IMG/VR virus record: IMGVR_UViG_3300047392_000043
Coordinates: 1 to 61,804 of that record
Length of the DNA: 61,804 nt
Source of the DNA: a virus
Strand: one strand, 5' to 3'
A program made the translations under genes and the position numbers. The notes under the pieces are model-generated. The model searched no databases and was not told where the DNA came from. It saw nothing but the letters and a program-made list of their open reading frames with translations. Positions 1-61,804 of the stretch are shown here, one piece after another (the stretch's first letter is position 1; the number at the start of each line of letters is the position of its first letter).

Positions 1-456
1 CAATTGCACATTAGGAGCAATAAGTTGTTCAAAGTCTGTGTCGCTTGAAACGATAATATGGTTATCGTCTTTGTGCAATTGAATCCAACGTGCAATGAAA
101 TCGTCAGCTTCGCATACAGGATTCTTAAGAACAGTTACGTTAGTCTTAGTACTAATGTATTCGTAGAACTTGTCAAAGGATTCCCAAAACAGTTTTTCTT
201 CTTCTGCTTCTTTAGGAGTTTGTTTAGCACGACCTTCTGCACGATTGGCCTTGTAAGGCTTGTAAACGTCCTTGCGCCAGCTTCGACCCTCGAAACAGAA
301 TACAACATGCTTGCCCTGACGATCACGCCATTGACGCAGGACCGAAGCAAGGATAATATGGTAGCTCATTGCAACACGTTCCTCAGGATCACCAGAACGG
401 ATCACATGACGGGCACGGAAGAAGAGATTAGCGGCATCAACAATTAAGTAACTCAT
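1..456 (-). CDS. 5'-3' exonuclease (T4 RNase H / FEN-like), 3' end cut off
   Basis: Translation of the minus strand from the ATG at 454-456 runs open to the window edge, giving 152 residues. It starts MSYLIVDAANLFFRARH and contains KPYKANR, EADDF and SSDTDFEQL, the metal-binding and arch motifs of the FEN / 5'-3' exonuclease family that includes T4 RNase H. The expected role is removal of RNA primers and 5' flaps during lagging-strand synthesis. The usual family length is about 300 residues, so the C-terminal half lies outside the window. It sits 17 bases downstream of the MOSC pair. The family call is firm; the T4 rnh assignment is by analogy. Confidence 0.88.
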   Translation of the reverse strand, partial: MSYLIVDAANLFFRARHVIRSGDPEERVAMSYHIILASVLRQWRDRQGKHVVFCFEGRSWRKDVYKPYKANRAEGRAKQTPKEAEEEKLFWESFDKFYEYISTKTNVTVLKNPVCEADDFIARWIQLHKDDNHIIVSSDTDFEQLIAPNVQL

Positions 457-473
457 GTGTGTATTGTAGCAGG

Positions 474-1127
474 TCAACGAATCTTTGTCAACGGAATTTT
501 ACGGAATCTGGCAAGAGGTATCGATTCGAGACGCTTCGGAAGGTCCACAGCATCAGGAGGTATTTCTACAACAATTGGATCATTGGGTCTAATTACACCA
601 GACTCTAACACACATGCTTGCACACCAACTTCGTTCATGTTAAACCGCTGATTTGGTTGTACGTTTTCAACACCAATAGCATTTATAAACTTAAAACAAA
701 AATTTCGACGAGCAGTTACCTGTAACTTAGCAGTATTTCCAATGTGTAGTATTGTACCTTTTGGTAAGTTGTCTAAATCAATTCCGCTTGTTAAAATGTT
801 TTCGCCAAGTTGTCCGGGCACAATTAATGTTCTAAAGTCTGTAGAATGCTTATTCAATGTTTCTATGGAAAGCAATACTACTCCGCGGTCAGTACGTTCG
901 AGGGTAAATGCATAATGGCAATCACCAATTACCCCACCCGGCCCCAATGTAATACTATCTTGAACAAATTTTGTTATATTAAATTCACTAAGCGCCCTGC
1001 GATCAACGCTGTGTTGCTGTTGCATTAAGGCATTGTCAACTTCTGCAGACTTAACAATATAAGAATTCCTGTCATTTTCCGACATCTGGGTTGCTTTCAA
1101 TGATACTGCAACAACATAGGCATTCAT
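474..1127 (-). CDS. MOSC domain protein (second of a tandem pair)
   Basis: About 217 residues from the ATG at 1127, chosen because AAAGGA lies just upstream and the ATG overlaps the previous stop as ATGA. Central motifs GPGGVIGDCHY, PGQLGENIL and ARRNFCFKF match the beta-barrel MOSC fold (molybdenum cofactor sulfurase C-terminal; YiiM/YuaD-like), including the conserved Cys that carries sulfur or a metal in family members. No PLP domain is present, so it is a stand-alone MOSC. Cellular members bind Moco or reduce N-hydroxylated bases; the phage substrate is unknown. It is a diverged duplicate of its upstream neighbour. Confidence 0.75.
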   Translation of the reverse strand: MNAYVVAVSLKATQMSENDRNSYIVKSAEVDNALMQQQHSVDRRALSEFNITKFVQDSITLGPGGVIGDCHYAFTLERTDRGVVLLSIETLNKHSTDFRTLIVPGQLGENILTSGIDLDNLPKGTILHIGNTAKLQVTARRNFCFKFINAIGVENVQPNQRFNMNEVGVQACVLESGVIRPNDPIVVEIPPDAVDLPKRLESIPLARFRKIPLTKIR

Positions 1128-1849
1128 TGTAAATCCTTTAGAGTATTGCATAGTGTTTTGCTTGCAAGCCCATGCGGCCGCTGTACATATCCTAGCTTTG
1201 AATAATTAGTTGGTTGAAATACTATGGTGATATTATCACCTGCGTGTATTGTACCTTCAGCAACTACTTGCCCAATTACACCAATACGATCTATTGGTCG
1301 GCCCATAGCATGTTTTTTCCAATAGAAAAATTCTTCAACTGTTGGAAATAAAACATTTGCAAACTTATAGCAGTATGTTCTAAGATGCGTTATTTTAATT
1401 TGTGCAGTATCGCCAAATTGAAGTATAGTACCTTGTGACAATCCTTCTAGTCGTTCAATGCCTTCTGTTTGGATGTTCTCTCCAAATTGTCCTGCTTGGA
1501 TGTTTTTATTGTAAAAATTATTAAGTTCGTTGTATCGCTCTTTGCTTAACAAACTAACTTGATTATACACCGACACATTGTAGAAGTTACCGTCGTTATG
1601 TTTTCGTATAACATCTGGCTCAAAATGTCGATCACCAACTACCCCACCTGGCTTGACCGTGATTGATTCTTGTGGAAGTTTTTGAATAGAAGTTTTTCGT
1701 AGCTCAGTAAATGCATTACGTAGTTCGTCATCTGGGACTGTTAGTTGCAGGCACCGCTTATGCATTGCAACTTCTAATTTGTTTTGGGCAGTACGCTCTT
1801 CTAATCGTAGCTTAGTGCCGGTTGCAATATTAACCGACCCAACTTTCAT
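1124..1849 (-). CDS. MOSC domain protein (first of a tandem pair)
   Basis: 241 residues. KPGGVVGDRHF, AGQFGENIQTEGIE and THLRTYCYKF are canonical MOSC segments, with the Cys in the last. It differs from the downstream copy by an insertion near VEEFFYWKKHAMGRP and a longer C-terminus. The start overlaps the preceding stop (ATGA at 1846-1849) and its own stop overlaps the next start, so the two copies are translationally coupled. A sulfur or N-oxygen reaction on a nucleotide or cofactor is plausible from the family, but nothing in the sequence gives the substrate. Confidence 0.75.
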   Translation of the reverse strand: MKVGSVNIATGTKLRLEERTAQNKLEVAMHKRCLQLTVPDDELRNAFTELRKTSIQKLPQESITVKPGGVVGDRHFEPDVIRKHNDGNFYNVSVYNQVSLLSKERYNELNNFYNKNIQAGQFGENIQTEGIERLEGLSQGTILQFGDTAQIKITHLRTYCYKFANVLFPTVEEFFYWKKHAMGRPIDRIGVIGQVVAEGTIHAGDNITIVFQPTNYSKLGYVQRPHGLASKTLCNTLKDLQ

Positions 1850-2166
1850 TGATTGCGAGTACGATTGTTTGTTTGCATGCGGCCAGCATCGGCAACAAAA
1901 GATGTTGCGGCATCGCTATCCATACTAACATTACGGCACATGTCAGTGAACCATGCATCAACAATTTCTTCGGCTGTGGCACCTGAATACCCACCACGTT
2001 GTAAAAACAATACAAACGCTGGATTCCATTCAAGTTCAAAGTATCCTTGTTTAGGATTATCAGGTGCAAGGTGAGCCTGTACTACATTGACCCAAGGTTC
2101 GGGACTGTTACGCATTGACTTTGCAGTCGGCTTCTTCTTGAAAATCTTTTTAATAAATTCAAACAT
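1846..2166 (-). CDS. Unrecognised small phage protein, basic N-terminus
   Basis: 106 residues from the ATG at 2166 (MFEFIKKIFKKKPTAK), preferred over an ATG 24 bases upstream because GGGA lies at a usable distance. A hydrophobic/Lys-rich amphipathic N-terminus is followed by a globular part with GYFELEWNPAFVLFL and GATAEEIVDAWF. No family is recognised. It is coupled to the MOSC genes by an ATGA overlap. Confidence 0.6.
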   Translation of the reverse strand: MFEFIKKIFKKKPTAKSMRNSPEPWVNVVQAHLAPDNPKQGYFELEWNPAFVLFLQRGGYSGATAEEIVDAWFTDMCRNVSMDSDAATSFVADAGRMQTNNRTRNQ

Positions 2167-2167
2167 T

Positions 2168-2362
2168 TCAAATATCCCGTCCAAATACATCTTCTTCTCT
2201 CTTGGGTAACTCGGCTAGTACCTTATCCCGCCACTCTGTTGATTCAATGTACCAATTACTGCGCTCATCAGCAGTACGAAAGCAGCCAATGCAAGTGCCG
2301 TCTTCGTTTGATACACAGATACCAACGCATGGGTTCGTTAAATTTGCGTGATCATCATTCAT
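2168..2362 (-). CDS. DUF1289-like four-cysteine protein
   Basis: 64 residues from the ATG at 2362. The core NPCVGICVSNEDGTCIGCFRT has the C-x3-C...C-x2-C spacing and following DER..W typical of the small DUF1289 family found in proteobacteria. The four Cys suggest a zinc or iron-sulfur site; function is unknown. The ATG overlaps the upstream gene by 8 bases, with AAGG upstream. It is one of several cysteine-rich small proteins in this window. Confidence 0.7.
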   Translation of the reverse strand: MNDDHANLTNPCVGICVSNEDGTCIGCFRTADERSNWYIESTEWRDKVLAELPKREEDVFGRDI

Positions 2363-2543
2363 TCTTAAATGCCTTAAAAAGCATAGGGATTTGTTTTTCT
2401 CTATGCTGTGGTAGTTCTGGTACGAGTTTAATACGTTTATCAACTTCGTTACTATATGTAGTCTTGCACAAGCTACAAGTTTCTTCGGATTGCATAGTTA
2501 TAAGTTTCCCGTTAGATTTACAAGTATGAGTCCACGTTACCAT
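2355..2543 (-). CDS. Small cysteine-containing protein
   Basis: 62 residues with one Cys in THTCKSNGK and a C-S-L-C pair in EETCSLCKTTY, followed by a charged tail. The pattern could form half a zinc ribbon, but one ligand is not obvious. Overlap with the DUF1289-like gene supports coding. No family recognised. Confidence 0.5.
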   Translation of the reverse strand: MVTWTHTCKSNGKLITMQSEETCSLCKTTYSNEVDKRIKLVPELPQHREKQIPMLFKAFKNE

Positions 2544-2550
2544 GATATGC

Positions 2551-2895
2551 TTATTTGTCAGCTACTTCAAGTTCAGCTACTGTAGTTTTAATTGCTTCTG
2601 CAAAATTCAAGGCACTTTGCTTGTTAAGCAACATATGATGCTCTTGCTTATGCACACCTTTAAACAAGATATCATAAACAGCATGCAAACGCTTGCCCCA
2701 ATCAGACCACACAGGAGTCCATGTTGTTACATAAAAACTAACTTCAACATCAGGAATGTCTCGATCACGCTGGACTTCGATCCACATCTTTGCCGCATGA
2801 TCGTCTGATGTGCAATCACATTCAACGTTAAAAACTTTGGCATCTCCAAAGTCTTTTTCCAAACTAATACCCTGTGCTGGTGTTTGTGCTTTCAT
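2551..2895 (-). CDS. Conserved-looking phage protein of unknown function
   Basis: The ATG at 2895 (MKAQTPAQGISLEKDFG) is the likely start because a strong GGAGG lies 8 bases upstream; an ATG at 2928 would overlap queE instead. 114 residues with alternating beta-strand pattern (VFNVECDC, KMWIEVQRDRDIPDVEVSFYV) and a helical end. It lies directly downstream of queE. No function assigned. Confidence 0.6.
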   Translation of the reverse strand: MKAQTPAQGISLEKDFGDAKVFNVECDCTSDDHAAKMWIEVQRDRDIPDVEVSFYVTTWTPVWSDWGKRLHAVYDILFKGVHKQEHHMLLNKQSALNFAEAIKTTVAELEVADK

Positions 2896-2927
2896 TGGAT
2901 TTCCTCCTGTGTATCCAGTACCGTACA

Positions 2928-3788
2928 TTACTTACCCCAACCGTTTGACCAAATGTCAACGTGGAGTCGTGGACTGTAACGATAGCCACGTGCTAATGCT
3001 TCATCAGCAATATGACGGGTGTTAGAAAAGTACGCCTTGTCGGTACCACCAACAGGCATAACATAAACTTGGCCATGGAAGCCAGCGCCGCGGTATTCCT
3101 TAACAGCACGATCGACTTCATTAAAGTCTAGGATGTTATCAATAACAAATTTCAGATACACATGACCACGTTGCTGGTACTCGACAACAACTTCCGGCTT
3201 AACTGCATCTTCCCACTTCTCTCCACTTGCACTTAGCTTGGGACTTACGCTAAATGTAATGTTATCTTTTGGCAAGTGATAGTTGTCAGATAAGAAGTCT
3301 TTAAACTCTTTATGTAAGTGTTGAGTGCCATTAGTTTCAAATGTTAGATTATGCAGATCCTTCATACGAGGATTGCTTAACAATTCTGGGTAAAGCATTT
3401 GCCAACCCAATAGTGGCTCTCCGCCTGTAATAACAAGATGTACATCATTGCCGTTGTCTTGCATCCAATGATTGTTAGGAGTCAAGTCTAGCATTGCATC
3501 AATGCTTTGCTCAACAGTGTATGAAGGACTCAAATGCTTAAATGCAGGATGCCATGACGCATAGCTATCGCATCCAGTTTGTGCAAGCGGCAAGTCGTTA
3601 AACGTTTTATATAAATGTACTACCTTACCAATATCATCTGGCTCTGTGGTCTTCTCACCAGCAGGCAAGCCAAAGCCCGGGCATTTAAAGTTGCAGCCAA
3701 ATGTTCTAAAAAACACACTTGGAACGCCTACAAAGCGACCTTCGCCTTGTGCAGAATAGAATACTTCGCTTACTTTAAATTCATTCAT
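2928..3788 (-). CDS. queE: QueE-like 7-carboxy-7-deazaguanine synthase (radical SAM)
   Basis: 286 residues. The N-terminal VSEVFYSAQGEGRFVGVPSV is the QueE substrate/SAM signature and ITGGEPLLGWQ is the radical SAM GGE motif. QueE converts 6-carboxytetrahydropterin to 7-carboxy-7-deazaguanine on the path to preQ0. The cluster motif is unusual: C32-x3-C36 is present, but the third position of C-x3-C-x2-C is Phe39. A later Cys73 in GCDSYASW may supply the third ligand (inference). Typical QueE is 210-250 residues; the excess lies mostly between residues 40 and 100. With folE, a QueD-like gene and dpdA elsewhere in the window, DNA modification is the likely purpose. Confidence 0.85.
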   Translation of the reverse strand: MNEFKVSEVFYSAQGEGRFVGVPSVFFRTFGCNFKCPGFGLPAGEKTTEPDDIGKVVHLYKTFNDLPLAQTGCDSYASWHPAFKHLSPSYTVEQSIDAMLDLTPNNHWMQDNGNDVHLVITGGEPLLGWQMLYPELLSNPRMKDLHNLTFETNGTQHLHKEFKDFLSDNYHLPKDNITFSVSPKLSASGEKWEDAVKPEVVVEYQQRGHVYLKFVIDNILDFNEVDRAVKEYRGAGFHGQVYVMPVGGTDKAYFSNTRHIADEALARGYRYSPRLHVDIWSNGWGK

Positions 3789-4053
3789 AGATATTAGACC
3801 ATTTCTTTAATTTTTCAACTTTGGCTAACTTAGCGGCTTCGAGACCTGCATCAGTTACAACACCCTTTAATTTTAGCAGATCTACCATAGCAAGTAAATC
3901 ACCAATTTCGCCTTCTAGGTGTTGTGCATTAGTTAGGGGTTTACCTGGCTTGAAGTTATCCAAACCAAAACGATTACATTTGCTTACTGCTTGCACCACT
4001 TCAGCACATTCCTCTGAGAGGATGTTCATAATCTCGTAGAGTTTCTTATCCAT
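3781..4053 (-). CDS. MazG-like nucleotide pyrophosphohydrolase
   Basis: 90 residues from the ATG at 4053 (MDKKLYEIMN). The EECAEVVQAVSKCNRFG helix and EGEIGDLLAMVDLL helix give the E-x-x-E...E-x-x-D metal site of all-alpha NTP pyrophosphatases. Phage MazG-type enzymes hydrolyse NTPs or dNTPs and may lower alarmone or non-canonical nucleotide levels. The end overlaps queE by 8 bases. The single compact domain fits phage versions. Confidence 0.7.
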   Translation of the reverse strand: MDKKLYEIMNILSEECAEVVQAVSKCNRFGLDNFKPGKPLTNAQHLEGEIGDLLAMVDLLKLKGVVTDAGLEAAKLAKVEKLKKWSNIYE

Positions 4054-4246
4054 TTTTAATTTCCATATGTGGTGCAATATCGTTATCAAAGATTTGGGCC
4101 ATTTGTTTCCACAATGCCATTGCTTCTTCGTCTGTCATACCAGCACTAAATTTAGTACCGTAATCTTCGGCGCCGCCTTTGCGTAGTCCGTAATCGTGAC
4201 GCCATGTGTAACACATGCTTGTAATAATTTGTTCTCTTGTTTTCAT
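4046..4246 (-). CDS. Small unrecognised phage protein
   Basis: 66 residues, MKTREQIITSMCYTWRHDYG..., ending near QMAQIFDNDIAPHME. Probably all-alpha, rich in Trp, Met and Asp. It overlaps both neighbours by a few bases, which supports coding. I believe similar small proteins occur in marine T4-like phages, but no function is known to me. Confidence 0.55.
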   Translation of the reverse strand: MKTREQIITSMCYTWRHDYGLRKGGAEDYGTKFSAGMTDEEAMALWKQMAQIFDNDIAPHMEIKNG

Positions 4247-4458
4247 GGTCTTGGAAAGTCTAATTGAAATACATGGGCTCGTGTGCCCTTTAGTGCTAAA
4301 AGCATTTGTTCTTGTTGTGCATCATCAAGGCTAACATAATAGCCTGGGAAGATACCCGACGACGCCGCAGAAGGACTATGTGTCGTCATTGTGCCACTTG
4401 TACTAATACTAGCTACAATCCAAACACATAGAGATTCTGGCGGGTCAATTGGCTTCAT
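4243..4458 (-). CDS. Small unrecognised protein
   Basis: 71 residues, starting MKPIDPPESLCVWIVASIS. A Ser/Thr-rich middle (STSGTMTTHSPSAASS) is followed by GYYVSLDDAQQEQMLLALKG. Coding is supported mainly by position and the ATGA overlap with the next gene. Confidence 0.45.
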   Translation of the reverse strand: MKPIDPPESLCVWIVASISTSGTMTTHSPSAASSGIFPGYYVSLDDAQQEQMLLALKGTRAHVFQLDFPRP

Positions 4459-4461
4459 ATA

Positions 4462-4986
4462 TTAAATCTCGCTGTACTCTGTATCTTCTAACTTGTGACG
4501 TTCGATTGCTTGTCGCAATGCTTCTTCGACAAATTGGTTAAACGTCATGTCACGCTCATGTGCCATCTTCATGTACTTTAACAACTCATCATCAGTAAAG
4601 TCAATTGGCACTTGTACTCGGGTATCGTACTCAGTATCATTTGAGATACCACGAATCTTTTCCAGGATATCTTCTTCAACTTCAATGTCAGTAAAATCAA
4701 CATTGTCGTATGCGTTTTCAAACACAACACTACGATCAACGCACTCAGCCTTGTATGCTTCTACGTAGTCAGGATGGATCCAACGATACACACGATCGTT
4801 AGTGTTGTCCCATGCTTCCAACTCGTAAATCATTTGATTAGTAGTGTCAAACACGCATGACACAGAGTTACCGGATTCAGTTTGCTGTTCTAATCGATGT
4901 GTATGATAACCATAAATGGTCCAGCAGTATTCACTGCCTTCGGTAATCTTATAGTTAATTGCTTCTAAAAAAGTTTTCAGTTCCAT
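4462..4986 (-). CDS. Phage protein with ribbon-helix-helix-like C-terminus
   Basis: 174 residues. The N-terminal 110 residues are acidic and unrecognised. The C-terminal part VQVPIDFTDDELLKYMKMAHE followed by RDMTFNQFVEEALRQAI has the strand-helix-helix pattern of ribbon-helix-helix DNA-binding proteins, suggesting a regulator or antitoxin-like fold. Two bases separate it from the phosphoesterase gene upstream. Confidence 0.55.
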   Translation of the reverse strand: MELKTFLEAINYKITEGSEYCWTIYGYHTHRLEQQTESGNSVSCVFDTTNQMIYELEAWDNTNDRVYRWIHPDYVEAYKAECVDRSVVFENAYDNVDFTDIEVEEDILEKIRGISNDTEYDTRVQVPIDFTDDELLKYMKMAHERDMTFNQFVEEALRQAIERHKLEDTEYSEI

Positions 4987-4987
4987 G

Positions 4988-5842
4988 TTATACCTCTAAT
5001 ACAATGTTAGGATTCCAGCCACTGTCTTCACTGTAGCCATCGCTTTCGTAACCACGTGGATTACATACTACTCGAGTCTCACCAATCATGTAATCAAACG
5101 GATGATGAGTGTGACCATGTGTCCACAGTTTAATCTGTGGATGATCCATAATGAATTCACTCAAGTCGCTGTGGTAGCCACCGTTCATCAAGTATTCATT
5201 CTTGTACTGCTCATGCACACTTTGGAAGCTAGGACTGTGATGCCCAACTACAACAAACTTCTTGTCGTGCTGTTCAGCTAGCACACTTCTAAAGTACTGC
5301 AATGTACGAGCATGACGACCAACAACATCACGAGCACTCATGCGAGCAAATTCGCGTTTGTCATTGCGAATGATACGGAAGTCGTTCATCATACCTTCAA
5401 TGGCGTGCATTGTAAGTGGATCGCCTTTGTTCATGTCAGTCCACAATGTGCCGCCAATGAATGTCACATCGTCAATGACCTTAGTGTCACATTCCAAGAA
5501 GTAGATGTTGGGAAACCGGGCACATTCTTCGCGCAAGTAGTCAATACCAGCAAAAAACTTGCCATGATAGAATTCATGGTTGCCTGCAACATAAACAACA
5601 TGCGGGAATTGAAAACTGCAACGCTTTAAGAAGTCGCGGAAGCGAGCAACTCGTTGCATCTTGCGACCAAGGTCAGCTAATGCACCATTACTGTAAGGAC
5701 TAAAGTCTGCGGCAATATGGTCGTGCAAATCTTGAGCGATCATAATGTCGCCGGATAAGATAAGCACATCGCACTTGTCATTGTTAGTGATGTTGATATC
5801 ACTAAACTCCAAGTGTAAGTCACTAACTAGTTTGATCTTCAT
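4988..5842 (-). CDS. Calcineurin-type metallophosphoesterase
   Basis: 284 residues with the full motif series: SDLHLEF (D-x-H), LSGDIM (GD), AGNHEFYHG (GNHE), VVGHHSPS and THGHTHHPF (GHxH). These bind two metals for phosphoester hydrolysis. The C-terminal VCNPRGYESDGYS is typical of small bacterial and phage members. The substrate (nucleotide, RNA end or protein phosphate) is not predictable. It overlaps the upstream small gene by 20 bases. Confidence 0.85.
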   Translation of the reverse strand: MKIKLVSDLHLEFSDINITNNDKCDVLILSGDIMIAQDLHDHIAADFSPYSNGALADLGRKMQRVARFRDFLKRCSFQFPHVVYVAGNHEFYHGKFFAGIDYLREECARFPNIYFLECDTKVIDDVTFIGGTLWTDMNKGDPLTMHAIEGMMNDFRIIRNDKREFARMSARDVVGRHARTLQYFRSVLAEQHDKKFVVVGHHSPSFQSVHEQYKNEYLMNGGYHSDLSEFIMDHPQIKLWTHGHTHHPFDYMIGETRVVCNPRGYESDGYSEDSGWNPNIVLEV

Positions 5843-6119
5843 CGCCGCCTTCTAATTTAGCTATTGAGTTAAGTCCATGAATGGGAATGCCATCCTCATC
5901 TACTATTGCAAAGTGATCAAACACAAAGCCACAGCCTTTACAGAAATCTTCAAATGCTTGGAGCACATCGTCCAAATTGGCATGTCCATGGTCCATAGCA
6001 ATATTTCTTATACCATCAGTATAACACAAAACCCAGCGGGGGTCAATAGGGTCTGCGTCCAAACCTCTAATATTTTGTAGTGCTTTTACAACATGTTGCC
6101 ATGGATCAGTTTTAGCCAT
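5823..6119 (-). CDS. Unrecognised small protein
   Basis: 98 residues, MAKTDPWQHVVKALQNIRG, then an acidic region with CKGCGFVFDHFAIVDEDG. The C-x2-C pair is alone. It overlaps the dehydrogenase gene upstream by 8 bases and the phosphoesterase downstream. No family assigned. Confidence 0.55.
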   Translation of the reverse strand: MAKTDPWQHVVKALQNIRGLDADPIDPRWVLCYTDGIRNIAMDHGHANLDDVLQAFEDFCKGCGFVFDHFAIVDEDGIPIHGLNSIAKLEGGDEDQTS

Positions 6120-6903
6120 TGTTTCTCATTTCGTTATTTAGATCTGTGATGGCACGAATCAGGTCCACATGTAATCCAGACTTGACTAGTGCAGTTTCAA
6201 ACGTTTGCACATCTTTAGGAAAGCATTTACCCGAGTAGCCAGGAACACCATCAAAGCCAGGAACGGACCAATGGCTTGATCCTAGTCGTCCTTCGTTTTC
6301 GAGCATGACTTTGACAATGTTATAGTCTGCGCCAACAGCCTTGCATAACTGCTCAACTTGGTTTGCAAAGATAACCTTCATCGCTAAGAATGTGTTGGTA
6401 GATAGTTTTGCTACCATTGCTTCCATTGGATCAGTAATAAATGCTGGTCCTTTGTATTCTGTTAGCAAGTCTGCAAAGGCTTCTGCAGGTTCACCGCCAA
6501 GTACAATAAACTTTGGATTAACTGAATCTTCTCTCCAAGTGGCTTCACGGATGTACTCGGGCCATACTAACAAATGCTGGCCCAGTTGTTCAGTGTAATC
6601 TTTAATTGCACTCATGCCTAGTGTACTGCGAACAACCACAGTACCTTTAAATCCGTTTGCTAATGCTTCGTTGATAGCATCGCTTACGTTCTTTGTATTG
6701 TTTTCTGGTAGTGTCAGTGACTCGTCTAAGTCTGTGTTTACACAAACAATAACATAGTCAGCAGTTGACCAAGCGTCTGTTGGTAGGATTACTTGCTTAT
6801 ATGGATCATTGAATTGAACGTTTGCATTTGGTAAGAACTCTCGTAAAAATAATGCTGTTGATTGTCCAACAATGCCCTTGCCTTGAATAATAATGTTTGT
6901 CAT
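6112..6903 (-). CDS. Short UDP-glucose/GDP-mannose dehydrogenase-like protein
   Basis: 263 residues. It has a Rossmann start (IIIQGKGIVGQST), VVVRSTLGMS, a central helical domain, and the catalytic loop GYSGKCFPKDV with Cys227. This is the first two-thirds of a nucleotide-sugar dehydrogenase. The family is normally 390-450 residues with a C-terminal UDP-binding Rossmann domain, which is absent here: the ORF stops just after the central helix. The nucleotide site may therefore come from another subunit, or the protein may have a changed role. AAAGG upstream supports the start. Confidence 0.75.
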   Translation of the reverse strand: MTNIIIQGKGIVGQSTALFLREFLPNANVQFNDPYKQVILPTDAWSTADYVIVCVNTDLDESLTLPENNTKNVSDAINEALANGFKGTVVVRSTLGMSAIKDYTEQLGQHLLVWPEYIREATWREDSVNPKFIVLGGEPAEAFADLLTEYKGPAFITDPMEAMVAKLSTNTFLAMKVIFANQVEQLCKAVGADYNIVKVMLENEGRLGSSHWSVPGFDGVPGYSGKCFPKDVQTFETALVKSGLHVDLIRAITDLNNEMRNNG

Positions 6904-6904
6904 G

Positions 6905-7648
6905 TTAACCTTTGATAATGTACCCTGGGTACTTGTTTATGCTTTGATCAAGTAGCGACTCAAGTCTATCTACATCAACCCAACCTTTAATGACCACAAG
7001 TATTTTTCTATACTTGGGATCAAAATCTGCTCCGTGCAAGAAATCTTCATTGTTCCATGCAAATGTATTAGTATCTATCGGAAGTTTGACATAGTGTTTA
7101 TCCACAAGTGGAACTTCCGTTTGAGGATTGTGTTTGGTAACAGGCGTTAACCAAAATGTTTCTGTTGGGTTTTGATCATCCAACATAATCCTAATTTCAG
7201 TAGGGAATCGTAGCACACCATCTAGACTAGGCGGCATGTTTCCATCATAGTGTGCTCGTACTTCACGGTTAGCACTCCATAGCCTAACTGAACGTATTCT
7301 ATTAAATGGTAGCTGTTCAAATATGGATTTGAGAAACTTAGGTTGCGTAGTAGCTAATGCCGTTGATATTCTAGTATTCCAAGCAGCCTTGGATAGTAGC
7401 GTAGCATCCTCATACATTGCTAATCCTTCCCATTGGGTAAAGGACATAACAGGAGCATCTTTACCTAACGCACCACGATCAATATGCTGACGATCAACAG
7501 GGACTACTTGATCGTTCCATATACGCCAGAACGCTTCTGTATTATCTAACTCAAACTTGGGCAGTGCTAATGGCAACGCACCAACGCCAGCATATTTTTC
7601 TACTAGCTTTGGTACGCTGTCTAGTTTGATTAGATTGATCAAACTCAT
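6905..7648 (-). CDS. Putative Fe(II)/2-oxoglutarate-type oxygenase
   Basis: 247 residues. The central HxD motif (H133-Y-D135 in VRAHYDGN), a distal His205 in EDFLHGADF and Arg214 in [10 protein letters not shown] match the double-stranded beta-helix oxygenase triad plus 2OG-binding Arg, closest in style to aspartyl-asparaginyl hydroxylase-like proteins. Target unknown. It overlaps the ferredoxin gene by 4 bases. The fold is inferred from spacing only. Confidence 0.55.
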
Positions 7649-7962
7649 TCTTCTAATAGATGACGTTTATCTTTGATTGCTTTAAACTCTTCGGCTTCGG
7701 GCAACGGATTTTTCTTTTTGTTGATAACTGGCCATCCAACTGCCAAACGAGCATTGATATCAGTCCAAAACACATCCTTAACTTCGTGTCCGGGCACAAT
7801 AGCATCAACTGGACATTCTGGAACACACACGGCACAGTCAATGCAGTTGTCGGGATCAATAACTAAAAAGTTAGGACCTTCTTTAAAACAATCAACAGGA
7901 CAAACTTCTACACAATCAGTGTACTTGCATTTAATGCAACTTTCAGTGACTACAAATGTCAT
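7645..7962 (-). CDS. fdxA: FdxA-type 7Fe ferredoxin
   Basis: 105 residues. Cysteines 9, 12, 17, 21 and 25 ([17 protein letters not shown]) and 40, 43, 46 and 50 ([12 protein letters not shown]) are the two-cluster pattern of proteobacterial FdxA (3Fe-4S plus 4Fe-4S). The length and the [16 protein letters not shown] segment are very close to what I know of betaproteobacterial FdxA, so it is probably host-derived. It could supply electrons to the radical SAM enzymes (QueE, the twitch protein) or to the neighbouring oxygenase. Confidence 0.9.
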
Positions 7963-7963
7963 T

Positions 7964-8377
7964 TTAAATTTTCCAATTCGATTCGATATATTCTTTATTC
8001 TCTGGCTTATTGCCAGTGAGACCTAACATGCTACGATAGGCTTGCCATGCTTCTTGTACCATAGGATCTTGATGTCCGCCTGTAGGTAGCAAGTCGGCCC
8101 ATACACAATCCTCGGGCATCATATTTCTATATGTGCCAAAGTTACGAGGTTGGTGAATTTTGCCTTCGCGAAACAAGATACTTGCTACGCCATGACATGC
8201 GGCTTCGTCTAGTCCCAACAAGTAGTTATCCCGCCACATATACTCGGCAACAATACCATCCAATTGTTCTTGTGTGGTAAAGCGAGTACCAGACACAATT
8301 ACAACAACATCATCTTGTTCCACTGTTCCATTGACAATGTCACGGATACAACGACCTAAACTAAATCCTACTTTCAT
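7964..8377 (-). CDS. Conserved-type phage protein, unknown
   Basis: 137 residues, [42 protein letters not shown], and a C-terminal [18 protein letters not shown]. Alpha/beta pattern with no catalytic signature I can name. It sits between the ferredoxin and a phosphoribosyltransferase and overlaps the latter by 4 bases, so nucleotide metabolism is possible but unproven. Confidence 0.6.
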
Positions 8378-8874
8378 GTGTCCCTACTCCAAAAAGATTC
8401 CCAAGGAAAGTCAATCCAAACATCGCGTTCAAGTTTGTTGATAGCAAACCCATAATAATCGCTGTACTCTTTGCTACTTTCGTTCTCAACAAGACTTGCC
8501 CAACGAACACTATTATGCCAGAATTTGTCAACAAAGTCAACCTCTATTCCTGCCACACTAGAGGCCCAGTCTGCCTTGAGCCATTCTTGTGTTGAGCCTT
8601 GATCATTAATGTCGTCTACTAACAGTATTTTCTTGCCCTCAATAACTTCATCTGGTGCCCATAGCAACGACTCAGTATCTGGTTGATCACGCAACGATAC
8701 CTTAACAGTTGTATGTGGTACAGCAAGGTAATGACTAAGCATAATACTAGCGGCAAGACCTCCACGATCAACACCAATGATCAAGTCTGGGCGCCAACTG
8801 TCTAGTTGCATATTACGAGCGATGGTCTGCACATGCCATTCGACATCATGCCAAGAAAGTGATAGTTTATTCAT
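8374..8874 (-). CDS. Phosphoribosyltransferase (type I)
   Basis: 166 residues. The PRPP loop KILLVDDINDQGST and the N-terminal DLIIGVDRGGLAASIMLSHYL define a type I PRTase, most like xanthine/guanine or hypoxanthine enzymes. It would salvage a purine base (or base analogue) to the nucleotide. In a phage with a deazaguanine pathway, salvage of guanine or a related base is an interesting option. Overlaps neighbours on both sides. Confidence 0.8.
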   Translation of the reverse strand: MNKLSLSWHDVEWHVQTIARNMQLDSWRPDLIIGVDRGGLAASIMLSHYLAVPHTTVKVSLRDQPDTESLLWAPDEVIEGKKILLVDDINDQGSTQEWLKADWASSVAGIEVDFVDKFWHNSVRWASLVENESSKEYSDYYGFAINKLERDVWIDFPWESFWSRDT

Positions 8875-9325
8875 CAGTATCGGGTCCGCTTAGTAGTCGT
8901 TCCATTGCTTTGTACTCATTGTACAGTTCCTTAAGCATAGGATACTTTTCGTGCATTTCAAAGTTAGGTGCCAAGATAAGCAAACGCTTTTTAAGTGTTT
9001 CCATCATGTCAGCAAGTTCATCTAGATCAATTGTGCTCTTAGCTGTAGTAATAGTTGTTTTACCATAGTTGGTAGTGCCAGCATTGAGTGAGTCTCCACT
9101 GCTAAACGATATGCTACTGCCGTTTGCCCAACTACTTGGTCCAATGGTTATGTTGCCAAGATCGATAGCAGTAGTGTCGTTCATAATGTACGTATCACTA
9201 GCGCCAATGGCACCAATCTCTTGTGCAATAACACCAACAGACATGTTAGACTCGTCCCATTTAAACTCAACAGGATCTATACTTGATAGCACATCTTTTA
9301 GTTTGTCTTTATCGCTATCATCCAT
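8867..9325 (-). CDS. S74-like (tail-fibre chaperone-type) short protein
   Basis: 152 residues. The segment DPVEFKWDESNMSVGVIAQEIGAIG resembles the peptidase S74 / intramolecular chaperone domain of phage fibres. A Gly/Ser/Thr-rich middle and a long amphipathic C-terminal helix (LKKRLLILAPNFEMHEKYPM) follow. Here it is a stand-alone short ORF among metabolic genes rather than the end of a fibre. It may be a structural fragment or trimerisation module. Confidence 0.5.
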   Translation of the reverse strand: MDDSDKDKLKDVLSSIDPVEFKWDESNMSVGVIAQEIGAIGASDTYIMNDTTAIDLGNITIGPSSWANGSSISFSSGDSLNAGTTNYGKTTITTAKSTIDLDELADMMETLKKRLLILAPNFEMHEKYPMLKELYNEYKAMERLLSGPDTDE

Positions 9326-10002
9326 TACTTGATTCCTTTATATATAGGGAAACTGTAAGCAGGGTCAGCATACAGATTTTTCATGAATCTAATTTCCATT
9401 CTTGTTTTGCCTCTGTAAATTTTAATTTGTGCAAACTTTGGATCAATTAAACAATTAATAGTCATTGACGCTTGAGTAGCCTCAAAGAACGCTGGATCGT
9501 ATGTGAGTTCAGTTTCTTGTACTTTAAACCCAATCAGGGAACATTGTAAAGTTTCTTTGTTACGAATAATAGCTAACAGATAGTATTGCTTAACTGACTT
9601 TATTTTTTTAATCCAGCCTTCGACTAACAATTTCCATAATGACTCTTTGTCAAATCCTAAGTAGAAGCTAGCAGTATCAGATGTTAATAAGGCTTGATAT
9701 ATGCTGGCTTCTGTTGTCTGATTACCAGATTGCTGGAGGGCCTTAACATCAATAAATGCATCTTCGCCTATGCGTACATCAGCAATGCCTTTGCCAGCAC
9801 CGCACCATTTTGAACCTGGAATACTATCTGTTACTATATATTCCCATATTTCTTTTCCCATGCTAGGGGGACGACCTTGGTCAATGTATTTTCGCAATGG
9901 TTCGAGAACTTTTTCAACTTCGGTATGAAATGTATCAGCAAATGTTGGCCCAACAAGTTGCTGAATTTCCTCGACAGTCATTGGGACCAGGCAGTAGGTC
10001 AT
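9325..10002 (-). CDS. Putative PD-(D/E)XK-type nuclease
   Basis: 225 residues. GAGKGIADVRIGEDAFIDVKAL gives D...(F/I)-D-x-K, the core of restriction-endonuclease-like folds, followed by alternating strands and helices. An upstream helix EKVLEPLRKYIDQG fits. No second signature confirms it. It overlaps folE by 4 bases. A structure prediction would decide. Confidence 0.45.
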   Translation of the reverse strand: MTYCLVPMTVEEIQQLVGPTFADTFHTEVEKVLEPLRKYIDQGRPPSMGKEIWEYIVTDSIPGSKWCGAGKGIADVRIGEDAFIDVKALQQSGNQTTEASIYQALLTSDTASFYLGFDKESLWKLLVEGWIKKIKSVKQYYLLAIIRNKETLQCSLIGFKVQETELTYDPAFFEATQASMTINCLIDPKFAQIKIYRGKTRMEIRFMKNLYADPAYSFPIYKGIK

Positions 10003-10718
10003 CGTGGAGCAAAGTCTTGTTGGAGTTTGATGTTGTCAAAAAACTCTTTCTTTGTACTTTGATCACTTTGGAAAGCACCTTTGAGTACTGTAGTCTGTGT
10101 CAATGACGAGTGTGCCATAATGCCACGGTTCTCACAGCATCCGTGTACAGCTTGCACATAAACACCTACGTCTTTTGCGTCTGTGGCTTTTTGGATTTCC
10201 CTAGCAATGTCATTAGCAAGTTCCTCCTGGAGAGTACCACGTCTTGCACACCACTGGGCGATGCGTGTGTACTTGGAGAGTCCGATAAGTTTCTCAGCCG
10301 CAATAATGCCAATATAAGCAACGCCACTAACGGGTTGGTGATGATGGCTACACATACTGCGAAGCTCACTACGAACAACCAACATACCTTCATAACGGTC
10401 CGCCGAGTCGTTTGGAAATGCTGTTGCGTCTGGTGCTGGGTCATATCGTCCTGCCATGATTTCATTGTAGTACATCTTGGCAAGTCGTCTTGCAGTACCT
10501 TTAGAGTTTGGATCTGTTTCGCGATCAATAAGCAAAGTGTCTAGCACTTGTTCGAACGCGACTGTAGCTTCATTGATTAGTTGATCCTTTTCAACATCGC
10601 TGATGTATTCGCTAATGTTGTCGCCTGCCCAAAAACGTTTGTTATCTTGTTTAAGGCGATTGCGGATAACTTGGCTAAGTGGCTTGCCGTCTTCTTCTTT
10701 ATAATGTAGTTCTGTCAA
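9999..10718 (-). CDS. folE: GTP cyclohydrolase I
   Basis: 239 residues. The zinc site CSHHHQPVSG (Cys123, His126) and GCCENRGIMAHSS (Cys194/195), the KLIGLSKYTRI segment and an N-terminal helical region are diagnostic of FolE. The enzyme opens GTP to 7,8-dihydroneopterin triphosphate, the first step of both folate and 7-deazaguanine synthesis. Its companions queE, a QueD-like gene and dpdA point to the latter. It is the first gene downstream of a possible sigma70 promoter at 10761-10789. Confidence 0.92.
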   Translation of the reverse strand: MTELHYKEEDGKPLSQVIRNRLKQDNKRFWAGDNISEYISDVEKDQLINEATVAFEQVLDTLLIDRETDPNSKGTARRLAKMYYNEIMAGRYDPAPDATAFPNDSADRYEGMLVVRSELRSMCSHHHQPVSGVAYIGIIAAEKLIGLSKYTRIAQWCARRGTLQEELANDIAREIQKATDAKDVGVYVQAVHGCCENRGIMAHSSLTQTTVLKGAFQSDQSTKKEFFDNIKLQQDFAPR

Positions 10719-10760
10719 TTTTGTTTTCTCCGAGTTAATGACGTGGATGTCATATTGTTT

Positions 10761-10789
10761 ATTGTAGCATCTATTTAGGAATAAAGCAA
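10761..10789 (-). promoter_or_regulatory. Possible sigma70-type promoter before folE
   Basis: On the minus strand TTGCTT (10789-10784) and TACAAT (10766-10761) are separated by exactly 17 bases. The -35 box is weak (three of six) and the -10 is good. It is about 45 bases upstream of folE in a real intergenic gap (10719-10774), partly overlapping the end of the upstream gene. Confidence 0.45.
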
Positions 10790-11056
10790 TACTTCACTTG
10801 GCCAAGTTAGCAAATAAAGCATTAAATCTTCTGGCTTTTTAAAGTGGACCATAATGGTAATATCAAACATCTCATGTGAGTGTTTAGCTGATTCTACCTT
10901 TGACAATTTGCGCCAGTTAAATGGATCACCCTTATAGTCGGTTGCTGTCCAACGATTCTTGCAGTTATCAATCAACCACCGCCTTATGTCCTTTAGTGTG
11001 TACAATGTGGCGGCAGTCTTTGCTGAATAGAACTTATCCTTTGTTAGCGTTAGCAT
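10775..11056 (-). CDS. Outlying member of the W-x-x-[ED]-N / DAxxF-x-L-x-W small-protein family
   Basis: 93 residues if started at the ATG at 11056 (MLTLTKDKFYS), which overlaps the glutaredoxin end; longer starts would run through glutaredoxin. It has RRWLIDNCKNRW and, near the C-terminus, VHFKKPEDLMLYLLTW. These are the same two motifs as the 13-member array at 21.7-26.1 kb, so this appears to be a dispersed copy. Function unknown. Confidence 0.6.
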   Translation of the reverse strand: MLTLTKDKFYSAKTAATLYTLKDIRRWLIDNCKNRWTATDYKGDPFNWRKLSKVESAKHSHEMFDITIMVHFKKPEDLMLYLLTWPSEVLLYS

Positions 11057-11282
11057 AGAACTCACTCTTACGTAAGTCGTCCCAGCCGCCAACAAGATTT
11101 CCATCAATGATAATTTGGGGAACAGTTCGGGCAGTTGGCACTGCTTCTAATAACTTTTCACGAGTAAAGCCATTGTGGCCTACCTTGTGTTCTGTAAAGG
11201 TAAACCCTTTGCTACTTAACCATGCTTTTGCTTGGTCGCAATAAGGACAGTGGTCCTTACTATAAACTACGATTGTTGTCAT
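11034..11282 (-). CDS. Glutaredoxin
   Basis: 82 residues. The dithiol active site C12-P-Y-C15, the cis-Pro segment TVPQIIIDG and GGWDDLR are standard glutaredoxin features. In T4-like phages glutaredoxin reduces ribonucleotide reductase. Its ATG overlaps the stop of the small CDGSH-like gene upstream (ATGA). Confidence 0.9.
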   Translation of the reverse strand: MTTIVVYSKDHCPYCDQAKAWLSSKGFTFTEHKVGHNGFTREKLLEAVPTARTVPQIIIDGNLVGGWDDLRKSEFYANANKG

Positions 11283-11443
11283 ATTCCTGCTCCGTTATCA
11301 AATAATTGTTCTTCGTATTTCTTTAATGCTTCTTGATACTGTTCTTCAGCCAAGCCATGCCAGCTGATACACTTGCCGTTGGGACTGCGACCACAACCGC
11401 ACTTGCCAAATTCTTCTGGATTTTCTCTTACTCGTATTTGCAT
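11279..11443 (-). CDS. 54-residue Cys/His protein, CDGSH-like
   Basis: Found by direct translation: ATG at 11443, stop at 11279, 54 residues. The core KCGCGRSPNGKCISWHGL has C-x-C...C...H, resembling the C-x-C-x2-(S/T)-x3-P-x-C-D-G-x-H iron-sulfur or zinc motif of CDGSH proteins. The C-terminal half is a charged helix. It is coupled to glutaredoxin by ATGA. The metal type cannot be told from sequence. Confidence 0.6.
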   Translation of the reverse strand: MQIRVRENPEEFGKCGCGRSPNGKCISWHGLAEEQYQEALKKYEEQLFDNGAGI

Positions 11444-11444
11444 A

Positions 11445-11873
11445 TTATGCCTTTGATGTGTCGTATGTTTGTGCGAAGATATCTTTCTTCACCGCACCAT
11501 AGTCGCCTGCGCCATGACGTACAATGTAGTCATTACCAGCAGTATAGTTTAGGTCGCCCCATGACGTATGGATAACACCATCATGGTCAGCAAGTTTAGC
11601 AATCTTCATAATCTTCTTAGGAGTAGCAACGCCATTACCTAAGTCATCTTTGAGACTGTGAAACTTTTCTGGTGTAATAGGATACTGCTCACCTTTGGGA
11701 CCAGTTATAATATAATGACCAGCTTCGTACTGTACAGGACCTTCTAAAGTCTGTACAGTTCCTGCTTGTTGAGCAACTTCATACTTTTCCTGCGCTGGCT
11801 TCTTAAATGTTTCAAAGCTACCAGACTTGAACCAAGCATCATTAATGCCGTTTTCTAGTTCATTTATTTTCAT
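11445..11873 (-). CDS. PGDYG-like repeat protein
   Basis: 142 residues with two related units: GHYIITGPKGEQYPITPEKFH and NDYIVRHGAGDYGAVKKDIF followed by AQTY. The second carries the G-D-Y-G signature of the small PGDYG domain. The N-terminus MKINELENG loosely resembles the short leader shared by late proteins of this phage (35-57 kb). Role unknown. Confidence 0.6.
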   Translation of the reverse strand: MKINELENGINDAWFKSGSFETFKKPAQEKYEVAQQAGTVQTLEGPVQYEAGHYIITGPKGEQYPITPEKFHSLKDDLGNGVATPKKIMKIAKLADHDGVIHTSWGDLNYTAGNDYIVRHGAGDYGAVKKDIFAQTYDTSKA

Positions 11874-12297
11874 TGTTATCCTTTTGTGCTTCGGCTTCGT
11901 ATACTCGTCGGCGCAAGTTGCTAGAGCTAAAACTATGATCCCTACCGTTAAAGTATAAATCGATGCCTCGCTTGTGACAAATTTCTCGACCAGTAAACTC
12001 TTTACCTTCGTACTCTACTCCAAGTATACGCACATTGATAGGCAAAGTCAACAGCAAGTCTTCAAGATCTTTTTCAGTATTGTAAACCCAGACTTCGTCA
12101 ACATAGCGACTGCCTTTGAGTTGCATTTGTCTTTCGACAATGCTTTGTACTGGTTTATTTTTTGTAGCACGATCTAGCGTAGGATCGTTTTGCAATCCAC
12201 AAATTAGATAGTCGCACTGTGTCTTGGCTTCTTGTAGCATAGACACATGGCCTGCATGAAGCAAGTCAAATGTAGAACAAGTAAAACCAACCTTCAT
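11860..12297 (-). CDS. Cytidylyltransferase-like nucleotidyltransferase
   Basis: 145 residues. FDLLHAGHVSML is the H-x-G-H motif, with YLICGLQNDP, a conserved middle (VERQMQLKGSRYVDEVWVYN) and SSSNLRRRVYE in place of the usual ISST-R motif. Related enzymes activate glycerol-3-phosphate or sugar phosphates to CDP or ADP derivatives. Immediately upstream are galE and a glycosyltransferase, so a surface-glycan role is likely. Overlaps both neighbours. Confidence 0.8.
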   Translation of the reverse strand: MKVGFTCSTFDLLHAGHVSMLQEAKTQCDYLICGLQNDPTLDRATKNKPVQSIVERQMQLKGSRYVDEVWVYNTEKDLEDLLLTLPINVRILGVEYEGKEFTGREICHKRGIDLYFNGRDHSFSSSNLRRRVYEAEAQKDNNENK

Positions 12298-13289
12298 GCT
12301 CTACCTCTATACTCTGCAGAGTTGTACCATGACCATGCCGTCTTTACAATGTTATCAATTGAACTGTTGGCAGGAGTCCAACCAATAGTCTTCTTTGCTT
12401 TGTCGGCATAGGCAACTAATGTAGCCGGGTCACCTGGACGTGAAGGACCTTTATGCACCAATACAGTACGTCCGGTAATACGTTCGACAGAGTTAATAAC
12501 TTCTGTAATGCTTACGCCTTTGCCTGAACCAAGATTGAGTTCAATTGAAGTGCCCTTATCGGCTGCTTCGCCCCACTTGGTAGCTAGGTAATGTGCCTCG
12601 GCAATATCTTCTACATGCAAGTAGTCACGAACACACGTACCATCAGCTGTAGGATAGTCGGCACCATTCAACGTGAACACACCTTTGTTGACAATAGTCT
12701 CCATGATGCGAGCAATTACATGTGTTGCGGCTTTCAACTGTCCATGACGAACCTTTGAGTCGGCACCGCATGCGTTGAAGTAGCGCAAGGCTACAGTTTT
12801 AAAACCATATCCTTTTGCACAATCACGAAGCACTTGTTCGGCCATTAGCTTGCTTTGACCATATGGACTAATAGGAAGTGTTGGGCTATACTCAGTAAGT
12901 GTATTAACAGTGGGCTCGCCATACACTGCGGCACTAGATGAAAACACAACAGTCTTGTGCCATCCACGTTCAGCTAACGAAGCTAGCAACTTTGCAGTGT
13001 TGCCTACATTGTTAGCATAGTATGGACCCGGGTCTGTAATACTAGGTCCCACTAAACTTGTACCAGCGATATGAATAAGTGCAACTGGGTTCTTATCAAT
13101 GAAAGAATTAATAAACATTGCGTTATTAAAGTCTCCTTTAATAACTTGATCTAGTTGCTCTGTAATCCACGGAGCAGTAGCATTACGATCTACTCCCAGG
13201 ACTTTGTATCCAAGGTCTTTAAATCGTAATGCAGTTTGCCCGCCAATATAACCATTGCAACCTGTAATGGCGACCCATTTATCTGTCAT
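12294..13289 (-). CDS. galE: UDP-glucose 4-epimerase
   Basis: 331 residues. It has the GxxGxxG NAD site (TGCNGYIGGQTA), SSSAAVYGEPT, the catalytic Y-x3-K in SPYGQSKLMAEQ, ALRYFNACG and a C-terminal GRPGDPATLVA-like segment (GPSRPGDPATLVAYADK). It is full length for GalE and interconverts UDP-glucose and UDP-galactose. It overlaps the cytidylyltransferase and the glycosyltransferase, so the three form a unit. Confidence 0.9.
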   Translation of the reverse strand: MTDKWVAITGCNGYIGGQTALRFKDLGYKVLGVDRNATAPWITEQLDQVIKGDFNNAMFINSFIDKNPVALIHIAGTSLVGPSITDPGPYYANNVGNTAKLLASLAERGWHKTVVFSSSAAVYGEPTVNTLTEYSPTLPISPYGQSKLMAEQVLRDCAKGYGFKTVALRYFNACGADSKVRHGQLKAATHVIARIMETIVNKGVFTLNGADYPTADGTCVRDYLHVEDIAEAHYLATKWGEAADKGTSIELNLGSGKGVSITEVINSVERITGRTVLVHKGPSRPGDPATLVAYADKAKKTIGWTPANSSIDNIVKTAWSWYNSAEYRGRA

Positions 13290-14497
13290 AATTTATACTT
13301 TGCTCCTGCAACATGATCGCGGTAACGATTGCCTGCACGATTCCACTGAGCGGCTTTACATTCCATGCCACCTTCTGCAACTGTGCCAGCAGTTTCCATA
13401 ATGTCGCAAATGCGATCAATGGTACCATTGTTCCAATCACTAATCTTGCCCATAGCAGGATGTGGAGCTTTTAACAATGTTGTCAATTTGTCAAACGCAT
13501 CTTGTTGGCTCCATGGCACGTACATTCTTGTGTGATCGTTTGCAAACGTTTCTGGAAAGCTACGATACGCAGGGTACAATACATTACAGCCTAATGTGTC
13601 TGCTTCGCTTACTGTATTGCTTACCCAGTCTTGCAACGCACAATTGAACAGCACCTTACTGTCATTAACAATATTGTAGTACTCATTCTTTTGCAGATCC
13701 TTGTAGATCTTTAGCATGCCACGTTCTTCTAACTGCGCCGCACGTTCAAGGTACTTAGGGTTATTACTACGCAACGGACCACCACTTAGCACTGCAAACT
13801 CAACCTTGGGCATGTTAGTACGATGCCATGCTTCGATCAAGTCCATAAAGAAGTCTGGTTGCTTCTCTTGGTCAAACCTTGCGGCAAATACAACTCTGTC
13901 GGCACGTTCAGCCCAAGGCTTAACTTGATTGTTTACACGAGCAAGTACTTCTTCTTTGCCAAATGCTAAACCACTGATGTTATAGATAGGTGCTTCGTAT
14001 CCTGCAATACGCATGTGAGCAACCATTTCTTCATTGGTGGCTAATACAGTAGCAAACTCATTGACCATCTTTTCATACAAGCTCATCCACTTGCCCATAC
14101 CCCATACATGAACAAAGTCATCGGGGTCAATAGCTTGTGCAAGGCAACGTACAAAAACACGGGGACGTTGGTGGTGAGGAATCTGATCCATAATGTATGG
14201 AAGGGATTCAATACCAGGTTGGAACATATCTTCAAAGTAGACAACGTCTTCACCTGTGACCTCACCACTACGCATCATTTGAACTAAGTTCATCATTTGA
14301 CTCATACCAAAGAAGCTTCGGCCATGTGCGTCTAACACTTGTCCCACTGAGATTGCTTTGGTGTTGTCAATAGTCTGTCCAGGCACTACAACATAGTCAA
14401 TGCCACGGCGGCGAAATACACTCTCGTTCCATTGCTGGAGTTGGAGAGTGTATCGCCCTTCATATGGCTCAAGGCCCATATAGAAGAGCTTACGCAT
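13286..14497 (-). CDS. GT-B glycosyltransferase
   Basis: 403 residues from the ATG at 14497 (MRKLFYMGLEPYEG), which overlaps the upstream stop as TAATG; an earlier ATG at 14542 is inside the upstream gene. The C-terminal domain has RVVFAARFDQEKQPDFFMDLI and VLFNCALQDWVSNTVSEADTL, typical of GT4/GT1-like donor-binding domains. The acceptor could be phage DNA, a virion protein or a host surface glycan. The adjacent galE supplies a UDP-hexose. Confidence 0.75.
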   Translation of the reverse strand: MRKLFYMGLEPYEGRYTLQLQQWNESVFRRRGIDYVVVPGQTIDNTKAISVGQVLDAHGRSFFGMSQMMNLVQMMRSGEVTGEDVVYFEDMFQPGIESLPYIMDQIPHHQRPRVFVRCLAQAIDPDDFVHVWGMGKWMSLYEKMVNEFATVLATNEEMVAHMRIAGYEAPIYNISGLAFGKEEVLARVNNQVKPWAERADRVVFAARFDQEKQPDFFMDLIEAWHRTNMPKVEFAVLSGGPLRSNNPKYLERAAQLEERGMLKIYKDLQKNEYYNIVNDSKVLFNCALQDWVSNTVSEADTLGCNVLYPAYRSFPETFANDHTRMYVPWSQQDAFDKLTTLLKAPHPAMGKISDWNNGTIDRICDIMETAGTVAEGGMECKAAQWNRAGNRYRDHVAGAKYKL

Positions 14498-14988
14498 TAG
14501 ACTTCCTCTGTGAAGCGGTCTAAGCGTTTTGGCATGCAACACATACCATCTGCACTATGCACAGTTTCCTGGCACCATGCGCTCTTGTACAATCCAACGT
14601 GGATCTTAAGAGCCTTGCTTGCGCGATCGCGCCCGCTTTGGATATTAACCGTATATGTAAAGCTACGGTCACCGCTTGCTTCGTGTGTACGAAGTTCTGG
14701 GGTATCAATAGAGTATGAGAAGATCATACCGCTCTTGCACAAATCAGTTAGATACTGATTGTAGAAATCTAGTGGCAAGTGCCCTAGGTCTGCGTTCAAC
14801 ACGCCATCATACAACTCGCTGATCTTTAACAGATCAAACTTGATGTGGTTGATGTTTAAACCAGCACGACGAGGTTGGTACTGGTTGTTGTTATTGTAAC
14901 CACGCTGTTCACGTGGGCCACGGTTGTCGCGATTACCGCGATCGTTAAACTTAACGTGATTGTTAAGCGTACTGTTTGAGGCATCCAT
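14497..14988 (-). CDS. Unrecognised phage protein with Asn/Arg/Gly-rich N-terminus
   Basis: About 163 residues from the ATG at 14988 (MDASNSTLNNHVKF), chosen for GGAGG about 10 bases upstream; ATG 14997 is also possible. Residues 15-45 are a low-complexity RGNRDNRGPREQRGY / NNNNQYQ stretch likely to bind nucleic acid. A folded part with ADLGHLPLDFYNQYLTDLC and KIHVGLYKSAWC follows. It lies just downstream of the QueD-like gene. Function unknown. Confidence 0.6.
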   Translation of the reverse strand: MDASNSTLNNHVKFNDRGNRDNRGPREQRGYNNNNQYQPRRAGLNINHIKFDLLKISELYDGVLNADLGHLPLDFYNQYLTDLCKSGMIFSYSIDTPELRTHEASGDRSFTYTVNIQSGRDRASKALKIHVGLYKSAWCQETVHSADGMCCMPKRLDRFTEEV

Positions 14989-15334
14989 TTTCGCCATCCT
15001 CCGAAACTTCAATCCAAATTTTACGATCTGTATACTTTGATGAGATTTGACCATATAGATCATCTGCCATCATTTCACAGGACTTATAATCCAATGCTAA
15101 CGTTCCTTGGTTATATAAATTTTCCAACCAACGCTTGAACTGAATAAACTCAACATCCCTATCGTCATGAAAGACTTCGAGATACACTTTAAAGTGGAAC
15201 ATGTGTCGATGAGGATGACCCAAAAAGGAAACATCATACTCGTCACCTGTTGCCAACTTAGGATCCGTAAGTGCCGCCGGATACCTATGCACTCCTTCCT
15301 TACGAAAGGTAACCCAAATCATGTCTTGTGACAT
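14963..15334 (-). CDS. QueD-like T-fold protein (possible 6-carboxytetrahydropterin synthase)
   Basis: 123 residues; AAGGAG 5 bases before the ATG at 15334 fixes the start. GHPHRHMFHFKVYLEV (His40, 42, 44, 47), ALDYKSCEMMADDLYGQI and IWIEVSEDGENG align in order and spacing with the H-x-H, PTxE-helix and V-x-V-x-E segments of the QueD/PTPS family. The usual first His and the LDH signature are not clear. In a cluster with dpdA and with folE/queE nearby, a role in making the deazaguanine precursor fits, but the call needs a profile search. Confidence 0.55.
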   Translation of the reverse strand: MSQDMIWVTFRKEGVHRYPAALTDPKLATGDEYDVSFLGHPHRHMFHFKVYLEVFHDDRDVEFIQFKRWLENLYNQGTLALDYKSCEMMADDLYGQISSKYTDRKIWIEVSEDGENGCLKQYA

Positions 15335-15342
15335 GTTACTCC

Positions 15343-15540
15343 TTAGTCAATGTAGTTATTGGCTTTTAAGTATACCCACATCTTCCAGTCGATAGCTTGG
15401 AGATGCTTCAATACTGTATCCAACTTTTCATTAAGTTCTTCTACAGTTGGAGCTGTTGCACCTTCTGCAACTGCCTTGCCTGGGACTGGCTTCTTTGTTG
15501 GCTTATTAAAGCTACCAACTTTAACTTCATCATCGCTCAT
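15343..15540 (-). CDS. Small helical protein
   Basis: 65 residues, MSDDEVKVGSFNKPTKKPVPGK, then a single predicted helix (VEELNEKLDTVLKHLQAIDWK) that could form a coiled coil. Short gaps (8-9 bases) to both neighbours place it in the dpdA operon. No family. Confidence 0.55.
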   Translation of the reverse strand: MSDDEVKVGSFNKPTKKPVPGKAVAEGATAPTVEELNEKLDTVLKHLQAIDWKMWVYLKANNYID

Positions 15541-15549
15541 TTTGTTTCC

Positions 15550-16068
15550 TTAGTTTACAGGGTTATCGCCTACATAGGCATGCCAAGGTGTAAATGTGTC
15601 TCTATCCATAAGGTCATGTAAAGCATGACACCATACACCAGGGTTTGTTGCATTAAAATCCTTATCGTCGATTTTAATTGTTGTATTGTAGTTAAGCAAT
15701 TTCGTATAAGGTAGTTTGACCGAAATCATTGGGATAACACGATTATCTTCACTTGCAAGACTTTCTAAGAAGCCTTCAACCTGAGCTGAGGTAAAGTCTA
15801 CTGTAACATAATCAACTTTACCAGACTCTAATACACCTTCAATCATTCTATCCCACTCTCGCCATCCATCATGGTCATCATTTGCTAAATTATGTAAGCT
15901 CATATTAGCACCAATATAAACGTGCTGTGACTTTGAGTTTAACACATTAGCAATGATTGTGTCAACCGGTTGAAGTCCAACTACAAACAAGGTCCGCATA
16001 CCTTTAGCAGGAGAGTTTTCAACTTCTACTCCTGTAAAGAAATCCGGTGCAACACGTTCAATCGTCAT
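15550..16068 (-). CDS. Unrecognised protein coupled to dpdA
   Basis: 172 residues from the ATG at 16068 (MTIERVAPDFFTGVE), preferred because AAGGAGA lies upstream. Alpha/beta pattern: RTLFVVGLQPVDTIIANVL, QHVYIGANMSL, VDYVTVDFTSAQVEGFL, VIPMISVKLPYTK. It overlaps the end of the transglycosylase gene by 11 bases, so it may assist DNA modification. No motif identifies it. Confidence 0.6.
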   Translation of the reverse strand: MTIERVAPDFFTGVEVENSPAKGMRTLFVVGLQPVDTIIANVLNSKSQHVYIGANMSLHNLANDDHDGWREWDRMIEGVLESGKVDYVTVDFTSAQVEGFLESLASEDNRVIPMISVKLPYTKLLNYNTTIKIDDKDFNATNPGVWCHALHDLMDRDTFTPWHAYVGDNPVN

Positions 16069-17626
16069 TGTCAAGGTCTCCTTCAAGGTCCATTAACTTT
16101 TCATTGTCCAAACTTGCCATGTCATCATCATCTGGTACTTCTTCTGCTGTATCAAAGATATCATTGCTTTTGGCCTTACGGGCCGCCTCAACGCCACCAA
16201 AGCTAATTGAGTTCAAGAACGTTGTATTGTCCGAAATCATTTGACGCTTGTCTACCATTGGCGTAGCTGGATCAAATAACACTTCTACAAAGTTGTTAAA
16301 GTAAAGGATGTCGTTTGGAATAAACTCACTTAGGTTAGGAGCCTTCTTACCGTATCCTGTTGCATCACGATAATCTACGTTGGGGTTACGAGCATACTCA
16401 ATATCAGCTAAACGCAATGTTTCCTGTACTGCTTGGATATGGTTGTAAACGTTATGAGCCATGATAAACAAGTAAGACAAAGTATCCCAACTTGTTTTAC
16501 CAACCTTACCATTCTTATTTGGATCGTTAGGACCAAGATAACAAATGTCGCCGGCTACCAATCGTTCCATGATAGGTCCTTGGTGCGGCATTTCCAACTT
16601 AGAGTTTTTTAACGCCTTGTTATCAACACTCTTACTCATAGAGTAAGTTAGCTTGTTAGGAGTAAAGTAGTTGTAATTGTAAGACAATGCATAACCACCT
16701 GCCGCAACAAACGGACTTGCCGCGTCAAAGCTAATGTTAATGTTAGGATTGTAATGCTTTTGCAATTGTCGCTTGATACTAGTCAAATAACAAGCCCACT
16801 TTAGACGACCAATACCTAGAAAGTGAATCCAATCTTTATCAGAGATCAAATCATCTTCAATTAAGTCGAGCAAGCGGTTCAATACACTAGGCATGTGCTT
16901 CATGTTAATACCAGCAAACGCCCAACCTTCGAGTGTGCGATCTTTAGAGTAGCCCATTTCTTCAACAGATTCTGGCTTGCTAAAGTGTTTGATAGTGTCG
17001 TACCATAGTTTAGAGTTATCTGGTGTACTACCAGAGATAACGTTCAAGAACTTAGTAGCACCTGGCACACGATGCTTCATAAAGTAATGAAGATTGTGTA
17101 CTGAAATGTCTAGTGTATCTTCGAACTTGGTCAACCCAGTCTTGGCACTTAGAGGTGGTACTGCGGCAAACGCAGGAACGTCAAGTGTCATGGACCAGTC
17201 TGAAGTATGCTCTAAGTAGCGTAAAATTTCTTCACGGAACTTGTCACCTTCTGCACCTTTGATGTTCTTCCAATCCATCTTGATAACACCAGTTGCCAAT
17301 TGGAAACCAGAGCTATCACCTACAATGATTGTTTTGTTACGATCACGTTTGTGAATCATTGGCTCTTTGTCATCACAACGAGTCAAGTTGCGATCAGCAT
17401 GTCCTGCAGAGTACAATGCTACGCCATAATGATAGTAAGAGTTTTCGGGATCAAGAAAGTTTACGCCTTCAATTCCCTTTTCAAATTTAGCTGGCGCACG
17501 ACCTGGCGGTACAAAGTTAGGGTCGCTAGCAATCTTACCTAGCGTCTTAGTGTAGAAACCACTAATGGCTGGCAAGTAGAAGGCATAATTGCCTTCCATT
17601 GCTTTTTTAGTTAAGTCGATGCTCAT
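16058..17626 (-). CDS. dpdA: DpdA-like DNA transglycosylase (TGT superfamily)
   Basis: 522 residues. VGDSSGFQLATG (residues 102-113) matches the substrate loop D-S-G-G-F-Q of tRNA-guanine transglycosylases. HFLGIGRLKWA (268-278) and ISFDAASPF (298-306, candidate nucleophile Asp301) follow in the correct order. TGT swaps a guanine base for preQ0/preQ1; the phage and genomic-island DpdA branch does this on DNA. The C-terminal zinc site of cellular TGT is not evident. Its position next to clamp and polymerase, with queE, folE and a QueD-like gene in the same window, supports DNA rather than tRNA as substrate (inference). Confidence 0.72.
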   Translation of the reverse strand: MSIDLTKKAMEGNYAFYLPAISGFYTKTLGKIASDPNFVPPGRAPAKFEKGIEGVNFLDPENSYYHYGVALYSAGHADRNLTRCDDKEPMIHKRDRNKTIIVGDSSGFQLATGVIKMDWKNIKGAEGDKFREEILRYLEHTSDWSMTLDVPAFAAVPPLSAKTGLTKFEDTLDISVHNLHYFMKHRVPGATKFLNVISGSTPDNSKLWYDTIKHFSKPESVEEMGYSKDRTLEGWAFAGINMKHMPSVLNRLLDLIEDDLISDKDWIHFLGIGRLKWACYLTSIKRQLQKHYNPNINISFDAASPFVAAGGYALSYNYNYFTPNKLTYSMSKSVDNKALKNSKLEMPHQGPIMERLVAGDICYLGPNDPNKNGKVGKTSWDTLSYLFIMAHNVYNHIQAVQETLRLADIEYARNPNVDYRDATGYGKKAPNLSEFIPNDILYFNNFVEVLFDPATPMVDKRQMISDNTTFLNSISFGGVEAARKAKSNDIFDTAEEVPDDDDMASLDNEKLMDLEGDLDNDD

Positions 17627-18342
17627 TGCTGTGCAATTACTAGGTATTCGTATGCAATAACGCCAGAGTCGAATTCGATCTTGGCAACTTTTTCTGAGAT
17701 ACTAATAACAGGAGTACCTTGGCTTGCTGTCTTTAAGGCAAGCAACAAACTTTGAATAGGAAGTGTCACTGGACGCTTTAGTGTCTGTGTAGTATCTGCA
17801 AACACAAACTTACCTGAGTGGCCGCCACCAGCCGAGCCACCAAACGTAAAGATCAACTTGCCGTTATCTGTACTTGCTACCAAGTTAGGATCAATGCTGG
17901 CATACAAGCCTGCACGTTGGCTAAGTTCGCTAATCTTATTAGCGGCTGGCTTAACAACCACATCCCATGTAGTACCCTTGAATGAACGGCTCTTGGTCTT
18001 CATCAAGTTAGTAGGAGTTAAACGATACTCGTCTTTGTTTCCATCAACGCCACTGAACGCCAAGCGATCAATCTCACTCTTGTTGTTTGTACCAGTTGCT
18101 ACTTTGCTATCTTCGCTACGATACAAGCCGCTTAGACCTACTAGGAAGCCCAAGTTAAGCATACCAAACGCATCTGGCAGTTCATCTACTTTGGACTTGC
18201 TGTTAGCAAGAACAGTAATAGTAGAGTCCTCGGGATACGCTGTAAACTTAGTAGTATCAGCGTCCTGTTCAACTAGGATCTCGTCAAAGGTTCCTAGACT
18301 TGCGATGTTTTTTGCTACATCAAGCACAATATCTTTTAGCAT
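17623..18342 (-). CDS. 45: Sliding clamp (gp45-like)
   Basis: 239 residues, close to the T4 gp45 length (228). It is rich in beta-strands with the repeated pattern of a processivity clamp, including DDTTKF-type N-terminal strands (EQDADTTKFTAYPEDSTITV), LGFLVGLSGLY and the C-terminal KIEFDSGVIAYEYLVIAQQ. It lies directly upstream of dpdA and downstream of gp43, as expected for the replication block. In T4, gp45 also activates late transcription. Position and overall pattern carry the call. Confidence 0.65.
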   Translation of the reverse strand: MLKDIVLDVAKNIASLGTFDEILVEQDADTTKFTAYPEDSTITVLANSKSKVDELPDAFGMLNLGFLVGLSGLYRSEDSKVATGTNNKSEIDRLAFSGVDGNKDEYRLTPTNLMKTKSRSFKGTTWDVVVKPAANKISELSQRAGLYASIDPNLVASTDNGKLIFTFGGSAGGGHSGKFVFADTTQTLKRPVTLPIQSLLLALKTASQGTPVISISEKVAKIEFDSGVIAYEYLVIAQQ

Positions 18343-18368
18343 TGTTGTGGTTCTCCAGTTATGTTACA

Positions 18369-18397
18369 ATTATAGTTTAAAAAGTTTTTAAAGTCAA
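18369..18397 (-). promoter_or_regulatory. Near-consensus sigma70 promoter before the clamp operon
   Basis: Minus strand: TTGACT at 18397-18392, exactly 17 bases, then TATAAT at 18374-18369. It lies in the 60-base gap between gp43 and the clamp gene, 27 bases before the clamp ATG (18342), and would drive clamp, dpdA and downstream genes early in infection using host RNA polymerase. Confidence 0.8.
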
Positions 18398-18402
18398 GGG
18401 AT

Positions 18403-21051
18403 TTAGGAAAACAAGTCATCCAAAAATCCTCTATCCTTACTTAGATTTAGGTCCCAGTTAAGTACACCCAAAAGGTTATCAATCTTGGAGTCGATGATCT
18501 TTTCTTCCATCGCACCATGATCAAATGGTAGCTCCTTGAACCAGTCTGGCAGGTTCATCTCATCAATTGGATAAGCAATTGAATTGATTTGAAGCGGATT
18601 GTTCTTTAGCTTACACACAATAGCTTTCTGGCCATCAGTGATGTCCATACTACGTCTATCGCCATAGGCTTCTTTAATACGATTCCAGTTAATAGCCGCC
18701 ATAGCATGTCCTACACCACACTTGCCTGTTTTCTTGTATGTGTCTGTATGCTTAGTTAGATTGTTAACACGCTTAGGTGTGCCCTTTTCCCAGCCTGGAC
18801 GACTCTTAAACTCCTCACGGAACTGTTTGACACGAGCCATGACTGTTTCCATGCTTGCACCTTCTAGTGTCATAGTAAGTGCTTCTTCTAAGAAACGTTG
18901 CATAAACTCTGGAGTATCGGCTCGCTTCATATCAAGACCCATGGCTTTAAGTTCGCCCTTAGATCCGTCCTTATCTTTGCGCTTGCCTTCCTTATCTGTA
19001 ATAAGAACAGCATAACGCTTTTTGGTCATATAAATGCCTTTGGATGCAACTACTTCTCGACCTGCTTTGATAATCTCGCCTTGACTTGCTGGAGCATTAA
19101 AAGCACGATTCATAAAGGCCGGGAACGTGCCGTTTACTTGATCAGAGATAGCATCATACAATTCAATAATCTTATCCACTGTCCAATCAATCTCACCACG
19201 TTCAATTTGTTCTTTGAACACTGGTACAGCCGAGAAGTAAACAGAGTCAGTGTCGCCATAGATAATAGCTTTACCCATATGATCGTATTCACCAGTTAAG
19301 CAATCATTTACTTGACTTGCCATGTGGCGTGCAACAAGACGTCCGCATAGTGTGGTACTCTGTCCAAGTCGTTGATCAAAGAATCGACTGCCTGCGTTCA
19401 ACAACGCACCATAAGCAGAGTTCAAGTTAATCTTCTTAACCAGCTGGCGCTTGTCCCAGAAGTCGTACATGTCTGTACCATATGCTTCTTTGGCCTTTGC
19501 TTGCAATTCCTTACGTTCAGCATACCAACGTTCCAGCAAGCCTGGAATAACACCTTTGGTGTCATACTTGAAGATGGTACCATTGCCACTAATCATAAGT
19601 GGTTGGCCACCGTGGAACACATAGTCATACACTTGTGCCGAACTCATTTGTGTACTTGTACCATCTGTCCAGTCAATGATCTCAGTTTGACCAATGTCGC
19701 GGTTCATTACAGATTCGTATTCAAAGCAAGCAAACTTACCTTCCCAGAATTCTGCAATGCCCTTACCTTCTGCAATAAACTCGTCAATACCAGCTAGTGT
19801 GCGAGTCTGGCGTACTTGTCCAATAATAGTCTCGGGACTCATATTCAACGCACGGATCAGCGATGGATACAGTGAGTTAATGTCCATGGAGCCAATCCAG
19901 TCATGCATACCTGCTTTAGGTACTGCAACATACGCACCAGCAGCCGCATTGTCTTTTGAATCTTCACTACGACGAGGACGGTCTGGTACCACCATGTTAA
20001 GGCGGTGAGCTTCATTGATAACAGCTTGGTCAGTCACAGCAACTGCACCTAACGTGCCACGAAGCGTGACAGTGTTTGCATGGCTAATCAGATTAGTAAG
20101 TTCAATAAACTTTAACTTGTCGTCTAGTTTCTTAAGCAATACAACGTCTTGTCTGTTATAAGCAACAAACTTTTCAAAGTCGTTGTTGTATAGTTGATCC
20201 AACGTGCCTTCATAGTGGATCTTGTTTTCACCTAGTTCAATTTCACCAACATAGTCCAGTCGATAGCTTGGAAGTTCGTGATAGTTATACTTGCGATACA
20301 GTTCAAGATAGTCAAGGTGGACACGACCAATAGGATCAAATGTTTCTAGAGTTTTGCCGTACTTTTCATACTCACGCTTCTTGGGATACTGATCCCACAA
20401 ACAAATGCGACGAGTTTGGTCTTTGCCCAACACACGAGTAATGCGGTTAGTGGTGTACGGAATATCAAAGCCTTCTGAGTTCCAACCACTTAGTATGTCA
20501 GCGTCTTCGATCAGCTCGAGCCACATGTCGAGCATTTCCTTTTCGCTGTTGCATAAGATAGTGTTGTCAAACTTGGCACAAATTTCTTTGGCAACTTCAA
20601 CACTCATGCCATCGGGCTTTAGGCAAAGAGTAATGTTGACATCCATCCATGTCAAGTATGTGGTAATGGCTGTGATATAGTTGAATGGATCCTCAGGTGG
20701 AGCAAAGCCCTTTACCTTGTCGTAAGATACCTCAATGTCGAAAAAGGCAACGTGAAGGTTAGGCGCATCTTGGCCTCCATACACTTCTTCCAAGCAACGG
20801 TTAAGCGGCTTGTAATCGCTTTCGCATAGTTTTCTGTTGCTGTAGATTCTACGCTCTTTGTCAAATGCCGCGGCATTGCCAAGGATGACTCTGCTAACTC
20901 GGTCGCCAGCAATGTTAGTAAACTTACCTTTAGAGTCAGGATAGTAAAATACGTACTTGGCAGGATACTGTTTGAGTACCCTCTTACCATCAACACGTTC
21001 TACAACGTGGATGATCTCTTTCTTTTTATCGTGATATGCGTCAATGAACAT
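18403..21051 (-). CDS. 43: Family B DNA polymerase (gp43-like)
   Basis: 882 residues, the length of T4 gp43 (898). Exonuclease motifs: FDIEVSY (105-107 DIE), SGWNSEGFDIPY (about 189-199) and YNRQDVVLL (298-306). Polymerase motifs: DINSLYPSLIRALN (390-403), KKINLNSAYG (539-548) and YGDTDSVYF (598-606). All catalytic acids are present, so replication and proofreading should both work. It is intact, in one piece, without intein or split. Confidence 0.97.
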   Translation of the reverse strand: MFIDAYHDKKKEIIHVVERVDGKRVLKQYPAKYVFYYPDSKGKFTNIAGDRVSRVILGNAAAFDKERRIYSNRKLCESDYKPLNRCLEEVYGGQDAPNLHVAFFDIEVSYDKVKGFAPPEDPFNYITAITTYLTWMDVNITLCLKPDGMSVEVAKEICAKFDNTILCNSEKEMLDMWLELIEDADILSGWNSEGFDIPYTTNRITRVLGKDQTRRICLWDQYPKKREYEKYGKTLETFDPIGRVHLDYLELYRKYNYHELPSYRLDYVGEIELGENKIHYEGTLDQLYNNDFEKFVAYNRQDVVLLKKLDDKLKFIELTNLISHANTVTLRGTLGAVAVTDQAVINEAHRLNMVVPDRPRRSEDSKDNAAAGAYVAVPKAGMHDWIGSMDINSLYPSLIRALNMSPETIIGQVRQTRTLAGIDEFIAEGKGIAEFWEGKFACFEYESVMNRDIGQTEIIDWTDGTSTQMSSAQVYDYVFHGGQPLMISGNGTIFKYDTKGVIPGLLERWYAERKELQAKAKEAYGTDMYDFWDKRQLVKKINLNSAYGALLNAGSRFFDQRLGQSTTLCGRLVARHMASQVNDCLTGEYDHMGKAIIYGDTDSVYFSAVPVFKEQIERGEIDWTVDKIIELYDAISDQVNGTFPAFMNRAFNAPASQGEIIKAGREVVASKGIYMTKKRYAVLITDKEGKRKDKDGSKGELKAMGLDMKRADTPEFMQRFLEEALTMTLEGASMETVMARVKQFREEFKSRPGWEKGTPKRVNNLTKHTDTYKKTGKCGVGHAMAAINWNRIKEAYGDRRSMDITDGQKAIVCKLKNNPLQINSIAYPIDEMNLPDWFKELPFDHGAMEEKIIDSKIDNLLGVLNWDLNLSKDRGFLDDLFS

Positions 21052-21068
21052 GTATTATGTATTTCTCT

Positions 21069-21461
21069 TTAGTAGAAGTGTCTAGCCAGTGCTTCACGTA
21101 GCCGTTCATCATCTACTTTAATTTCTAGTTCTTTGAGGGTATTGGATAGCACATGCTCTAAGTCTTCAAAGCGGTAAATGGCATTGTGTAGGCCCAAAAA
21201 TCCAGCATGTTGGGCGGCGGCATAAGCCTCTGGTCCCCAGCCAAAAGTATCATATAAGATACCACGATAGCTACGACCCTCATCAAGTTCGCCCCGTGCT
21301 AACTTTTCAACCACTGCACAAAATGCCCATAGCTGTTCTTCTGGTTCAAGGCTTGAGTAATATGAATTGGCCATTTGTTGCCACTCGTCTGCGGCTTTGG
21401 CAAATTCTCTGCCAGACTCATGTAATGCATCCATTACTTCTTGTTTTTTGATTTCTTCCAT
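21069..21461 (-). CDS. Unrecognised helical phage protein
   Basis: 130 residues, almost entirely helical, with SLEPEEQLWAFCAVVEKL, GRSYRGILYDTFGWGPEAY and AAAQHAGFLGLHNAI. It lies between gp43 and the small-protein array. I recall similar proteins only as hypotheticals in T4-like phages. Confidence 0.6.
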   Translation of the reverse strand: MEEIKKQEVMDALHESGREFAKAADEWQQMANSYYSSLEPEEQLWAFCAVVEKLARGELDEGRSYRGILYDTFGWGPEAYAAAQHAGFLGLHNAIYRFEDLEHVLSNTLKELEIKVDDERLREALARHFY

Positions 21462-21475
21462 ATGTTAGTATAGCA

Positions 21476-21697
21476 TTATTGTTTAAGATTGTCAAGCATC
21501 TCGTCCTGTGCTTGTTGGTGCCATTCCTTCATCCAAGGACTATGATCACATTCGCGCACATGAGCCATTATACGTTTGCGACCTGCGCCTTCGACTGCCT
21601 CACCAAGAAAGAAGTGCAGTATCACACGACCATGATGTTTAATTTCAATAATCATAGGATCATGCTTTGCGTTATCCCATGTAAATTCTTCGTACAT
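21476..21697 (-). CDS. Unrecognised small protein at the 3' end of the array
   Basis: 73 residues, MYEEFTWDNAKHDPMIIEIKH, ending EWHQQAQDEMLDNLKQ. Strand-rich first half, helical second half. It lacks both array motifs, so it is a neighbour rather than a member. Confidence 0.55.
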   Translation of the reverse strand: MYEEFTWDNAKHDPMIIEIKHHGRVILHFFLGEAVEGAGRKRIMAHVRECDHSPWMKEWHQQAQDEMLDNLKQ

Positions 21698-21698
21698 A

Positions 21699-21974
21699 TT
21701 AACTCCAAGTTAGTTTAAAAAGCGCCGCCTCGTTTTTGTTTTCGAAGACCCATGTGTTAGCACGATGCTTCCAATGATGCTTGCATTCATTGTGTAGCCA
21801 ATTGTTCATATCAAGTGTAATGCCAGAAGCAAAGAACTTTGGAAGTTCAACCTTTGTCCAACCAACTGCAACCATCATATCTGTCAACAGTTCCCAATTG
21901 ATTTCCTCTGCTAGGATCTTTGCCATTTGATCAGCATACTGCTCTTCCATGACCTGTGTTGCAGTTTTGTTCAT
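21699..21974 (-). CDS. Array paralogue 1 (W-x-x-[ED]-N / EAALFKLTW)
   Basis: 91 residues. NNWLHNECKHHW (57-68) and WVFENKNEAALFKLTW (75-90). It has an extra N-terminal helical part (EEQYADQMAKILAEE) not seen in most members. The NECKHH segment is nearly shared with the paralogue at 23780-24034, suggesting a recent duplication of that part. Confidence 0.7.
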   Translation of the reverse strand: MNKTATQVMEEQYADQMAKILAEEINWELLTDMMVAVGWTKVELPKFFASGITLDMNNWLHNECKHHWKHRANTWVFENKNEAALFKLTWS

Positions 21975-21975
21975 A

Positions 21976-22206
21976 TTATTGTCCGATTACATCAAACATA
22001 TCAGCATACTCGCTTTTGGCCCATTGCCCATTGTCCCCGCCGTAGTGCCAAATACAACGTCGATAGATAGTTCTAAGCCATACACGCTCACCTGATTTGG
22101 TCTTAACAGGTCGCCAAGCAAACCAAAGCCGCCATGGTTCAATTTCAACCTTACGCCAGATGTTGCCATCTGTTGTAACAGAATCTGGTGCTGTATTGTA
22201 GTTCAT
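21976..22206 (-). CDS. Second small paralogue family, copy A
   Basis: 76 residues from the ATG at 22206, which overlaps the upstream stop (ATGA). RLWFAWRPVKTKSGERVW, RRCIWHYG and EYADMFDVI recur in the gene at 24691-24966 (VYAWWPVKTIYGEYVW, KRKVWVSWG, QYATAFDLI). The pair forms a second, smaller family interleaved with the main array. No function recognised. Confidence 0.65.
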   Translation of the reverse strand: MNYNTAPDSVTTDGNIWRKVEIEPWRLWFAWRPVKTKSGERVWLRTIYRRCIWHYGGDNGQWAKSEYADMFDVIGQ

Positions 22207-22445
22207 GCGCCCCACCTCAACATAAAAAATGCACGATCATTGGTGTCCTTGATGCGCCAAATGTTGACGCCCCAGATAGAAGCCGCCCAAGTTGATCCTT
22301 CAATATTCGATGCCAATGCGGCTTCAATACCATTTTCATTGCACCATTCTTTAACTTTTATACGATACTTTGCAGGCACTTCAACATCACGCTCGTCGCT
22401 TATGAGTTTCATCCCGTTGCGTTCTCTAAAGACTTTCATTCCCAT
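22203..22445 (-). CDS. Array paralogue 2
   Basis: 80 residues from the ATG at 22445 (MGMKVFRERNGMK). VKEWCNENGIEAAL is the first motif and IWRIKDTNDRAFFMLRWGA the second, with Asp-Arg replacing the usual acidic-Ala. Its ATG touches the upstream stop. Confidence 0.65.
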   Translation of the reverse strand: MGMKVFRERNGMKLISDERDVEVPAKYRIKVKEWCNENGIEAALASNIEGSTWAASIWGVNIWRIKDTNDRAFFMLRWGA

Positions 22446-22654
22446 TATGACCACCTTAGTTTACACATTATAGCATGTTCAATTTCGTCAAACACAATAA
22501 TAGCACGAGTGCCTTGTGCATGAACTTTAAGTTCATATTTGCTTCGATCCCATTCAACAAGTTCATCAAGCCAGTCTCGCAGTTCTATAACTTCTGCTGT
22601 ACGTGCATCAATATCAAACAGGGTATGTTCTTTTAGTTTAATGCGAACTATCAT
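22445..22654 (-). CDS. Array paralogue 3
   Basis: 69 residues. First motif weak (LRDWLDELVEWDR); second motif IIVFDEIEHAIMCKLRWS. The N-terminus is a short beta-hairpin (MIVRIKLKEHTLFDID). One of the smallest members. Confidence 0.65.
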   Translation of the reverse strand: MIVRIKLKEHTLFDIDARTAEVIELRDWLDELVEWDRSKYELKVHAQGTRAIIVFDEIEHAIMCKLRWS

Positions 22655-22796
22655 ATGGCGGGGCTATTGGTCGCTTCGTGCAATACTCGCAGTTGGCATC
22701 ATCACACTTATCTTCTAGCCACTTGTTGCATGTTTCGCAATAGTACGAATCGTACTCTTCCGAATAGTTTTTCTTGCAGTCTTCTTTACAATCCAT
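22638..22796 (-). CDS. 52-residue cysteine-rich zinc-ribbon-like protein
   Basis: Direct translation from the ATG at 22796 to the stop at 22638. MDCKEDCKKNYSEEYDSYYC, then ETCNKW, DKCDDANCEYCTKR: seven Cys arranged as C-x3-C, C-x2-C and C-x4-C-x2-C, likely binding one or two zinc ions. Its start touches the upstream stop (TAATG) and its end overlaps paralogue 3 by 17 bases. It is not a member of the array family. Confidence 0.6.
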   Translation of the reverse strand: MDCKEDCKKNYSEEYDSYYCETCNKWLEDKCDDANCEYCTKRPIAPPYDSSH

Positions 22797-23062
22797 TATT
22801 CACCCCATGACAATTTAAGGTACGTGTATAGTTCTTCGTGTATGTCAAACACGTTTCTGTGCAACATCCACTTACTGTCAATATGGTCAAACCACTCTTT
22901 GTTTTCAACCCCGTGTTCGCGTACCCATATAGATACATCCTTGCGGCAACTAACAGTGTACCATGTTGCTCCATCAACAGTTGCTTGATCTAAAACTTCA
23001 AAGTTCCCTTCACCCATATGGGAAATACTCCATTGCTGTTGGACGGCAGTTTTGACTATCAT
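22796..23062 (-). CDS. Array paralogue 4
   Basis: 88 residues from the ATG at 23062 (MIVKTAVQQQW), which overlaps the upstream stop; the longer reading frame runs into the membrane-protein gene. VSIWVREHGVENKEW is motif 1 and VFDIHEELYTYLKLSWGE is motif 2. Confidence 0.65.
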   Translation of the reverse strand: MIVKTAVQQQWSISHMGEGNFEVLDQATVDGATWYTVSCRKDVSIWVREHGVENKEWFDHIDSKWMLHRNVFDIHEELYTYLKLSWGE

Positions 23063-23424
23063 ACAGTCACTAGTGCAACAAGTCCAACATAAGTCAAGGC
23101 GTGCAGGAATTGATCCAAGCCCAACAGCCACCAAAATTGTTCGTGTGTGTTTGCACCCCAGCCGTACTTTTTGTTGATGTTCATCTTGGCCCAATCAATG
23201 TGGTAGTGAACCAGCATGTCAATTAGACCTAGGTAAATGGCTGCAACAGGAGCGTACCACATAAAACACAATGCTGTGAAAATGCCATGTAAGCCCGAGT
23301 GCAGTATGCCTCCAGGGTGTCCGTATGTACCTTTGTTCATCCACTGGTATGGTTTTTGTAGCGGAAAATCTACTACAAAATGTTTAGTAAAAAGAAATGC
23401 AATTAGGATCAATGTATCATTCAT
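23059..23424 (-). CDS. DUF3307-like integral membrane protein
   Basis: 121 residues from the ATG at 23424 (MNDTLILIAFLFTKHF), with GGAG upstream. KHFVVDFPLQKPYQWMNK and HSGLHGIFTALCF match the DUF3307 membrane family (HxxxDFxLQ...H). Three or four hydrophobic helices. An isolated membrane gene inside the array; role unknown. Confidence 0.7.
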   Translation of the reverse strand: MNDTLILIAFLFTKHFVVDFPLQKPYQWMNKGTYGHPGGILHSGLHGIFTALCFMWYAPVAAIYLGLIDMLVHYHIDWAKMNINKKYGWGANTHEQFWWLLGLDQFLHALTYVGLVALVTV

Positions 23425-23426
23425 GG

Positions 23427-23783
23427 TTAGCTCCACATTAGTTTTGCAATTATAGCACACTCTTGATGCTTTTGCCTAATCTTTATTGTAAGCCGGTTGT
23501 CCGTTGCGTCTCGGTCCGCCATACCCCAATCCCAATCCCATTTTTGTCGGCCCACATTGGCTTCCATCCAGGGCCTATAGTGATCGTTTGGATCAGTTGA
23601 TTCTGTTGACACTTTTGATCCATCTGGATCTTCGTATAGAGTTACCCAACCAACGGGCCACTTTACGTTGATAATAACACCTGGCATAAATCGCCACCAA
23701 AGTTTTTCACGCAGATTCATACCACATGGGAAATGCACACCGTTAGGTAGTGTAAACAGCTTTTTTATTTCTAATATACTCAT
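23427..23783 (-). CDS. Array paralogue 5
   Basis: 118 residues from the ATG at 23783 (ATGA overlap). Long version: a Trp-rich first half (LREKLWWRFMPGVIINVKW), motif 1 RPWMEANVGRQKW, and motif 2 IKIRQKHQECAIIAKLMWS, where Glu-Cys replaces acidic-Ala. Confidence 0.6.
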   Translation of the reverse strand: MSILEIKKLFTLPNGVHFPCGMNLREKLWWRFMPGVIINVKWPVGWVTLYEDPDGSKVSTESTDPNDHYRPWMEANVGRQKWDWDWGMADRDATDNRLTIKIRQKHQECAIIAKLMWS

Positions 23784-24034
23784 GCCCATGTCAGCGCAAA
23801 CAGCGCCGCCTCTTCGTCACATTCAAATTGAATAAACTTTTCTTCTAAGTAGCCGGGACTGTGATAGTAAGGGTGCTTGCAGTTTTCTTTGAGCCATTCG
23901 TTTACCTTATAGTCTTTATAACTTATTTGCCACTGTGCTTGTACACCATCTACTGTTTTAGCATACGTAACTTTGTGCAACACTGGAAACTGTACTCCCG
24001 GCCATGCATCGTTTGTTTTATAAGTTACTGTCAT
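23780..24034 (-). CDS. Array paralogue 6
   Basis: 84 residues from the ATG at 24034 (MTVTYKTNDAWPGVQF). Motif 1 VNEWLKENCKHPYY and motif 2 FIQFECDEEAALFALTWA, both near consensus. The start codon forms ATGA with the preceding stop. Confidence 0.7.
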   Translation of the reverse strand: MTVTYKTNDAWPGVQFPVLHKVTYAKTVDGVQAQWQISYKDYKVNEWLKENCKHPYYHSPGYLEEKFIQFECDEEAALFALTWA

Positions 24035-24288
24035 GACCATCTCAATATAAACATTGCGGCATCTTCTTGCTCGCGAAACCAAAACTTTGCGTTATTAACA
24101 TACCAACGATGGCAAACACCTTGTTCGCCCCACACATCACCAGCAACACCATACTGCTCCACACACCATTCTATCATTTCATGCCAAGTTTGATTCTCCC
24201 AGTTGGGAGTATACCCTTCTGGCTTTAGTGTGTAATAGCGAGCGCCATGATGTCGTCCTGGTTCTCGTATGATAACTCGTTGTGTCAT
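24031..24288 (-). CDS. Array paralogue 7
   Basis: 85 residues from the ATG at 24288 (MTQRVIIREPGRHHG). Motif 1 MIEWCVEQYGVAG, motif 2 FWFREQEDAAMFILRWS, the best match to the family consensus. Rich in Trp and His. Confidence 0.7.
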   Translation of the reverse strand: MTQRVIIREPGRHHGARYYTLKPEGYTPNWENQTWHEMIEWCVEQYGVAGDVWGEQGVCHRWYVNNAKFWFREQEDAAMFILRWS

Positions 24289-24719
24289 TGACCCCATTGC
24301 AGTTTAAAAATAAAATAGTCTTCGTCGTCTTGAAAAGCAAAGAACCAATGGTCTCCTCCGCCTAGTTCATTTACTTCCCATTGGTTGGCAGTACTTGGCG
24401 CTTTCATTACACGATGGCAATCATACCGCCACTTGCCTTGCAAGTGTTCCTCACACCATTCGCATATAACATGGAACCCATCGCGATAGCCACCGGGCCC
24501 ATAATCATATATTCTTTTATAAACAAAGTTTTCGTAGTTTTCAAAACAATGAATATGCTTGTAGCCTTGATAGTAGTTTCTTATTTGAGAGGCACGCGGC
24601 ACATGGTCTGGATCGTACTTGCGTTCGTACTCTTTGCGATTGCGGCAATGATGCTTTTTTAGAAAGCGGTCTTCTTTCCAAGCCGCGTACCTAGCTTTGA
24701 TATCGAGCATTAGGGTCAT
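24285..24719 (-). CDS. Array paralogue 8 (longest, with basic N-terminal extension)
   Basis: 144 residues; ATG 24719 or ATG 24710 are both possible. An N-terminal basic part (KEDRFLKKHHCRNRKEYERK) precedes the family region: ICEWCEEHLQGKWR and WFFAFQDDEDYFIFKLQWGQ. I recall this longer form from other T4-like phages as a hypothetical protein, so it may be the ancestral member. Confidence 0.7.
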   Translation of the reverse strand: MTLMLDIKARYAAWKEDRFLKKHHCRNRKEYERKYDPDHVPRASQIRNYYQGYKHIHCFENYENFVYKRIYDYGPGGYRDGFHVICEWCEEHLQGKWRYDCHRVMKAPSTANQWEVNELGGGDHWFFAFQDDEDYFIFKLQWGQ

Positions 24720-24966
24720 ATGTAATCAAATCAAAAGCAGTTGCATATTGTACATGCGGCTCCATGAGAAACCCTGCACCCCACGATACCCACACCTTGC
24801 GCTTAAAAAGTTTTTCGCGCCACACGTATTCTCCGTAGATGGTTTTGACTGGCCACCAGGCATACACTTCGCGCCATGGATAGCAATCGCAACCATCTGT
24901 AATAATAGTGTAATCCACAGGACTCCAATTATCAGGTAAAAACTTTGCGGCGCCGTTATAACTCAT
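24691..24966 (-). CDS. Second small paralogue family, copy B
   Basis: 91 residues from the ATG at 24966 (MSYNGAAKFLPDNW), forming ATGA with the preceding stop. Shares REVYAWWPVKTIYGEYVW, RKVWVSWG and QYATAFDLITY with the gene at 21976-22206. The pair flank seven array-type genes. Confidence 0.65.
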   Translation of the reverse strand: MSYNGAAKFLPDNWSPVDYTIITDGCDCYPWREVYAWWPVKTIYGEYVWREKLFKRKVWVSWGAGFLMEPHVQYATAFDLITYDPNARYQS

Positions 24967-25151
24967 AACCAAGCGAGCTTAAACAACATAGCATCTTCTT
25001 CGTTGCCAAAGAAGTAATCAATTTTAGTATTGTCGTAGCTGTTATACCCGTCCATGTGTACATCATTGCTGATATAACTAGGACAATTTTCTTTGGCCCA
25101 GTTAAGTGGTTCTCGATACGGCCTAAATGGCAGTGTCACATAAGTTGTCAT
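24963..25151 (-). CDS. Array paralogue 9
   Basis: 62 residues, the shortest member. Motif 1 PLNWAKENCPSY, motif 2 IDYFFGNEEDAMLFKLAWL. Little else is present, so the two motifs and the linker are probably the minimal fold. Confidence 0.7.
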   Translation of the reverse strand: MTTYVTLPFRPYREPLNWAKENCPSYISNDVHMDGYNSYDNTKIDYFFGNEEDAMLFKLAWL

Positions 25152-25342
25152 GAGCAGGCCAACTTGAACATTACAGCATCATCTTTGTTGGCAAAGCAAT
25201 ATACAGAATTGTTTTCGTTAAATCGCCACGCTTCCCTGGGCAAATTTTGCTTGAGCCAAATAATACGGTCATCAGTTGCATGCATATCCTTGATAGGCAA
25301 ATCAAACTGGTGGGGCCAAAGACGTTTGTTTAGAACTCTCAT
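25148..25342 (-). CDS. Array paralogue 10
   Basis: 64 residues. Motif 1 RIIWLKQNLPREAW, motif 2 VYCFANKDDAVMFKLACS, in which the terminal Trp is replaced by Cys. Overlaps paralogue 9 by four bases. Confidence 0.7.
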   Translation of the reverse strand: MRVLNKRLWPHQFDLPIKDMHATDDRIIWLKQNLPREAWRFNENNSVYCFANKDDAVMFKLACS

Positions 25343-25343
25343 A

Positions 25344-25589
25344 CTACTTTCCGTATCTTAACGTAAACACCATTATAAACTCTTCTGCTTCTTCTTGCGA
25401 CCTAAATTTCCACAAATCGTATCCGATTCGAGTGCCGCACGAGTTTTCAGTGGTCCATTCCAGGATTCGATCTACTGCTTCGTAATCTACGATACTGCCA
25501 AATTCGTTTGAGTCAGCATAAGGATCAACCAGGCGAACTGTGTGTCCCCATCCTTTTTTCAATGCGTACTTTGGTACTAGCCAACTCAA
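25344..25589 (-). CDS. Array paralogue 11
   Basis: 81 residues. Motif 1 ILEWTTENSCGTRIG, motif 2 LWKFRSQEEAEEFIMVFTLRYGK, with a three-residue insertion and Tyr in place of Trp. Confidence 0.65.
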   Translation of the reverse strand: MSWLVPKYALKKGWGHTVRLVDPYADSNEFGSIVDYEAVDRILEWTTENSCGTRIGYDLWKFRSQEEAEEFIMVFTLRYGK

Positions 25590-25864
25590 TTAATAGATCC
25601 TCCAAATCGTAGCTTGGCAAGAATGGCATCTTCTTTTTTCTTAAAGCTGATTTGCGTTACGGTGTCCCATTTGCTACTGCTTACATCACTTACATCTGCT
25701 GAATGCATGATCCATAAGTCGTGATCGCCGTGATACATTTTAAAGTAATCGTACTCGGCTTGTGTGGTCATTAGCACAGGTGCAATGTTTTCAGACAGCC
25801 ACTCATACAATTCTCGCTCGTCGGCATCCCCAACAAACAAATTGTACGTTAGCCACTTAGACAT
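25586..25864 (-). CDS. Array paralogue 12
   Basis: 92 residues from the ATG at 25864. Motif 1 ELYEWLSENIAPVL lies near the N-terminus; motif 2 ISFKKKEDAILAKLRFGG has Phe for Trp. A longer linker (YFKMYHGDHDLWIMHSADVS) separates them than in other members. Confidence 0.65.
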   Translation of the reverse strand: MSKWLTYNLFVGDADERELYEWLSENIAPVLMTTQAEYDYFKMYHGDHDLWIMHSADVSDVSSSKWDTVTQISFKKKEDAILAKLRFGGSIN

Positions 25865-26144
25865 CAAAGTTCAGCATAAAGTATGCCGCCTCGTCTTTGT
25901 CTTTAATATGTACAGTGACCATTGGATCACCAGAGTTGAATCTAGGAGTACAATCAGCTTTAGGACAATGTTCCATCATCCAATCTAAAAACTCATGATG
26001 GTCGTTGCAGTATACCCAGCAATGCCATCCTACAATTTCTTCTAGGAACTCACGGCCAACATCACCGTTCTTGCGTAAGATAGCAGGCACATTGTGCCAA
26101 CCATCCTCATGTCGCCAATGATGAATTGTAACGTGCTGTTCCAT
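25857..26144 (-). CDS. Array paralogue 13
   Basis: 95 residues. Motif 1 EFLDWMMEHCPKAD, motif 2 VHIKDKDEAAYFMLNFDV, with Phe for Trp. The first family member read from the upstream promoter. N-terminal half is His/Trp-rich (VTIHHWRHEDGWHN). Confidence 0.65.
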   Translation of the reverse strand: MEQHVTIHHWRHEDGWHNVPAILRKNGDVGREFLEEIVGWHCWVYCNDHHEFLDWMMEHCPKADCTPRFNSGDPMVTVHIKDKDEAAYFMLNFDV

Positions 26145-26435
26145 TTACTGCATCCACATTTTTACCAATGCGATAGAATCAATAGTGACCAGTAGTAGGT
26201 AGTTGGCAAGCATACCAACGCTACCGCGAGTACGTGCCGCCCAGGCAAAGATACCACACTGTAATATAAACAATGGGTATAGTATCAAGAACGGTGGGGT
26301 AGGAACAGTAAGCATCATAGTAACGCTACATCCGATGCTTAAGAACCAAGCAAGAATTTCCAGCACACAACGCACTGGATTTTCTTGCCAATCCTCGCGA
26401 ATGTAATTGCCTACACTAGCAAGCAGTTTTAGCAT
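26145..26435 (-). CDS. Small membrane protein
   Basis: 96 residues with two or three hydrophobic helices (CVLEILAWFLSIGCSVTMML, FLILYPLFILQCGIFAWAA, LANYLLLVTIDSIALV). No enzyme motif. Second gene of the unit starting with the DsbA-like gene; one base separates it from paralogue 13. Confidence 0.65.
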   Translation of the reverse strand: MLKLLASVGNYIREDWQENPVRCVLEILAWFLSIGCSVTMMLTVPTPPFLILYPLFILQCGIFAWAARTRGSVGMLANYLLLVTIDSIALVKMWMQ

Positions 26436-26686
26436 TACACTTTATTGCCAGTTACGTCAAGGATTTCCTCAACTGCTTCTAAGTCCGACTGGTCCTTATC
26501 AAAGTCACCCTTGAATGCTTTGGTAATGGCTTTGTTCAGTACTGCGGCTTTGATTTCCATTTCTTCGGCAATTGCCGCTACAGTTTCCTTAAGGCCCACA
26601 TTAAGGTCGTCAATCTCACGTTTGACTTGGACTCCCTCTTGGATCACTCGTTTCAGTTTTGCAATTTGTTCAGGTGAAAAGCTCAT
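26435..26686 (-). CDS. DsbA-like double-stranded DNA-binding protein
   Basis: 83 residues, all helical: SPEQIAKLKRVIQEGVQVKRE, KETVAAIAEEMEIKAAVLNKA, FKGDFDKDQSDLEAVEEIL. Length and helix pattern resemble the T4 DsbA transcription-associated DNA-binding protein. It is the first gene after a near-consensus promoter and heads the array operon. The call is by pattern only. Confidence 0.55.
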   Translation of the reverse strand: MSFSPEQIAKLKRVIQEGVQVKREIDDLNVGLKETVAAIAEEMEIKAAVLNKAITKAFKGDFDKDQSDLEAVEEILDVTGNKV

Positions 26687-26720
26687 GTATATCTCCGGTT
26701 AGTTAAAGGCTTACCTAGTA

Positions 26721-26749
26721 AGTATACATGAACTGTAGCAGGAAGTCAA
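26721..26749 (-). promoter_or_regulatory. Near-consensus sigma70 promoter driving the small-protein array
   Basis: Minus strand TTGACT (26749-26744), 17-base spacer, TATACT (26726-26721), about 35 bases before the DsbA-like ATG. The -35 overlaps the end of the nucleotidyltransferase-cupin gene. No clear terminator is seen between here and 21.5 kb, so the array is probably one early transcript. Confidence 0.75.
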
Positions 26750-27504
26750 GTGTCTTTGCGTTCGATATCTTCTTCTACGCAACTTGATCCATACTGGACC
26801 TCAATGATTCTTACTGGCTCATCATGAGGATTTGTAAGTTGATGCCACTCCCCAACTGGAACCTTAAATTCCTCGTGGCGTGCTAATTCGCTACTTGGTA
26901 AAGCATAGCCGCTAGCCATCATACTATTGATATTAGCCCTGCCTTCACTAACAATCCAGTATTCGGAACGGTGTTGATGACGTTGCATGCTCAAACTCTT
27001 ACCAGGGTTGATTGTTAGTTCTTTTACTTTCATGCCGGGCACTTCATGCAACACACGATAGTAGCCCCATGGTCGCTCAGTCTTAGGTGCTTTCCATTCT
27101 TCTAGGATCCAAGAGCTAGAGTTGGCTTTGTTATCCCCGCCTACCCCAAACTTAAACAGTACGTTCTTAACAGCCATTTCTGGAATGTTTGCCGCAGTGC
27201 GATCTCCACCATTGACAAAGATGATTTCAGCGTAGGAGTAGCTTGATTGGAAACTTTCCAATAGCTTGACTGCACTACCATCGCTATCATCAAAAGCAAC
27301 AACTTCATCTACGCATCTCAATCCTTCTAGCACTGCTTGACGTTCAGCAAAGGGCATAAATGGACGTCCTTTTTTGCGTTCAAGCCAAGCATCAGAGTTT
27401 AGGCCAACGACTAACTTGTCGCCGAACTCACGAGCCTCTTGTAAGTATTTTATGTGCCCTGAATGAACAGGATCAAAGCCACCAGTTGCAATTACTATTT
27501 TCAT
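26746..27504 (-). CDS. Nucleotidyltransferase-cupin fusion
   Basis: 252 residues from the ATG at 27504 (MKIVIATGGFDPVHSGHIKY). Residues 1-about 145 are an RfaE/HldE-type adenylyl- or cytidylyltransferase (H-x-G-H motif, FAERQAVLEGLRCVDEV, IFVNGGDRTAANIPE). Residues about 150-252 are a cupin (RPWGYYRVLHEVPGMKVKEL, SLSMQRHQHRSEYWIVSEG, GEWHQLTNP) like the C-terminal isomerase part of mannose-1-phosphate guanylyltransferase/isomerase. The fusion suggests isomerisation plus activation of a sugar phosphate for glycan synthesis. An AATAAATA box lies 5 bases before the ATG. Confidence 0.8.
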   Translation of the reverse strand: MKIVIATGGFDPVHSGHIKYLQEAREFGDKLVVGLNSDAWLERKKGRPFMPFAERQAVLEGLRCVDEVVAFDDSDGSAVKLLESFQSSYSYAEIIFVNGGDRTAANIPEMAVKNVLFKFGVGGDNKANSSSWILEEWKAPKTERPWGYYRVLHEVPGMKVKELTINPGKSLSMQRHQHRSEYWIVSEGRANINSMMASGYALPSSELARHEEFKVPVGEWHQLTNPHDEPVRIIEVQYGSSCVEEDIERKDT

Positions 27505-27554
27505 ATGAGTATTTATTGGCACATACTGTCCTGGTTTTTCAGAATAAGTATCGT
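27505..27554. promoter_or_regulatory. Divergent intergenic region
   Basis: Fifty bases separate two divergent ATGs. Minus-strand AATAAATA at 27510-27517 sits 5 bases before the ATG at 27504, matching the late-box arrangement seen before other genes. The plus-strand promoter for the monooxygenase-like gene is not obvious. Confidence 0.4.
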
Positions 27555-28478
27555 ATGAAAACCTTTACCGAAATATTCAAGTGTAAGTATCCAATTGCTG
27601 TTATGGCAATGAACAAAGTATCCGATGTGCCATTGGCTATTGCAGTTCGACGTGCCGGGTGCTTACCAAGTCTCAGCATCTTCAATTACTTTACAAGGAT
27701 AGGAGTAATTGATCCACAATTGTTGGGTAAGGACATTGAACAGTATGCAAATGCAGTAGGCGATACGTCTATTCTAATTAGCGTAGATATTGGAAATTTG
27801 TTAGACTTGCCAGGCTTAGTAGATGTGCTATTAGCACGGCAAGTTGGAGCAGTTGAAATCATCTTAGACGATGCACATGAAAATGCAGCCTATAGACGCA
27901 GAGTAGTGTTGCCGCAGGTTATTAAACAATTGCAAGAAAACGGCAGCATGGTTTTTACTAAAACACTATTGCCAATGGATGTGATGGTTGGAGCAGATGG
28001 TATTATCCTTAAAGGACCAGATGGTGCAGGTCGTGGTAATGTATCTGGCGAATCACTAGAACAATTATTTGACAAGTACTCAACTAGTTTTCCAACACAA
28101 CGTGTGATTACATCTGGCGGTGTAGGAACAAGCCAGCAGTTAAAATATTATATAGATCGTGGTGCGTTTGGCGTAGGCATTGGTACTATGTTTGCAGTAA
28201 GTGCTGAAAGTAAAATTTCTACAGAAACAAAACTCAAGTTAGTAGCATCCAGTGCTGCCGACGTAAAACGATTAGACAACGGTAAAACAGATAGCGACAG
28301 TCAAAACGCTATTGTATTTGCAGAAACGCCTGGCGACAACAGCAACAACACTCGAGGCTTAATGGCTGGCATAAAAAGCCCAACAAGCGGGCATGTGTTT
28401 ATGGGCAAGGGCATTGAACATGCAACTGAAATTCTCACCTGCGAACAAATTGTTGCACGTTTAGTTAAAGATATTTAA
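27555..28478 (+). CDS. Nitronate monooxygenase-like TIM-barrel flavoprotein
   Basis: 307 residues from the ATG at 27555; the upstream in-frame extension is antisense to the neighbour. CKYPIAVMAMNKVSDVPLAI, DGIILKGPDGAGRG, VITSGGVGTSQQLKYYIDRG and GVGIGTMFAVSAES match the FMN- and phosphate-binding loops of the nitronate monooxygenase / enoyl reductase II / IMPDH-like family. Usual length is about 320-350. It is one of the few plus-strand genes and converges with the methyltransferase gene (14-base overlap). Substrate unknown. Confidence 0.7.
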   Translation: MKTFTEIFKCKYPIAVMAMNKVSDVPLAIAVRRAGCLPSLSIFNYFTRIGVIDPQLLGKDIEQYANAVGDTSILISVDIGNLLDLPGLVDVLLARQVGAVEIILDDAHENAAYRRRVVLPQVIKQLQENGSMVFTKTLLPMDVMVGADGIILKGPDGAGRGNVSGESLEQLFDKYSTSFPTQRVITSGGVGTSQQLKYYIDRGAFGVGIGTMFAVSAESKISTETKLKLVASSAADVKRLDNGKTDSDSQNAIVFAETPGDNSNNTRGLMAGIKSPTSGHVFMGKGIEHATEILTCEQIVARLVKDI

Positions 28479-29091
28479 ACTCTATTCCTCTATAGCAAAC
28501 AACACCTTGTGTGGTATTTGCTATAGCATAGCCTGCGGCAAGCATTAATGGAATAGCAGTTCCGCACTTACCGCCCCAGCCTGTTGGACTAGTAGTATCA
28601 GGCCACGAGTCATCAATAAGAATGATACTTTGTGGTGCCATGTACGGCAAGCAATATAGCGTTTGTAGTCTATGTTCTTCTTGACTGTTTTCGTTATTCA
28701 TAACAACACCACGGGCCGCGTAAGCCGCAATTTGATCGTGTAGCCATTGGTACTGTAAATTAACAGGGTCAATCCAATCAAAGTTGTCTAGATACAGCAC
28801 CGAAATTTGCTTGCCCAAAGTTGGCAATACATCGCGACACCATGCGTGTCCTGTTTCTGTAATATGAAATTTAATATCACCTGCACCGCCTGCATGATTG
28901 ATAAAGTGTCGTAATGCATCATCTGTAACGTCCACAGTGTGAAAATCTATACTATGCACTGACACCCAGTCTCTAAAGTAAGCTGTGCTTCCTTCGCCAC
29001 GTTCACTTCCAATTTCTACAACACATTTTGAACTATCTACTTGCAATTCGCGAAAGTGATTGTCTAATATTTTATATGGTAACATTCCCAT
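28465..29091 (-). CDS. Class I SAM-dependent methyltransferase-like protein
   Basis: 208 residues. VVEIGSERGEGSTAYFRDW is a motif I-like glycine loop; VLYLDNFDWIDPVNLQYQWL and AYAARGVVMNNENSQEE follow as in Methyltransf_24 / cephalosporin-hydroxylase-like proteins of glycan clusters. SIILIDDSWPD could be the metal/acidic loop. It sits beside the glycosyltransferase set, so a sugar or virion target is likely. Confidence 0.6.
   Translation of the reverse strand: MGMLPYKILDNHFRELQVDSSKCVVEIGSERGEGSTAYFRDWVSVHSIDFHTVDVTDDALRHFINHAGGAGDIKFHITETGHAWCRDVLPTLGKQISVLYLDNFDWIDPVNLQYQWLHDQIAAYAARGVVMNNENSQEEHRLQTLYCLPYMAPQSIILIDDSWPDTTSPTGWGGKCGTAIPLMLAAGYAIANTTQGVVCYRGIEFKYL
28490..28526. repeat. 10-bp inverted repeat at convergent gene ends
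   Basis: CTATAGCAAA (28490-28499) and TTTGCTATAG (28517-28526) are perfect complements; inside the loop AACAC/GTGTT-like pairing extends it. It is 11 bases after the monooxygenase-like stop and within the last codons of the opposite methyltransferase gene. There is no T-run, so it may act as an mRNA-end hairpin or a weak bidirectional terminator. Confidence 0.6.
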
Positions 29092-30202
29092 GATTTAAAA
29101 ATTCCCTAAGTTGTTGTTCTGCTTCTTGCATTTTTATTTTTCGTTGACGTCGAATACACTCAACGTTATGCTCTAATCGTGTTTCTATATTTGGTATATT
29201 TCGAAAATATTCAAAACCACGTTTGTATGCTATTTCAGCCTGCACTGCAACAGCCTGTACTCTTTGTAGAGGATCGTCAACGTTATCATAACTTTGATCA
29301 ATTACATCGTCAAATAAATCTAATCCCAATGTCCGTAAAAATTTAACATGATGCTTGACAGTGTTAAAAATTGGGATTTGCCTCATTGCAAAAGGCTTAA
29401 TTGTTTTTTCAGTTACAAACAGTCGTTCCCAGTGGTGTAAACCGTCAGGGCATCGATAGCCAGTGGCTTGCTTTGTTCGTATTACCCAATCATGAACCAT
29501 TATGGCTACATTGGGTCGAACGTCATGGCTTGTTTCTGACACAATGTTAACGTATGCGTTTGTAAACTCTGTTCCATTTGAAGTATATTCATCTTCTCGA
29601 GAAATAAAGCCGTCAACCGTCATTGGAAAATAATGCTGTAGCTCAGGCGTTACAAATAAATCAATCCAGCCGTCGTCTATTGCCGCTTTATCGGACCCAC
29701 AGCTTACTATTGAATGTTCTAATAAATTGCGCTTAATTAGTTCTTCAGTTAACGCTACTCTGAACCAATTTGGCCTGCGGCACAAACTAATTAACAAGTT
29801 TGTACGAGTTTGCCAAGGTACTACTGTTTCCTTGCTATAGCCTTCTAGTCTTAGAGAGTCTACATGATAAAATGTTGGGTACGGGACAACATAGTTTCTA
29901 CGCTCCTCGCCGCCATTTATGAATATTATATGCTGTCGCGGAATGCCTAATCTATCAACAACATGATCAAAAACTTCATCAACCTTGTCAAGGTTAACAG
30001 CTTCGGTTATATCGTCAATGATCAAGCGATCTATTGCAGGGACTCCCGCCAATCGTTTAACTACAGACTCGTATAAACCTTTTCTAAAATCATCAGTAGC
30101 TTCGTGGCGCAGTAAACACACTACAATATTCAAATCAGGATATTCGTCGAGTACGTTCTTATACGGAAACTGATAGTTTTCTGTACTAACAAATTGTATC
30201 AT
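29072..30202 (-). CDS. Glycosyltransferase-like protein, phage TEK family
   Basis: 376 residues. Motif A NLLISLCRRPNWFRVALTEE plus LLEHSIVSCG, and motif B ERLFVTEKTIKPFAMRQIPI with LGLDLFDDVIDQSYD. The same two blocks occur in the C-terminal part of the next gene and in the 33991-35265 gene. The T-E-K helix resembles the donor-binding end of GT10-type glycosyltransferases. A glycosyl transfer role fits the neighbours but is not proven. Confidence 0.55.
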   Translation of the reverse strand: MIQFVSTENYQFPYKNVLDEYPDLNIVVCLLRHEATDDFRKGLYESVVKRLAGVPAIDRLIIDDITEAVNLDKVDEVFDHVVDRLGIPRQHIIFINGGEERRNYVVPYPTFYHVDSLRLEGYSKETVVPWQTRTNLLISLCRRPNWFRVALTEELIKRNLLEHSIVSCGSDKAAIDDGWIDLFVTPELQHYFPMTVDGFISREDEYTSNGTEFTNAYVNIVSETSHDVRPNVAIMVHDWVIRTKQATGYRCPDGLHHWERLFVTEKTIKPFAMRQIPIFNTVKHHVKFLRTLGLDLFDDVIDQSYDNVDDPLQRVQAVAVQAEIAYKRGFEYFRNIPNIETRLEHNVECIRRQRKIKMQEAEQQLREFLNHGNVTI

Positions 30203-32544
30203 ATTTCACTGACAAATTTCCAAAATGTACCATTGTTATAAGACGGAGTAGAATCAAACTTTTCTTTGTTGCGGTTAGCAATGTTCATTAGCTTGTGGAA
30301 CAAGTCAAAACGTTCCTGTCCTTCCATTGAGTTGATGCGTTTCAATTCTGTAATGATTTTATACATGCGAGTATTAGCATCGTACTCTTGATCGTATGAC
30401 TCATCAATAACGCCGTCGAATGTTTCAAATCCAAGACTTCTTAATACACGCAAAGACTCTGCGGGACCTACAATAATAAACGGATGCCCATGTGCAATAG
30501 CACGGAATGTCTTTTCGCTGATAAACACATCACCGTTTTCGTAAGTGGTTTCGGCAATTACACTTAGCAATGCTTGCTCATAATGATTGCTTACTTGCGG
30601 GCCATTTTGTGTTACATCATACTCGTCAATGGTCAATGGTGTGTCTAATACTGGTAAGATTCTAGCTTTCACATCGGGGTGCAAGTACAGTGAGTTTTCA
30701 GCAACTTCGGTTGCAGTTTTAACTACACCTGGGTACAGTTCGCCGCTTGGGACAAAGCTAACCATATTACCGTCAATTAAATTATGTAGGCGCATTTCGC
30801 CTACTAAGTGGCAACGATGTGCTTTGATAACACGGTTGTAACTTAAAAAGTTTGCAGTCTTATTTTCGTAAGCATGATTAACTACAATGTTTCTATCTAC
30901 CCAATTATTAATTGAAACAAAATTTAACAAGTTGATGTCATCTTTTGTTTTATTTGCTATTGCCAATGCTTGACCTTCGCTTTGCAATTCATTGGCATAA
31001 TACCATTGGTCTTTAGTCAATTCAGGCCAAAATTTAAGTAATCTATCTTGCCACATAAACGCATGAGCAATCATACCTTCGTGTGGTGTAATAAACACAA
31101 TGCGGTCATTGGATTTAAATTCGCCGATTCGAGTTTGTAGTGATTTAATGTATTCTTGGGCAACACTATCTTTATTAACTGCTTCCACTGGCGCCAGTGC
31201 AAAGTATGTCATTGGCTCGTCACGCTTGGAAGTAAATTTAAACTGCGAATACAACTCAACAAAGATATCACACTTATTGACAGGATTTAAAATGCGGCCA
31301 TTGATAGTAGGCAAGCTAAATTTTGGATTACCATAATGTACTACCTTGCAACCTGGAAACTCTTTAATTGTACGCCATGGATCAACTAAGATACTGCCGG
31401 GCGCAATGTCATAATAAAACTCATCTGCTTTAACTTCAACACCAGTACCAGCATACGTAATAGCAGGGTTATGTGCCATTAGTACTACAGCAGGGCCTGC
31501 TGGTGTAGTATCGTCACCTGTTAAGGGGTCAATGTAGTATAACTCTACGCCAGCATGTTCAACAAAATGTCCTACCAATAAGCTATAGCTGCCAATTGTA
31601 TAAGGAACATACGGCTTGTATGCTTTGCCGTGAATAACAACAGGAAGATTGTTTTCTTGTGCAAGTCGTACTAACTTACTGGCCATTGCTTGCGCTTGGC
31701 TATCACGAGCACTCATGATAGCATGGAACATATCGTAACCTAGATTTAACTTGCCACTTAACCAACGTAGTGCAATGTTATCGCGGGGGTGGCAAGCACC
31801 AGCATCGCCTAAACCTGCTGTCAAATAACGCGGACCAGTGATACGTTGTGTTGCGGCTTTGAGTGCATCTGTTACTACATCAACGTTGATGTTGCCATTC
31901 TTTTCAGCAACGTCTTGGATCATATTAACAAGACCAATCTTGGCAGAGATGAATGTGTTGTAAAAGATCTTGATAGCTTCTGCTTCGTCCCATGTACCTA
32001 CATTAACACGGGGCTCATTCTTCATTAAAGGCTTGTAAAATTCAATTAGCTCCTGTGCATCACCAGTGGTGCTACCATCTTCTGTACCAATGATCAAGCA
32101 TTCTGGATTGACCATATCCCACTTAACACTGCCCATGGCAATAAGATACGGATTGTAAATGAAACGTGCGTTGGTCAAATAGTGAATTAGTACGTCACGT
32201 ACAGTACCCGGTAGCACTGTAGAAATTAACACTACCAACTGATCTTGTGTAACGTGTGGATTGATTTGTTCAAAGACTTTAATAACAGGCGTGTAATCAA
32301 AGTCACATGGTGTCATGTTGGAGATTGGAGTCTCGCCACCGTATTGTGGATTGTGCGGTGTAGGTACTGCAACAAAGATAATGTCGGCACCTTTAACAGC
32401 TTCTTCAACTGAGCTTTTAATAGCCACTGTCATTGTGGGATCAACTGTGTTGATATCATATCCGCATACTTCGTAATGTTCAGCCATTACTTCTGCACAT
32501 GGTAAGCCTAGCTTACCCAATCCAATCATTGCTACACGTTTCAT
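30199..32544 (-). CDS. UDP-sugar dehydrogenase fused to a TEK-family glycosyltransferase-like domain
   Basis: 781 residues. Residues 1-about 425 form a complete nucleotide-sugar dehydrogenase: VAMIGLGKLGLPCAEVMAEH, ISTVLPGTVRD, YNTFISAKIGLVNMIQD, catalytic Cys251 in GDAGACHPRDN and a C-terminal Rossmann part (PVVIHGKAYKPYVPYTIGS). Residues about 430-781 carry NFLSYNRVIKAHRC, VFISEKTFRAIAHGHPF and LGFETFDGVIDESYD, as in two neighbouring genes. Oxidation of a UDP-hexose and its transfer may thus be combined in one chain. I know of no standard family with this architecture. Confidence 0.75.
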   Translation of the reverse strand: MKRVAMIGLGKLGLPCAEVMAEHYEVCGYDINTVDPTMTVAIKSSVEEAVKGADIIFVAVPTPHNPQYGGETPISNMTPCDFDYTPVIKVFEQINPHVTQDQLVVLISTVLPGTVRDVLIHYLTNARFIYNPYLIAMGSVKWDMVNPECLIIGTEDGSTTGDAQELIEFYKPLMKNEPRVNVGTWDEAEAIKIFYNTFISAKIGLVNMIQDVAEKNGNINVDVVTDALKAATQRITGPRYLTAGLGDAGACHPRDNIALRWLSGKLNLGYDMFHAIMSARDSQAQAMASKLVRLAQENNLPVVIHGKAYKPYVPYTIGSYSLLVGHFVEHAGVELYYIDPLTGDDTTPAGPAVVLMAHNPAITYAGTGVEVKADEFYYDIAPGSILVDPWRTIKEFPGCKVVHYGNPKFSLPTINGRILNPVNKCDIFVELYSQFKFTSKRDEPMTYFALAPVEAVNKDSVAQEYIKSLQTRIGEFKSNDRIVFITPHEGMIAHAFMWQDRLLKFWPELTKDQWYYANELQSEGQALAIANKTKDDINLLNFVSINNWVDRNIVVNHAYENKTANFLSYNRVIKAHRCHLVGEMRLHNLIDGNMVSFVPSGELYPGVVKTATEVAENSLYLHPDVKARILPVLDTPLTIDEYDVTQNGPQVSNHYEQALLSVIAETTYENGDVFISEKTFRAIAHGHPFIIVGPAESLRVLRSLGFETFDGVIDESYDQEYDANTRMYKIITELKRINSMEGQERFDLFHKLMNIANRNKEKFDSTPSYNNGTFWKFVSEI

Positions 32545-32546
32545 AA

Positions 32547-34004
32547 TTATTCTTCTTTATTTTCAACTGCCTCTCGTGCAGCCTGTGATTCTTCGTATTC
32601 TCGCTTACATTGATCGTAGAAATAACCAATTTCTGGAAACACTGTTTTAAAGTCAGTGCCGTTACGGCGATCATGTTCGGTAATATACAAGTAAAAATCC
32701 CTTCTACTTACCTGATTGTCTAAACTGCCTTGCCATTCTGCAGAAGCAATGTTATACACACGTTGCAGGTTTTCTACTTCATGGGGATAAAAGCCATCGT
32801 GGTAATCAACATATTGATATGTTGCAGTATTGTGACGCATAAACTGAATAGAACGATCAAGCAGGACAAGCATGTAAGGGTCAGCTAATAGAGAACTTAG
32901 ATAACGTGGATGACGTAAGTAAGGAAAGTCCAATCCCACACCGCGCATGCCTGAATTGTTAATACTAACACTTGGGGCTTGACGTAATGCCAACATATCA
33001 CGTAAGAATGATTCAAAGCGTGGAATACTTAACAAGTTAAATGTGACCATTACTGTAATGCTTAACGCAGGATAGCGCAGTGTGATATCCCACAATGTGC
33101 GATACCATTGTTTATAGTTTAGGCCTGTACGAATGTATTCTGCTTGGTCGCCCCAGGTGTCACAGCTTGTAAAGATTTTTAAACTCTTTACCAAATTGTT
33201 TTCTTGAATGTAGTTGGCCTTTTCTAAAAACTCATTTAATAGCTTTTCATCTACGCCCAAGTTACTGTTGATAGCCAGGTCAAGTTCGGGATTTGGATGT
33301 TCAATGATCCAGTCAAGTACTTTAAATGTGTCCTTGGCTAACAGCGGTTCCCCGCCAGTAATGCGGAATACTTTTAGCTTTGGATACAGTGTAGGCCACC
33401 ATGCCCAAAATGCTTCAATGTACGGATTGTGTTCTCTATTAGGAATAGGCATGCGGCCTTGGCGTTCTAATTTAATAATGTCACGATCAACCCGTCCGCC
33501 GTCGAGTAGTACAGGACCGTAGCGTTTGGCTTCTTGCATGATTGTACTGCTAATATCTGGACTACAATATGCACAACCAAAGTTACATACATTAGAAAAC
33601 GATACTTCTACATACGCAGGCGTAACATCAGCGTCCCAAGGCATTTGTGACGACTGCTTTAAAAATGGTTGTCCCCAGACTGGATCGGCACTTTTATGCA
33701 CACGGTCAGAGAAGTGGTGCCCAGGAGAGTCTTCGGCTTTCCAGCAGTAGTCACATTCACTTGGACGTTCGCCTTCCAACATCTTTTTACGTTGTTCTTT
33801 TTTAAACTTGGTATTGTGTAGGGCAGAAGGATTGGCAATAATTTCTTCTACGGGAATATGATGCGTAGCAGGGTGGTGACACGAGTGTGTTTGCCCAGTT
33901 GCAAGATGGATAGTTACTTGCTGCCATTTAGCCACACAATATGAACTGCTGACAGCGTCTAATTGTTGCTTGACCTTGTTTAAATGAATTTTAATTGGTT
34001 CCAC
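32547..34004 (-). CDS. Twitch-domain radical SAM enzyme
   Basis: 485 residues. The radical SAM cluster is Cys140, 144 and 147 in SNVCNFGCAYCSPD, with RITGGEPLLAKD as the GGE motif. N-terminal Cys23, Cys42, Cys84 and Cys87 (SECDYCWKAE) look like the extra-cluster twitch/SPASM-type ligands. Such proteins are frequent in glycan or peptide-modifying loci of environmental phages. It overlaps the following TEK-family gene by 14 bases, linking it to sugar chemistry. Substrate unknown. Confidence 0.8.
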   Translation of the reverse strand: MEPIKIHLNKVKQQLDAVSSSYCVAKWQQVTIHLATGQTHSCHHPATHHIPVEEIIANPSALHNTKFKKEQRKKMLEGERPSECDYCWKAEDSPGHHFSDRVHKSADPVWGQPFLKQSSQMPWDADVTPAYVEVSFSNVCNFGCAYCSPDISSTIMQEAKRYGPVLLDGGRVDRDIIKLERQGRMPIPNREHNPYIEAFWAWWPTLYPKLKVFRITGGEPLLAKDTFKVLDWIIEHPNPELDLAINSNLGVDEKLLNEFLEKANYIQENNLVKSLKIFTSCDTWGDQAEYIRTGLNYKQWYRTLWDITLRYPALSITVMVTFNLLSIPRFESFLRDMLALRQAPSVSINNSGMRGVGLDFPYLRHPRYLSSLLADPYMLVLLDRSIQFMRHNTATYQYVDYHDGFYPHEVENLQRVYNIASAEWQGSLDNQVSRRDFYLYITEHDRRNGTDFKTVFPEIGYFYDQCKREYEESQAAREAVENKEE

Positions 34005-35265
34005 ATTTACCTTCTAATGTACGTACTATGTCACGAGCAACAGTTGCTTTCATTTGGTTCTGATCTGTAACCAATTGTTGATTATGTTTGAGTACTGCCT
34101 GACATTGAGCCAGTATTGCATCAAATTCCTCGTCAGAAATACTTATCAGACGTTTTAACTCTCTTGCTACCAGATTGGCACGGGCAATTGGTTCTGGTTC
34201 CTCATCGTATTCCTCGTTAATGTACGGCGCAAACGTACGAAACCCAATTCGTTTTAAACCACGTAGATAGTAAGGCCCACTTAGTACTAAAAATATTTGC
34301 CCCGCAGCCATTGGCTTCCATATCTTTTCTGACGCAAATGCACTGTTAGTAAAGCACAATGTTTCCGTGACAAGATTGACAGGATGCTCACTATATAAGT
34401 CTGCGTTAAAGTCTAATGCATGATTGGTTTCAAAGTCTGTTCTGTCGGCTATCAATGGTAGCTTATTGTGTAACGTTTGAAACGCACTTTCATAACGATC
34501 TAAAAAGCCTACTTGCAGTTCTTTTAATTCGTCCCATAGTCTGCGTAAGTCCCATTGGTCTTTAGCCCATCCGATATCTGGTTCCTCAAAGTCTCGGGGC
34601 ATACTGATAGTACCGTGTTCGATTAATCCCCTACGTTCTAATATGGTCATCATCATAATGCGATGATAATGCGGGCGTCGATTTAAACTCATATAACGAC
34701 GACGTCTTGCGGTTTGTGCAGTGGCTTGTAATTGTCTGCTGGCCCATACTGCAAAGTATCCATAATATGAAACTGTCATTGCCGGACGAACACGATGTTG
34801 AGCGCACCACATTCTATAGTTGTCTTGTATGTTTAAGTCCCCACTTACATAAACAAGTCTATCTTCAAGACCGTGTTCCCTGCTCCAATTGTACAAGTCG
34901 CCAAACGCTTCTTCGCCAAAGCCTTCCATACTGTAATCAAGTACAATGCAACAAGAGTCGTCACGCCAAGCACGAAGTCTGTTATGGTCAGACGTAAACC
35001 ATTGGGTGATTAATTCAAGTTTGATTCTGTCCCAGCCACCGTGCAGTCCAATAACTACAACACCATTGGAATTATCTTTATAGTCAGGAAATGTTTTTAC
35101 AGTAATTTTAGATTTAAATTCGGGTAGTATGGTCGAATCAATTGCAGGTTGTACTGTAAAATGATCTATGTTGTCAGTGTTGTTAGTAATAAACTGCTGT
35201 AGATAGCTGTGCAATTCAAAAGGATTGTCATTTTTGTGATCACAGTACCATATCATTTCTTGCAT
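33991..35265 (-). CDS. Glycosyltransferase-like protein, phage TEK family
   Basis: About 424 residues from the ATG at 35265; ATG 35256 is an alternative. RRRYMSLNRRPHYHRIMMMT with GLIEHGTISMP is motif A; SAFASEKIWKPMAAGQIFLV with IGFRTFAPYINEEYDEE is motif B. It is the closest relative of the 29072-30202 product in overall plan. TATAAGTA lies 4 bases before the ATG, so it probably starts a late transcript. Confidence 0.55.
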   Translation of the reverse strand: MQEMIWYCDHKNDNPFELHSYLQQFITNNTDNIDHFTVQPAIDSTILPEFKSKITVKTFPDYKDNSNGVVVIGLHGGWDRIKLELITQWFTSDHNRLRAWRDDSCCIVLDYSMEGFGEEAFGDLYNWSREHGLEDRLVYVSGDLNIQDNYRMWCAQHRVRPAMTVSYYGYFAVWASRQLQATAQTARRRRYMSLNRRPHYHRIMMMTILERRGLIEHGTISMPRDFEEPDIGWAKDQWDLRRLWDELKELQVGFLDRYESAFQTLHNKLPLIADRTDFETNHALDFNADLYSEHPVNLVTETLCFTNSAFASEKIWKPMAAGQIFLVLSGPYYLRGLKRIGFRTFAPYINEEYDEEPEPIARANLVARELKRLISISDEEFDAILAQCQAVLKHNQQLVTDQNQMKATVARDIVRTLEGKCGTN

Positions 35266-35292
35266 GTGATACTTATAAAGCAAACGGCCAAG

Positions 35293-35336
35293 AAAAACCC
35301 CAACGTGCTTGGGTAATTAATCCGCAGAGGTTGGGG
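35293..35336 (-). terminator. Rho-independent terminator with alternative hairpin
   Basis: Minus strand: CCCCAAC (35336-35330) pairs with GTTGGGG (35304-35298), followed by TTTTT (35297-35293). A shorter, mutually exclusive hairpin CCCAA-GCACG-TTGGG (35313-35299) uses the same 3' arm. ACGG/CCGT outside adds a basal stem. It ends the endolysin-side transcript. Confidence 0.75.
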
Positions 35337-35351
35337 CCGTGTTAAGTTTAT

Positions 35352-35987
35352 TTATTCGCTGTCTAGCTCTTCGAGTACTTCTAAAATGTGCTCATAGTGC
35401 TTTTTACGATCAGCTAAACCAATTGTACCACCGTTGATCTTTTTAGTAACAGTAGTGACATCACCTTTGTCAGCCCAGTCATTTAAGCGGCGTGTGTTCC
35501 AGAACCAACCCGCACTTAATACTGCAACTGGGTTTTCAGCTACACAATCTGGATCAGTTAGTAAGTCCATGTCTAATGCTTTACCACATGCAGTATAGTT
35601 GTCCTTGCCAGTTAATTGGATTACGCCACGACCGCGATACTTGTAACCGTCGCCAGAACTTTCTGGCCCATTGCCCATACGGCCGCCATAAACACGGTTA
35701 GCAATCTTTTCTGGCTTACGTGCATAAGGTACAGCTGACTCCTCTGTAGGGAAATACTTTTTAAATGTACCAGTTAAGCCCTTGGCACTGTAGTTCAAGT
35801 TTTCTTGTGTTGCCGCAAAGTTGCCAGATTCGTGAGCAGTTTGTGCAATAAACATGGCCATACGCTTTGGCGTATCAATTTCAAAGTGTTCAAACGTTTC
35901 GTTTAAACCTTCTACAAACTTTTCTAAGTTGCTACGCTTGGCTTCGGGCAAGCATGCTTCTAAGATATCAATTGTTAATTCAATCAC
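35352..35987 (-). CDS. GH19 endolysin
   Basis: 211 residues, one domain. QTAHESGNF (catalytic Glu53), a middle with NRVYGGRMGNGPESSGDGYK, YRGRGVIQLTGKDNY and AVLSAGWFWNTRRLND are hallmarks of the GH19 chitinase/lysozyme family used by phages to cut peptidoglycan. No signal peptide, so it needs a holin or other release route. A second GH19 domain is in the 55918-57144 gene. Confidence 0.92.
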   Translation of the reverse strand: MIELTIDILEACLPEAKRSNLEKFVEGLNETFEHFEIDTPKRMAMFIAQTAHESGNFAATQENLNYSAKGLTGTFKKYFPTEESAVPYARKPEKIANRVYGGRMGNGPESSGDGYKYRGRGVIQLTGKDNYTACGKALDMDLLTDPDCVAENPVAVLSAGWFWNTRRLNDWADKGDVTTVTKKINGGTIGLADRKKHYEHILEVLEELDSE

Positions 35988-35999
35988 GACAATCTCCTG

Positions 36000-36614
36000 T
36001 TATTGATCTTTTTTAATAGCACGGGCGATTTCATGCGCCTTGTTAATAGTGCTTTTCTTTAATGGTGGCTTGTCACCTGTGCTTTTCATTGCTTGCGCCA
36101 TGCCAATTGCATATGGGTTTTTATCAGCTTCACGAATACCTACGTTGATTTTAGTCTTCTGCTGAAACTTTCTTAATACTTCAAACTCTTGCGGGCTAAT
36201 TTTACCAGCGTGATACATTTTATTTACTAAGGCTTGAATCTCTGGTGGAATGCCTATGGGATTTTGTTTCTTGCTTGGTGCATCGTAGTTGCGATCTACT
36301 CGAACTGAATCAGTGTCGGCTTGATTAAAGTAGTCGCGCATTTGTGCTAAACTGGCTTCATCAACTAAGTCTTCGTCAGCTTCGTTTTTCATTCGACGTT
36401 CAAACTCAGCTGACCAATCATCTTCTTTATGGTTAAAGGCATTGTCTAATGCCTTTGTACCTTGTTTAACAACATCACCTGGCTTGGCTACTTTACCGTA
36501 GTATTCTTTCTTTCCAGCATCATCTTCAATGCTGTCACGGCTACCACGATAACCTTGACTGTCCATTTCTCGAATAAAGTCTGGGCCTTTATCGCCTAAA
36601 TCTGAAAATTTCAT
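36000..36614 (-). CDS. Unrecognised late phage protein
   Basis: 204 residues, MKFSDLGDKGPDFIREM, a charged middle, PPEIQALVNKMYHAGKISPQ, EFEVLRKFQQKTKINVGIRE, and a C-terminal basic helix NPYAIGMAQAMKSTGDKPPL. I recall the last segment as recurrent in environmental phage proteins. Lies in the endolysin operon. Confidence 0.6.
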   Translation of the reverse strand: MKFSDLGDKGPDFIREMDSQGYRGSRDSIEDDAGKKEYYGKVAKPGDVVKQGTKALDNAFNHKEDDWSAEFERRMKNEADEDLVDEASLAQMRDYFNQADTDSVRVDRNYDAPSKKQNPIGIPPEIQALVNKMYHAGKISPQEFEVLRKFQQKTKINVGIREADKNPYAIGMAQAMKSTGDKPPLKKSTINKAHEIARAIKKDQ

Positions 36615-36616
36615 AA

Positions 36617-39376
36617 TTATGCTGCCTTATCGTTGCTATCAACACTTAACAAGATATTACCTGCCAATGCTGGATTGTTTTTAATCATTGCAAGTGCATA
36701 AGCATTTGCAGCCGCTTTATTTGCAAAGCTCTTTGGTACACCTTTTTGCTTGTACACTTTGCCCGAATCTTTAAAGCGAATGTAGTATGTGTATTGTGGA
36801 GCTTGGACTTCTGGACGATCCCAACCTTCATCATTGGCACCACCGTCTTGTTGATAAGCATAAGATTGACGCTTGCCCATACCTGCTACACTTGAGTCAT
36901 AATCACGTTGATAAGCATCACGGCGATCATAGCGTCCATAACCAGCTTCGGCCATTGCACTTTGCATGATATTGCCAACACGAGCAGCCGCTTGTTCACG
37001 TACACCACCGCCAAAATAAGCAATGATTTCTTTGAAACCTTCTTCGGTGTTTAGTGTATTTTGTAGCAGTTCTTTGCTGTCTGGCTTCATTTTATCAAAC
37101 TTGTCTAACAACTGTCGAGCAATGTTTGGAGCAATAACGCTTTCGGTACCGTCTGCTAATTCAATCTTAGTTGGCTTTTCGTAATCGCTTGCTTTACGAA
37201 TTTGCATGATAATGTTTTGATCAGCTGCCGCTTGATCGCCCGGAGTAGCTTCGTCACCATCAGCTTCTACCACTGGGTCTACACCAGCTTCTTGATCTAA
37301 ACGTTGTGTAATCCACTCATAAGGGTCACCCTCACGAGCCTTTTGTACGCCATATGGCATTTCGCCAGACTCTGAATAATATGCAAACAATGCGTCAAAG
37401 AAGTCTTGGTTTTCATCAATGTCGCCACCTGCTTTAAACTTGGCATAGTCAGCACTGTACTTGCTTAGGATACCTTCTAATGTGTCAGAACCTTCGCTAA
37501 ATGCCGCTGGCGGATTGTCACGCAACATTTGTTCAACGTGCTTGACCCAACCTGATACATCACTGCTACCAATTTCTTCTACATCACCTACAAAGTCAGC
37601 AACTTCGTCAATGGCTTGCATTACTAATACCGGACCATAATCTTTTAATAAATCTAAACGCTGAGTCATAATGCGTCGAGCAATAGCAGATGCTACTGGA
37701 CTATCTTCGCCTTCTTTGATTTGAACACCAGCTTGTTGCAATTGTTTAACTGCATCAGCATCTAAATTAACACTGCCGTCATCTTCTTGTTCTGTGTCTA
37801 ATTCAATTTGGCCATTCTTATTGAACTTGGCGTTAGTTGTTTTACCTGTTGGGGCAAATTGTGTGCGGCCTGTACCACCAGATGTACCTGTACTTGGGAT
37901 AGTACCTACTGTAGCGTTTGGATCACCTTCTAATACACCTTGCTTGCTTTCGCCAATCTTTTTAACTACTGCCGCGCCTGCTTGCGCTTGTTCAGGTGGT
38001 AGTGTGGCCAACTTAGCATTAGTGTATTGTGTAACTTTATCATCGCCGCCCAATTTGTCTGAAGCCATGTCCCATAGCTTTTCTACACCCTTCATGCCTA
38101 ACTTGGCCGCACTGTAAGCACCGTATGCGGCAAATGGGATACCTAACAATGGACCTAAGATAGCAACAATAGCAGGAGCGCCAGCGGCAGCTATCCCGCC
38201 CAATGCCAAGCCTGCGGCACCTTTTACTAGAGCTGGTGCATCTTCGTCCATCTTAGCGTAATCTTCGTGTCCAATGTAAAAATCAGTTTCAGGATCGTAG
38301 TACTTGCCTTCTTTTGGATCGTAATAAACAACTTTACCACTGCGAGTAGAGAATGGGCCTTCTAAGCCTGGACGCTCTGTGTAACGTTCTTTGTCAATAC
38401 CGCGAGTTACTGTGTAGCCTTCTGCTACGTCTTTCTTTTTAGCTGTAGGTGCTCTTAATACACCGTCTTTGTCTCTAACTAATCCAAGCATGGCAGACAT
38501 ATCTTTAGCACCTTTAAGCGCACCCTGAGCTAGTTTCTTTTCTTTTGACCCCATCTTAGGTGCAGAATCTTTTGAAGCTTCTTCTAAATCTTTTTTATTG
38601 TCTATATCCTTCTGACGTAAGCTGTTTTTCATCGTATCAATTTTCTTACCTGCGCCAACTTGATCAGCGTTTGCATCCTTGGCCGCTTGATTGTATGCAC
38701 GTTTTTGTTTCTTTAATTCTGCGCCTTCTGCTACACCTTCAGTTACTGCATGTGGATGACGAACGTATAATACATTACCACCGGACGTGATATAGTGTGG
38801 TAAGCGTTGGCTATCACCGTGCATGTATTCTGTACCTGCAACTGGGATACGGCGTACTTTATTGTCAATTCCGTAAATGATATAAGACTTACCATCTTGG
38901 CTTAGTCGGCTTTGATCGTAAATTACATGTTGCTGACCACCACCTGCGGCAGCTCGAGCACCTGCAACTCGTTGCTTACGAATTTCGTTTTGTTCAGCGT
39001 CCCATACTTGACGTTCGGTAGAGCGTTGGTGCTCACGCTGGCGTCTTAATTCTTTATAGTTAGGGCTAAAAATGTCAGACAACTGTTGGCCAACTGAATG
39101 ATTCAAACCTGGATAATGTGGATTTGCGCCGCCTTGTGCTTGTGCATTACTTGCGCCACTCATTGCCATACCGGCGGCAAGCGCGGCTGGTACAATCTTT
39201 TTAGCAACATGATGCAACATATCTTTCGCACCTTCAGACAATTCACCTTCGACAATTTGAATAGTGTCGTACGGATCCTTGTACTTTTTAATTTGCTCAA
39301 GTACAACACCTTCGTGTAAGCGGCTGGTAATTTGTTTAACTACACGGCCTTCGTTGATTAGTCTAATGCGAATCAT
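36617..39376 (-). CDS. Large modular late protein with repeated V-[AL]-E-G sites
   Basis: 919 residues. The N-terminus MIRIRLINEG resembles the short leader shared by other late proteins. Hydrophobic stretches at about 60-80 (VPAALAAGMAMSGASNAQAQ, signal-peptide-like but internal) and 383-425 (Gly/Ala-rich double helix). Linkers EGVAEG (213-218), DVAEG (316-320) and GVLEG (480-484) divide it into modules. The C-terminal part has YTYYIRFKDSGKVYKQKG. It may be a capsid-delivered polyprotein cut by the prohead protease (inference), or a tape-measure or core protein. No enzyme motif is evident. Confidence 0.6.
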   Translation of the reverse strand: MIRIRLINEGRVVKQITSRLHEGVVLEQIKKYKDPYDTIQIVEGELSEGAKDMLHHVAKKIVPAALAAGMAMSGASNAQAQGGANPHYPGLNHSVGQQLSDIFSPNYKELRRQREHQRSTERQVWDAEQNEIRKQRVAGARAAAGGGQQHVIYDQSRLSQDGKSYIIYGIDNKVRRIPVAGTEYMHGDSQRLPHYITSGGNVLYVRHPHAVTEGVAEGAELKKQKRAYNQAAKDANADQVGAGKKIDTMKNSLRQKDIDNKKDLEEASKDSAPKMGSKEKKLAQGALKGAKDMSAMLGLVRDKDGVLRAPTAKKKDVAEGYTVTRGIDKERYTERPGLEGPFSTRSGKVVYYDPKEGKYYDPETDFYIGHEDYAKMDEDAPALVKGAAGLALGGIAAAGAPAIVAILGPLLGIPFAAYGAYSAAKLGMKGVEKLWDMASDKLGGDDKVTQYTNAKLATLPPEQAQAGAAVVKKIGESKQGVLEGDPNATVGTIPSTGTSGGTGRTQFAPTGKTTNAKFNKNGQIELDTEQEDDGSVNLDADAVKQLQQAGVQIKEGEDSPVASAIARRIMTQRLDLLKDYGPVLVMQAIDEVADFVGDVEEIGSSDVSGWVKHVEQMLRDNPPAAFSEGSDTLEGILSKYSADYAKFKAGGDIDENQDFFDALFAYYSESGEMPYGVQKAREGDPYEWITQRLDQEAGVDPVVEADGDEATPGDQAAADQNIIMQIRKASDYEKPTKIELADGTESVIAPNIARQLLDKFDKMKPDSKELLQNTLNTEEGFKEIIAYFGGGVREQAAARVGNIMQSAMAEAGYGRYDRRDAYQRDYDSSVAGMGKRQSYAYQQDGGANDEGWDRPEVQAPQYTYYIRFKDSGKVYKQKGVPKSFANKAAANAYALAMIKNNPALAGNILLSVDSNDKAA

Positions 39377-39387
39377 TTTTGTCCCTT

Positions 39388-40263
39388 TTATGGTTTATCG
39401 TGAATTTCTGGCTGATCATCTGTGCCGCCAATTATTTTGTATGTTAGGCCCATTTTTTTAATTTTGGCCAACATTTCTTTGTATTCTTCTGCGCCTTGTG
39501 CTACTAACACAGTGTCGCTATCGTCTTGCCCAAATTCATGGGGGTCAATTATTTTATTATTCCAATAATTGCCAATTTTGTACCAATCTAAATCCCCAGG
39601 TGTATTTACTACAATGGTATATTTTGGATTAGATAGCGTGTCTTTGGCATAACCTTGTGGATCAGGCTCTCGTGTTAAACCTTCCATTAAGCGATAGTTT
39701 TGTGTTGCTTGTTCTACTACACGAATACACTCGCGAATAAAGTTTGCATCCTCATCTGTAATACCACGGCTTCCACGACCGCCTTTGCGTCTTAATCGTG
39801 CAAGTTCATTGTAAGCGGCTACAATGGTATTGATTGTGTTTGTTAATTGTTTAATGTTTTCAGCAGAGCGACGGAATGCACCACCATGTTCAATGCTGAG
39901 ATCTTGTGCTAGTGCGGCGGCCTCTTTACGTGCTTTATCACGTAGAGCTTTTAAGCTATAACGGCCGGCACCACCTAATACTGCTACTTCTGTGTCGCTC
40001 ATTGGGTTTTCACGATCTAAACGATAGATAACATTATCGTGATTTAATACGTGTGCTTCTTCTACGTTTTCAAACACACCTTGACCAATTCCCTTAGGAC
40101 CCGGTACATACTTTTGTCCAACAGCGGCTCTAGCGTTCTTTCGCTTTTCTTTTGGTGTCTTACCACGTACAAACAGCGGATAAGCCACTGTAGCGATGTC
40201 AGCAGACGCAGTTGCACCAGCAGAAGCATCTTCAGACATCATAATTAATTCACGTAGTTTCAT
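39388..40263 (-). CDS. Late phage protein with leader peptide
   Basis: 291 residues, MKLRELIMMSEDAS..., with GQGVFENVEEAHVLNHDNVI, LKALRDKARKEAAALAQDLS and a C-terminal KYTIVVNTPGDLDWYKIGNY. AATAAATA ends 5 bases before the ATG and there is no Shine-Dalgarno. I recall related proteins in cyanophages as hypotheticals. Likely a virion-associated or internal protein. Confidence 0.6.
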   Translation of the reverse strand: MKLRELIMMSEDASAGATASADIATVAYPLFVRGKTPKEKRKNARAAVGQKYVPGPKGIGQGVFENVEEAHVLNHDNVIYRLDRENPMSDTEVAVLGGAGRYSLKALRDKARKEAAALAQDLSIEHGGAFRRSAENIKQLTNTINTIVAAYNELARLRRKGGRGSRGITDEDANFIRECIRVVEQATQNYRLMEGLTREPDPQGYAKDTLSNPKYTIVVNTPGDLDWYKIGNYWNNKIIDPHEFGQDDSDTVLVAQGAEEYKEMLAKIKKMGLTYKIIGGTDDQPEIHDKP

Positions 40264-40375
40264 AGATATATTTATTGTTTTTGCACATTAACCTTCACTC
40301 TATTTACCAAACACGAAAGTGGTCCTGTTTTTGGTCCATTTTAATAAATACTACTATAGATAAAGGATTGCCAAG
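40264..40375. promoter_or_regulatory. Divergent region with late-type AATAAATA boxes
   Basis: 112 bases between divergent genes. Minus-strand AATAAATA is 5 bases before the ATG at 40263; plus-strand AATAAATA (about 40343-40350) lies about 25 bases before the ATG at 40376, followed by AAAGGA. Both resemble the T4 late box TATAAATA. A GGTCC direct repeat (ggtcctgtttttggtcc) sits between. Confidence 0.55.
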
Positions 40376-40657
40376 ATGGGTGAGTTTTTCAAATTAGTAG
40401 CAGAGGTAGGCTTTCCAATTGCTGCCGCTATTGCCGCTGGCTACTTTGTATTTTTAACGCTAAAGTTTATTTTAGCTGGTGTTACATCAAGTGTAGCAAG
40501 CCTTAAAGGCATCATTGAAGCCTTAGATAATCGTGTTAAAACAATGAACCACGACGTTATTCGCATTGACACTATTGTGTCTAATGCCTTAGGCTTAAAG
40601 CCAGACACATCACGTATTGCGCGAGCAGACGGTAAAAACGATGCGAGACGCGATTAA
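40376..40657 (+). CDS. Small membrane protein with coiled-coil tail (copy 1)
   Basis: 93 residues. One N-terminal transmembrane helix (GFPIAAAIAAGYFVFLTLKFI), then an amphipathic helix (IIEALDNRVKTMNHDVIRID). Same plan as the gene two positions downstream. Could be holin- or spanin-like, but no family was recognised. AAAGGA 10-12 bases upstream of the ATG. Confidence 0.65.
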   Translation: MGEFFKLVAEVGFPIAAAIAAGYFVFLTLKFILAGVTSSVASLKGIIEALDNRVKTMNHDVIRIDTIVSNALGLKPDTSRIARADGKNDARRD

Positions 40658-40857
40658 TGCTACACTTTGATTACAACTGGGATCTAAGACCAGATAGAAT
40701 TATACTTGACGAGGAATTAAACATTGACCGTTTAGGTTGGAAAGCCGGCGACTATTTTAAAGTCGTCAATGTAAATGGCCGTGCAATGTTAATTAAAGTA
40801 GATCCACTTACAGCGTTTGTTCGCGATGGCGGTGCAGAATTGGCAGGAAAAGAATAA
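40657..40857 (+). CDS. Small phage protein, unknown
   Basis: 66 residues, MLHFDYNWDLRPDRIILDEE, ending KVDPLTAFVRDGG. Strand-rich, possibly an SH3-like or OB-like small barrel (WKAGDYFKVVNVNGRAMLIK). Start and stop overlap both flanking membrane genes (TAATG), so the three are translated together. Confidence 0.6.
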   Translation: MLHFDYNWDLRPDRIILDEELNIDRLGWKAGDYFKVVNVNGRAMLIKVDPLTAFVRDGGAELAGKE

Positions 40858-41186
40858 TGGATATTGCAACACTAATCAACAAATACGGCTTCCCGATTGT
40901 GGCCGCAGGCGGCATGGGATACTTGATATTTTACGTATGGCAATGGGCAACACAAGATATTAAGCCAGTGTTAAGCGCGGCTTCTAATACGTTAATTGCA
41001 CTAATTGATCGTGTGCGTATGCTAGACAACGATTTAATTCGCTTAAATCAAAAGGTAGATGTAGTGCTACACCTACGTGGCAAGATCATTGACGGTGAGC
41101 GTGTAGTTGAACAGCAAAAAGTAGATCGCGAAGCTGATGAAAAGTTCCGCGATGCTGTTAATATGGACAAGCCAGTTAAGAAATAA
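40857..41186 (+). CDS. Small membrane protein with coiled-coil tail (copy 2)
   Basis: 109 residues. GFPIVAAGGMGYLIFYVWQW as membrane helix, then ALIDRVRMLDNDLIRLNQKV as coiled coil and a charged tail. It shares the GFPI(A/V)AA start and tail pattern with 40376-40657, so the two are paralogues. A role as two-subunit holin/antiholin or membrane scaffold is possible (inference). Confidence 0.65.
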   Translation: MDIATLINKYGFPIVAAGGMGYLIFYVWQWATQDIKPVLSAASNTLIALIDRVRMLDNDLIRLNQKVDVVLHLRGKIIDGERVVEQQKVDREADEKFRDAVNMDKPVKK

Positions 41187-41559
41187 TCAAGCCGTCCTGA
41201 GCAAAACCCTCAACAACCGAGTCATAATAATGCTGACTCGGTTTTTCATTGGCAAGTTTTGTTCTATAATGCGGGGTCATATAATATACCCAAGCACGTT
41301 TATTCTGACGATCATGTTCTACATTGGCTACAACACGGTCATAAAATGTAGGATACCCTTCGCGGTAATCTAAATCCTGCAATTCTGTTTCATCAATGTC
41401 CCACAATATACCAACTGTGGCATCGCCCTTTGATTCGAATACGTTAGCAAACTGTAGCATTTCCCACTTGTAATCTAATAGTACTGCGGGACCCAAACGC
41501 TTACTGGTTTTAGACATAGCATTATTATTGGTATTCATACCATATGCAAAATATAACAA
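41176..41559 (-). CDS. Gamma-glutamylcyclotransferase-like protein (AIG2 fold)
   Basis: 127 residues. YFAYGMNTN at the start is the substrate loop of GGCT/AIG2 proteins; GILWDIDETELQDLDYREGY carries the expected Asp/Glu and YREGYPTFY the conserved tail. Family enzymes release 5-oxoproline from gamma-glutamyl amines. In a phage it might act on glutathione-type or gamma-glutamyl-modified substrates; the amidoligase-like gene at 46.6 kb could be a functional counterpart (speculative). Confidence 0.75.
   Translation of the reverse strand: MLYFAYGMNTNNNAMSKTSKRLGPAVLLDYKWEMLQFANVFESKGDATVGILWDIDETELQDLDYREGYPTFYDRVVANVEHDRQNKRAWVYYMTPHYRTKLANEKPSQHYYDSVVEGFAQDGLIIS
41215..41246 (+). terminator. 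Rho-independent terminator of the plus-strand operon
   Basis: AACCGAGTCA (41215-41224), 9-base loop, TGACTCGGTT (41234-41243) and T-run. A perfect 10-bp stem. It lies about 30 bases after the last plus-strand stop and inside the 3' coding end of the opposite AIG2-like gene. Confidence 0.85.
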
Positions 41560-41560
41560 C

Positions 41561-42220
41561 TTAAACTCCTAATAAATGAATATTGTTTTCGATGTGTTCC
41601 CACACACCTGTTGGGTTGCCGTCGGCAAACACTAACTGGCAACTGATGGTTATCCTAAAGCCGTGCCCTTGTACGACTGTATGAGGTTGATTTGTACGTA
41701 ATATAGCACTGGGTACATTGGACTGTGTTTCAAATACAGGTCCCGGCAGGTCGTGCCATTGAATACGACCTGCCGCTAAATCCTCTACGCAATCGGCCAT
41801 TACATTAACTCGTGCTTGCGAATATTCTGTAGCTGGGTATTCTTTTATGGTAATCGGTAAGTCTCGACTATCCCACCAGCATATTGTGCCTGGAGATTCT
41901 GCTAATTCATAGTAGCTTAAACGTGCTTCTAATAGCGTAGGTTGGCGATTGTAATACACACCGTCAGCATGTATAGCATAAGAAGTTGAATCAGCATCGC
42001 CAGCAAATAGCGTAACAGCTCTTGTCCGCAATCCTAACAACTCTATCAGCTGATTGGTTTGAGCAATAGTCTTTGGGAACAATTCAGTTACTGTACCTAC
42101 ATTAACAAGTCCGTGACCAGTGCCTGCATATTTGGTTTGTAAAGCAGGCAACTGGTTAGCAATAAAAGATTCCTTTTCCTCGGGATCAATCGCCAATGAC
42201 AACGGATAAAAGTATGTCAT
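41561..42220 (-). CDS. Putative 2OG/Fe(II) oxygenase-like protein
   Basis: 219 residues. YAIHADG (His84-x-Asp86), NQPHTVVQGHGFRITIS (His180, Arg189) and the predicted strands around them fit the double-stranded beta-helix metal triad with a 2OG-binding Arg. It is the second candidate of this type in the window (see 6905-7648), but the two are not clearly similar outside these residues. It overlaps the cyclase gene by four bases. Confidence 0.4.
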   Translation of the reverse strand: MTYFYPLSLAIDPEEKESFIANQLPALQTKYAGTGHGLVNVGTVTELFPKTIAQTNQLIELLGLRTRAVTLFAGDADSTSYAIHADGVYYNRQPTLLEARLSYYELAESPGTICWWDSRDLPITIKEYPATEYSQARVNVMADCVEDLAAGRIQWHDLPGPVFETQSNVPSAILRTNQPHTVVQGHGFRITISCQLVFADGNPTGVWEHIENNIHLLGV

Positions 42221-44253
42221 TTACTTGTGGCACGATATGTACCATCCCAATTAGCCGGCAAGCCTTCGTTCATGCGCTCTAGCATATTTTCATAGTACTG
42301 CTTTAGTTCGTTATCTAGCTTAATCAGCTTTTCGCACTGCTTGATAGCACGAGTCCAATCGCCGCGATAGTATGCAGTTAGATATGTGTCGTGTAGCGTT
42401 GTATTAGTAGTTCCTAACGTGTAGATCTTTACGCCTACATTCTTACCTTTAACTGCAATACAATCTAATTCAACTACCGGGTATTCGTTTTGAACAAGCT
42501 CAGCAGTTCGCTGTCCGAGTACAATTCGTACGCCATAAGGCTTACTTTGTCCCTCAAGTCGGCTCGCAAGATTGACGCCATCGCCCAAGCAAGTATAGTC
42601 AAAACGCTGATCAGATCCCATGTTACCGACCACAACAACTGCACTATTAATCCCAAGACCCATACCAAAAGGCGGGATACCTTCTGCCGTAACTTCTCGA
42701 TTAAACTCATCCAAACTCTCCATCATTTCTAATGCTGTCTTAACAGCCATATGTGCGTGACGTTCTTCGTCAACCGGAGCGTTCCAGAACGCCATTTGTG
42801 CATCGCCAATATACTTGTCTAATGTGCCGTTATTGTCAATGATCTTTTTAGTCATTGCAGTCATATAACGGTTCATAATTTTAGTAAGTCCTTGCACGTC
42901 CTTACCATAGTGTTCGGAAATAGTAGTAAAGCCACGAACGTCTGTAAACATAATTGATAGTTCGCGTTCATCGCCGCCTAGCTGTAGCATCTCCGGATTC
43001 TTTTGCAACTTAGCAACAAGTGCTGGACTTAGGTACGTGCCAAACTGCTTTTTAATTTGTTGCTTTTGCTTAAATTCAACTACAAAGCAAGCAAATAAAC
43101 CATGTCCATACAATACAGTAGCCGCAAAGGCCAAATAGTAAATGTCCCACAGCTGGCTATAAGTTTGCCATGCATAGAAGCTTCCGCCAACTACTGATCC
43201 TAGTGTAACAAATAGTGCCGCACCTACTGCCCAAAACGGCAATCGAGGCATAACGAAAATTAGTAGAAACGCTATCAGCACAATTGCTAATAGTTCAATG
43301 CTTCGTGCAAATGCAGGACGTACTGGACTGTCACCGTCAAGTAATGTTTGTACTGTTTGTGCTTGAATATCATGTGCCCACGCTTCGCCATTTGGGGTGG
43401 CAATAATACTGCCCAATCCTTCAACGCCTAAACCCAGCACAACAACTTTACCTCGAAGGTCTACTTTTTTCTTAGACAATTCAGATAGTTCATAACGTGT
43501 AAAGTTCTTGTTCCAACGTAGCCAAATACGGGCATGCTCGTCTGTGGTAATAACAGGTTGTCCAGCAATACGTACCTTTTCAATGCCAGCTGAACTCATT
43601 TTAACTTGATAGCTGGTTTGCCCTGTGGCAACACGAAGTGCTTCGATAGGCAAGCTGGGATAGATTTGATCGCCTACTGCCACTACCAATGGCATACGAC
43701 GAACAACACCGTCTACTTCAGGTGCAACAACACTAGTACCTACACCAGAAGCCGCGTCGGCTAACGGCTTGTAAGGACTTAACGCACCCGGCCAAGCAAA
43801 TGCCCAATCTAAAGTGTCACCGCCAATAACAGCAACACCACGACGAACAGCGTCAGGCTTTTTATTTTGTGTAGTAGGTGCTTGAGCAATAACACTGTTA
43901 GTGTGACTTAGTGTATTAACTAAATCTTTGTCTCCGCCTAGACGATCTGCTTCGCTCATAATAACAGGAACAACAATAGCTGATGCACCCATCTCTTGAA
44001 TACGATCAATGGCTCGTGCTAGATCTTTGCGTGGCCAAGGCCACTGGCCCAAGCGTTCTATAGAAGCTTCGCCAATGTCAATGATAACAACACGATCAGA
44101 ATCAACTGGCGTGTCTGTAGCAAGTAATGTGTCAAAGCCTTTGAGCTGTATGCTTTCAACAGGCTTGGGGTTGGAGATTTTTAATGCAACAAGTACAACT
44201 GCCGTAACAGCTACCCATGCAATACTCCATGGTCCAGGAATAAAGTTTTTCAT
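42217..44253 (-). CDS. CHASE2-domain class III adenylate cyclase
   Basis: About 678 residues from the ATG at 44253; ATG 44268 overlaps the predicted -10 box. A membrane helix, the extracytoplasmic CHASE2 domain (FDTLLATDTPVDSDRVVIID, GQWPWPRKDLARAIDRI, TPNGEAWAHDIQAQTVQTLL), three membrane helices (about 320-400, numbering from ATG 44268), then the cyclase: IMFTDVRGF (metal Asp443), DKYIGDAQMAFW (Lys485 and Asp489) and DYTCLGDGVNLASRLE. The Lys and Asp/Thr pattern favours ATP over GTP. A complete sensor cyclase on a phage genome suggests it changes host cAMP signalling. Confidence 0.88.
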   Translation of the reverse strand: MKNFIPGPWSIAWVAVTAVVLVALKISNPKPVESIQLKGFDTLLATDTPVDSDRVVIIDIGEASIERLGQWPWPRKDLARAIDRIQEMGASAIVVPVIMSEADRLGGDKDLVNTLSHTNSVIAQAPTTQNKKPDAVRRGVAVIGGDTLDWAFAWPGALSPYKPLADAASGVGTSVVAPEVDGVVRRMPLVVAVGDQIYPSLPIEALRVATGQTSYQVKMSSAGIEKVRIAGQPVITTDEHARIWLRWNKNFTRYELSELSKKKVDLRGKVVVLGLGVEGLGSIIATPNGEAWAHDIQAQTVQTLLDGDSPVRPAFARSIELLAIVLIAFLLIFVMPRLPFWAVGAALFVTLGSVVGGSFYAWQTYSQLWDIYYLAFAATVLYGHGLFACFVVEFKQKQQIKKQFGTYLSPALVAKLQKNPEMLQLGGDERELSIMFTDVRGFTTISEHYGKDVQGLTKIMNRYMTAMTKKIIDNNGTLDKYIGDAQMAFWNAPVDEERHAHMAVKTALEMMESLDEFNREVTAEGIPPFGMGLGINSAVVVVGNMGSDQRFDYTCLGDGVNLASRLEGQSKPYGVRIVLGQRTAELVQNEYPVVELDCIAVKGKNVGVKIYTLGTTNTTLHDTYLTAYYRGDWTRAIKQCEKLIKLDNELKQYYENMLERMNEGLPANWDGTYRATSK

Positions 44254-44263
44254 ACTATAATTT

Positions 44264-44292
44264 AGCATATTTTAATCTGAAAGTCAAGTCAA
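44264..44292 (-). promoter_or_regulatory. Candidate sigma70 promoter of the cyclase gene
   Basis: Minus strand TTGACT (44292-44287), 17 bases, TATGCT (44269-44264). A second overlapping TTGACT (44287-44282) pairs with TAAATT. The predicted start site leaves little or no leader before the ATG at 44253. Confidence 0.5.
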
Positions 44293-44350
44293 ACAAAGGA
44301 CCAGGATCAATCGTAGCTATTCATTAAGAACCATATACGATATCATAGTC

Positions 44351-44447
44351 TTCGTGTTAACCATATTTTTGCGGCACATAATTTTTACGGTGCATCCATA
44401 TTTTTGCGGGTTAAAATTATTCTTATTGTGTTTTTGGTTAACACGAA
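44351..44447. repeat. 13-bp inverted repeat enclosing a 14-bp direct repeat
   Basis: TTCGTGTTAACCA (44351-44363) and its exact complement TGGTTAACACGAA (44435-44447) face each other across 71 bases. Between and overlapping them CCATATTTTTGCGG occurs twice (44361-44374 and 44396-44409). The arrangement looks like a regulator-binding array or replication-type element upstream of the cyclase gene. Confidence 0.65.
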
Positions 44448-44462
44448 AAATTTGATTACAAG

Positions 44463-44618
44463 ATGAAAGTTTTGCTAGATTGTGAGCTCATACGACACCC
44501 TGATAACGGGCGTCGTGAGTGGTTGTTTGCTGAGTTATATCGCCACACTGAGACAACAGGTGTTTGGGATTCCACGTTTCTGGGCTCTGTACCTTACCCT
44601 ACCTGCTACGATTTTTAA
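44463..44618 (+). CDS. Possible 51-residue protein
   Basis: Open frame from the ATG at 44463 to TAA at 44618: MKVLLDCELIRHPDNGRREW, ending SVPYPTCYDF. It starts 16 bases after the inverted repeat. No Shine-Dalgarno is visible and no homologue is known to me. It could be chance or a small gene controlled by the repeat. Confidence 0.3.
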   Translation: MKVLLDCELIRHPDNGRREWLFAELYRHTETTGVWDSTFLGSVPYPTCYDF

Positions 44619-44911
44619 AGCAACCTCGGTGTCATGTGTTGCTATGAACGTATTGGATCTAAGTTAGCTTACGCTACACTCAACCTGTATACTAATATTC
44701 AAACGTAAAACCCAAAGGGGCATCGTTTTAAGGCATCCGTACTGAGACGGGTAGTGAATAATAGTCCGTGGCGTACTCACAGAATTGGGCATCGGCACAC
44801 ACTTAGATGCTTACCCAGCAGAATATCAACCGGCCTGCTAACCTTTTGTTACGCTTGATTATTGTGTGTTACTTACGACTGCAAGACCTGGACCAGTCTT
44901 CAAAGATGACG
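44619..44911. other. Non-coding region with possible RNA structure
   Basis: No convincing ORF on either strand for about 290 bases, rare in this genome. GC-richer than the AT-rich repeat region beside it. Contains short pairing segments, for example GGGCATC...GATGCTT (about 44787-44814) and AAGACCTGGACCAGTCTT (about 44883-44900). Could encode a structured RNA or be a relic of a lost gene. Confidence 0.4.
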
Positions 44912-45703
44912 TTATTGGGCAGGCTCGGGAGTCCACGACATGCTTTTGCCGCCTTTTTGTAATGGAGCAAAGCCTTGCCCTTTATAGAACTTTGTTAGCT
45001 TGGCTTGACTAACTTGTCCCTTGTCCCATGGGAATAATGTAAGTGCAATACCATCTTCGCGAGCCATAGCTTGTAGCTCTTTCATTGCACGACTACCTAT
45101 GCCTGCACGTAGCGGGTATGCTTGAAACCACTTGACTTCGACTGCACCACGCTTACTAAAACTTGGAACAAGTTCAAACATAGCAAACTGTTCTTCACCA
45201 AAAGGCATAACGTGATTGTTTTGCCATGTTTGTGGGTACTTTGCATAGACCTTTTCAATCCAGGCTTTAGCATCTGCGTTGCCGCCTAGCTTAATGTCAG
45301 CTTCATCAACTGGACCTAAGCTAGCATGATAGGCGCTGTTAAGATCCCACCACTCGCCTGGAAAATATTCTACTTCTAACATGTTAGCAGGCACTGCGCC
45401 TGGCACAATGATTTCGTTGTCATCGCGTTGGATGCCATTTTCGTTGTCGGGATATACACCAAATTTAGTAACTAACGCCGACCACTTAACACGAAATAAT
45501 GTAGCTTCTTCTTTACTAACATGATAGTATCCGCCTTCAGGATCGTATGCAAAATAAACACCTGGACCAGCATAGCCATCTTTACTTGGCTGCAATCCCT
45601 TTGTTAATACACTTTTTAAACCAGCCGCTTGATCAGGCAGGTAGCTAGCATGATAAACATACATGCCCGGAGAATTACTTTCAAACAGTTCGCGTATTAG
45701 CAT
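44912..45703 (-). CDS. ADP-ribosyltransferase-like domain fused to GNAT acetyltransferase
   Basis: 263 residues from the ATG at 45703 (MLIRELFESNSPGMYVYHAS); the longer frame runs into the neighbour. Residues 14-about 130: YVYHASYLPDQAAGLKSVL, GLQPSKDGYAGPGVYFAYD, the His...G-P-G-V-Y-F pattern of ART/KptA-type folds. Residues about 165-263: VKWFQAYPLRAGIGSRAMKE (acetyl-CoA loop) and KFYKGQGFAPL, a GNAT. The leader MLIRELFE matches other late proteins, so it may be packaged and injected. Targets unknown. Confidence 0.6.
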   Translation of the reverse strand: MLIRELFESNSPGMYVYHASYLPDQAAGLKSVLTKGLQPSKDGYAGPGVYFAYDPEGGYYHVSKEEATLFRVKWSALVTKFGVYPDNENGIQRDDNEIIVPGAVPANMLEVEYFPGEWWDLNSAYHASLGPVDEADIKLGGNADAKAWIEKVYAKYPQTWQNNHVMPFGEEQFAMFELVPSFSKRGAVEVKWFQAYPLRAGIGSRAMKELQAMAREDGIALTLFPWDKGQVSQAKLTKFYKGQGFAPLQKGGKSMSWTPEPAQ

Positions 45704-45704
45704 A

Positions 45705-46604
45705 TTACCACTTACGGCAAGACCAGTAACGTGCTTTTGTACGTGGCCCTGGATTGTCACAGTTGTGACGAGCACGGAAACTGCGACGAGCCGCTGGATT
45801 GCTCTTACGAATCTTCATATCTGGATCGCCAAAGTTTACTTTTTTAACGTTGCCAGTACTAGGATCTTTTACATAGACTTTGAACTTTTTAACGTCACCT
45901 TGCATTGGTTTGCCAAGCGGAACAGAGCGGCCTTGATATTCGGCTTCGTCTAGCTGTTCATCTTCATTGTACCACAATTCGCCGTAAGCTTCAAAGAACT
46001 CGTCACCGTCATAAGTTTCTTCTAAATTTGACATTCTATCCCAAGCACGATCAGCAGTTTCTTTGTTTTTCTTAGCATACTTAGGATCAGTATCTGCTTT
46101 CTTAGACACTACTCTGTCCACGGCACGTTTCTGAACCTTGGTCAACATCTTCTGACCCTTGTCAGTATCGCCGTATTCTTCCAATGAGTCTTCTTTGACG
46201 CAGTTATTGACTTTGACTCCGCCTTTGATCTTAGTGCCATCCTTCTTATAACCATCCCAGCATTTGGGATCTAAACGTTGCTTTTCTTCCGCCACACCTT
46301 GCTCTACGCTTTCGACGAACTTTGACATAATATTTCTTGGTAGAGTCAAATCATATTTCATTAACCATTTGTTAATGTAGCGAGGATTTGCATCTGCTAA
46401 ACTACGCTTGGTACCATCTGGTGCCTGTACTATTACAGTGATAACACCATTTCTATCTTCTGCAGACAGTAACTTGCTAGCATTTTCGTTTAAGTAGCTT
46501 TCACTTACTTTTCTAGTCTGCTTAGGACCTTTACGAGTCTTCCACTTTTTATCTGTACTACAATAGTATCGGCCGTAGCCTTCTGCGATGTCTTGTATTT
46601 TCAT
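45705..46604 (-). CDS. Late modular phage protein with leader and EQGVAE site
   Basis: 299 residues. Leader MKIQDIAEG, YCSTDKKWKTRKGPKQTRK, then EQGVAEEKQRLDPKCWDGYK, VKVNNCVKEDSLEEYG, and a basic C-terminal part with KVYVKDPSTGNVKKVNFGDP and RHNCDNPGPRTKARYWSCR. The DPKCWxGYKKDGTK and CDNPGP-WSC segments look like two separate cysteine modules that I recall from other marine phage proteins. Function unknown; packaging or core role possible. Confidence 0.6.
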   Translation of the reverse strand: MKIQDIAEGYGRYYCSTDKKWKTRKGPKQTRKVSESYLNENASKLLSAEDRNGVITVIVQAPDGTKRSLADANPRYINKWLMKYDLTLPRNIMSKFVESVEQGVAEEKQRLDPKCWDGYKKDGTKIKGGVKVNNCVKEDSLEEYGDTDKGQKMLTKVQKRAVDRVVSKKADTDPKYAKKNKETADRAWDRMSNLEETYDGDEFFEAYGELWYNEDEQLDEAEYQGRSVPLGKPMQGDVKKFKVYVKDPSTGNVKKVNFGDPDMKIRKSNPAARRSFRARHNCDNPGPRTKARYWSCRKW

Positions 46605-46605
46605 A

Positions 46606-48627
46606 TTATCTCATTTCTGGGACTACAGAAACTTCAGTTCCATGTCCGTATCCATTTCGTGTTAGCCATTGGATTGCAAATCTATTTGCATCACTTTGAT
46701 TGTTTCCAATGCCGCCAAAAGAATGTAGCACACGATCACTGCCATCTTTAATTAGCCATTGGCCAGTCCATTCGCCTGTACCAGTTGTACTCGACGAAGC
46801 TTCGGCACGCTCTTGACCAACAGCACGATTCAATCTAAAATCAGCACGTTCTAAGCCATTATCAGCTAACCATTGACGAGCAACAATGTTGGCATCTGAA
46901 TCGCTGTCGGCGTTAAATGACACTACGGTTTCATTGTCAGTTGCTCGTTGTATTTCGTACTTTTGATTTCCTGTACTCGGAATAGTTGTGTATGCTTTTG
47001 CATCGCCACCTTTTTTACTCTTACGCTCTAATTGTGCCTGACGAACAAAGCTCTTTAGTGCGGCCTTAGGCATGGCACCAGCCGCATATTGTGCAAAGTA
47101 AGCTAATGTGTCGTTATGAGTCTTTGGTTGTAAAATAGCATACAACTTCTTTAGGTATTCTTGTTTGTACTTTTCTGGATCTACTGCGGCATCTAATGCT
47201 ACAACGAAACGTAGCAAGGTATTAGTAATAGAACCAGGATCGGACGCATACTCACCCAACCAGTCACCGCCAGGTGAGCGGAATTCAATATAGCCATCCT
47301 TTGTATTGATACTTGTATATTTGCTTGTGACACCAGAGTGGATTGCTTTACTTGCAAGACCGTCTAAACCAGTTTTCATCTTTTGCAGTAATGCACCTGC
47401 ATCTTCAGGACGTTGCGACACACGATTTTTAATTTCGTTCATTGCACTTTTGCAATAGGTATTGCCAGCACGACCAAACTTGTCTAAGATATAGTTGTCT
47501 CCTAATAACAATGCTAACTTAACATAGTCTAACTTGCCCACATCACCGCTCCAACCTTCAACGCTAACGTTAATGTGCAAGCCAGTTGAGTCGTTTGTGT
47601 AGCAGCCATAACGTCCTGCCCACTTGGCAACTTTGTCGAGATCGCTTAACAATTCAGCAATAGGTAATGCTGGGCTCACAAACTCTAAGCCAGCATCGTT
47701 GCTGTCGTCTGCTTCCAAGCTACCGTCGGGCTCTACGATATAGTGCGAGTTGTTGGCACCTGGACGTTCTACCCCGCCAGAGTGATAAGAGCCACTTGCT
47801 TTAACACTACGTCCAACTGCGTCAGCAAAGTCAGACGCAACTTCTTCTGCACTTACTTCGCCACCACCTTGACTTTGCCAGTAAGGCCAGCTAATGTCAA
47901 ACTCATTTGAGATATCGCTCATATAGCGTAGCCCAGAATCATCTAAGAAATCATCTTCATCAGCAGTGCCTTGATTTTCTTCGCGGTATTCGTCTAGTGC
48001 CGAGTCATACATGTTGCCACGACCTTCCCACTCAGACGTTACTAATTCTTCAAACTCATCGTCAGCCGCACTTTTTGCTTCCATGTAACGATCGTAATTT
48101 TCATCTGCTTCGCGTGCGGCTTGCTGTACATCTAATTTACTATAACGTGGAGCACTATTGCCAGCACTCATTGCGGCTTCAATTTCATCTTCGCCGAGAC
48201 CCTGCGATTCTAAATGCTCGCGAATCTTTTCTTCTTCGTCCCACTCGTTATTGTGGATCCAATCACGTAGATAGTCTTCCCCATCGTTGCCCCAATCGTT
48301 ATCGATCTTTTCTATTTCCCACTCGTAGTAACGCTCACGTAATTGTTCAATTAATCGTTGTACTTCACGACGGCCATTATAGTCACCATCATGGAAGAAT
48401 TCTTCAATATCCCCAAAGCTACGAGTACGTTGATCACTATCGTAATCGGGTTCTAAATCTCCCCCTTCATCGTTTTGTGCATTTGGCACAATCATTTCAA
48501 ATTCCATACCAGCACGGGCATTGATTCGAGAGGCCAACTGCTTTAAGCTAGATGGGCTCATGTTAATTTCGTCTAGCTGTTGTTCGGCTAAAACTGGTTG
48601 TTGGGGGTTGACGTCACGTAATTTCAT
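46606..48627 (-). CDS. Putative amidoligase-like late protein
   Basis: 673 residues from the ATG at 48627 (MKLRDVNPQQPVLAEQQLDE), after a perfect TATAAATA box. AGMEFEMIVPN, DSTGLHINVSVEGW, LALLLGDNYILDKFGRAGNTY and GYIEFRSPGGDWL follow the order of the glutamine-synthetase-fold amidoligase family (GxExE, GLHxxx, vEfR). A long acidic insertion (about 60-230) separates the first motif from the rest; the C-terminal 120 residues carry two similar VARQWLADNG / FAIQWLTRNG repeats. Would join an amine to a carboxylate if active. Confidence 0.5.
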   Translation of the reverse strand: MKLRDVNPQQPVLAEQQLDEINMSPSSLKQLASRINARAGMEFEMIVPNAQNDEGGDLEPDYDSDQRTRSFGDIEEFFHDGDYNGRREVQRLIEQLRERYYEWEIEKIDNDWGNDGEDYLRDWIHNNEWDEEEKIREHLESQGLGEDEIEAAMSAGNSAPRYSKLDVQQAAREADENYDRYMEAKSAADDEFEELVTSEWEGRGNMYDSALDEYREENQGTADEDDFLDDSGLRYMSDISNEFDISWPYWQSQGGGEVSAEEVASDFADAVGRSVKASGSYHSGGVERPGANNSHYIVEPDGSLEADDSNDAGLEFVSPALPIAELLSDLDKVAKWAGRYGCYTNDSTGLHINVSVEGWSGDVGKLDYVKLALLLGDNYILDKFGRAGNTYCKSAMNEIKNRVSQRPEDAGALLQKMKTGLDGLASKAIHSGVTSKYTSINTKDGYIEFRSPGGDWLGEYASDPGSITNTLLRFVVALDAAVDPEKYKQEYLKKLYAILQPKTHNDTLAYFAQYAAGAMPKAALKSFVRQAQLERKSKKGGDAKAYTTIPSTGNQKYEIQRATDNETVVSFNADSDSDANIVARQWLADNGLERADFRLNRAVGQERAEASSSTTGTGEWTGQWLIKDGSDRVLHSFGGIGNNQSDANRFAIQWLTRNGYGHGTEVSVVPEMR

Positions 48628-48634
48628 AGTAACG

Positions 48635-48642
48635 TATTTATA
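48635..48642 (-). promoter_or_regulatory. T4-type late promoter box
   Basis: TATAAATA on the minus strand, exact match to the T4 late consensus, 7 bases before the ATG at 48627 and downstream of the curlin stop. No Shine-Dalgarno lies between box and ATG. Confidence 0.65.
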
Positions 48643-48655
48643 CTTTGTATTGGTG

Positions 48656-49801
48656 TTATTGTCCTTGCTGGACTTGGATGGCAGTACAACCGCCTGCTGT
48701 GGCACATGTATGCGTGATACTGTAGAATTGCTGGGTTGATCCAGACTGACTTAGGCTTAATGAAGTAGGATTACCACTTAAATTAATCTTAGCCATATGA
48801 CCAGCAGAACCTTGCTGTAGTACATCGACTGTTTTGTTGCTACCACTTACTGCAATATCAGCATAGTGACTTCCGTTATCTTTTTGTTGTAGTGTAACTG
48901 TATTAGAGTTGTTATTAACAGTGACAAATGCACCTTTTGATCCACCAGTGCTTTGTTGGGTGATATTTACAGTATTTGAATTGCCAACTACACTTAGCTC
49001 TGTGTAATTTACAGTAGTTGCAGGAGTGCCAGATTGTGTGATATTAACTGTGTTGCTTAATCCGTTACCTGTGTAATCTACATAATTGTTTCTAGTTCCA
49101 GACTGTATCACCTTAACTGTATTGCTGTTGCCAACTTGATCAATATAAACTTGACTATCACCTGTTGTACGTTGTACAAAAGACTGTACTCGTGCTACCT
49201 TGGCAGCATCAGCGTTGAACGGAGTATCAACTGCACCACAGCAATATGTAGGACCAGCAGGCTGTGCAGGCTGTGCAGTTTGCCCTGCGGCAAGAGGCTC
49301 GCTACTTGGCGGTACATAGGCTTGTAACTGAGCATTAGTAGGATAACTGGCAGTAACAGTCCATGACCCACTTTGCCCGTAATTATAACCTTTACCTGTT
49401 GTAATCAGCGTACCCCACATGCCGTTGCCATTGTAAAAGATGGCACCATCAGCTAAGGCTCTAAACGATCCTGTGTTGTTGATTATTTTATATCTAGTAC
49501 CGTCACTGTTAAACACTGCCATACCATACGTGCCGGGATTGGTAGTGCTGTTAAAGAATCCAATGTAACGACCATTAGATGCCGCATCAGCAGTTTGCGC
49601 CGCTGTCCAGCGAGCCGCAGATGTAGTTTGTGTAGCATAATTTACACTAGCATAGATATAGTTAAAACCAGATGCATTTAGTGTGCTGCCAGAAATGTTC
49701 CACTGTACATCAAATATCTGCGCCGTACTTAATTTTAAGTCTAATATACCTGCATAGGCATTTGAGCACAACATCAACAACACAAATAGTAGCTTTTTCA
49801 T
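48656..49801 (-). CDS. Curlin-repeat secreted protein with N-terminal extension
   Basis: 381 residues. Signal peptide MKKLLFVLLMLCSNAYAG; residues about 20-200 form an unrecognised domain with a Pro/Ala linker and a Cys-Cys pair (PTYCCGA). From about 210, CsgA-type units: VYIDQVGNSNTVKVIQSGT, GNGLSNTVNITQSGT, VVGNSNTVNITQQSTGG, NNSNTVTLQQKDNGS, GSNKTVDVLQQGSA. A second Cys pair near the end (HTCATAGGC). Likely an amyloid subunit or nucleator exported through CsgG. Confidence 0.8.
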   Translation of the reverse strand: MKKLLFVLLMLCSNAYAGILDLKLSTAQIFDVQWNISGSTLNASGFNYIYASVNYATQTTSAARWTAAQTADAASNGRYIGFFNSTTNPGTYGMAVFNSDGTRYKIINNTGSFRALADGAIFYNGNGMWGTLITTGKGYNYGQSGSWTVTASYPTNAQLQAYVPPSSEPLAAGQTAQPAQPAGPTYCCGAVDTPFNADAAKVARVQSFVQRTTGDSQVYIDQVGNSNTVKVIQSGTRNNYVDYTGNGLSNTVNITQSGTPATTVNYTELSVVGNSNTVNITQQSTGGSKGAFVTVNNNSNTVTLQQKDNGSHYADIAVSGSNKTVDVLQQGSAGHMAKINLSGNPTSLSLSQSGSTQQFYSITHTCATAGGCTAIQVQQGQ

Positions 49802-50901
49802 CTGCGAAGTACTCCGGTGTTTTGTTTGATGTATATGTTGTTCCCGCCAGGACTACCGTCACCGATGATAATAGAAGCAGGCGAGTCGTCATGTACTATG
49901 GTAATTGATGTGTTTGAAGCATAGCCCTGCGTCTTTACTTCTGCGTAATGTTCATTGACAGTGTCGCGATATGCTACACCCTTACCGCGACTTTGTATGT
50001 CTGCTTCGTTTGGCTGATCCCAACGAACACAAATTGAACGTGCTGGATTACAAGCTGGTGTGCCTGCGGCTTCTAATAGTGCTAGCAACCGTGCATCATC
50101 AATTGCTTGCTGGGCTTCTCGAACACGTTGGGCCAATCGTCTTTGAGCTTCGGATTCAATTTCAGCATCCTCTTCTTCTTTTTTAGTTTTACCGGTGGTA
50201 TCCTTAATGGCTTTGCCAATTTCATGCGGCTGACTAATGATCAATAGGTTGTTAATTTTAGCTTCAACTGTATTAAGAACAACAGGAGTAGTTGGTACTA
50301 AACTGGCACTGATAACAAAGGTAGCTTGAAACGCTTCGGTTAGCTCAACTTTGCCAGCGGACGTTTCAACAGTAATAGCACCTACACGACAACGTTGTTC
50401 TTCTAGCTCGTATGTTTTAATGTCTTTGTCTTCTTTGCACGAAGGAAGCAACACAATCAAACTTTGTCCAGCTTCATCTACTGTCATTGAAAAGTCAGTG
50501 CCGCGAACTGCAATGTTTGCAGTTGGTGTTGTAATTGCTACACGCTGTGGATTTTGTTTTGCAATTTGACCGCTTGCATAACGTACTGTACCCATACCAA
50601 CTCGCATTGCCAACTTACCTGCATCGCTTGCTTTAGGATCAAAGACAAAGTCGTCGATGACTAGACGACTGTTTTCTGTTACTTTTACTCGGGTATCATC
50701 AATGAATGTGATATTGCTTTCACACTTTTTGGTAATATAAGTGTCCATGCTTTCAACGCCCGAACCTTTAACACCTGCCAATTCTTTCTTGTTACGTTCA
50801 ATTGAACATGCCGTGCCTTTAGTCTCAGCAACTGTGCCAATGCTGGCTGCTGCCGTTGTTGTTCCTATTGCAGCCAACAAAAAGGCAAGCACGAATTTCA
50901 T
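49798..50901 (-). CDS. Secreted FecR-domain protein
   Basis: 367 residues. Signal peptide MKFVLAFLLAAIGTTTAAAS. FecR-like core: IGTVAETKGTACSIERN, VTENSRLVIDDFVFDP, VGMGTVRYASGQIAKQNP, VAITTPTANIAVRGTDFS. Then a long charged helix (about 240-280) and a C-terminal NIYIKQNTGVLRR resembling a curlin-repeat edge. FecR proteins of this stand-alone type often sit with surface polymers. Genes on both sides encode curlin-repeat proteins and the ends overlap, so it is probably part of the fibre system. Confidence 0.8.
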   Translation of the reverse strand: MKFVLAFLLAAIGTTTAAASIGTVAETKGTACSIERNKKELAGVKGSGVESMDTYITKKCESNITFIDDTRVKVTENSRLVIDDFVFDPKASDAGKLAMRVGMGTVRYASGQIAKQNPQRVAITTPTANIAVRGTDFSMTVDEAGQSLIVLLPSCKEDKDIKTYELEEQRCRVGAITVETSAGKVELTEAFQATFVISASLVPTTPVVLNTVEAKINNLLIISQPHEIGKAIKDTTGKTKKEEEDAEIESEAQRRLAQRVREAQQAIDDARLLALLEAAGTPACNPARSICVRWDQPNEADIQSRGKGVAYRDTVNEHYAEVKTQGYASNTSITIVHDDSPASIIIGDGSPGGNNIYIKQNTGVLRR

Positions 50902-50906
50902 AGTGC

Positions 50907-51698
50907 TTACCTTGGAATTGCTGAGACTGGATTGACGATTGCCGCAGAGCTACTTCTAACAGTGATAGTATTGTTACTACCATTGGTTGCAATGTTAATA
51001 GTTGTATCATTGAAACCTTGCTGTTGAGTAGTGATAGAGTTGTAATCACCAGTTGTATTCATTGTTAGCTTGTGACCGTTTGCACCTGCTGTATCAATTT
51101 GCTGACTATTGAATACGTTGCTGTTGCCTACTACAGTATTTGTTACAGTACCATTGCTACTCTTTAACTCGTTAGTAACTTGGTTAGAGTTGCCTGTAAT
51201 TGTATTTGTACTGTTTATGTTATTACCAACGACAGTTTGAATAATAGTGTTGCTGTCGCCTGTGATAGTTTCAGTTACATTTGACTGAGTAGTATTTGTA
51301 TTTGCATCACCCATTGTTAAGTTAGTTTGGTTGGTATTACCGCTAACTGTTGATGTGTATGTGTTTTGACTACCTTTAATGTTGTACTGTGCAGAGTTTG
51401 CATTACCAGTTTGTGTAATAGCAAGAGTGTTGCTACTACCAGTAATAGTACCATAGTTAGTAGTACCTGGCGCAACCGCAACCAAAGTGGTAACACCAGT
51501 ATTGGCAACTGTAGTAGTGTTGGCTGTACCACCAACAGTATTTGTGCCACCTACTTGCTCAATAGTGATAGTGTTACTATTACCAACTTGTTCAATATAT
51601 ACGCTATTTGGTCCAGTGGCAGTACCAGTAGCATGTGCAACAAGGGATGATACTGCTATCGCTGTTGCAACCGCGCTTTTCATAAATTTACGGTTCAT
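50907..51698 (-). CDS. Curlin-repeat protein (CsgA/CsgB-like)
   Basis: 263 residues from the ATG at 51698 (MNRKFMKSAVATAIAVSSLV), or the ATG 15 bases in. Signal peptide ending AHA. Then at least eight Asn/Gln/Gly/Thr-rich units such as VYIEQVGNSNTITIEQVGG, TGSSNTLAITQTGNANS, ITGDSNTIIQTVVGNN and VVGNSNVFNSQQIDTAG. The G-x-S-N-T...Q spacing is the curlin repeat that forms cross-beta fibres. Probable major subunit. Confidence 0.85.
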   Translation of the reverse strand: MNRKFMKSAVATAIAVSSLVAHATGTATGPNSVYIEQVGNSNTITIEQVGGTNTVGGTANTTTVANTGVTTLVAVAPGTTNYGTITGSSNTLAITQTGNANSAQYNIKGSQNTYTSTVSGNTNQTNLTMGDANTNTTQSNVTETITGDSNTIIQTVVGNNINSTNTITGNSNQVTNELKSSNGTVTNTVVGNSNVFNSQQIDTAGANGHKLTMNTTGDYNSITTQQQGFNDTTINIATNGSNNTITVRSSSAAIVNPVSAIPR

Positions 51699-51833
51699 AT
51701 TTTCAACATAGTTGGTTACATTTCCCAACTAAGCTCCCTGGGCTTTGCCCGTTATATAATATTTAAACTAACTCTTTCCAAAATTAACATACGCTGTTAA
51801 ATTTTTTACATGTTAATATTTTTACAGTGTAAA
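51699..51833 (-). promoter_or_regulatory. Leader region of the curlin operon
   Basis: 135 bases between csgG and the curlin gene. Minus strand: inverted repeat ATTAACAT/ATGTTAAT (about 51787-51821), TTTAAATA (one mismatch to the late box) and a small hairpin GGGCAAAGCCC (about 51741-51751). Probably holds the promoter and an operator for the three-gene curlin-FecR-curlin unit. Confidence 0.45.
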
Positions 51834-52679
51834 TTATTTTACAGTAACAGGCTTTTCTTCTACGAATGCCCAATGCCCTTTACGAGCACCTTCCTTGATA
51901 GTATTAACAACTGCGGCTTGTACTGCAACATCAACTGCTTTGTTGATACTTTCATTTATACTACCACCAAATTCGCCTTCTACTGCCTTGGTGCCTGCAC
52001 CTAAAGGTGTGCCATCATCCATAAAACGTAGAACTGTAATCTTATCCATATAACTTAAAACAGTCTTAGTAACGGTGACTGTTGTTAAAATTTCCCCTGT
52101 GCTAACGCTAACTGTTCTTAATGTAACTGTTACTGTATCGCTTTGGTATTGTGTGCTAGCACCAATACCAAATAGTCGCATACCGTTGCCACCTGTAATA
52201 GTGTTGCTGTCATAGCCAACAATGCCACCTTCTACAATTACACCTGCAAATAACATTGGAGGCAACGGAGTAGCATCTTTGCCCTGATACTGTTCGCGCA
52301 TGGAACGAATCATTTGGCGCTCTTTGATTAGGTTCTCTAAGCCAACACGTTCTACAACACGGAACCAGCGAGCATTGCCAACTTCCTGTAGAGATTTGAT
52401 TAGATAGTTTTCTGCACCCTGTGTCACTGCTGAACTTAAACTGGCAATGTTTGGCAAGCTCTTACGCTGACCAGTCATATCTCTAAAGCCATATACGGCA
52501 ATTGTAATTGGGCCACCTGCTGGAGGTGCTAATCGATTCTCGTCAGTTTTAAGATACTTGCTGTTTTCTACCACTGGAGCATCAAATTGATCACCTGTTA
52601 GCTTTTCACGAATGGCACTGCCAGTTGCACATCCACCTAATAAACTTACTACTGCCAAGGATACTAATAATCGTTTCAT
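51834..52679 (-). CDS. csgG: CsgG curli secretion channel
   Basis: 281 residues. Lipoprotein signal MKRLLVSLAVVSLLGGCATG with lipobox Cys16. ITIAVYGFRDMTGQRK, SSAVTQGAENYLIKSLQEVG, WFRVVERVGLENLIKERQMI, AGVIVEGGIVGYDSNTITGG and VTVTLRTVSVSTGEILTTV follow CsgG throughout, including the membrane-spanning region. Full length (E. coli CsgG 277). It forms the outer-membrane nonamer pore for curlins. Confidence 0.93.
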   Translation of the reverse strand: MKRLLVSLAVVSLLGGCATGSAIREKLTGDQFDAPVVENSKYLKTDENRLAPPAGGPITIAVYGFRDMTGQRKSLPNIASLSSAVTQGAENYLIKSLQEVGNARWFRVVERVGLENLIKERQMIRSMREQYQGKDATPLPPMLFAGVIVEGGIVGYDSNTITGGNGMRLFGIGASTQYQSDTVTVTLRTVSVSTGEILTTVTVTKTVLSYMDKITVLRFMDDGTPLGAGTKAVEGEFGGSINESINKAVDVAVQAAVVNTIKEGARKGHWAFVEEKPVTVK

Positions 52680-52688
52680 GTGCTATCC

Positions 52689-53177
52689 TTAAAATGCGAA
52701 CGTGCCACTTGGCACCTTCATTGTTGTTGTTTGTGCAGGGTTGGTTAGGTTGGTGATTGTAATAATAATCATACCAGTATCGCTACCAGTACCCAACTTC
52801 CACTCAACTGAGTTGCCGGCTAAATCTGGGATACTACCGCACACTGCGCCGGCTGTTGCTACCGTGCAAGTTGGAGCATCAGTTGCACCAAATAAACTGT
52901 CTGTTAGTTGTTTGGCCAACTGTGCATAAATTCTGCTTTGTAGGTTTGCTACAAATTGAGCCTGTGGAGTGTTAGCGGCATCACGTTCTGCTTGTGCTTT
53001 TAATGCGTCAGCTTTGGCAACATTCTTTTCACGTTGCTGATCTTCTAACTGCTTTATTGTTAGAACGTGAGAACTATATCCGACGCCAGAAAAGGACGGA
53101 CTGCTAAAGTTATGTGATAGTTCTGCGCTTACTACAATACTTGGAACAAGCATTGCTAAAATAACTAATTTTTTCAT
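52689..53177 (-). CDS. csgF: CsgF curli assembly factor
   Basis: 162 residues. Signal peptide MKKLVILAMLVPSIVVSA, then ELSHNFSSPSFSGVGYSSH, equivalent to the CsgF N-terminus that plugs into the CsgG pore (F-x-N-P-x-F-G-G). A Gln/Ala helix and a C-terminal strand domain with a C...C pair follow. E. coli CsgF is 138 residues. It ends 10 bases before csgG. CsgE and CsgD are not seen nearby. Confidence 0.82.
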   Translation of the reverse strand: MKKLVILAMLVPSIVVSAELSHNFSSPSFSGVGYSSHVLTIKQLEDQQREKNVAKADALKAQAERDAANTPQAQFVANLQSRIYAQLAKQLTDSLFGATDAPTCTVATAGAVCGSIPDLAGNSVEWKLGTGSDTGMIIITITNLTNPAQTTTMKVPSGTFAF

Positions 53178-53246
53178 AGTAGAAACCCCATTATACCCTA
53201 CTATTTAAAGTAAGGCCATGGTTTTATTAACTACTACTATTGTATA
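53178..53246 (-). promoter_or_regulatory. Upstream region of csgF
   Basis: Minus strand TATAAT (53195-53190) lies 12 bases before the ATG at 53177, with GGGG between. No good -35 is found at 16-18 bases. It could be an activator-dependent or phage-sigma promoter for csgFG. Confidence 0.35.
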
Positions 53247-54752
53247 TTATTTTAGTGCGCGAAGTGTAGAAGTCGTAGTCATTGCAGGCTTGTCTTTAGG
53301 TACGATCTTCTTAGGCTTGGGTGCGGCAACTACTTCCTCGCCGTCGCTAGGTACATCAGCCTCTTTAGCACCATTCTTAAGAATCTTAAATGTAAAGTTT
53401 CCTTTACCTTGTGTGCTCATGTATGCTTTACTAGCATCAAGTAAAACGCCTGTAACAGTTTCACTTGGATACACAGCATTAAAGCTGTCAATGCTGATTG
53501 TGTCCTTAGTTTCAGAACAATTTGTGTACATTTGTACCAGGGCAGAGTGGTTTAAAATGTCAGAAGCGGCTTTACCAAAGTTTGTATTTTCATTTACATA
53601 GTCAGCAACTTTATAAGCAATAGCACTAATCATGTGTTCCATTGGAATAATAACACGCATGTCACGTGCCTTACGTCCATTGTACAATGCTTCTAACTTT
53701 GTGTGACCTTGCCAATCAATTTGATCGTCGGGCCCGTACTTCTTTAATGTCATTGCAAATGTAGCATCTTCAGGACTAATCATCTTGTAGTCTACTGCTA
53801 ACTTTAGCGGAGCACCAAAGTGACCTTTGGCATCAATGTCCTTTAAAATTTCAACAACTACCTTGTGCTTTTCAAGTAAAGCCGCGCCTTTAGGAGCAAC
53901 TTTTAATTCGTTAATACTCTTAAGCAAGTTTACAACTGAAGCACTTGCGCCGCTTGCACCCTTACTTGATAACTTAATCTGCTTGCCTTGAGGATTAACG
54001 ATTAGACTATCATACAAGCCACCTGTTACGCTGTTGTTAAAGCTAATAGTACAGTCGTTGTATCCACCCTTGCCAAAGAAAATCTCAGCGGCTTCGCCTG
54101 CGTTACCTTTGATAGGCTTGTCCATTAACAGTGCCAATGGTTGTAGCATTTCGCAGAAATAATCGCGGAACGCTGTCATGTTCATGTTGCCCTTAGGGAA
54201 TGTAATAGGAAACTTGTTGGCAGTTAAGAATGCATTAAGCGCAACAACTTCGTTGCTGCCTTGTCCAAATTTGGCAATGATTTGGCGCGAGATAGAATCT
54301 ACATCATTGTTTTGGAACTGTGTTAGTACTTCACTTGGCTTGTAGCCAGTGTTTTCTTTTTGTCCTGCTTTGCTTTGGTACTTAAAGCCGCCAGGAATAT
54401 CATTGTGTTGCCAATCGTTTTGGATACGGTTAGCAGAGATTGTTTTGTAGTAGCGACCTAAGTAGTACGCTTTCTTGTCAGCATCGGTAAACGTAGCAAT
54501 GGCAAATGCCAATGTACCAGAGTTTGACTTGTTGGTCCAATGAATATTCTTGCCCTTTGTTTGAGCGTCAATTTCTGCTTGCATTTCTTCAGCAGAAGTA
54601 AATTGCCCACGCTCAGGAAAGAAGTCTAAACTTTGAAATGTAATAACATCGCCTTGGGGATTTTTAAATTGCTCGCCAGGAATTCGAGCAGCCAAGCCGC
54701 GTCCCTCAATCAATACTTCAATTCTAGTTTCAAATATATGACGTAATAACAT
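53247..54752 (-). CDS. Late phage protein of unknown function
   Basis: 501 residues from the ATG at 54752 (MLLRHIFETRIEVLIEGRG), a leader like MLIRELFE. GKNIHWTNKSNSGTLAFAIA, YFCEMLQPLALLMDKPIKGN, GAEIFF-type segment (AGEAAEIFFGKGGYND), and VNPQGKQIKLSSKGASGAS are prominent. I recall this protein as a hypothetical of cyanophages. Basic low-complexity C-terminus. Overlaps the nucleotidyltransferase-like gene by about one base. Confidence 0.6.
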   Translation of the reverse strand: MLLRHIFETRIEVLIEGRGLAARIPGEQFKNPQGDVITFQSLDFFPERGQFTSAEEMQAEIDAQTKGKNIHWTNKSNSGTLAFAIATFTDADKKAYYLGRYYKTISANRIQNDWQHNDIPGGFKYQSKAGQKENTGYKPSEVLTQFQNNDVDSISRQIIAKFGQGSNEVVALNAFLTANKFPITFPKGNMNMTAFRDYFCEMLQPLALLMDKPIKGNAGEAAEIFFGKGGYNDCTISFNNSVTGGLYDSLIVNPQGKQIKLSSKGASGASASVVNLLKSINELKVAPKGAALLEKHKVVVEILKDIDAKGHFGAPLKLAVDYKMISPEDATFAMTLKKYGPDDQIDWQGHTKLEALYNGRKARDMRVIIPMEHMISAIAYKVADYVNENTNFGKAASDILNHSALVQMYTNCSETKDTISIDSFNAVYPSETVTGVLLDASKAYMSTQGKGNFTFKILKNGAKEADVPSDGEEVVAAPKPKKIVPKDKPAMTTTSTLRALK

Positions 54753-54753
54753 T

Positions 54754-55569
54754 TTAAATTTCAACCCCGTCACGACCCAAAGTTTCTCTAGCATCTGCTA
54801 TTAACGCTTCGCGCTCGGGATTATTTTCTAGTGCTTTAAGTACTGCTTCTACGCTGGTTAAACTAGTACGATCAAAACCATGACCAAATAGCAGTGTAGC
54901 AATGTGATCTGGATCATCGCCGTTATCAACTAACTTCTTAGTTGCACGATCGATAAGACCAACAGTTGGATTCCATGTAAAGCCTTTTACTTTAGCAATG
55001 CTACTTAGCAAGATTTGTTTGTGGGCACCGCGGTACTTACTGTGTGGATCAGAAGCCATTGCAAACTTTGCAAACTCTAAATTTGGTACAAACATAAAGT
55101 CAGTTTGCACATAACCACGTTCTGGGCTACCACCAATTGGTGTTTTAAAGTGTACGCTGATACCAGACTTTCTGATAAATGCTTTTGAATCTTCACCGTG
55201 TTGCGAGCACCATGCACTTAGCTTGGCAACCAATTCTTCTTTGGTAACGCCTGGAGGGATACCAATGTCCAAGTCACCACTTGTAGGAGTCTTACCAGTG
55301 GTACCTAATGCGTGTTCAAAATGTGGAATGCCTGTAATTTTTTCAAGAAAGCGGATAGTTGGTTCTACATCAGCTTGGTTAATACGCTGTGTTAGTTCTT
55401 CGCCTTCTGCACTCTTGAAAACATTACCGCCTTCAACGATAATAGTGTTGTCACCGTGATAAAACTCCACGACTGTATTTGTTTCCGTGTTAACACGGGC
55501 CCAACGTCCGTTTACTTGACGTAGGGATTCATATACAGTAACTCGTGGAGTAATATCAGATAAGAACAT
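54754..55569 (-). CDS. Nucleotidyltransferase-fold protein
   Basis: 271 residues. GKTPTSGDLDIGIPPG gives the G-S-x-D-x-D-like metal motif (S-G-D-L-D-I) of pol-beta-type nucleotidyltransferases; RGYVQTDFMFV may supply the third Asp. PHSKYRGAHKQILLSSIAKV follows. It is probably an enzyme acting on RNA or protein, or a minor virion protein, linked with the 53247-54752 product by overlap. Confidence 0.6.
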   Translation of the reverse strand: MFLSDITPRVTVYESLRQVNGRWARVNTETNTVVEFYHGDNTIIVEGGNVFKSAEGEELTQRINQADVEPTIRFLEKITGIPHFEHALGTTGKTPTSGDLDIGIPPGVTKEELVAKLSAWCSQHGEDSKAFIRKSGISVHFKTPIGGSPERGYVQTDFMFVPNLEFAKFAMASDPHSKYRGAHKQILLSSIAKVKGFTWNPTVGLIDRATKKLVDNGDDPDHIATLLFGHGFDRTSLTSVEAVLKALENNPEREALIADARETLGRDGVEI

Positions 55570-55571
55570 TA

Positions 55572-55826
55572 TTATGCCTTAGGAGCTTTTTTAGCACGTG
55601 GCTTCTTTTCAGCGGCTGGCTTTTTAGCACGTGGCTTCTTGGCTGCTACAACTGGAACTGTAGCATCTGCAACTGGCACAACTTCAACAGCGCCTGCCCC
55701 TTCAACAACTACTACTGTTGCTGGTGGCTCGCCTAATGCAGTAACAGTTGGCGCTTCAACTTTGTACGGCGCTTCTGCGGCCGGTGCGCTACCAAAACCA
55801 AATAGCTTCTTTAAAAATGATAACAT
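55572..55826 (-). CDS. Small basic protein with histone-like tail
   Basis: 84 residues. MLSFLKKLFGFGSAPAAE (amphipathic, membrane-seeking), a Val/Ala-rich linker, then KKPRAKKPAAEKKPRAKKAP, a lysine/proline/alanine tail like histone H1. Likely binds DNA or another acidic surface. AAAGGAAAAG precedes the ATG. Confidence 0.6.
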   Translation of the reverse strand: MLSFLKKLFGFGSAPAAEAPYKVEAPTVTALGEPPATVVVVEGAGAVEVVPVADATVPVVAAKKPRAKKPAAEKKPRAKKAPKA

Positions 55827-55917
55827 TTCTTTTCCTTTATCGTTGGTTGAGGAATCATCTACAACCGTGTATTATATTTAGTTTTTTGGCTGAACTTATG
55901 CTAGTTCAAAATAACCA
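55827..55917. other. Short intergenic gap
   Basis: Minus strand CTAAATATAATAC (about 55867-55879) is AT-rich and could be a late-type or -10 element for the small basic protein, 40-50 bases upstream. Nothing else seen. Confidence 0.3.
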
Positions 55918-57144
55918 TTATTTCATGGCAACTTGCATGTAATTAGCAAAGTTATCCTTGCGTTGTTCTAGACCACGTAAGCCTGGATTGACTTGTTTTG
56001 TAACACCAACTGTATCTTTAAAGTTATCTACGTTTGGTTGCACACGATGCTTCCAAAACCAAACTGATACTTGAGCCGCAATTTCTGGCTTTTCAAGTAG
56101 CTCTGGATGCTTTTCTAACGGGAGTCCAAGTTCTTCGCCGGCTTGTTTATAATTCCAACGGCCTGTGATTTGAATAAAGCCACGGCCTTTGTATTTTGCT
56201 CCATCACCGACATGCTTGTTGCCTAATGCTTTAGCTTTCTTAGGAGCATACTTTGGATCATACTTACGGAAGTCTAAGCTGCCTCCAAACTCTGTTAGTC
56301 GTTTAAAGTCTAATGTTTCATGAGCACATTGAGCCATAAATGCCGCAAGTTCAGAACCTTGCAAGCCCGATGCTTTTGCAACTTTTAATAACACACTTTC
56401 CAATGGATTACCTGTAATAGGCTGTACGTTGAGCTTTTTAGGTGCTTCGGGTTTTGGCTCTGCTTTTACAGAAGCTGGAGCACTTGGTGCAGACTTAGCT
56501 TGTGCAAATGTTTTTGGTGCTTCTGCTTTTTTAATTGCTGGCGCTTGTGCCACTGCGGCAGTTGGCTCTTTGAAGTAATCCTGTGCGGCTTGCTTGGCCA
56601 TCATGCCACCCATACCACCTGCGGCAATACCACCAGCAACAGCCAAGTTGGTAATTGTATCTTTCCAACCTTCTTCTAGGCCATCCTCAAATAGAGGTCC
56701 TGTAATAATGTTAGTTGCCTTTTCGGCTTGCAAGCCACGTACCAGGGCCGCACGGAATTCTGGAGTAATGTCTCGAGCACGATATCCACCACGAGGCAAA
56801 ATATGTACTTCAATTGGGGCATCGCCTTCTAGCTTTTTAATAGCTGTCATACGATTACGACCTTCGTGCCCTACTACTTGTGCAGTCTTGGAAAAGTCAC
56901 CATCATCCCATTCTTGCGGAATTTTAATTTCTAAGAAAGGAGCACCAATAGCACCACCATCAGCAATGTACTTTTCTAATTCGGGACTATGTTCTTGGCC
57001 AAGCGGCGCAGCCAAGCGTAGGAATGTGCTAGGACGCATCATAACTCGCAGACCAAAGTAGTCTATGTCTTGGTTATAAGGGACTGCTCCTGCACCGTCT
57101 TTGTTGTCAATTTTGACTTCAGCTAATAGTTCACGTAAACGCAT
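55918..57144 (-). CDS. ParB-like N-terminal domain fused to GH19 muramidase/chitinase
   Basis: 408 residues. Leader MRLRELLAEV; residues about 20-150 include VVGHEGRNRMTAIKKLEGD, the recognition helix of ParB-like nuclease folds; a Gly/Ala hydrophobic stretch (about 175-190, AVAGGIAAGGMGGMMAKQAA); a Pro/Ala/Lys linker; and residues about 250-408 a GH19 domain (FMAQCAHETLDFKRLTEFGG, YKGRGFIQITGRWNYKQAG, SVWFWKHRVQPN). Separate from the short endolysin at 35 kb, it may be a virion-borne lytic enzyme. CTAAATA lies 5 bases before the ATG. Confidence 0.8.
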   Translation of the reverse strand: MRLRELLAEVKIDNKDGAGAVPYNQDIDYFGLRVMMRPSTFLRLAAPLGQEHSPELEKYIADGGAIGAPFLEIKIPQEWDDGDFSKTAQVVGHEGRNRMTAIKKLEGDAPIEVHILPRGGYRARDITPEFRAALVRGLQAEKATNIITGPLFEDGLEEGWKDTITNLAVAGGIAAGGMGGMMAKQAAQDYFKEPTAAVAQAPAIKKAEAPKTFAQAKSAPSAPASVKAEPKPEAPKKLNVQPITGNPLESVLLKVAKASGLQGSELAAFMAQCAHETLDFKRLTEFGGSLDFRKYDPKYAPKKAKALGNKHVGDGAKYKGRGFIQITGRWNYKQAGEELGLPLEKHPELLEKPEIAAQVSVWFWKHRVQPNVDNFKDTVGVTKQVNPGLRGLEQRKDNFANYMQVAMK

Positions 57145-57175
57145 CAGATATTTAGCTAATCGACGTTTATGGTAA

Positions 57176-58645
57176 CTACTTGCCTTTGATCATTTTCCAG
57201 ACACTATATGCAACAACTGACCCCATCAAGCACAATATTGCTAGACTAATTGGCCGTGTAACAAACGGAGTAAAGTCTCCACTGGTAATTGCAAGCTGTC
57301 GCCTAAAGTATTCTTCGAACATTGGACCTAACACTAGTCCTAACATCAATGGAGCAGGCTCTAAGTCTAATACGTTAAACACATAGCCAAGAAATCCAAA
57401 CAGACCTATTAGCATTACTTCATTGGCATTGTTGTTTACGCTATACGCACCTATGCAACATATTGCAATGATAACAGGGTACAAGATGTGATACGGTATG
57501 CGAACAATTTGTACCCAAAGTCGAACCAGTGGTACATTTAAAATTAGCAACATGATATTGCCAATAAGCATACTAACAACCAGTCCCCAAAATAGCGCAG
57601 GCTGTTTGTCTAACATACCAGGTCCGGGCTGAACACCATTCATAACAAGTGCGCCTAGCATCAGTGCCATGACAGCGTTCTCAGGTAGGCCGAAACTTAA
57701 CAAGGGAATAAAGCCAGTTTGACTCGCGGCATTGTTAGCGGCTTCTGGAGCCGCAACACCTTCAATGGCACCTTTACCAAACTCGTCTTTATGCTTGCTT
57801 ACTTTTTTATCAAGTGCATAAGCGGCATATGAACTAATAGCCGCACTGCCTCCTGGTATCAGTCCAAAGAAACTGCCAACCATGCCACCCCTTATACTAG
57901 CAGGAATGATTCGCTTAAATTGTTCCCACGTTGGAAACAGAGCAATACTTCCCGAGTACGCTTTCATTTCTGTATTGGATGCAATGTTCTTTGCAATCTC
58001 GCCAATAGCAAAGATACCAATTGCAATAGTAACAAAGCCAATGCCATCTTCTAGATCAATAATGCCAAATGTATATCTGGATTGTCCTGTTGATAAGTCT
58101 GTTCCAACAAATCCAATTAAGATCCCTACCAGTGCCATTCCAATGCCACGAACTAAATCACCTGTAGTGAGAATACCTACGGTAACAAATCCAAATGCCA
58201 TCAGCATACAATACTCAGCTGGTCCAAATAAAAATGCTAGCTTACTTAATGGAGGACTAAACACGGCAATTAACATGGTAGCTAAACAACCAGCAATGAA
58301 GCTGGCAAAGCCTGCTGTAAAGATTGCAACACCAGCTTGCCCACGTTTGGTCATTTCGTGGCCATCAACGCAAGTCATGACACTAGATGCTTCTCCGGGA
58401 GTGTTAAGCAAAATGCTTGTGGTACTGCCGCCGTACTGACTACCATAGTAAATGCCTGCCAGCATGATAATGCTTGGGATAGGACCCAATGCATAGGTCA
58501 TTGGCAACAACATGCTAATAGTTGCAGTGGGCCCAAGGCCAGGCAGTACGCCGATTAGTGTTCCTATCAACGCACCCAACAAACAGTATGCTAGGTTAGT
58601 AAATGACCCAGCAACTGACAGGCCCAACAGTAGATTGTCTATAAT
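57176..58645 (-). CDS. tctA: TctA family large membrane subunit of a tripartite tricarboxylate transporter
   Basis: About 489 residues, roughly 12 helices. TLIGVLPGLGPTATISMLLP, YGSQYGGSTTSILLNTPGEA, GLIPGGSAAISSYAAYALDK and TGFIPLLSFGLPENAVMALM are family hallmarks, so it is complete. Start problem: no ATG. AAGGAG (58660-58655) precedes ATC-ATT-ATA-GAC-AAT-CTA in frame; ATT at 58645 (or ATC 58648, ATA 58642) best fits the spacing and the homologous N-terminus; TTG at 58627 lacks a ribosome site. The frame overlaps the tctB stop. Confidence 0.9.
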   Translation of the reverse strand: MIDNLLLGLSVAGSFTNLAYCLLGALIGTLIGVLPGLGPTATISMLLPMTYALGPIPSIIMLAGIYYGSQYGGSTTSILLNTPGEASSVMTCVDGHEMTKRGQAGVAIFTAGFASFIAGCLATMLIAVFSPPLSKLAFLFGPAEYCMLMAFGFVTVGILTTGDLVRGIGMALVGILIGFVGTDLSTGQSRYTFGIIDLEDGIGFVTIAIGIFAIGEIAKNIASNTEMKAYSGSIALFPTWEQFKRIIPASIRGGMVGSFFGLIPGGSAAISSYAAYALDKKVSKHKDEFGKGAIEGVAAPEAANNAASQTGFIPLLSFGLPENAVMALMLGALVMNGVQPGPGMLDKQPALFWGLVVSMLIGNIMLLILNVPLVRLWVQIVRIPYHILYPVIIAICCIGAYSVNNNANEVMLIGLFGFLGYVFNVLDLEPAPLMLGLVLGPMFEEYFRRQLAITSGDFTPFVTRPISLAILCLMGSVVAYSVWKMIKGK

Positions 58646-59064
58646 GATATTGTACTCCTTAATGCTAGTTTAAAAATTATCAATAGTCCAACTACAACTA
58701 GATACGAAACAACAAAACTTTTTACAGTAAAGTTCTTGTGCAGGATTGCAGTTGTTAGCATCAACAATAAAATTGCCAGTATTGCACCAATCTTCTCTAA
58801 TAAAAATCCAAAAGCTACAATTGCCAAAAGAACTATTGCAGGCTGTTTGATGTTGATCTGAACAGCTTCTCCGGGACTGCGAACACCACGAATCAATTGC
58901 AACACACCAATACCAATCAGCATGGCACTAATAGTCAATGGCAAAAATCCAGGACCCATATCAGCAGGTGTTCCATATTCAAGTGACCAACCAGACACAT
59001 AGAAGAATAAGCCTACTGCTATAAAGAGTAGGCCTGTAAAAAAGTTTTTCTGGCTTTTAATCAT
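58639..59064 (-). CDS. tctB: TctB small membrane subunit
   Basis: 141 residues, four helices (NFFTGLLFIAVGLFFYVSGW, LGPGFLP-type loop GPGFLPLTISAMLIGIGVLQ, AIVLLAIVAFGFLLEKIG, SYLVVVGLLIIFKLAL). Size and the DMGPGFLP motif fit TctB. Its stop lies inside the proposed start region of tctA and it overlaps tctC by four bases. Confidence 0.88.
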   Translation of the reverse strand: MIKSQKNFFTGLLFIAVGLFFYVSGWSLEYGTPADMGPGFLPLTISAMLIGIGVLQLIRGVRSPGEAVQINIKQPAIVLLAIVAFGFLLEKIGAILAILLLMLTTAILHKNFTVKSFVVSYLVVVGLLIIFKLALRSTISL

Positions 59065-60002
59065 CGCCCTCGTTGAGCTTCGTTAATTGTTGCGTCAAAT
59101 TTAGTTAGTAGTACCTCCACTGTGGCAATACTGTCTGCATAAAACTTTTCGGCGCCGATCTTACTAAACAACGGAGGACTCATCCCACTAAGCTGATTAA
59201 TTTCTGCTTCGCCTACTCGAGTTGTTGCATCATTTAAGATTTTAGAAATGCGTTCTCGTTTGGCAACAGGCATAGCTTTGTTGGCAATGGTAATGTTAAA
59301 AATATACGGAGCATCAATGCCTTGCTCTTTTAATGTCTTTACTGTTGGAACACCTGCTAAACGCTTGGGGCAACTTGCGGCCAAGATTTGTAAGTTGGGG
59401 TTGGCAGTTTTAAAAGTCTCGTAGCTTTCAATGCGGTCAATAACAAAATTTACACCATTGTTGCCAGCCATGTTAACAAGTGCATCGTTGTTTGATTTGA
59501 ACACGATGTACTTGACACGGAATCCAAACTTCTCGCCAGCAAGCAAACCTGTCAAGTGTGCGGCATTCCCAATACCAACACCACCAACGATGATTTCTTT
59601 CTCTCCACGTAAACTAGCAATACCTCCAGCTTCATTTCCTTTGTTGGAAATTACTGCCCAGCAAGCATCGCCTAGTGCATGAACGGGAACGTAGTCTGTA
59701 CGATTCAACTTGCCATTGGATGTATTCTCAACATAAGCTGGAGCAATGATAGCCAGTCGGTTAGTTGGACTAGTATCCATTTGCTTGACTGCAATAACTT
59801 GATTGCCACCGGGCTTGTAATCCATTACAAATTCAAACTCATTTTGCAATGCATTAGCTTCTTTTAAGATGCGAAGCGTTGCTGGAGTAGCACTATGACT
59901 AGGGCTGTATGGATTTACGATAGTAATCGTCTCGGTAGCATGAGATGAAAAGCCAATGGCTAAGAATGCTGTGGCTAAAAGGGTTTTGATTTTGTTTGAC
60001 AT
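59061..60002 (-). CDS. tctC: TctC/Bug-type periplasmic substrate-binding protein
   Basis: 313 residues. Signal peptide MSNKIKTLLATAFLAIGFSS / HA. ITIVNPYSPSHSATPATLRI, FVMDYKPGGNQVIAVKQM, GGVGIGNAAHLTGLLAGEKF and LAGVPTVKTLKEQGIDAPYI follow the Bug receptor fold that binds carboxylates (citrate, tartrate, terephthalate and others); the ligand is not predictable. The family is greatly expanded in Burkholderiales, a pointer to the host. First gene of the tctCBA unit. Confidence 0.9.
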   Translation of the reverse strand: MSNKIKTLLATAFLAIGFSSHATETITIVNPYSPSHSATPATLRILKEANALQNEFEFVMDYKPGGNQVIAVKQMDTSPTNRLAIIAPAYVENTSNGKLNRTDYVPVHALGDACWAVISNKGNEAGGIASLRGEKEIIVGGVGIGNAAHLTGLLAGEKFGFRVKYIVFKSNNDALVNMAGNNGVNFVIDRIESYETFKTANPNLQILAASCPKRLAGVPTVKTLKEQGIDAPYIFNITIANKAMPVAKRERISKILNDATTRVGEAEINQLSGMSPPLFSKIGAEKFYADSIATVEVLLTKFDATINEAQRGR

Positions 60003-60012
60003 GCAATTATGT

Positions 60013-60060
60013 ATGGTAGTATCACTAACATACTATACCACTTCCGTGCTACCTTAGCAA
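60013..60060 (-). promoter_or_regulatory. Promoter and possible operator of tctCBA
   Basis: Minus strand TTGCTA (60060-60055), 17 bases, TATAGT (60037-60032), 30 bases before the tctC ATG. A near-palindrome TGGTA(G)TAT...ATACTATACCA (about 60014-60040) covers the -10 and start region, a plausible repressor site. Confidence 0.6.
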
Positions 60061-60062
60061 CT

Positions 60063-60263
60063 TTATTTGCCGTTAATGGATTTCATCTTCTCACGTTTTT
60101 CGTGTGTATCTCTGCAATCAACGCAACAGAATGTAAACTCCGTTGGTTCCTCGCATTCAATGCAAAAGCCTGTGCGAATTGGTACAAACTCTTTTGCTGT
60201 TGCTCGTCGCAATTCTTCTTGCGCTTCCATTGCTTCTTGTGCATCGTCGATAATATCTGCCAT
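60063..60263 (-). CDS. DksA/TraR-family zinc-finger protein
   Basis: 66 residues. N-terminal coiled helix (ADIIDDAQEAMEAQEELRRA) and the four-Cys finger FCIECEEPTEFTFCCVDC (Cys34, 37, 47, 50) with the following RDTHEK. Short TraR-like size. Such proteins bind the RNA polymerase secondary channel and alter promoter choice without ppGpp, fitting a phage regulator of host transcription. Confidence 0.8.
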   Translation of the reverse strand: MADIIDDAQEAMEAQEELRRATAKEFVPIRTGFCIECEEPTEFTFCCVDCRDTHEKREKMKSINGK

Positions 60264-60295
60264 GTTGTTTCCTTAAAACTATTTGTAATTATGCG

Positions 60296-60541
60296 TTAGG
60301 GTTTGATTTCAGTGATTTCGTACTCATTTTCGTCAAAATATGTCACTGAGTACTTGTTATCACCGTACTTGTACTTGTCTGTCCAAAATCGTTGATTGTT
60401 TGAGCTATCGTATGGAGTGATGAGCTTTAGTATAAGCATCATTTCTTCTTTCTCTTGCCCTTCTAATGTACGTTCATTTGGACGTATAATGCCTGCACGA
60501 ACCAAGAAGTCATATGCTTCCTCTTTGGTTTTAGAGTCCAT
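60296..60541 (-). CDS. Unrecognised small protein
   Basis: 81 residues, EEAYDFLVRAGIIRPNERTL, ITPYDSSNNQRFWTDKYKYG, ending VTYFDENEYEITEIKP. Helical first half, strand-rich second. It overlaps the upstream gene by 11 bases. No family. Confidence 0.55.
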   Translation of the reverse strand: MDSKTKEEAYDFLVRAGIIRPNERTLEGQEKEEMMLILKLITPYDSSNNQRFWTDKYKYGDNKYSVTYFDENEYEITEIKP

Positions 60542-60797
60542 TAGTCAGTACCCACATAAACACATCAGGTCCGTCTAGGATGACCATATCGCTTGCATAC
60601 TTTAAACGCTTGGAGCGATACTTACCGCCAACCTTTTCAACTTCGACCATCTTGGGAGTAAAGCGAAGAACCTGAGCAATGTAAAGGCCATTGTCGGCAA
60701 CTGCAACATACTGGCCTTCTTTGAACTCTCGTCCCATTAAGTCATAGTGTAGCTCAGTTGGCTTTACACTTTTGATAGGCTTTTTAACTACAGTCAT
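60531..60797 (-). CDS. Small SH3-like barrel protein
   Basis: 88 residues. MGREFKEGQYVAVADNGLYI, AQVLRFTPKMVEVEKVGGKY and SDMVILDG suggest a five-strand SH3/KOW-like barrel, often nucleic-acid or RNA-polymerase binding. No firm family. Overlaps the prepilin-like gene by four bases. Confidence 0.55.
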   Translation of the reverse strand: MTVVKKPIKSVKPTELHYDLMGREFKEGQYVAVADNGLYIAQVLRFTPKMVEVEKVGGKYRSKRLKYASDMVILDGPDVFMWVLTNGL

Positions 60798-61072
60798 TGC
60801 ATACTTCCAAAACTGCCAGGCTTGCTAGCATTGGGATTTTCACACTTTACACCTTTGCCAAACTCATCTAGAATTTGACGCGAGTTGCCACGTTGATCAA
60901 TGATAAACTTGTAGTTTTCAATGCAACGGCTTTCGGTCATACCCATAGCACCATATGTAATGTTGCTAGTGTTTGCCCCTCCGACAAGCACAGGGATGGC
61001 AACCATGATTACGATTGCCGCAATAACGCATAGGATCATGATCTCAATCAGTGTCATTCCACGTTGTTTCAT
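60794..61072 (-). CDS. Type IV prepilin-like protein
   Basis: 92 residues from the ATG at 61072 (MKQRGMTLIEIMILCVIAAI), with GGAG 6 bases upstream and ATGA overlap. The short basic leader ending in Gly, then Met-Thr-Leu-Ile-Glu5 and a long hydrophobic helix, is the prepilin peptidase (PilD) signal, cut after G5. The C-terminal domain is small, with two Cys (ESRCIENYKFII and KGVKCENP). It would be processed and inserted by the host system, perhaps as a minor pilin competitor. Confidence 0.8.
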   Translation of the reverse strand: MKQRGMTLIEIMILCVIAAIVIMVAIPVLVGGANTSNITYGAMGMTESRCIENYKFIIDQRGNSRQILDEFGKGVKCENPNASKPGSFGSMQ

Positions 61073-61269
61073 TTTATTCTCCAGAAAGGTGTGCCACGTA
61101 CAAGTTGAGGAATAGGAATTAACACAGGGATTAGCAATACCAGAATCCAAATCATTTGTAAGTACTCGGGCTCAATGAACCTATCTACAAAGATGTCGTA
61201 CATGCCAACAACAAAGTAGATAAGCCCAGTGACAAACATGTATTCGCCAGGGCTTATCGGTAACTTCAT
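61069..61269 (-). CDS. Small membrane protein
   Basis: 66 residues with two hydrophobic helices (YMFVTGLIYFVVGMYDIFV and MIWILVLLIPVLIPIPQLV). Sits between the prohibitin and the prepilin-like gene, one base from the former and overlapping the latter. No family. Confidence 0.6.
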   Translation of the reverse strand: MKLPISPGEYMFVTGLIYFVVGMYDIFVDRFIEPEYLQMIWILVLLIPVLIPIPQLVRGTPFWRIK

Positions 61270-61270
61270 A

Positions 61271-61804
61271 TTACTTGGGCATCATCAATGCGTTGAAGTT
61301 AGCAGGTACAACAATGGTCTGCACCTTGCCGTTCTTGATACCTTCGGAGATGTTCATCATGGCCTGTGCTTGCATATAAGCAATTGATTGAGCACCTTGG
61401 TTACTTAGAGCCTGCATACGCTCTGCTTCCATCTTGGCAGTCTTAACTTCAACTTCCTTTTGCTTGAGTTCGTTTTTGGCACGAACCAAATCGTTAGCAC
61501 TAGCAACAACTGAGTCAGCTGGCACAACATTACGGATCAGCACTTGTCCAACAACCAAACTACCATCTAGCTTTTCATCAGCAAGACTCTTTTGGATTTG
61601 CTCTTTGATAGCGGCTTCCATTGCTTGACGATTGTCTGCCATGTCTAGAGCTTCGTACTTACGTGCTTCTTTGTAGATAGCATTACGTGCGGCTTGGGTG
61701 ATGTAGTTGTACATCAAGTAAATGTCGCCATTGTGACGAGCATGGAACGCTTGGCTCTTGGTAGAGTAAAGCTCTGCTACTTGCGATTGATTGATGTTAT
61801 AGAT
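61271..61804 (-). CDS. Prohibitin/stomatin (SPFH) protein, 5' end cut off
   Basis: The frame is open to the window edge, giving the last 177 residues. VAELYSTKSQAFHARHNGDI, YLMYNYITQAARNAIYKEAR, SLVVGQVLIRNVVPADSVVA, then a long coiled coil (AKNELKQKEVEVKTAKMEAE) and VQTIVVPANFNALMMPK match the SPFH domain and flotillin/prohibitin coiled coil. T4-like cyanophages are known to carry prohibitin-like genes. The N-terminal membrane helix lies outside. Confidence 0.8.
   Translation of the reverse strand: MYNINQSQVAELYSTKSQAFHARHNGDIYLMYNYITQAARNAIYKEARKYEALDMADNRQAMEAAIKEQIQKSLADEKLDGSLVVGQVLIRNVVPADSVVASANDLVRAKNELKQKEVEVKTAKMEAERMQALSNQGAQSIAYMQAQAMMNISEGIKNGKVQTIVVPANFNALMMPK

Follow-up and report, generated by a model that had tools for sequence, protein, structure and literature searches.

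Phage T4 carries small, non-essential early genes that are transcribed from host sigma-70 promoters and used for host takeover. In archaeal viruses, small accessory genes that follow conserved early promoters are for the most part regarded as anti-defence genes (PMC11065993), and their early clusters, such as that of SIRV2 with its AcrID1 homologues, combine small non-core genes, some of them multi-copy, with conserved early promoters and a variable content (PMC11065993). In jumbo phages, tandem gene duplication has been proposed to drive genome growth (PMC5646251, 2017).

The locus analysed here lies in a giant-phage fragment, a 61,804-nt window (IMG/VR virus record IMGVR_UViG_3300047392_000043) and shares features with these systems. 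Tandem gene duplication is common to this array and to those of jumbo phages G and 121Q, but the copies of the latter are very similar whereas those of the present array are highly diverged, and neither genome gave any match to our HMM A6 (nor, for G, to HMM A2) in a search including positive controls. Small genes, a conserved promoter and a variable content are also found in the archaeal-virus clusters. These, however, consist mostly of unrelated families with tested Acr members and use a promoter type unrelated to the sigma-70 promoter seen here, whereas the present array is built from one superfamily of candidate binders. The T4 early genes resemble the array in their small size and host sigma-70 promoters, but T4 holds no member of the family and its early genes are mostly not mutual paralogues.

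Layout of the locus

Thirteen small ORFs on the minus strand of 21699-26144, and a further copy at 10775-11107, have in common a C-terminal domain of ~43 residues, whose signature joins a helix motif, W-x-x-[ED]-[NH], to a C-terminal F-x(3)-[ED]-[DE]-A-x-x-F-x-L-x-W (Table 1). The original prediction had named these 13 ORFs and the 10.8-kb copy, and all of them are present with both motifs. Its description of a tandem array holds for the clustering of the 13 members, but four unrelated genes (24691-24966, 23059-23424, 22638-22796 and 21976-22206) break the series. The coupling of nearly all genes by ATGA overlaps was overstated: about half of the junctions have an exact 4-nt overlap, ATGA in seven cases and TTGA in one, and elsewhere the genes abut, are separated by 1-2 nt or overlap by 1 or about 14-23 nt.

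The proposed promoter preceding the operon, of host (sigma-70) type, is conserved, with boxes like TTGACT-17-TATACT at the equivalent position in almost every relative in which the site is present. Many relatives, but not all, also have the second promoter at the equivalent position, and the array locus contains no TATAAATA late element.

Table 1. Features of the array locus and its surroundings in the window, in the direction of transcription
Feature	Coordinates	Strand	Evidence
Sigma-70-type promoter TTGACT-17-TATACT, ahead of dsbA-like gene and array operon	26721..26749	-	Box comparison among relatives
dsbA-like transcriptional regulator, first gene of run	26435..26686	-	PHROG 639 transcriptional regulator 1.4e-9; PHROG 12534 7.5e-21
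Small membrane protein-like gene, fixed left neighbour of array	26145..26435	-	Conserved in 35 loci, window included
Member 1, core, near-constant among relatives	25857..26144	-	HMM; AlphaFold pLDDT 93
Member 2, core	25586..25864	-	HMM
Member 3, core	25344..25589	-	HMM via orthologues
Member 4	25148..25342	-	HMM
Member 5	24963..25151	-	HMM
Non-member within array, paralogue of 21976-22206	24691..24966	-	
Member 6	24285..24719	-	HMM, leave-one-out E 3e-3
Member 7	24031..24288	-	HMM
Member 8	23780..24034	-	HMM; AlphaFold pLDDT 90
Member 9, divergent	23427..23783	-	HMM, leave-one-out E 9e-4
Non-member, DUF3307 membrane protein	23059..23424	-	PHROG 2470 3.3e-19; Pfam DUF3307 1.9e-7
Member 10, remote	22796..23062	-	HHalign 94%
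Non-member, Cys-rich 52-aa protein	22638..22796	-	
Member 11	22445..22654	-	HMM
Member 12	22203..22445	-	HMM
Non-member, paralogue of 24691-24966	21976..22206	-	
Member 13	21699..21974	-	HMM
Second sigma-70-type promoter TTGACA-17-TATACT, past array, before gene preceding DNA polymerase	21467..21495	-	
Family-B DNA polymerase, right anchor of locus	18403..21051	-	48% to Sinorhizobium phage Phosso
14th copy, beside glutaredoxin-like gene	10775..11056, longest ORF to 11107	-	HMM

A family of diverged paralogues

An iterated HMM seeded with four members scored 12 of the 13 array ORFs and the 10775 copy at E 1e-17 to 6e-4. In a leave-one-out test, all ORFs similar to the target by BLAST, orthologues included, were taken out, and the best of 1000 shuffles of each target served as control. 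Eleven of the 13 array members (21699, 22203, 22445, 23427, 23780, 24031, 24285, 24963, 25148, 25586 and 25857) and 10775 were recovered at E 1.5e-9 to 3e-3, beating the best shuffle, and the family proposed from the motifs thus withstood this test. Recovery was modest for 24285. Two members were not recovered: 25344 (E 4.2), which joins the family through its orthologues only and has the weakest HMM link except 22796, and 22796 itself (E 130), tied to the family by profile-profile comparison only (HHalign probability 94%, pairwise P 1.6e-7). Once rebuilt, the HMM retrieved 436 of 8854 ORFs at E<1e-3, the best shuffled ORF reaching E=0.43; the shuffles, together with the 29 orthogroups described below, rule out an artefact or chance origin. 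Members are rich in tryptophan (4.6% vs 1.6% in background ORFs).

The claim that this family is not a known one agrees with our searches. Pfam, PHROGs, NCBIfam, PADLOC and PDB sequences were searched with individual members and with an alignment of the family and yielded chance-level matches only, such as TumE at 0.0015 for a single one of 37 members, and none of the 37 matched PADLOC, whose library mainly covers defence systems. The BFVD matches were proteins labelled "uncultured Caudovirales phage", which probably belong to the same family. Sequence collections were also scanned by DNA pattern for DAMLFKLRW; the sole bacterial match, in Alkaliphilus, was the C-terminus of a PucR-like regulator in a genome with no HMM match and was discarded, and no family match was found on plasmids. 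Literature searches returned nothing on this small-protein family or on Phosso. Judged from sequence, the family appears previously undescribed.

Copy number, turnover and recombination

Related phages carry 3-17 copies, always in one place between the dsbA-like gene and the DNA polymerase, a variation in copy number that supports the original prediction. These arrays comprise 29 orthogroups in shuffled order, and orthologues of 10775 are present in 21 other loci. Repeated duplication is more extensive in other giant phages, which reach about 59 copies. Phosso, a Sinorhizobium phage of 469 kb, has about 50, with clusters at 5.7-14 kb, 95-100 kb and 348-349 kb; uncultured contigs of 436-465 kb have 53-59, other giant or large contigs overall have 28-59, and one array packs 31 copies in 13 kb. 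G, 121Q, T4 and phiKZ are among the many other phages in which the HMM search found no family member.

The fast divergence initially supposed did not hold: dN/dS of orthologues is mostly 0.04-0.25, purifying selection acts on most of them, and the paralogues are old. Variation stems instead from the old paralogues, together with gains and losses of genes, changes in their order and recombination. Gene content differs even where polymerases are 98-99% identical, and a small set (25857, 25586 and 25344) is constant in the lineage. Sequence comparison indicates that array segments recombine between phages, producing mosaicism: the DNA of segment 23780-24972 is 84-95% identical to loci L011 and L012, whose polymerase is only 82% identical, and 81-88% identical to L047 and L003, whose polymerase reaches 91-93%.

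These patterns bear on two alternatives. Largely neutral or selfish cassettes of little function, inflated by tandem duplication under head-full packaging, would accord with the proposed driver of jumbo-phage genome growth (PMC5646251), but nearly all orthologue pairs are under purifying selection and orthogroups are conserved over the long term; pure neutral inflation is rejected on dN/dS, and the broader version appears highly improbable. Translational coupling and a common fold would also suit a single hetero-oligomeric ring, shell or filament assembled from many paralogues. This is very unlikely, since close relatives would have 3-17 subunits and other phages as many as about 59, and neither stoichiometry nor order is fixed outside the core trio.

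Genomic neighbourhood raises another alternative, in which the proteins would be phage-internal adaptors, each binding an enzyme of replication, transcription or nucleotide metabolism (polymerase, topoisomerase, helicase) and tuning or localising it, with the number of copies following the larger set of enzymes that giant phages encode. Copies adjoin the DNA polymerase in the window's clade and, in three giant-phage contigs, the gene for the large subunit of topoisomerase; in Phosso, copies lie between the two topoisomerase genes, beside a polynucleotide kinase and a nucleotidyltransferase, and orthologues of 22796 elsewhere carry an N-terminal truncated helicase-like P-loop (PHROG 239 matches). 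Such placement in replication gene clusters fits a replication-related role equally well. Nevertheless, the turnover seen at near-identical polymerases is too fast for essential replication adaptors, and many other phages with similar enzymes lack any member, making this reading unlikely.

Fold and candidate functions

AlphaFold models of two members, 23780 (pLDDT 90) and 25857 (pLDDT 93), were built from different alignments, one of them orthologue-only, and share the same beta-alpha-beta-beta-alpha topology; the unrelated folds that would speak against a common family were not seen. Across 408 members, the conserved positions are hydrophobic (W, F, A, F, L, W) and correspond to core residues. 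No invariant polar residue was found in this alignment, where no polar column exceeds about 60% identity, which makes an enzyme unlikely; the family was rejected as enzymatic for want of a catalytic signature.

RRM, ferredoxin-like and KH domains have a comparable arrangement and size, and KH and LAGLIDADG domains were weakly matched by Foldseek (E at least 0.58) and by VIA (best Z 5.3 and 6.0). Members could accordingly be nucleic-acid-binding regulators with a reduced RRM- or KH-like fold, recognising different RNAs or single-stranded DNAs. We consider this distinctly unlikely: against the PDB no structural match rose above background (E>0.5; Z at most 6), sequence matches to these domains were likewise not significant, neither an RNP nor a GxxG motif was seen in the alignments, and the family is slightly acidic on average (median charge -2.3 per 100 aa). 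The pI of members spans 4.4-9.6 (5-95%), and such a spread of charge and pI would be expected if binding partners differ.

We tentatively favour, at somewhat less than even confidence, the view that the family is a diversified binding scaffold, expressed early and directed against proteins of the host or of defence systems. In this superfamily of small Trp-rich proteins, the beta-alpha-beta-beta-alpha core, with its variable N-termini and loops, would serve the phage as a binding scaffold, duplicated and diversified over long times so that each orthologous group may have acquired a separate partner, most probably a protein of the host or a component of a defence system, bound early in infection. 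A phage lineage would retain its constant set and swap the other members by recombination to suit its hosts. The near-constancy of core members such as 25857 is unlike typical arms-race genes and counts against the binder reading, as do the negative searches of PADLOC and of solved structures and the placement of array genes in replication clusters. A wider proposal, possible though on the unlikely side, is that giant phages possess an evolvable scaffold dedicated to binding, whose orthogroups would each neutralise or redirect a host protein of their own and would be exchanged between phages by recombination in the manner of effector repertoires; with 30-60 members, it may be the largest set of paralogues in these genomes.

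Most giant-phage genes have no assigned role, and in several genomes this one superfamily accounts for 30-60 of them. If members are host-directed binders, they would constitute a natural, ready-made library of small protein inhibitors and partly explain the purpose of the extra coding capacity of giant phages. Since Phosso is cultured, on Sinorhizobium meliloti NRRL L-50, the role of the family is directly testable. Giant phages also encode long members of 211-230 aa, for which no annotated relative was found and which are perhaps two-domain forms.

A family of small paralogous domains in a jumbo phage

The thirteen small ORFs reported at 21699-26144 (minus strand), and a further copy at 10775-11107, were all present with both motifs. 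Their description as a tandem array held only in part, as four non-members are interspersed among the copies (see table), and their near-universal coupling by ATGA overlaps proved too general: seven ATGA and one TTGA 4-nt overlaps were found, the other junctions being abutting, separated by 1-2 bases or overlapping by other lengths. Two of the non-members share a W-PVKT-x-x-GE-x-VW motif and weakly match PHROG 14828/7749.

The domain common to the members (named here by start coordinate) spans ~43 residues and ends at or near the C-terminus in almost all of them. A family HMM, seeded with four members and iterated over ORFs from related loci, retrieved 12 of the 13 array ORFs and 10775 at E<1e-3. 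In a leave-one-out test, where every BLAST relative of the target was removed beforehand, the members recovered each other for 11 of 13 array ORFs and 10775; the exceptions were 25344 and 22796, the latter being joined to the family through profile-profile comparison (HHalign 94%, pairwise P 1.6e-7). The HMM built from all sequences matched 436 of 8854 ORFs at E<1e-3, and shuffled ORFs gave no E-value below 0.43.

The window, taken from IMG/VR as a virus record, is a piece of a T4-superfamily jumbo phage genome. Its family-B DNA polymerase is closest, among named phages, to that of Sinorhizobium phage Phosso (48%), followed by Rak2/GAP32/Atu_ph07-type jumbo phages (41-43%), and no tRNA gene was found in its 61.8 kb. 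Relatives were drawn from 69 IMG/VR loci with related polymerases.

Coordinates of array-associated and other features in the window and in related loci (L handles)
Feature	Location	Strand	Remark
Family-B DNA polymerase	18403-21051	-	Compared with named phages
Non-member in array	24691-24966	-	Paralogue of 21976-22206
Non-member in array	21976-22206	-	Paralogue of 24691-24966
Non-member in array	22638-22796	-	Cys-rich 52-aa protein
Non-member in array	23059-23424	-	DUF3307 membrane protein
Orthologues of 22796-23062	L007:1759-2175; L004:6751-7185; L018:5193-5588		Truncated helicase-like segment
Long members, giant phages	L138:1423-2076; L147:959-1594; L148:1018-1671; L100:1021-1713		211-230 aa
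Small gene adjoining array in relatives	L011:4224-4568 and orthologues
CHASE2-cyclase gene	42217-44268	-	683 aa
TctA transporter gene	57176-58627	-	Full length
Cytidylyltransferase-cupin gene	26746-27522	-

Predicted fold and domain architectures

Structure prediction supported a common fold for two members. AlphaFold2 models of 23780 (72-sequence family alignment; pLDDT 90; C-terminal part beta(20-26)-alpha(39-51)-beta(56-58)-beta(65-70)-alpha(73-83)) and 25857 (alignment of its 24 orthologues only; pLDDT 93; beta(39-46)-alpha(49-59)-beta(64-70)-beta(73-80)-alpha(83-93)) display the same beta-alpha-beta-beta-alpha core. Both models match BFVD entries A0A6J5L7H3 and A0A6J5L808 and align through their core with residues 1-62 of the designed protein 2n2t; neither has a significant match among solved structures. 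Across 408 members, every conserved column is hydrophobic (helix-1 W, strand-3 F and helix-2 A/F/L/W) and the best polar column reaches 59% identity, which argues for a structural scaffold and against an enzyme. The family is rich in tryptophan (4.6% vs 1.6%); the average member is slightly acidic, and pI values vary widely.

In about ten phages, 22796 orthologues fuse the domain to a ~60-aa N-terminal segment similar to the first part of a DnaB/T7-gp4-type helicase domain (PHROG 239 primase/helicase, E 1e-5 at best) and stopping just past Walker A; this segment is shortened or gone in other phages, including the window. In the long members of giant phages, which have no annotated relative, the domain lies close to the C-terminus and the C-terminal tail is conserved; these proteins may hold two tandem domains, the first degenerate. 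A small gene adjoining the array in relatives, absent from that of the window, bears WCWxTWG and WCWIDD motifs and ends in DEVALFKLSTGL, and perhaps encodes a further remote member.

Distribution

Members of the relatives fall into 29 groups, occur only at the array and the 10775 site, and vary from 3 to 17 copies. The array starts with 25857, 25586 and 25344 in most phages; its other groups are gained, lost and reordered. Phosso encodes ~50 members (51 at E<=0.1; 48 at E<=0.01 with the A6 version of the HMM) in ~20 clusters or singletons, and uncultured contigs of 436, 465, 462, 608 and 154 kb encode 59, 53, 56, 32 and 28, respectively (31 within 13 kb by ORF scan for the last). PA5oct has 3 and RIO-1 one; Atu_ph07 gave 3-5 weak matches. 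The A2 version detected none in T4, T7, phiKZ, RaK2, GAP32, CBB, Kaldavass, XbC2, XacN1, P-SSM2, CcrColossus, Vibrio 2.275.O, SCTP-2, HTVC019P or G; A6 again found none in most of these, nor in 121Q or S-WAM2. A shallow search (one peptide pattern, one consensus) gave no convincing bacterial or plasmid copy.

Tandem arrays are already known in jumbo phages G and 121Q (PMC5646251), whose genomes, however, lack this domain. The small-domain superfamily was absent from the libraries and literature searched.

Evolution of the repertoire

When members were compared between the window and its nearest relatives, most gave dN/dS values of 0.04-0.25 (NG86 on short genes, with some dS saturated), and 22203 and 22445 values near 0.4; the polymerase gave 0.03-0.04. 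Array content differs even between phages with 98-99% identical polymerases. Genes 23780-24972 and 21476 are nearer in DNA identity to loci L011/L012 (84-95%) than to L047/L003 (76-88%), whereas the polymerase shows the opposite (82% vs 91-93%); the array is mosaic. Together, these patterns show an old, functional repertoire exchanged by recombination.

Transcription and putative role

The dsbA-like gene heading the run has a TTGACT-17-TATACT promoter upstream, with similar boxes at the same position in nearly all relatives and a second such site after the array in many; in the window alone, promoters show no excess over chance (22 found vs 21 expected). Since these boxes are conserved and the window has a single copy of the T4-type late element TATAAATA, distant from the array, transcription is likely by the host polymerase, early or constitutive.

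The results are consistent with a small scaffold that keeps its core, varies its exterior and has been multiplied, giving different copies different partners. Based on turnover, exchange and the host-type promoter, we infer that members may be host-facing, in anti-defence or takeover, as likened to the clusters of early accessory genes in archaeal viruses (PMC11065993). Array copies also lie beside replication genes, which would fit an adaptor role internal to the phage: the topoisomerase large subunit adjoins the array in three giant-phage contigs, and Phosso copies, single or clustered, sit between topoisomerase genes and beside polynucleotide kinase. We consider this role less likely than the host-facing one. 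According to a recent review, the small ORFs of jumbo phages are expected to conceal an anti-defence arsenal, of which only Tad1 is named so far (PMC13282480).

Other genes of the window

The TctA tricarboxylate transporter gene (Pfam 1e-150) has no match in 5 related contigs and no GC step, and is either a recent acquisition or an assembly join. The CHASE2 and class III adenylate/guanylate cyclase gene (Pfam 3.6e-42 and 4.7e-20) encodes a phage nucleotide cyclase that is apparently membrane-bound; of 5 related phage contigs, 4 retain the gene at 73-92%. Another gene fuses a cytidylyltransferase-like domain to a mannose-6-phosphate isomerase-type cupin, with other sugar-nucleotide genes adjoining.
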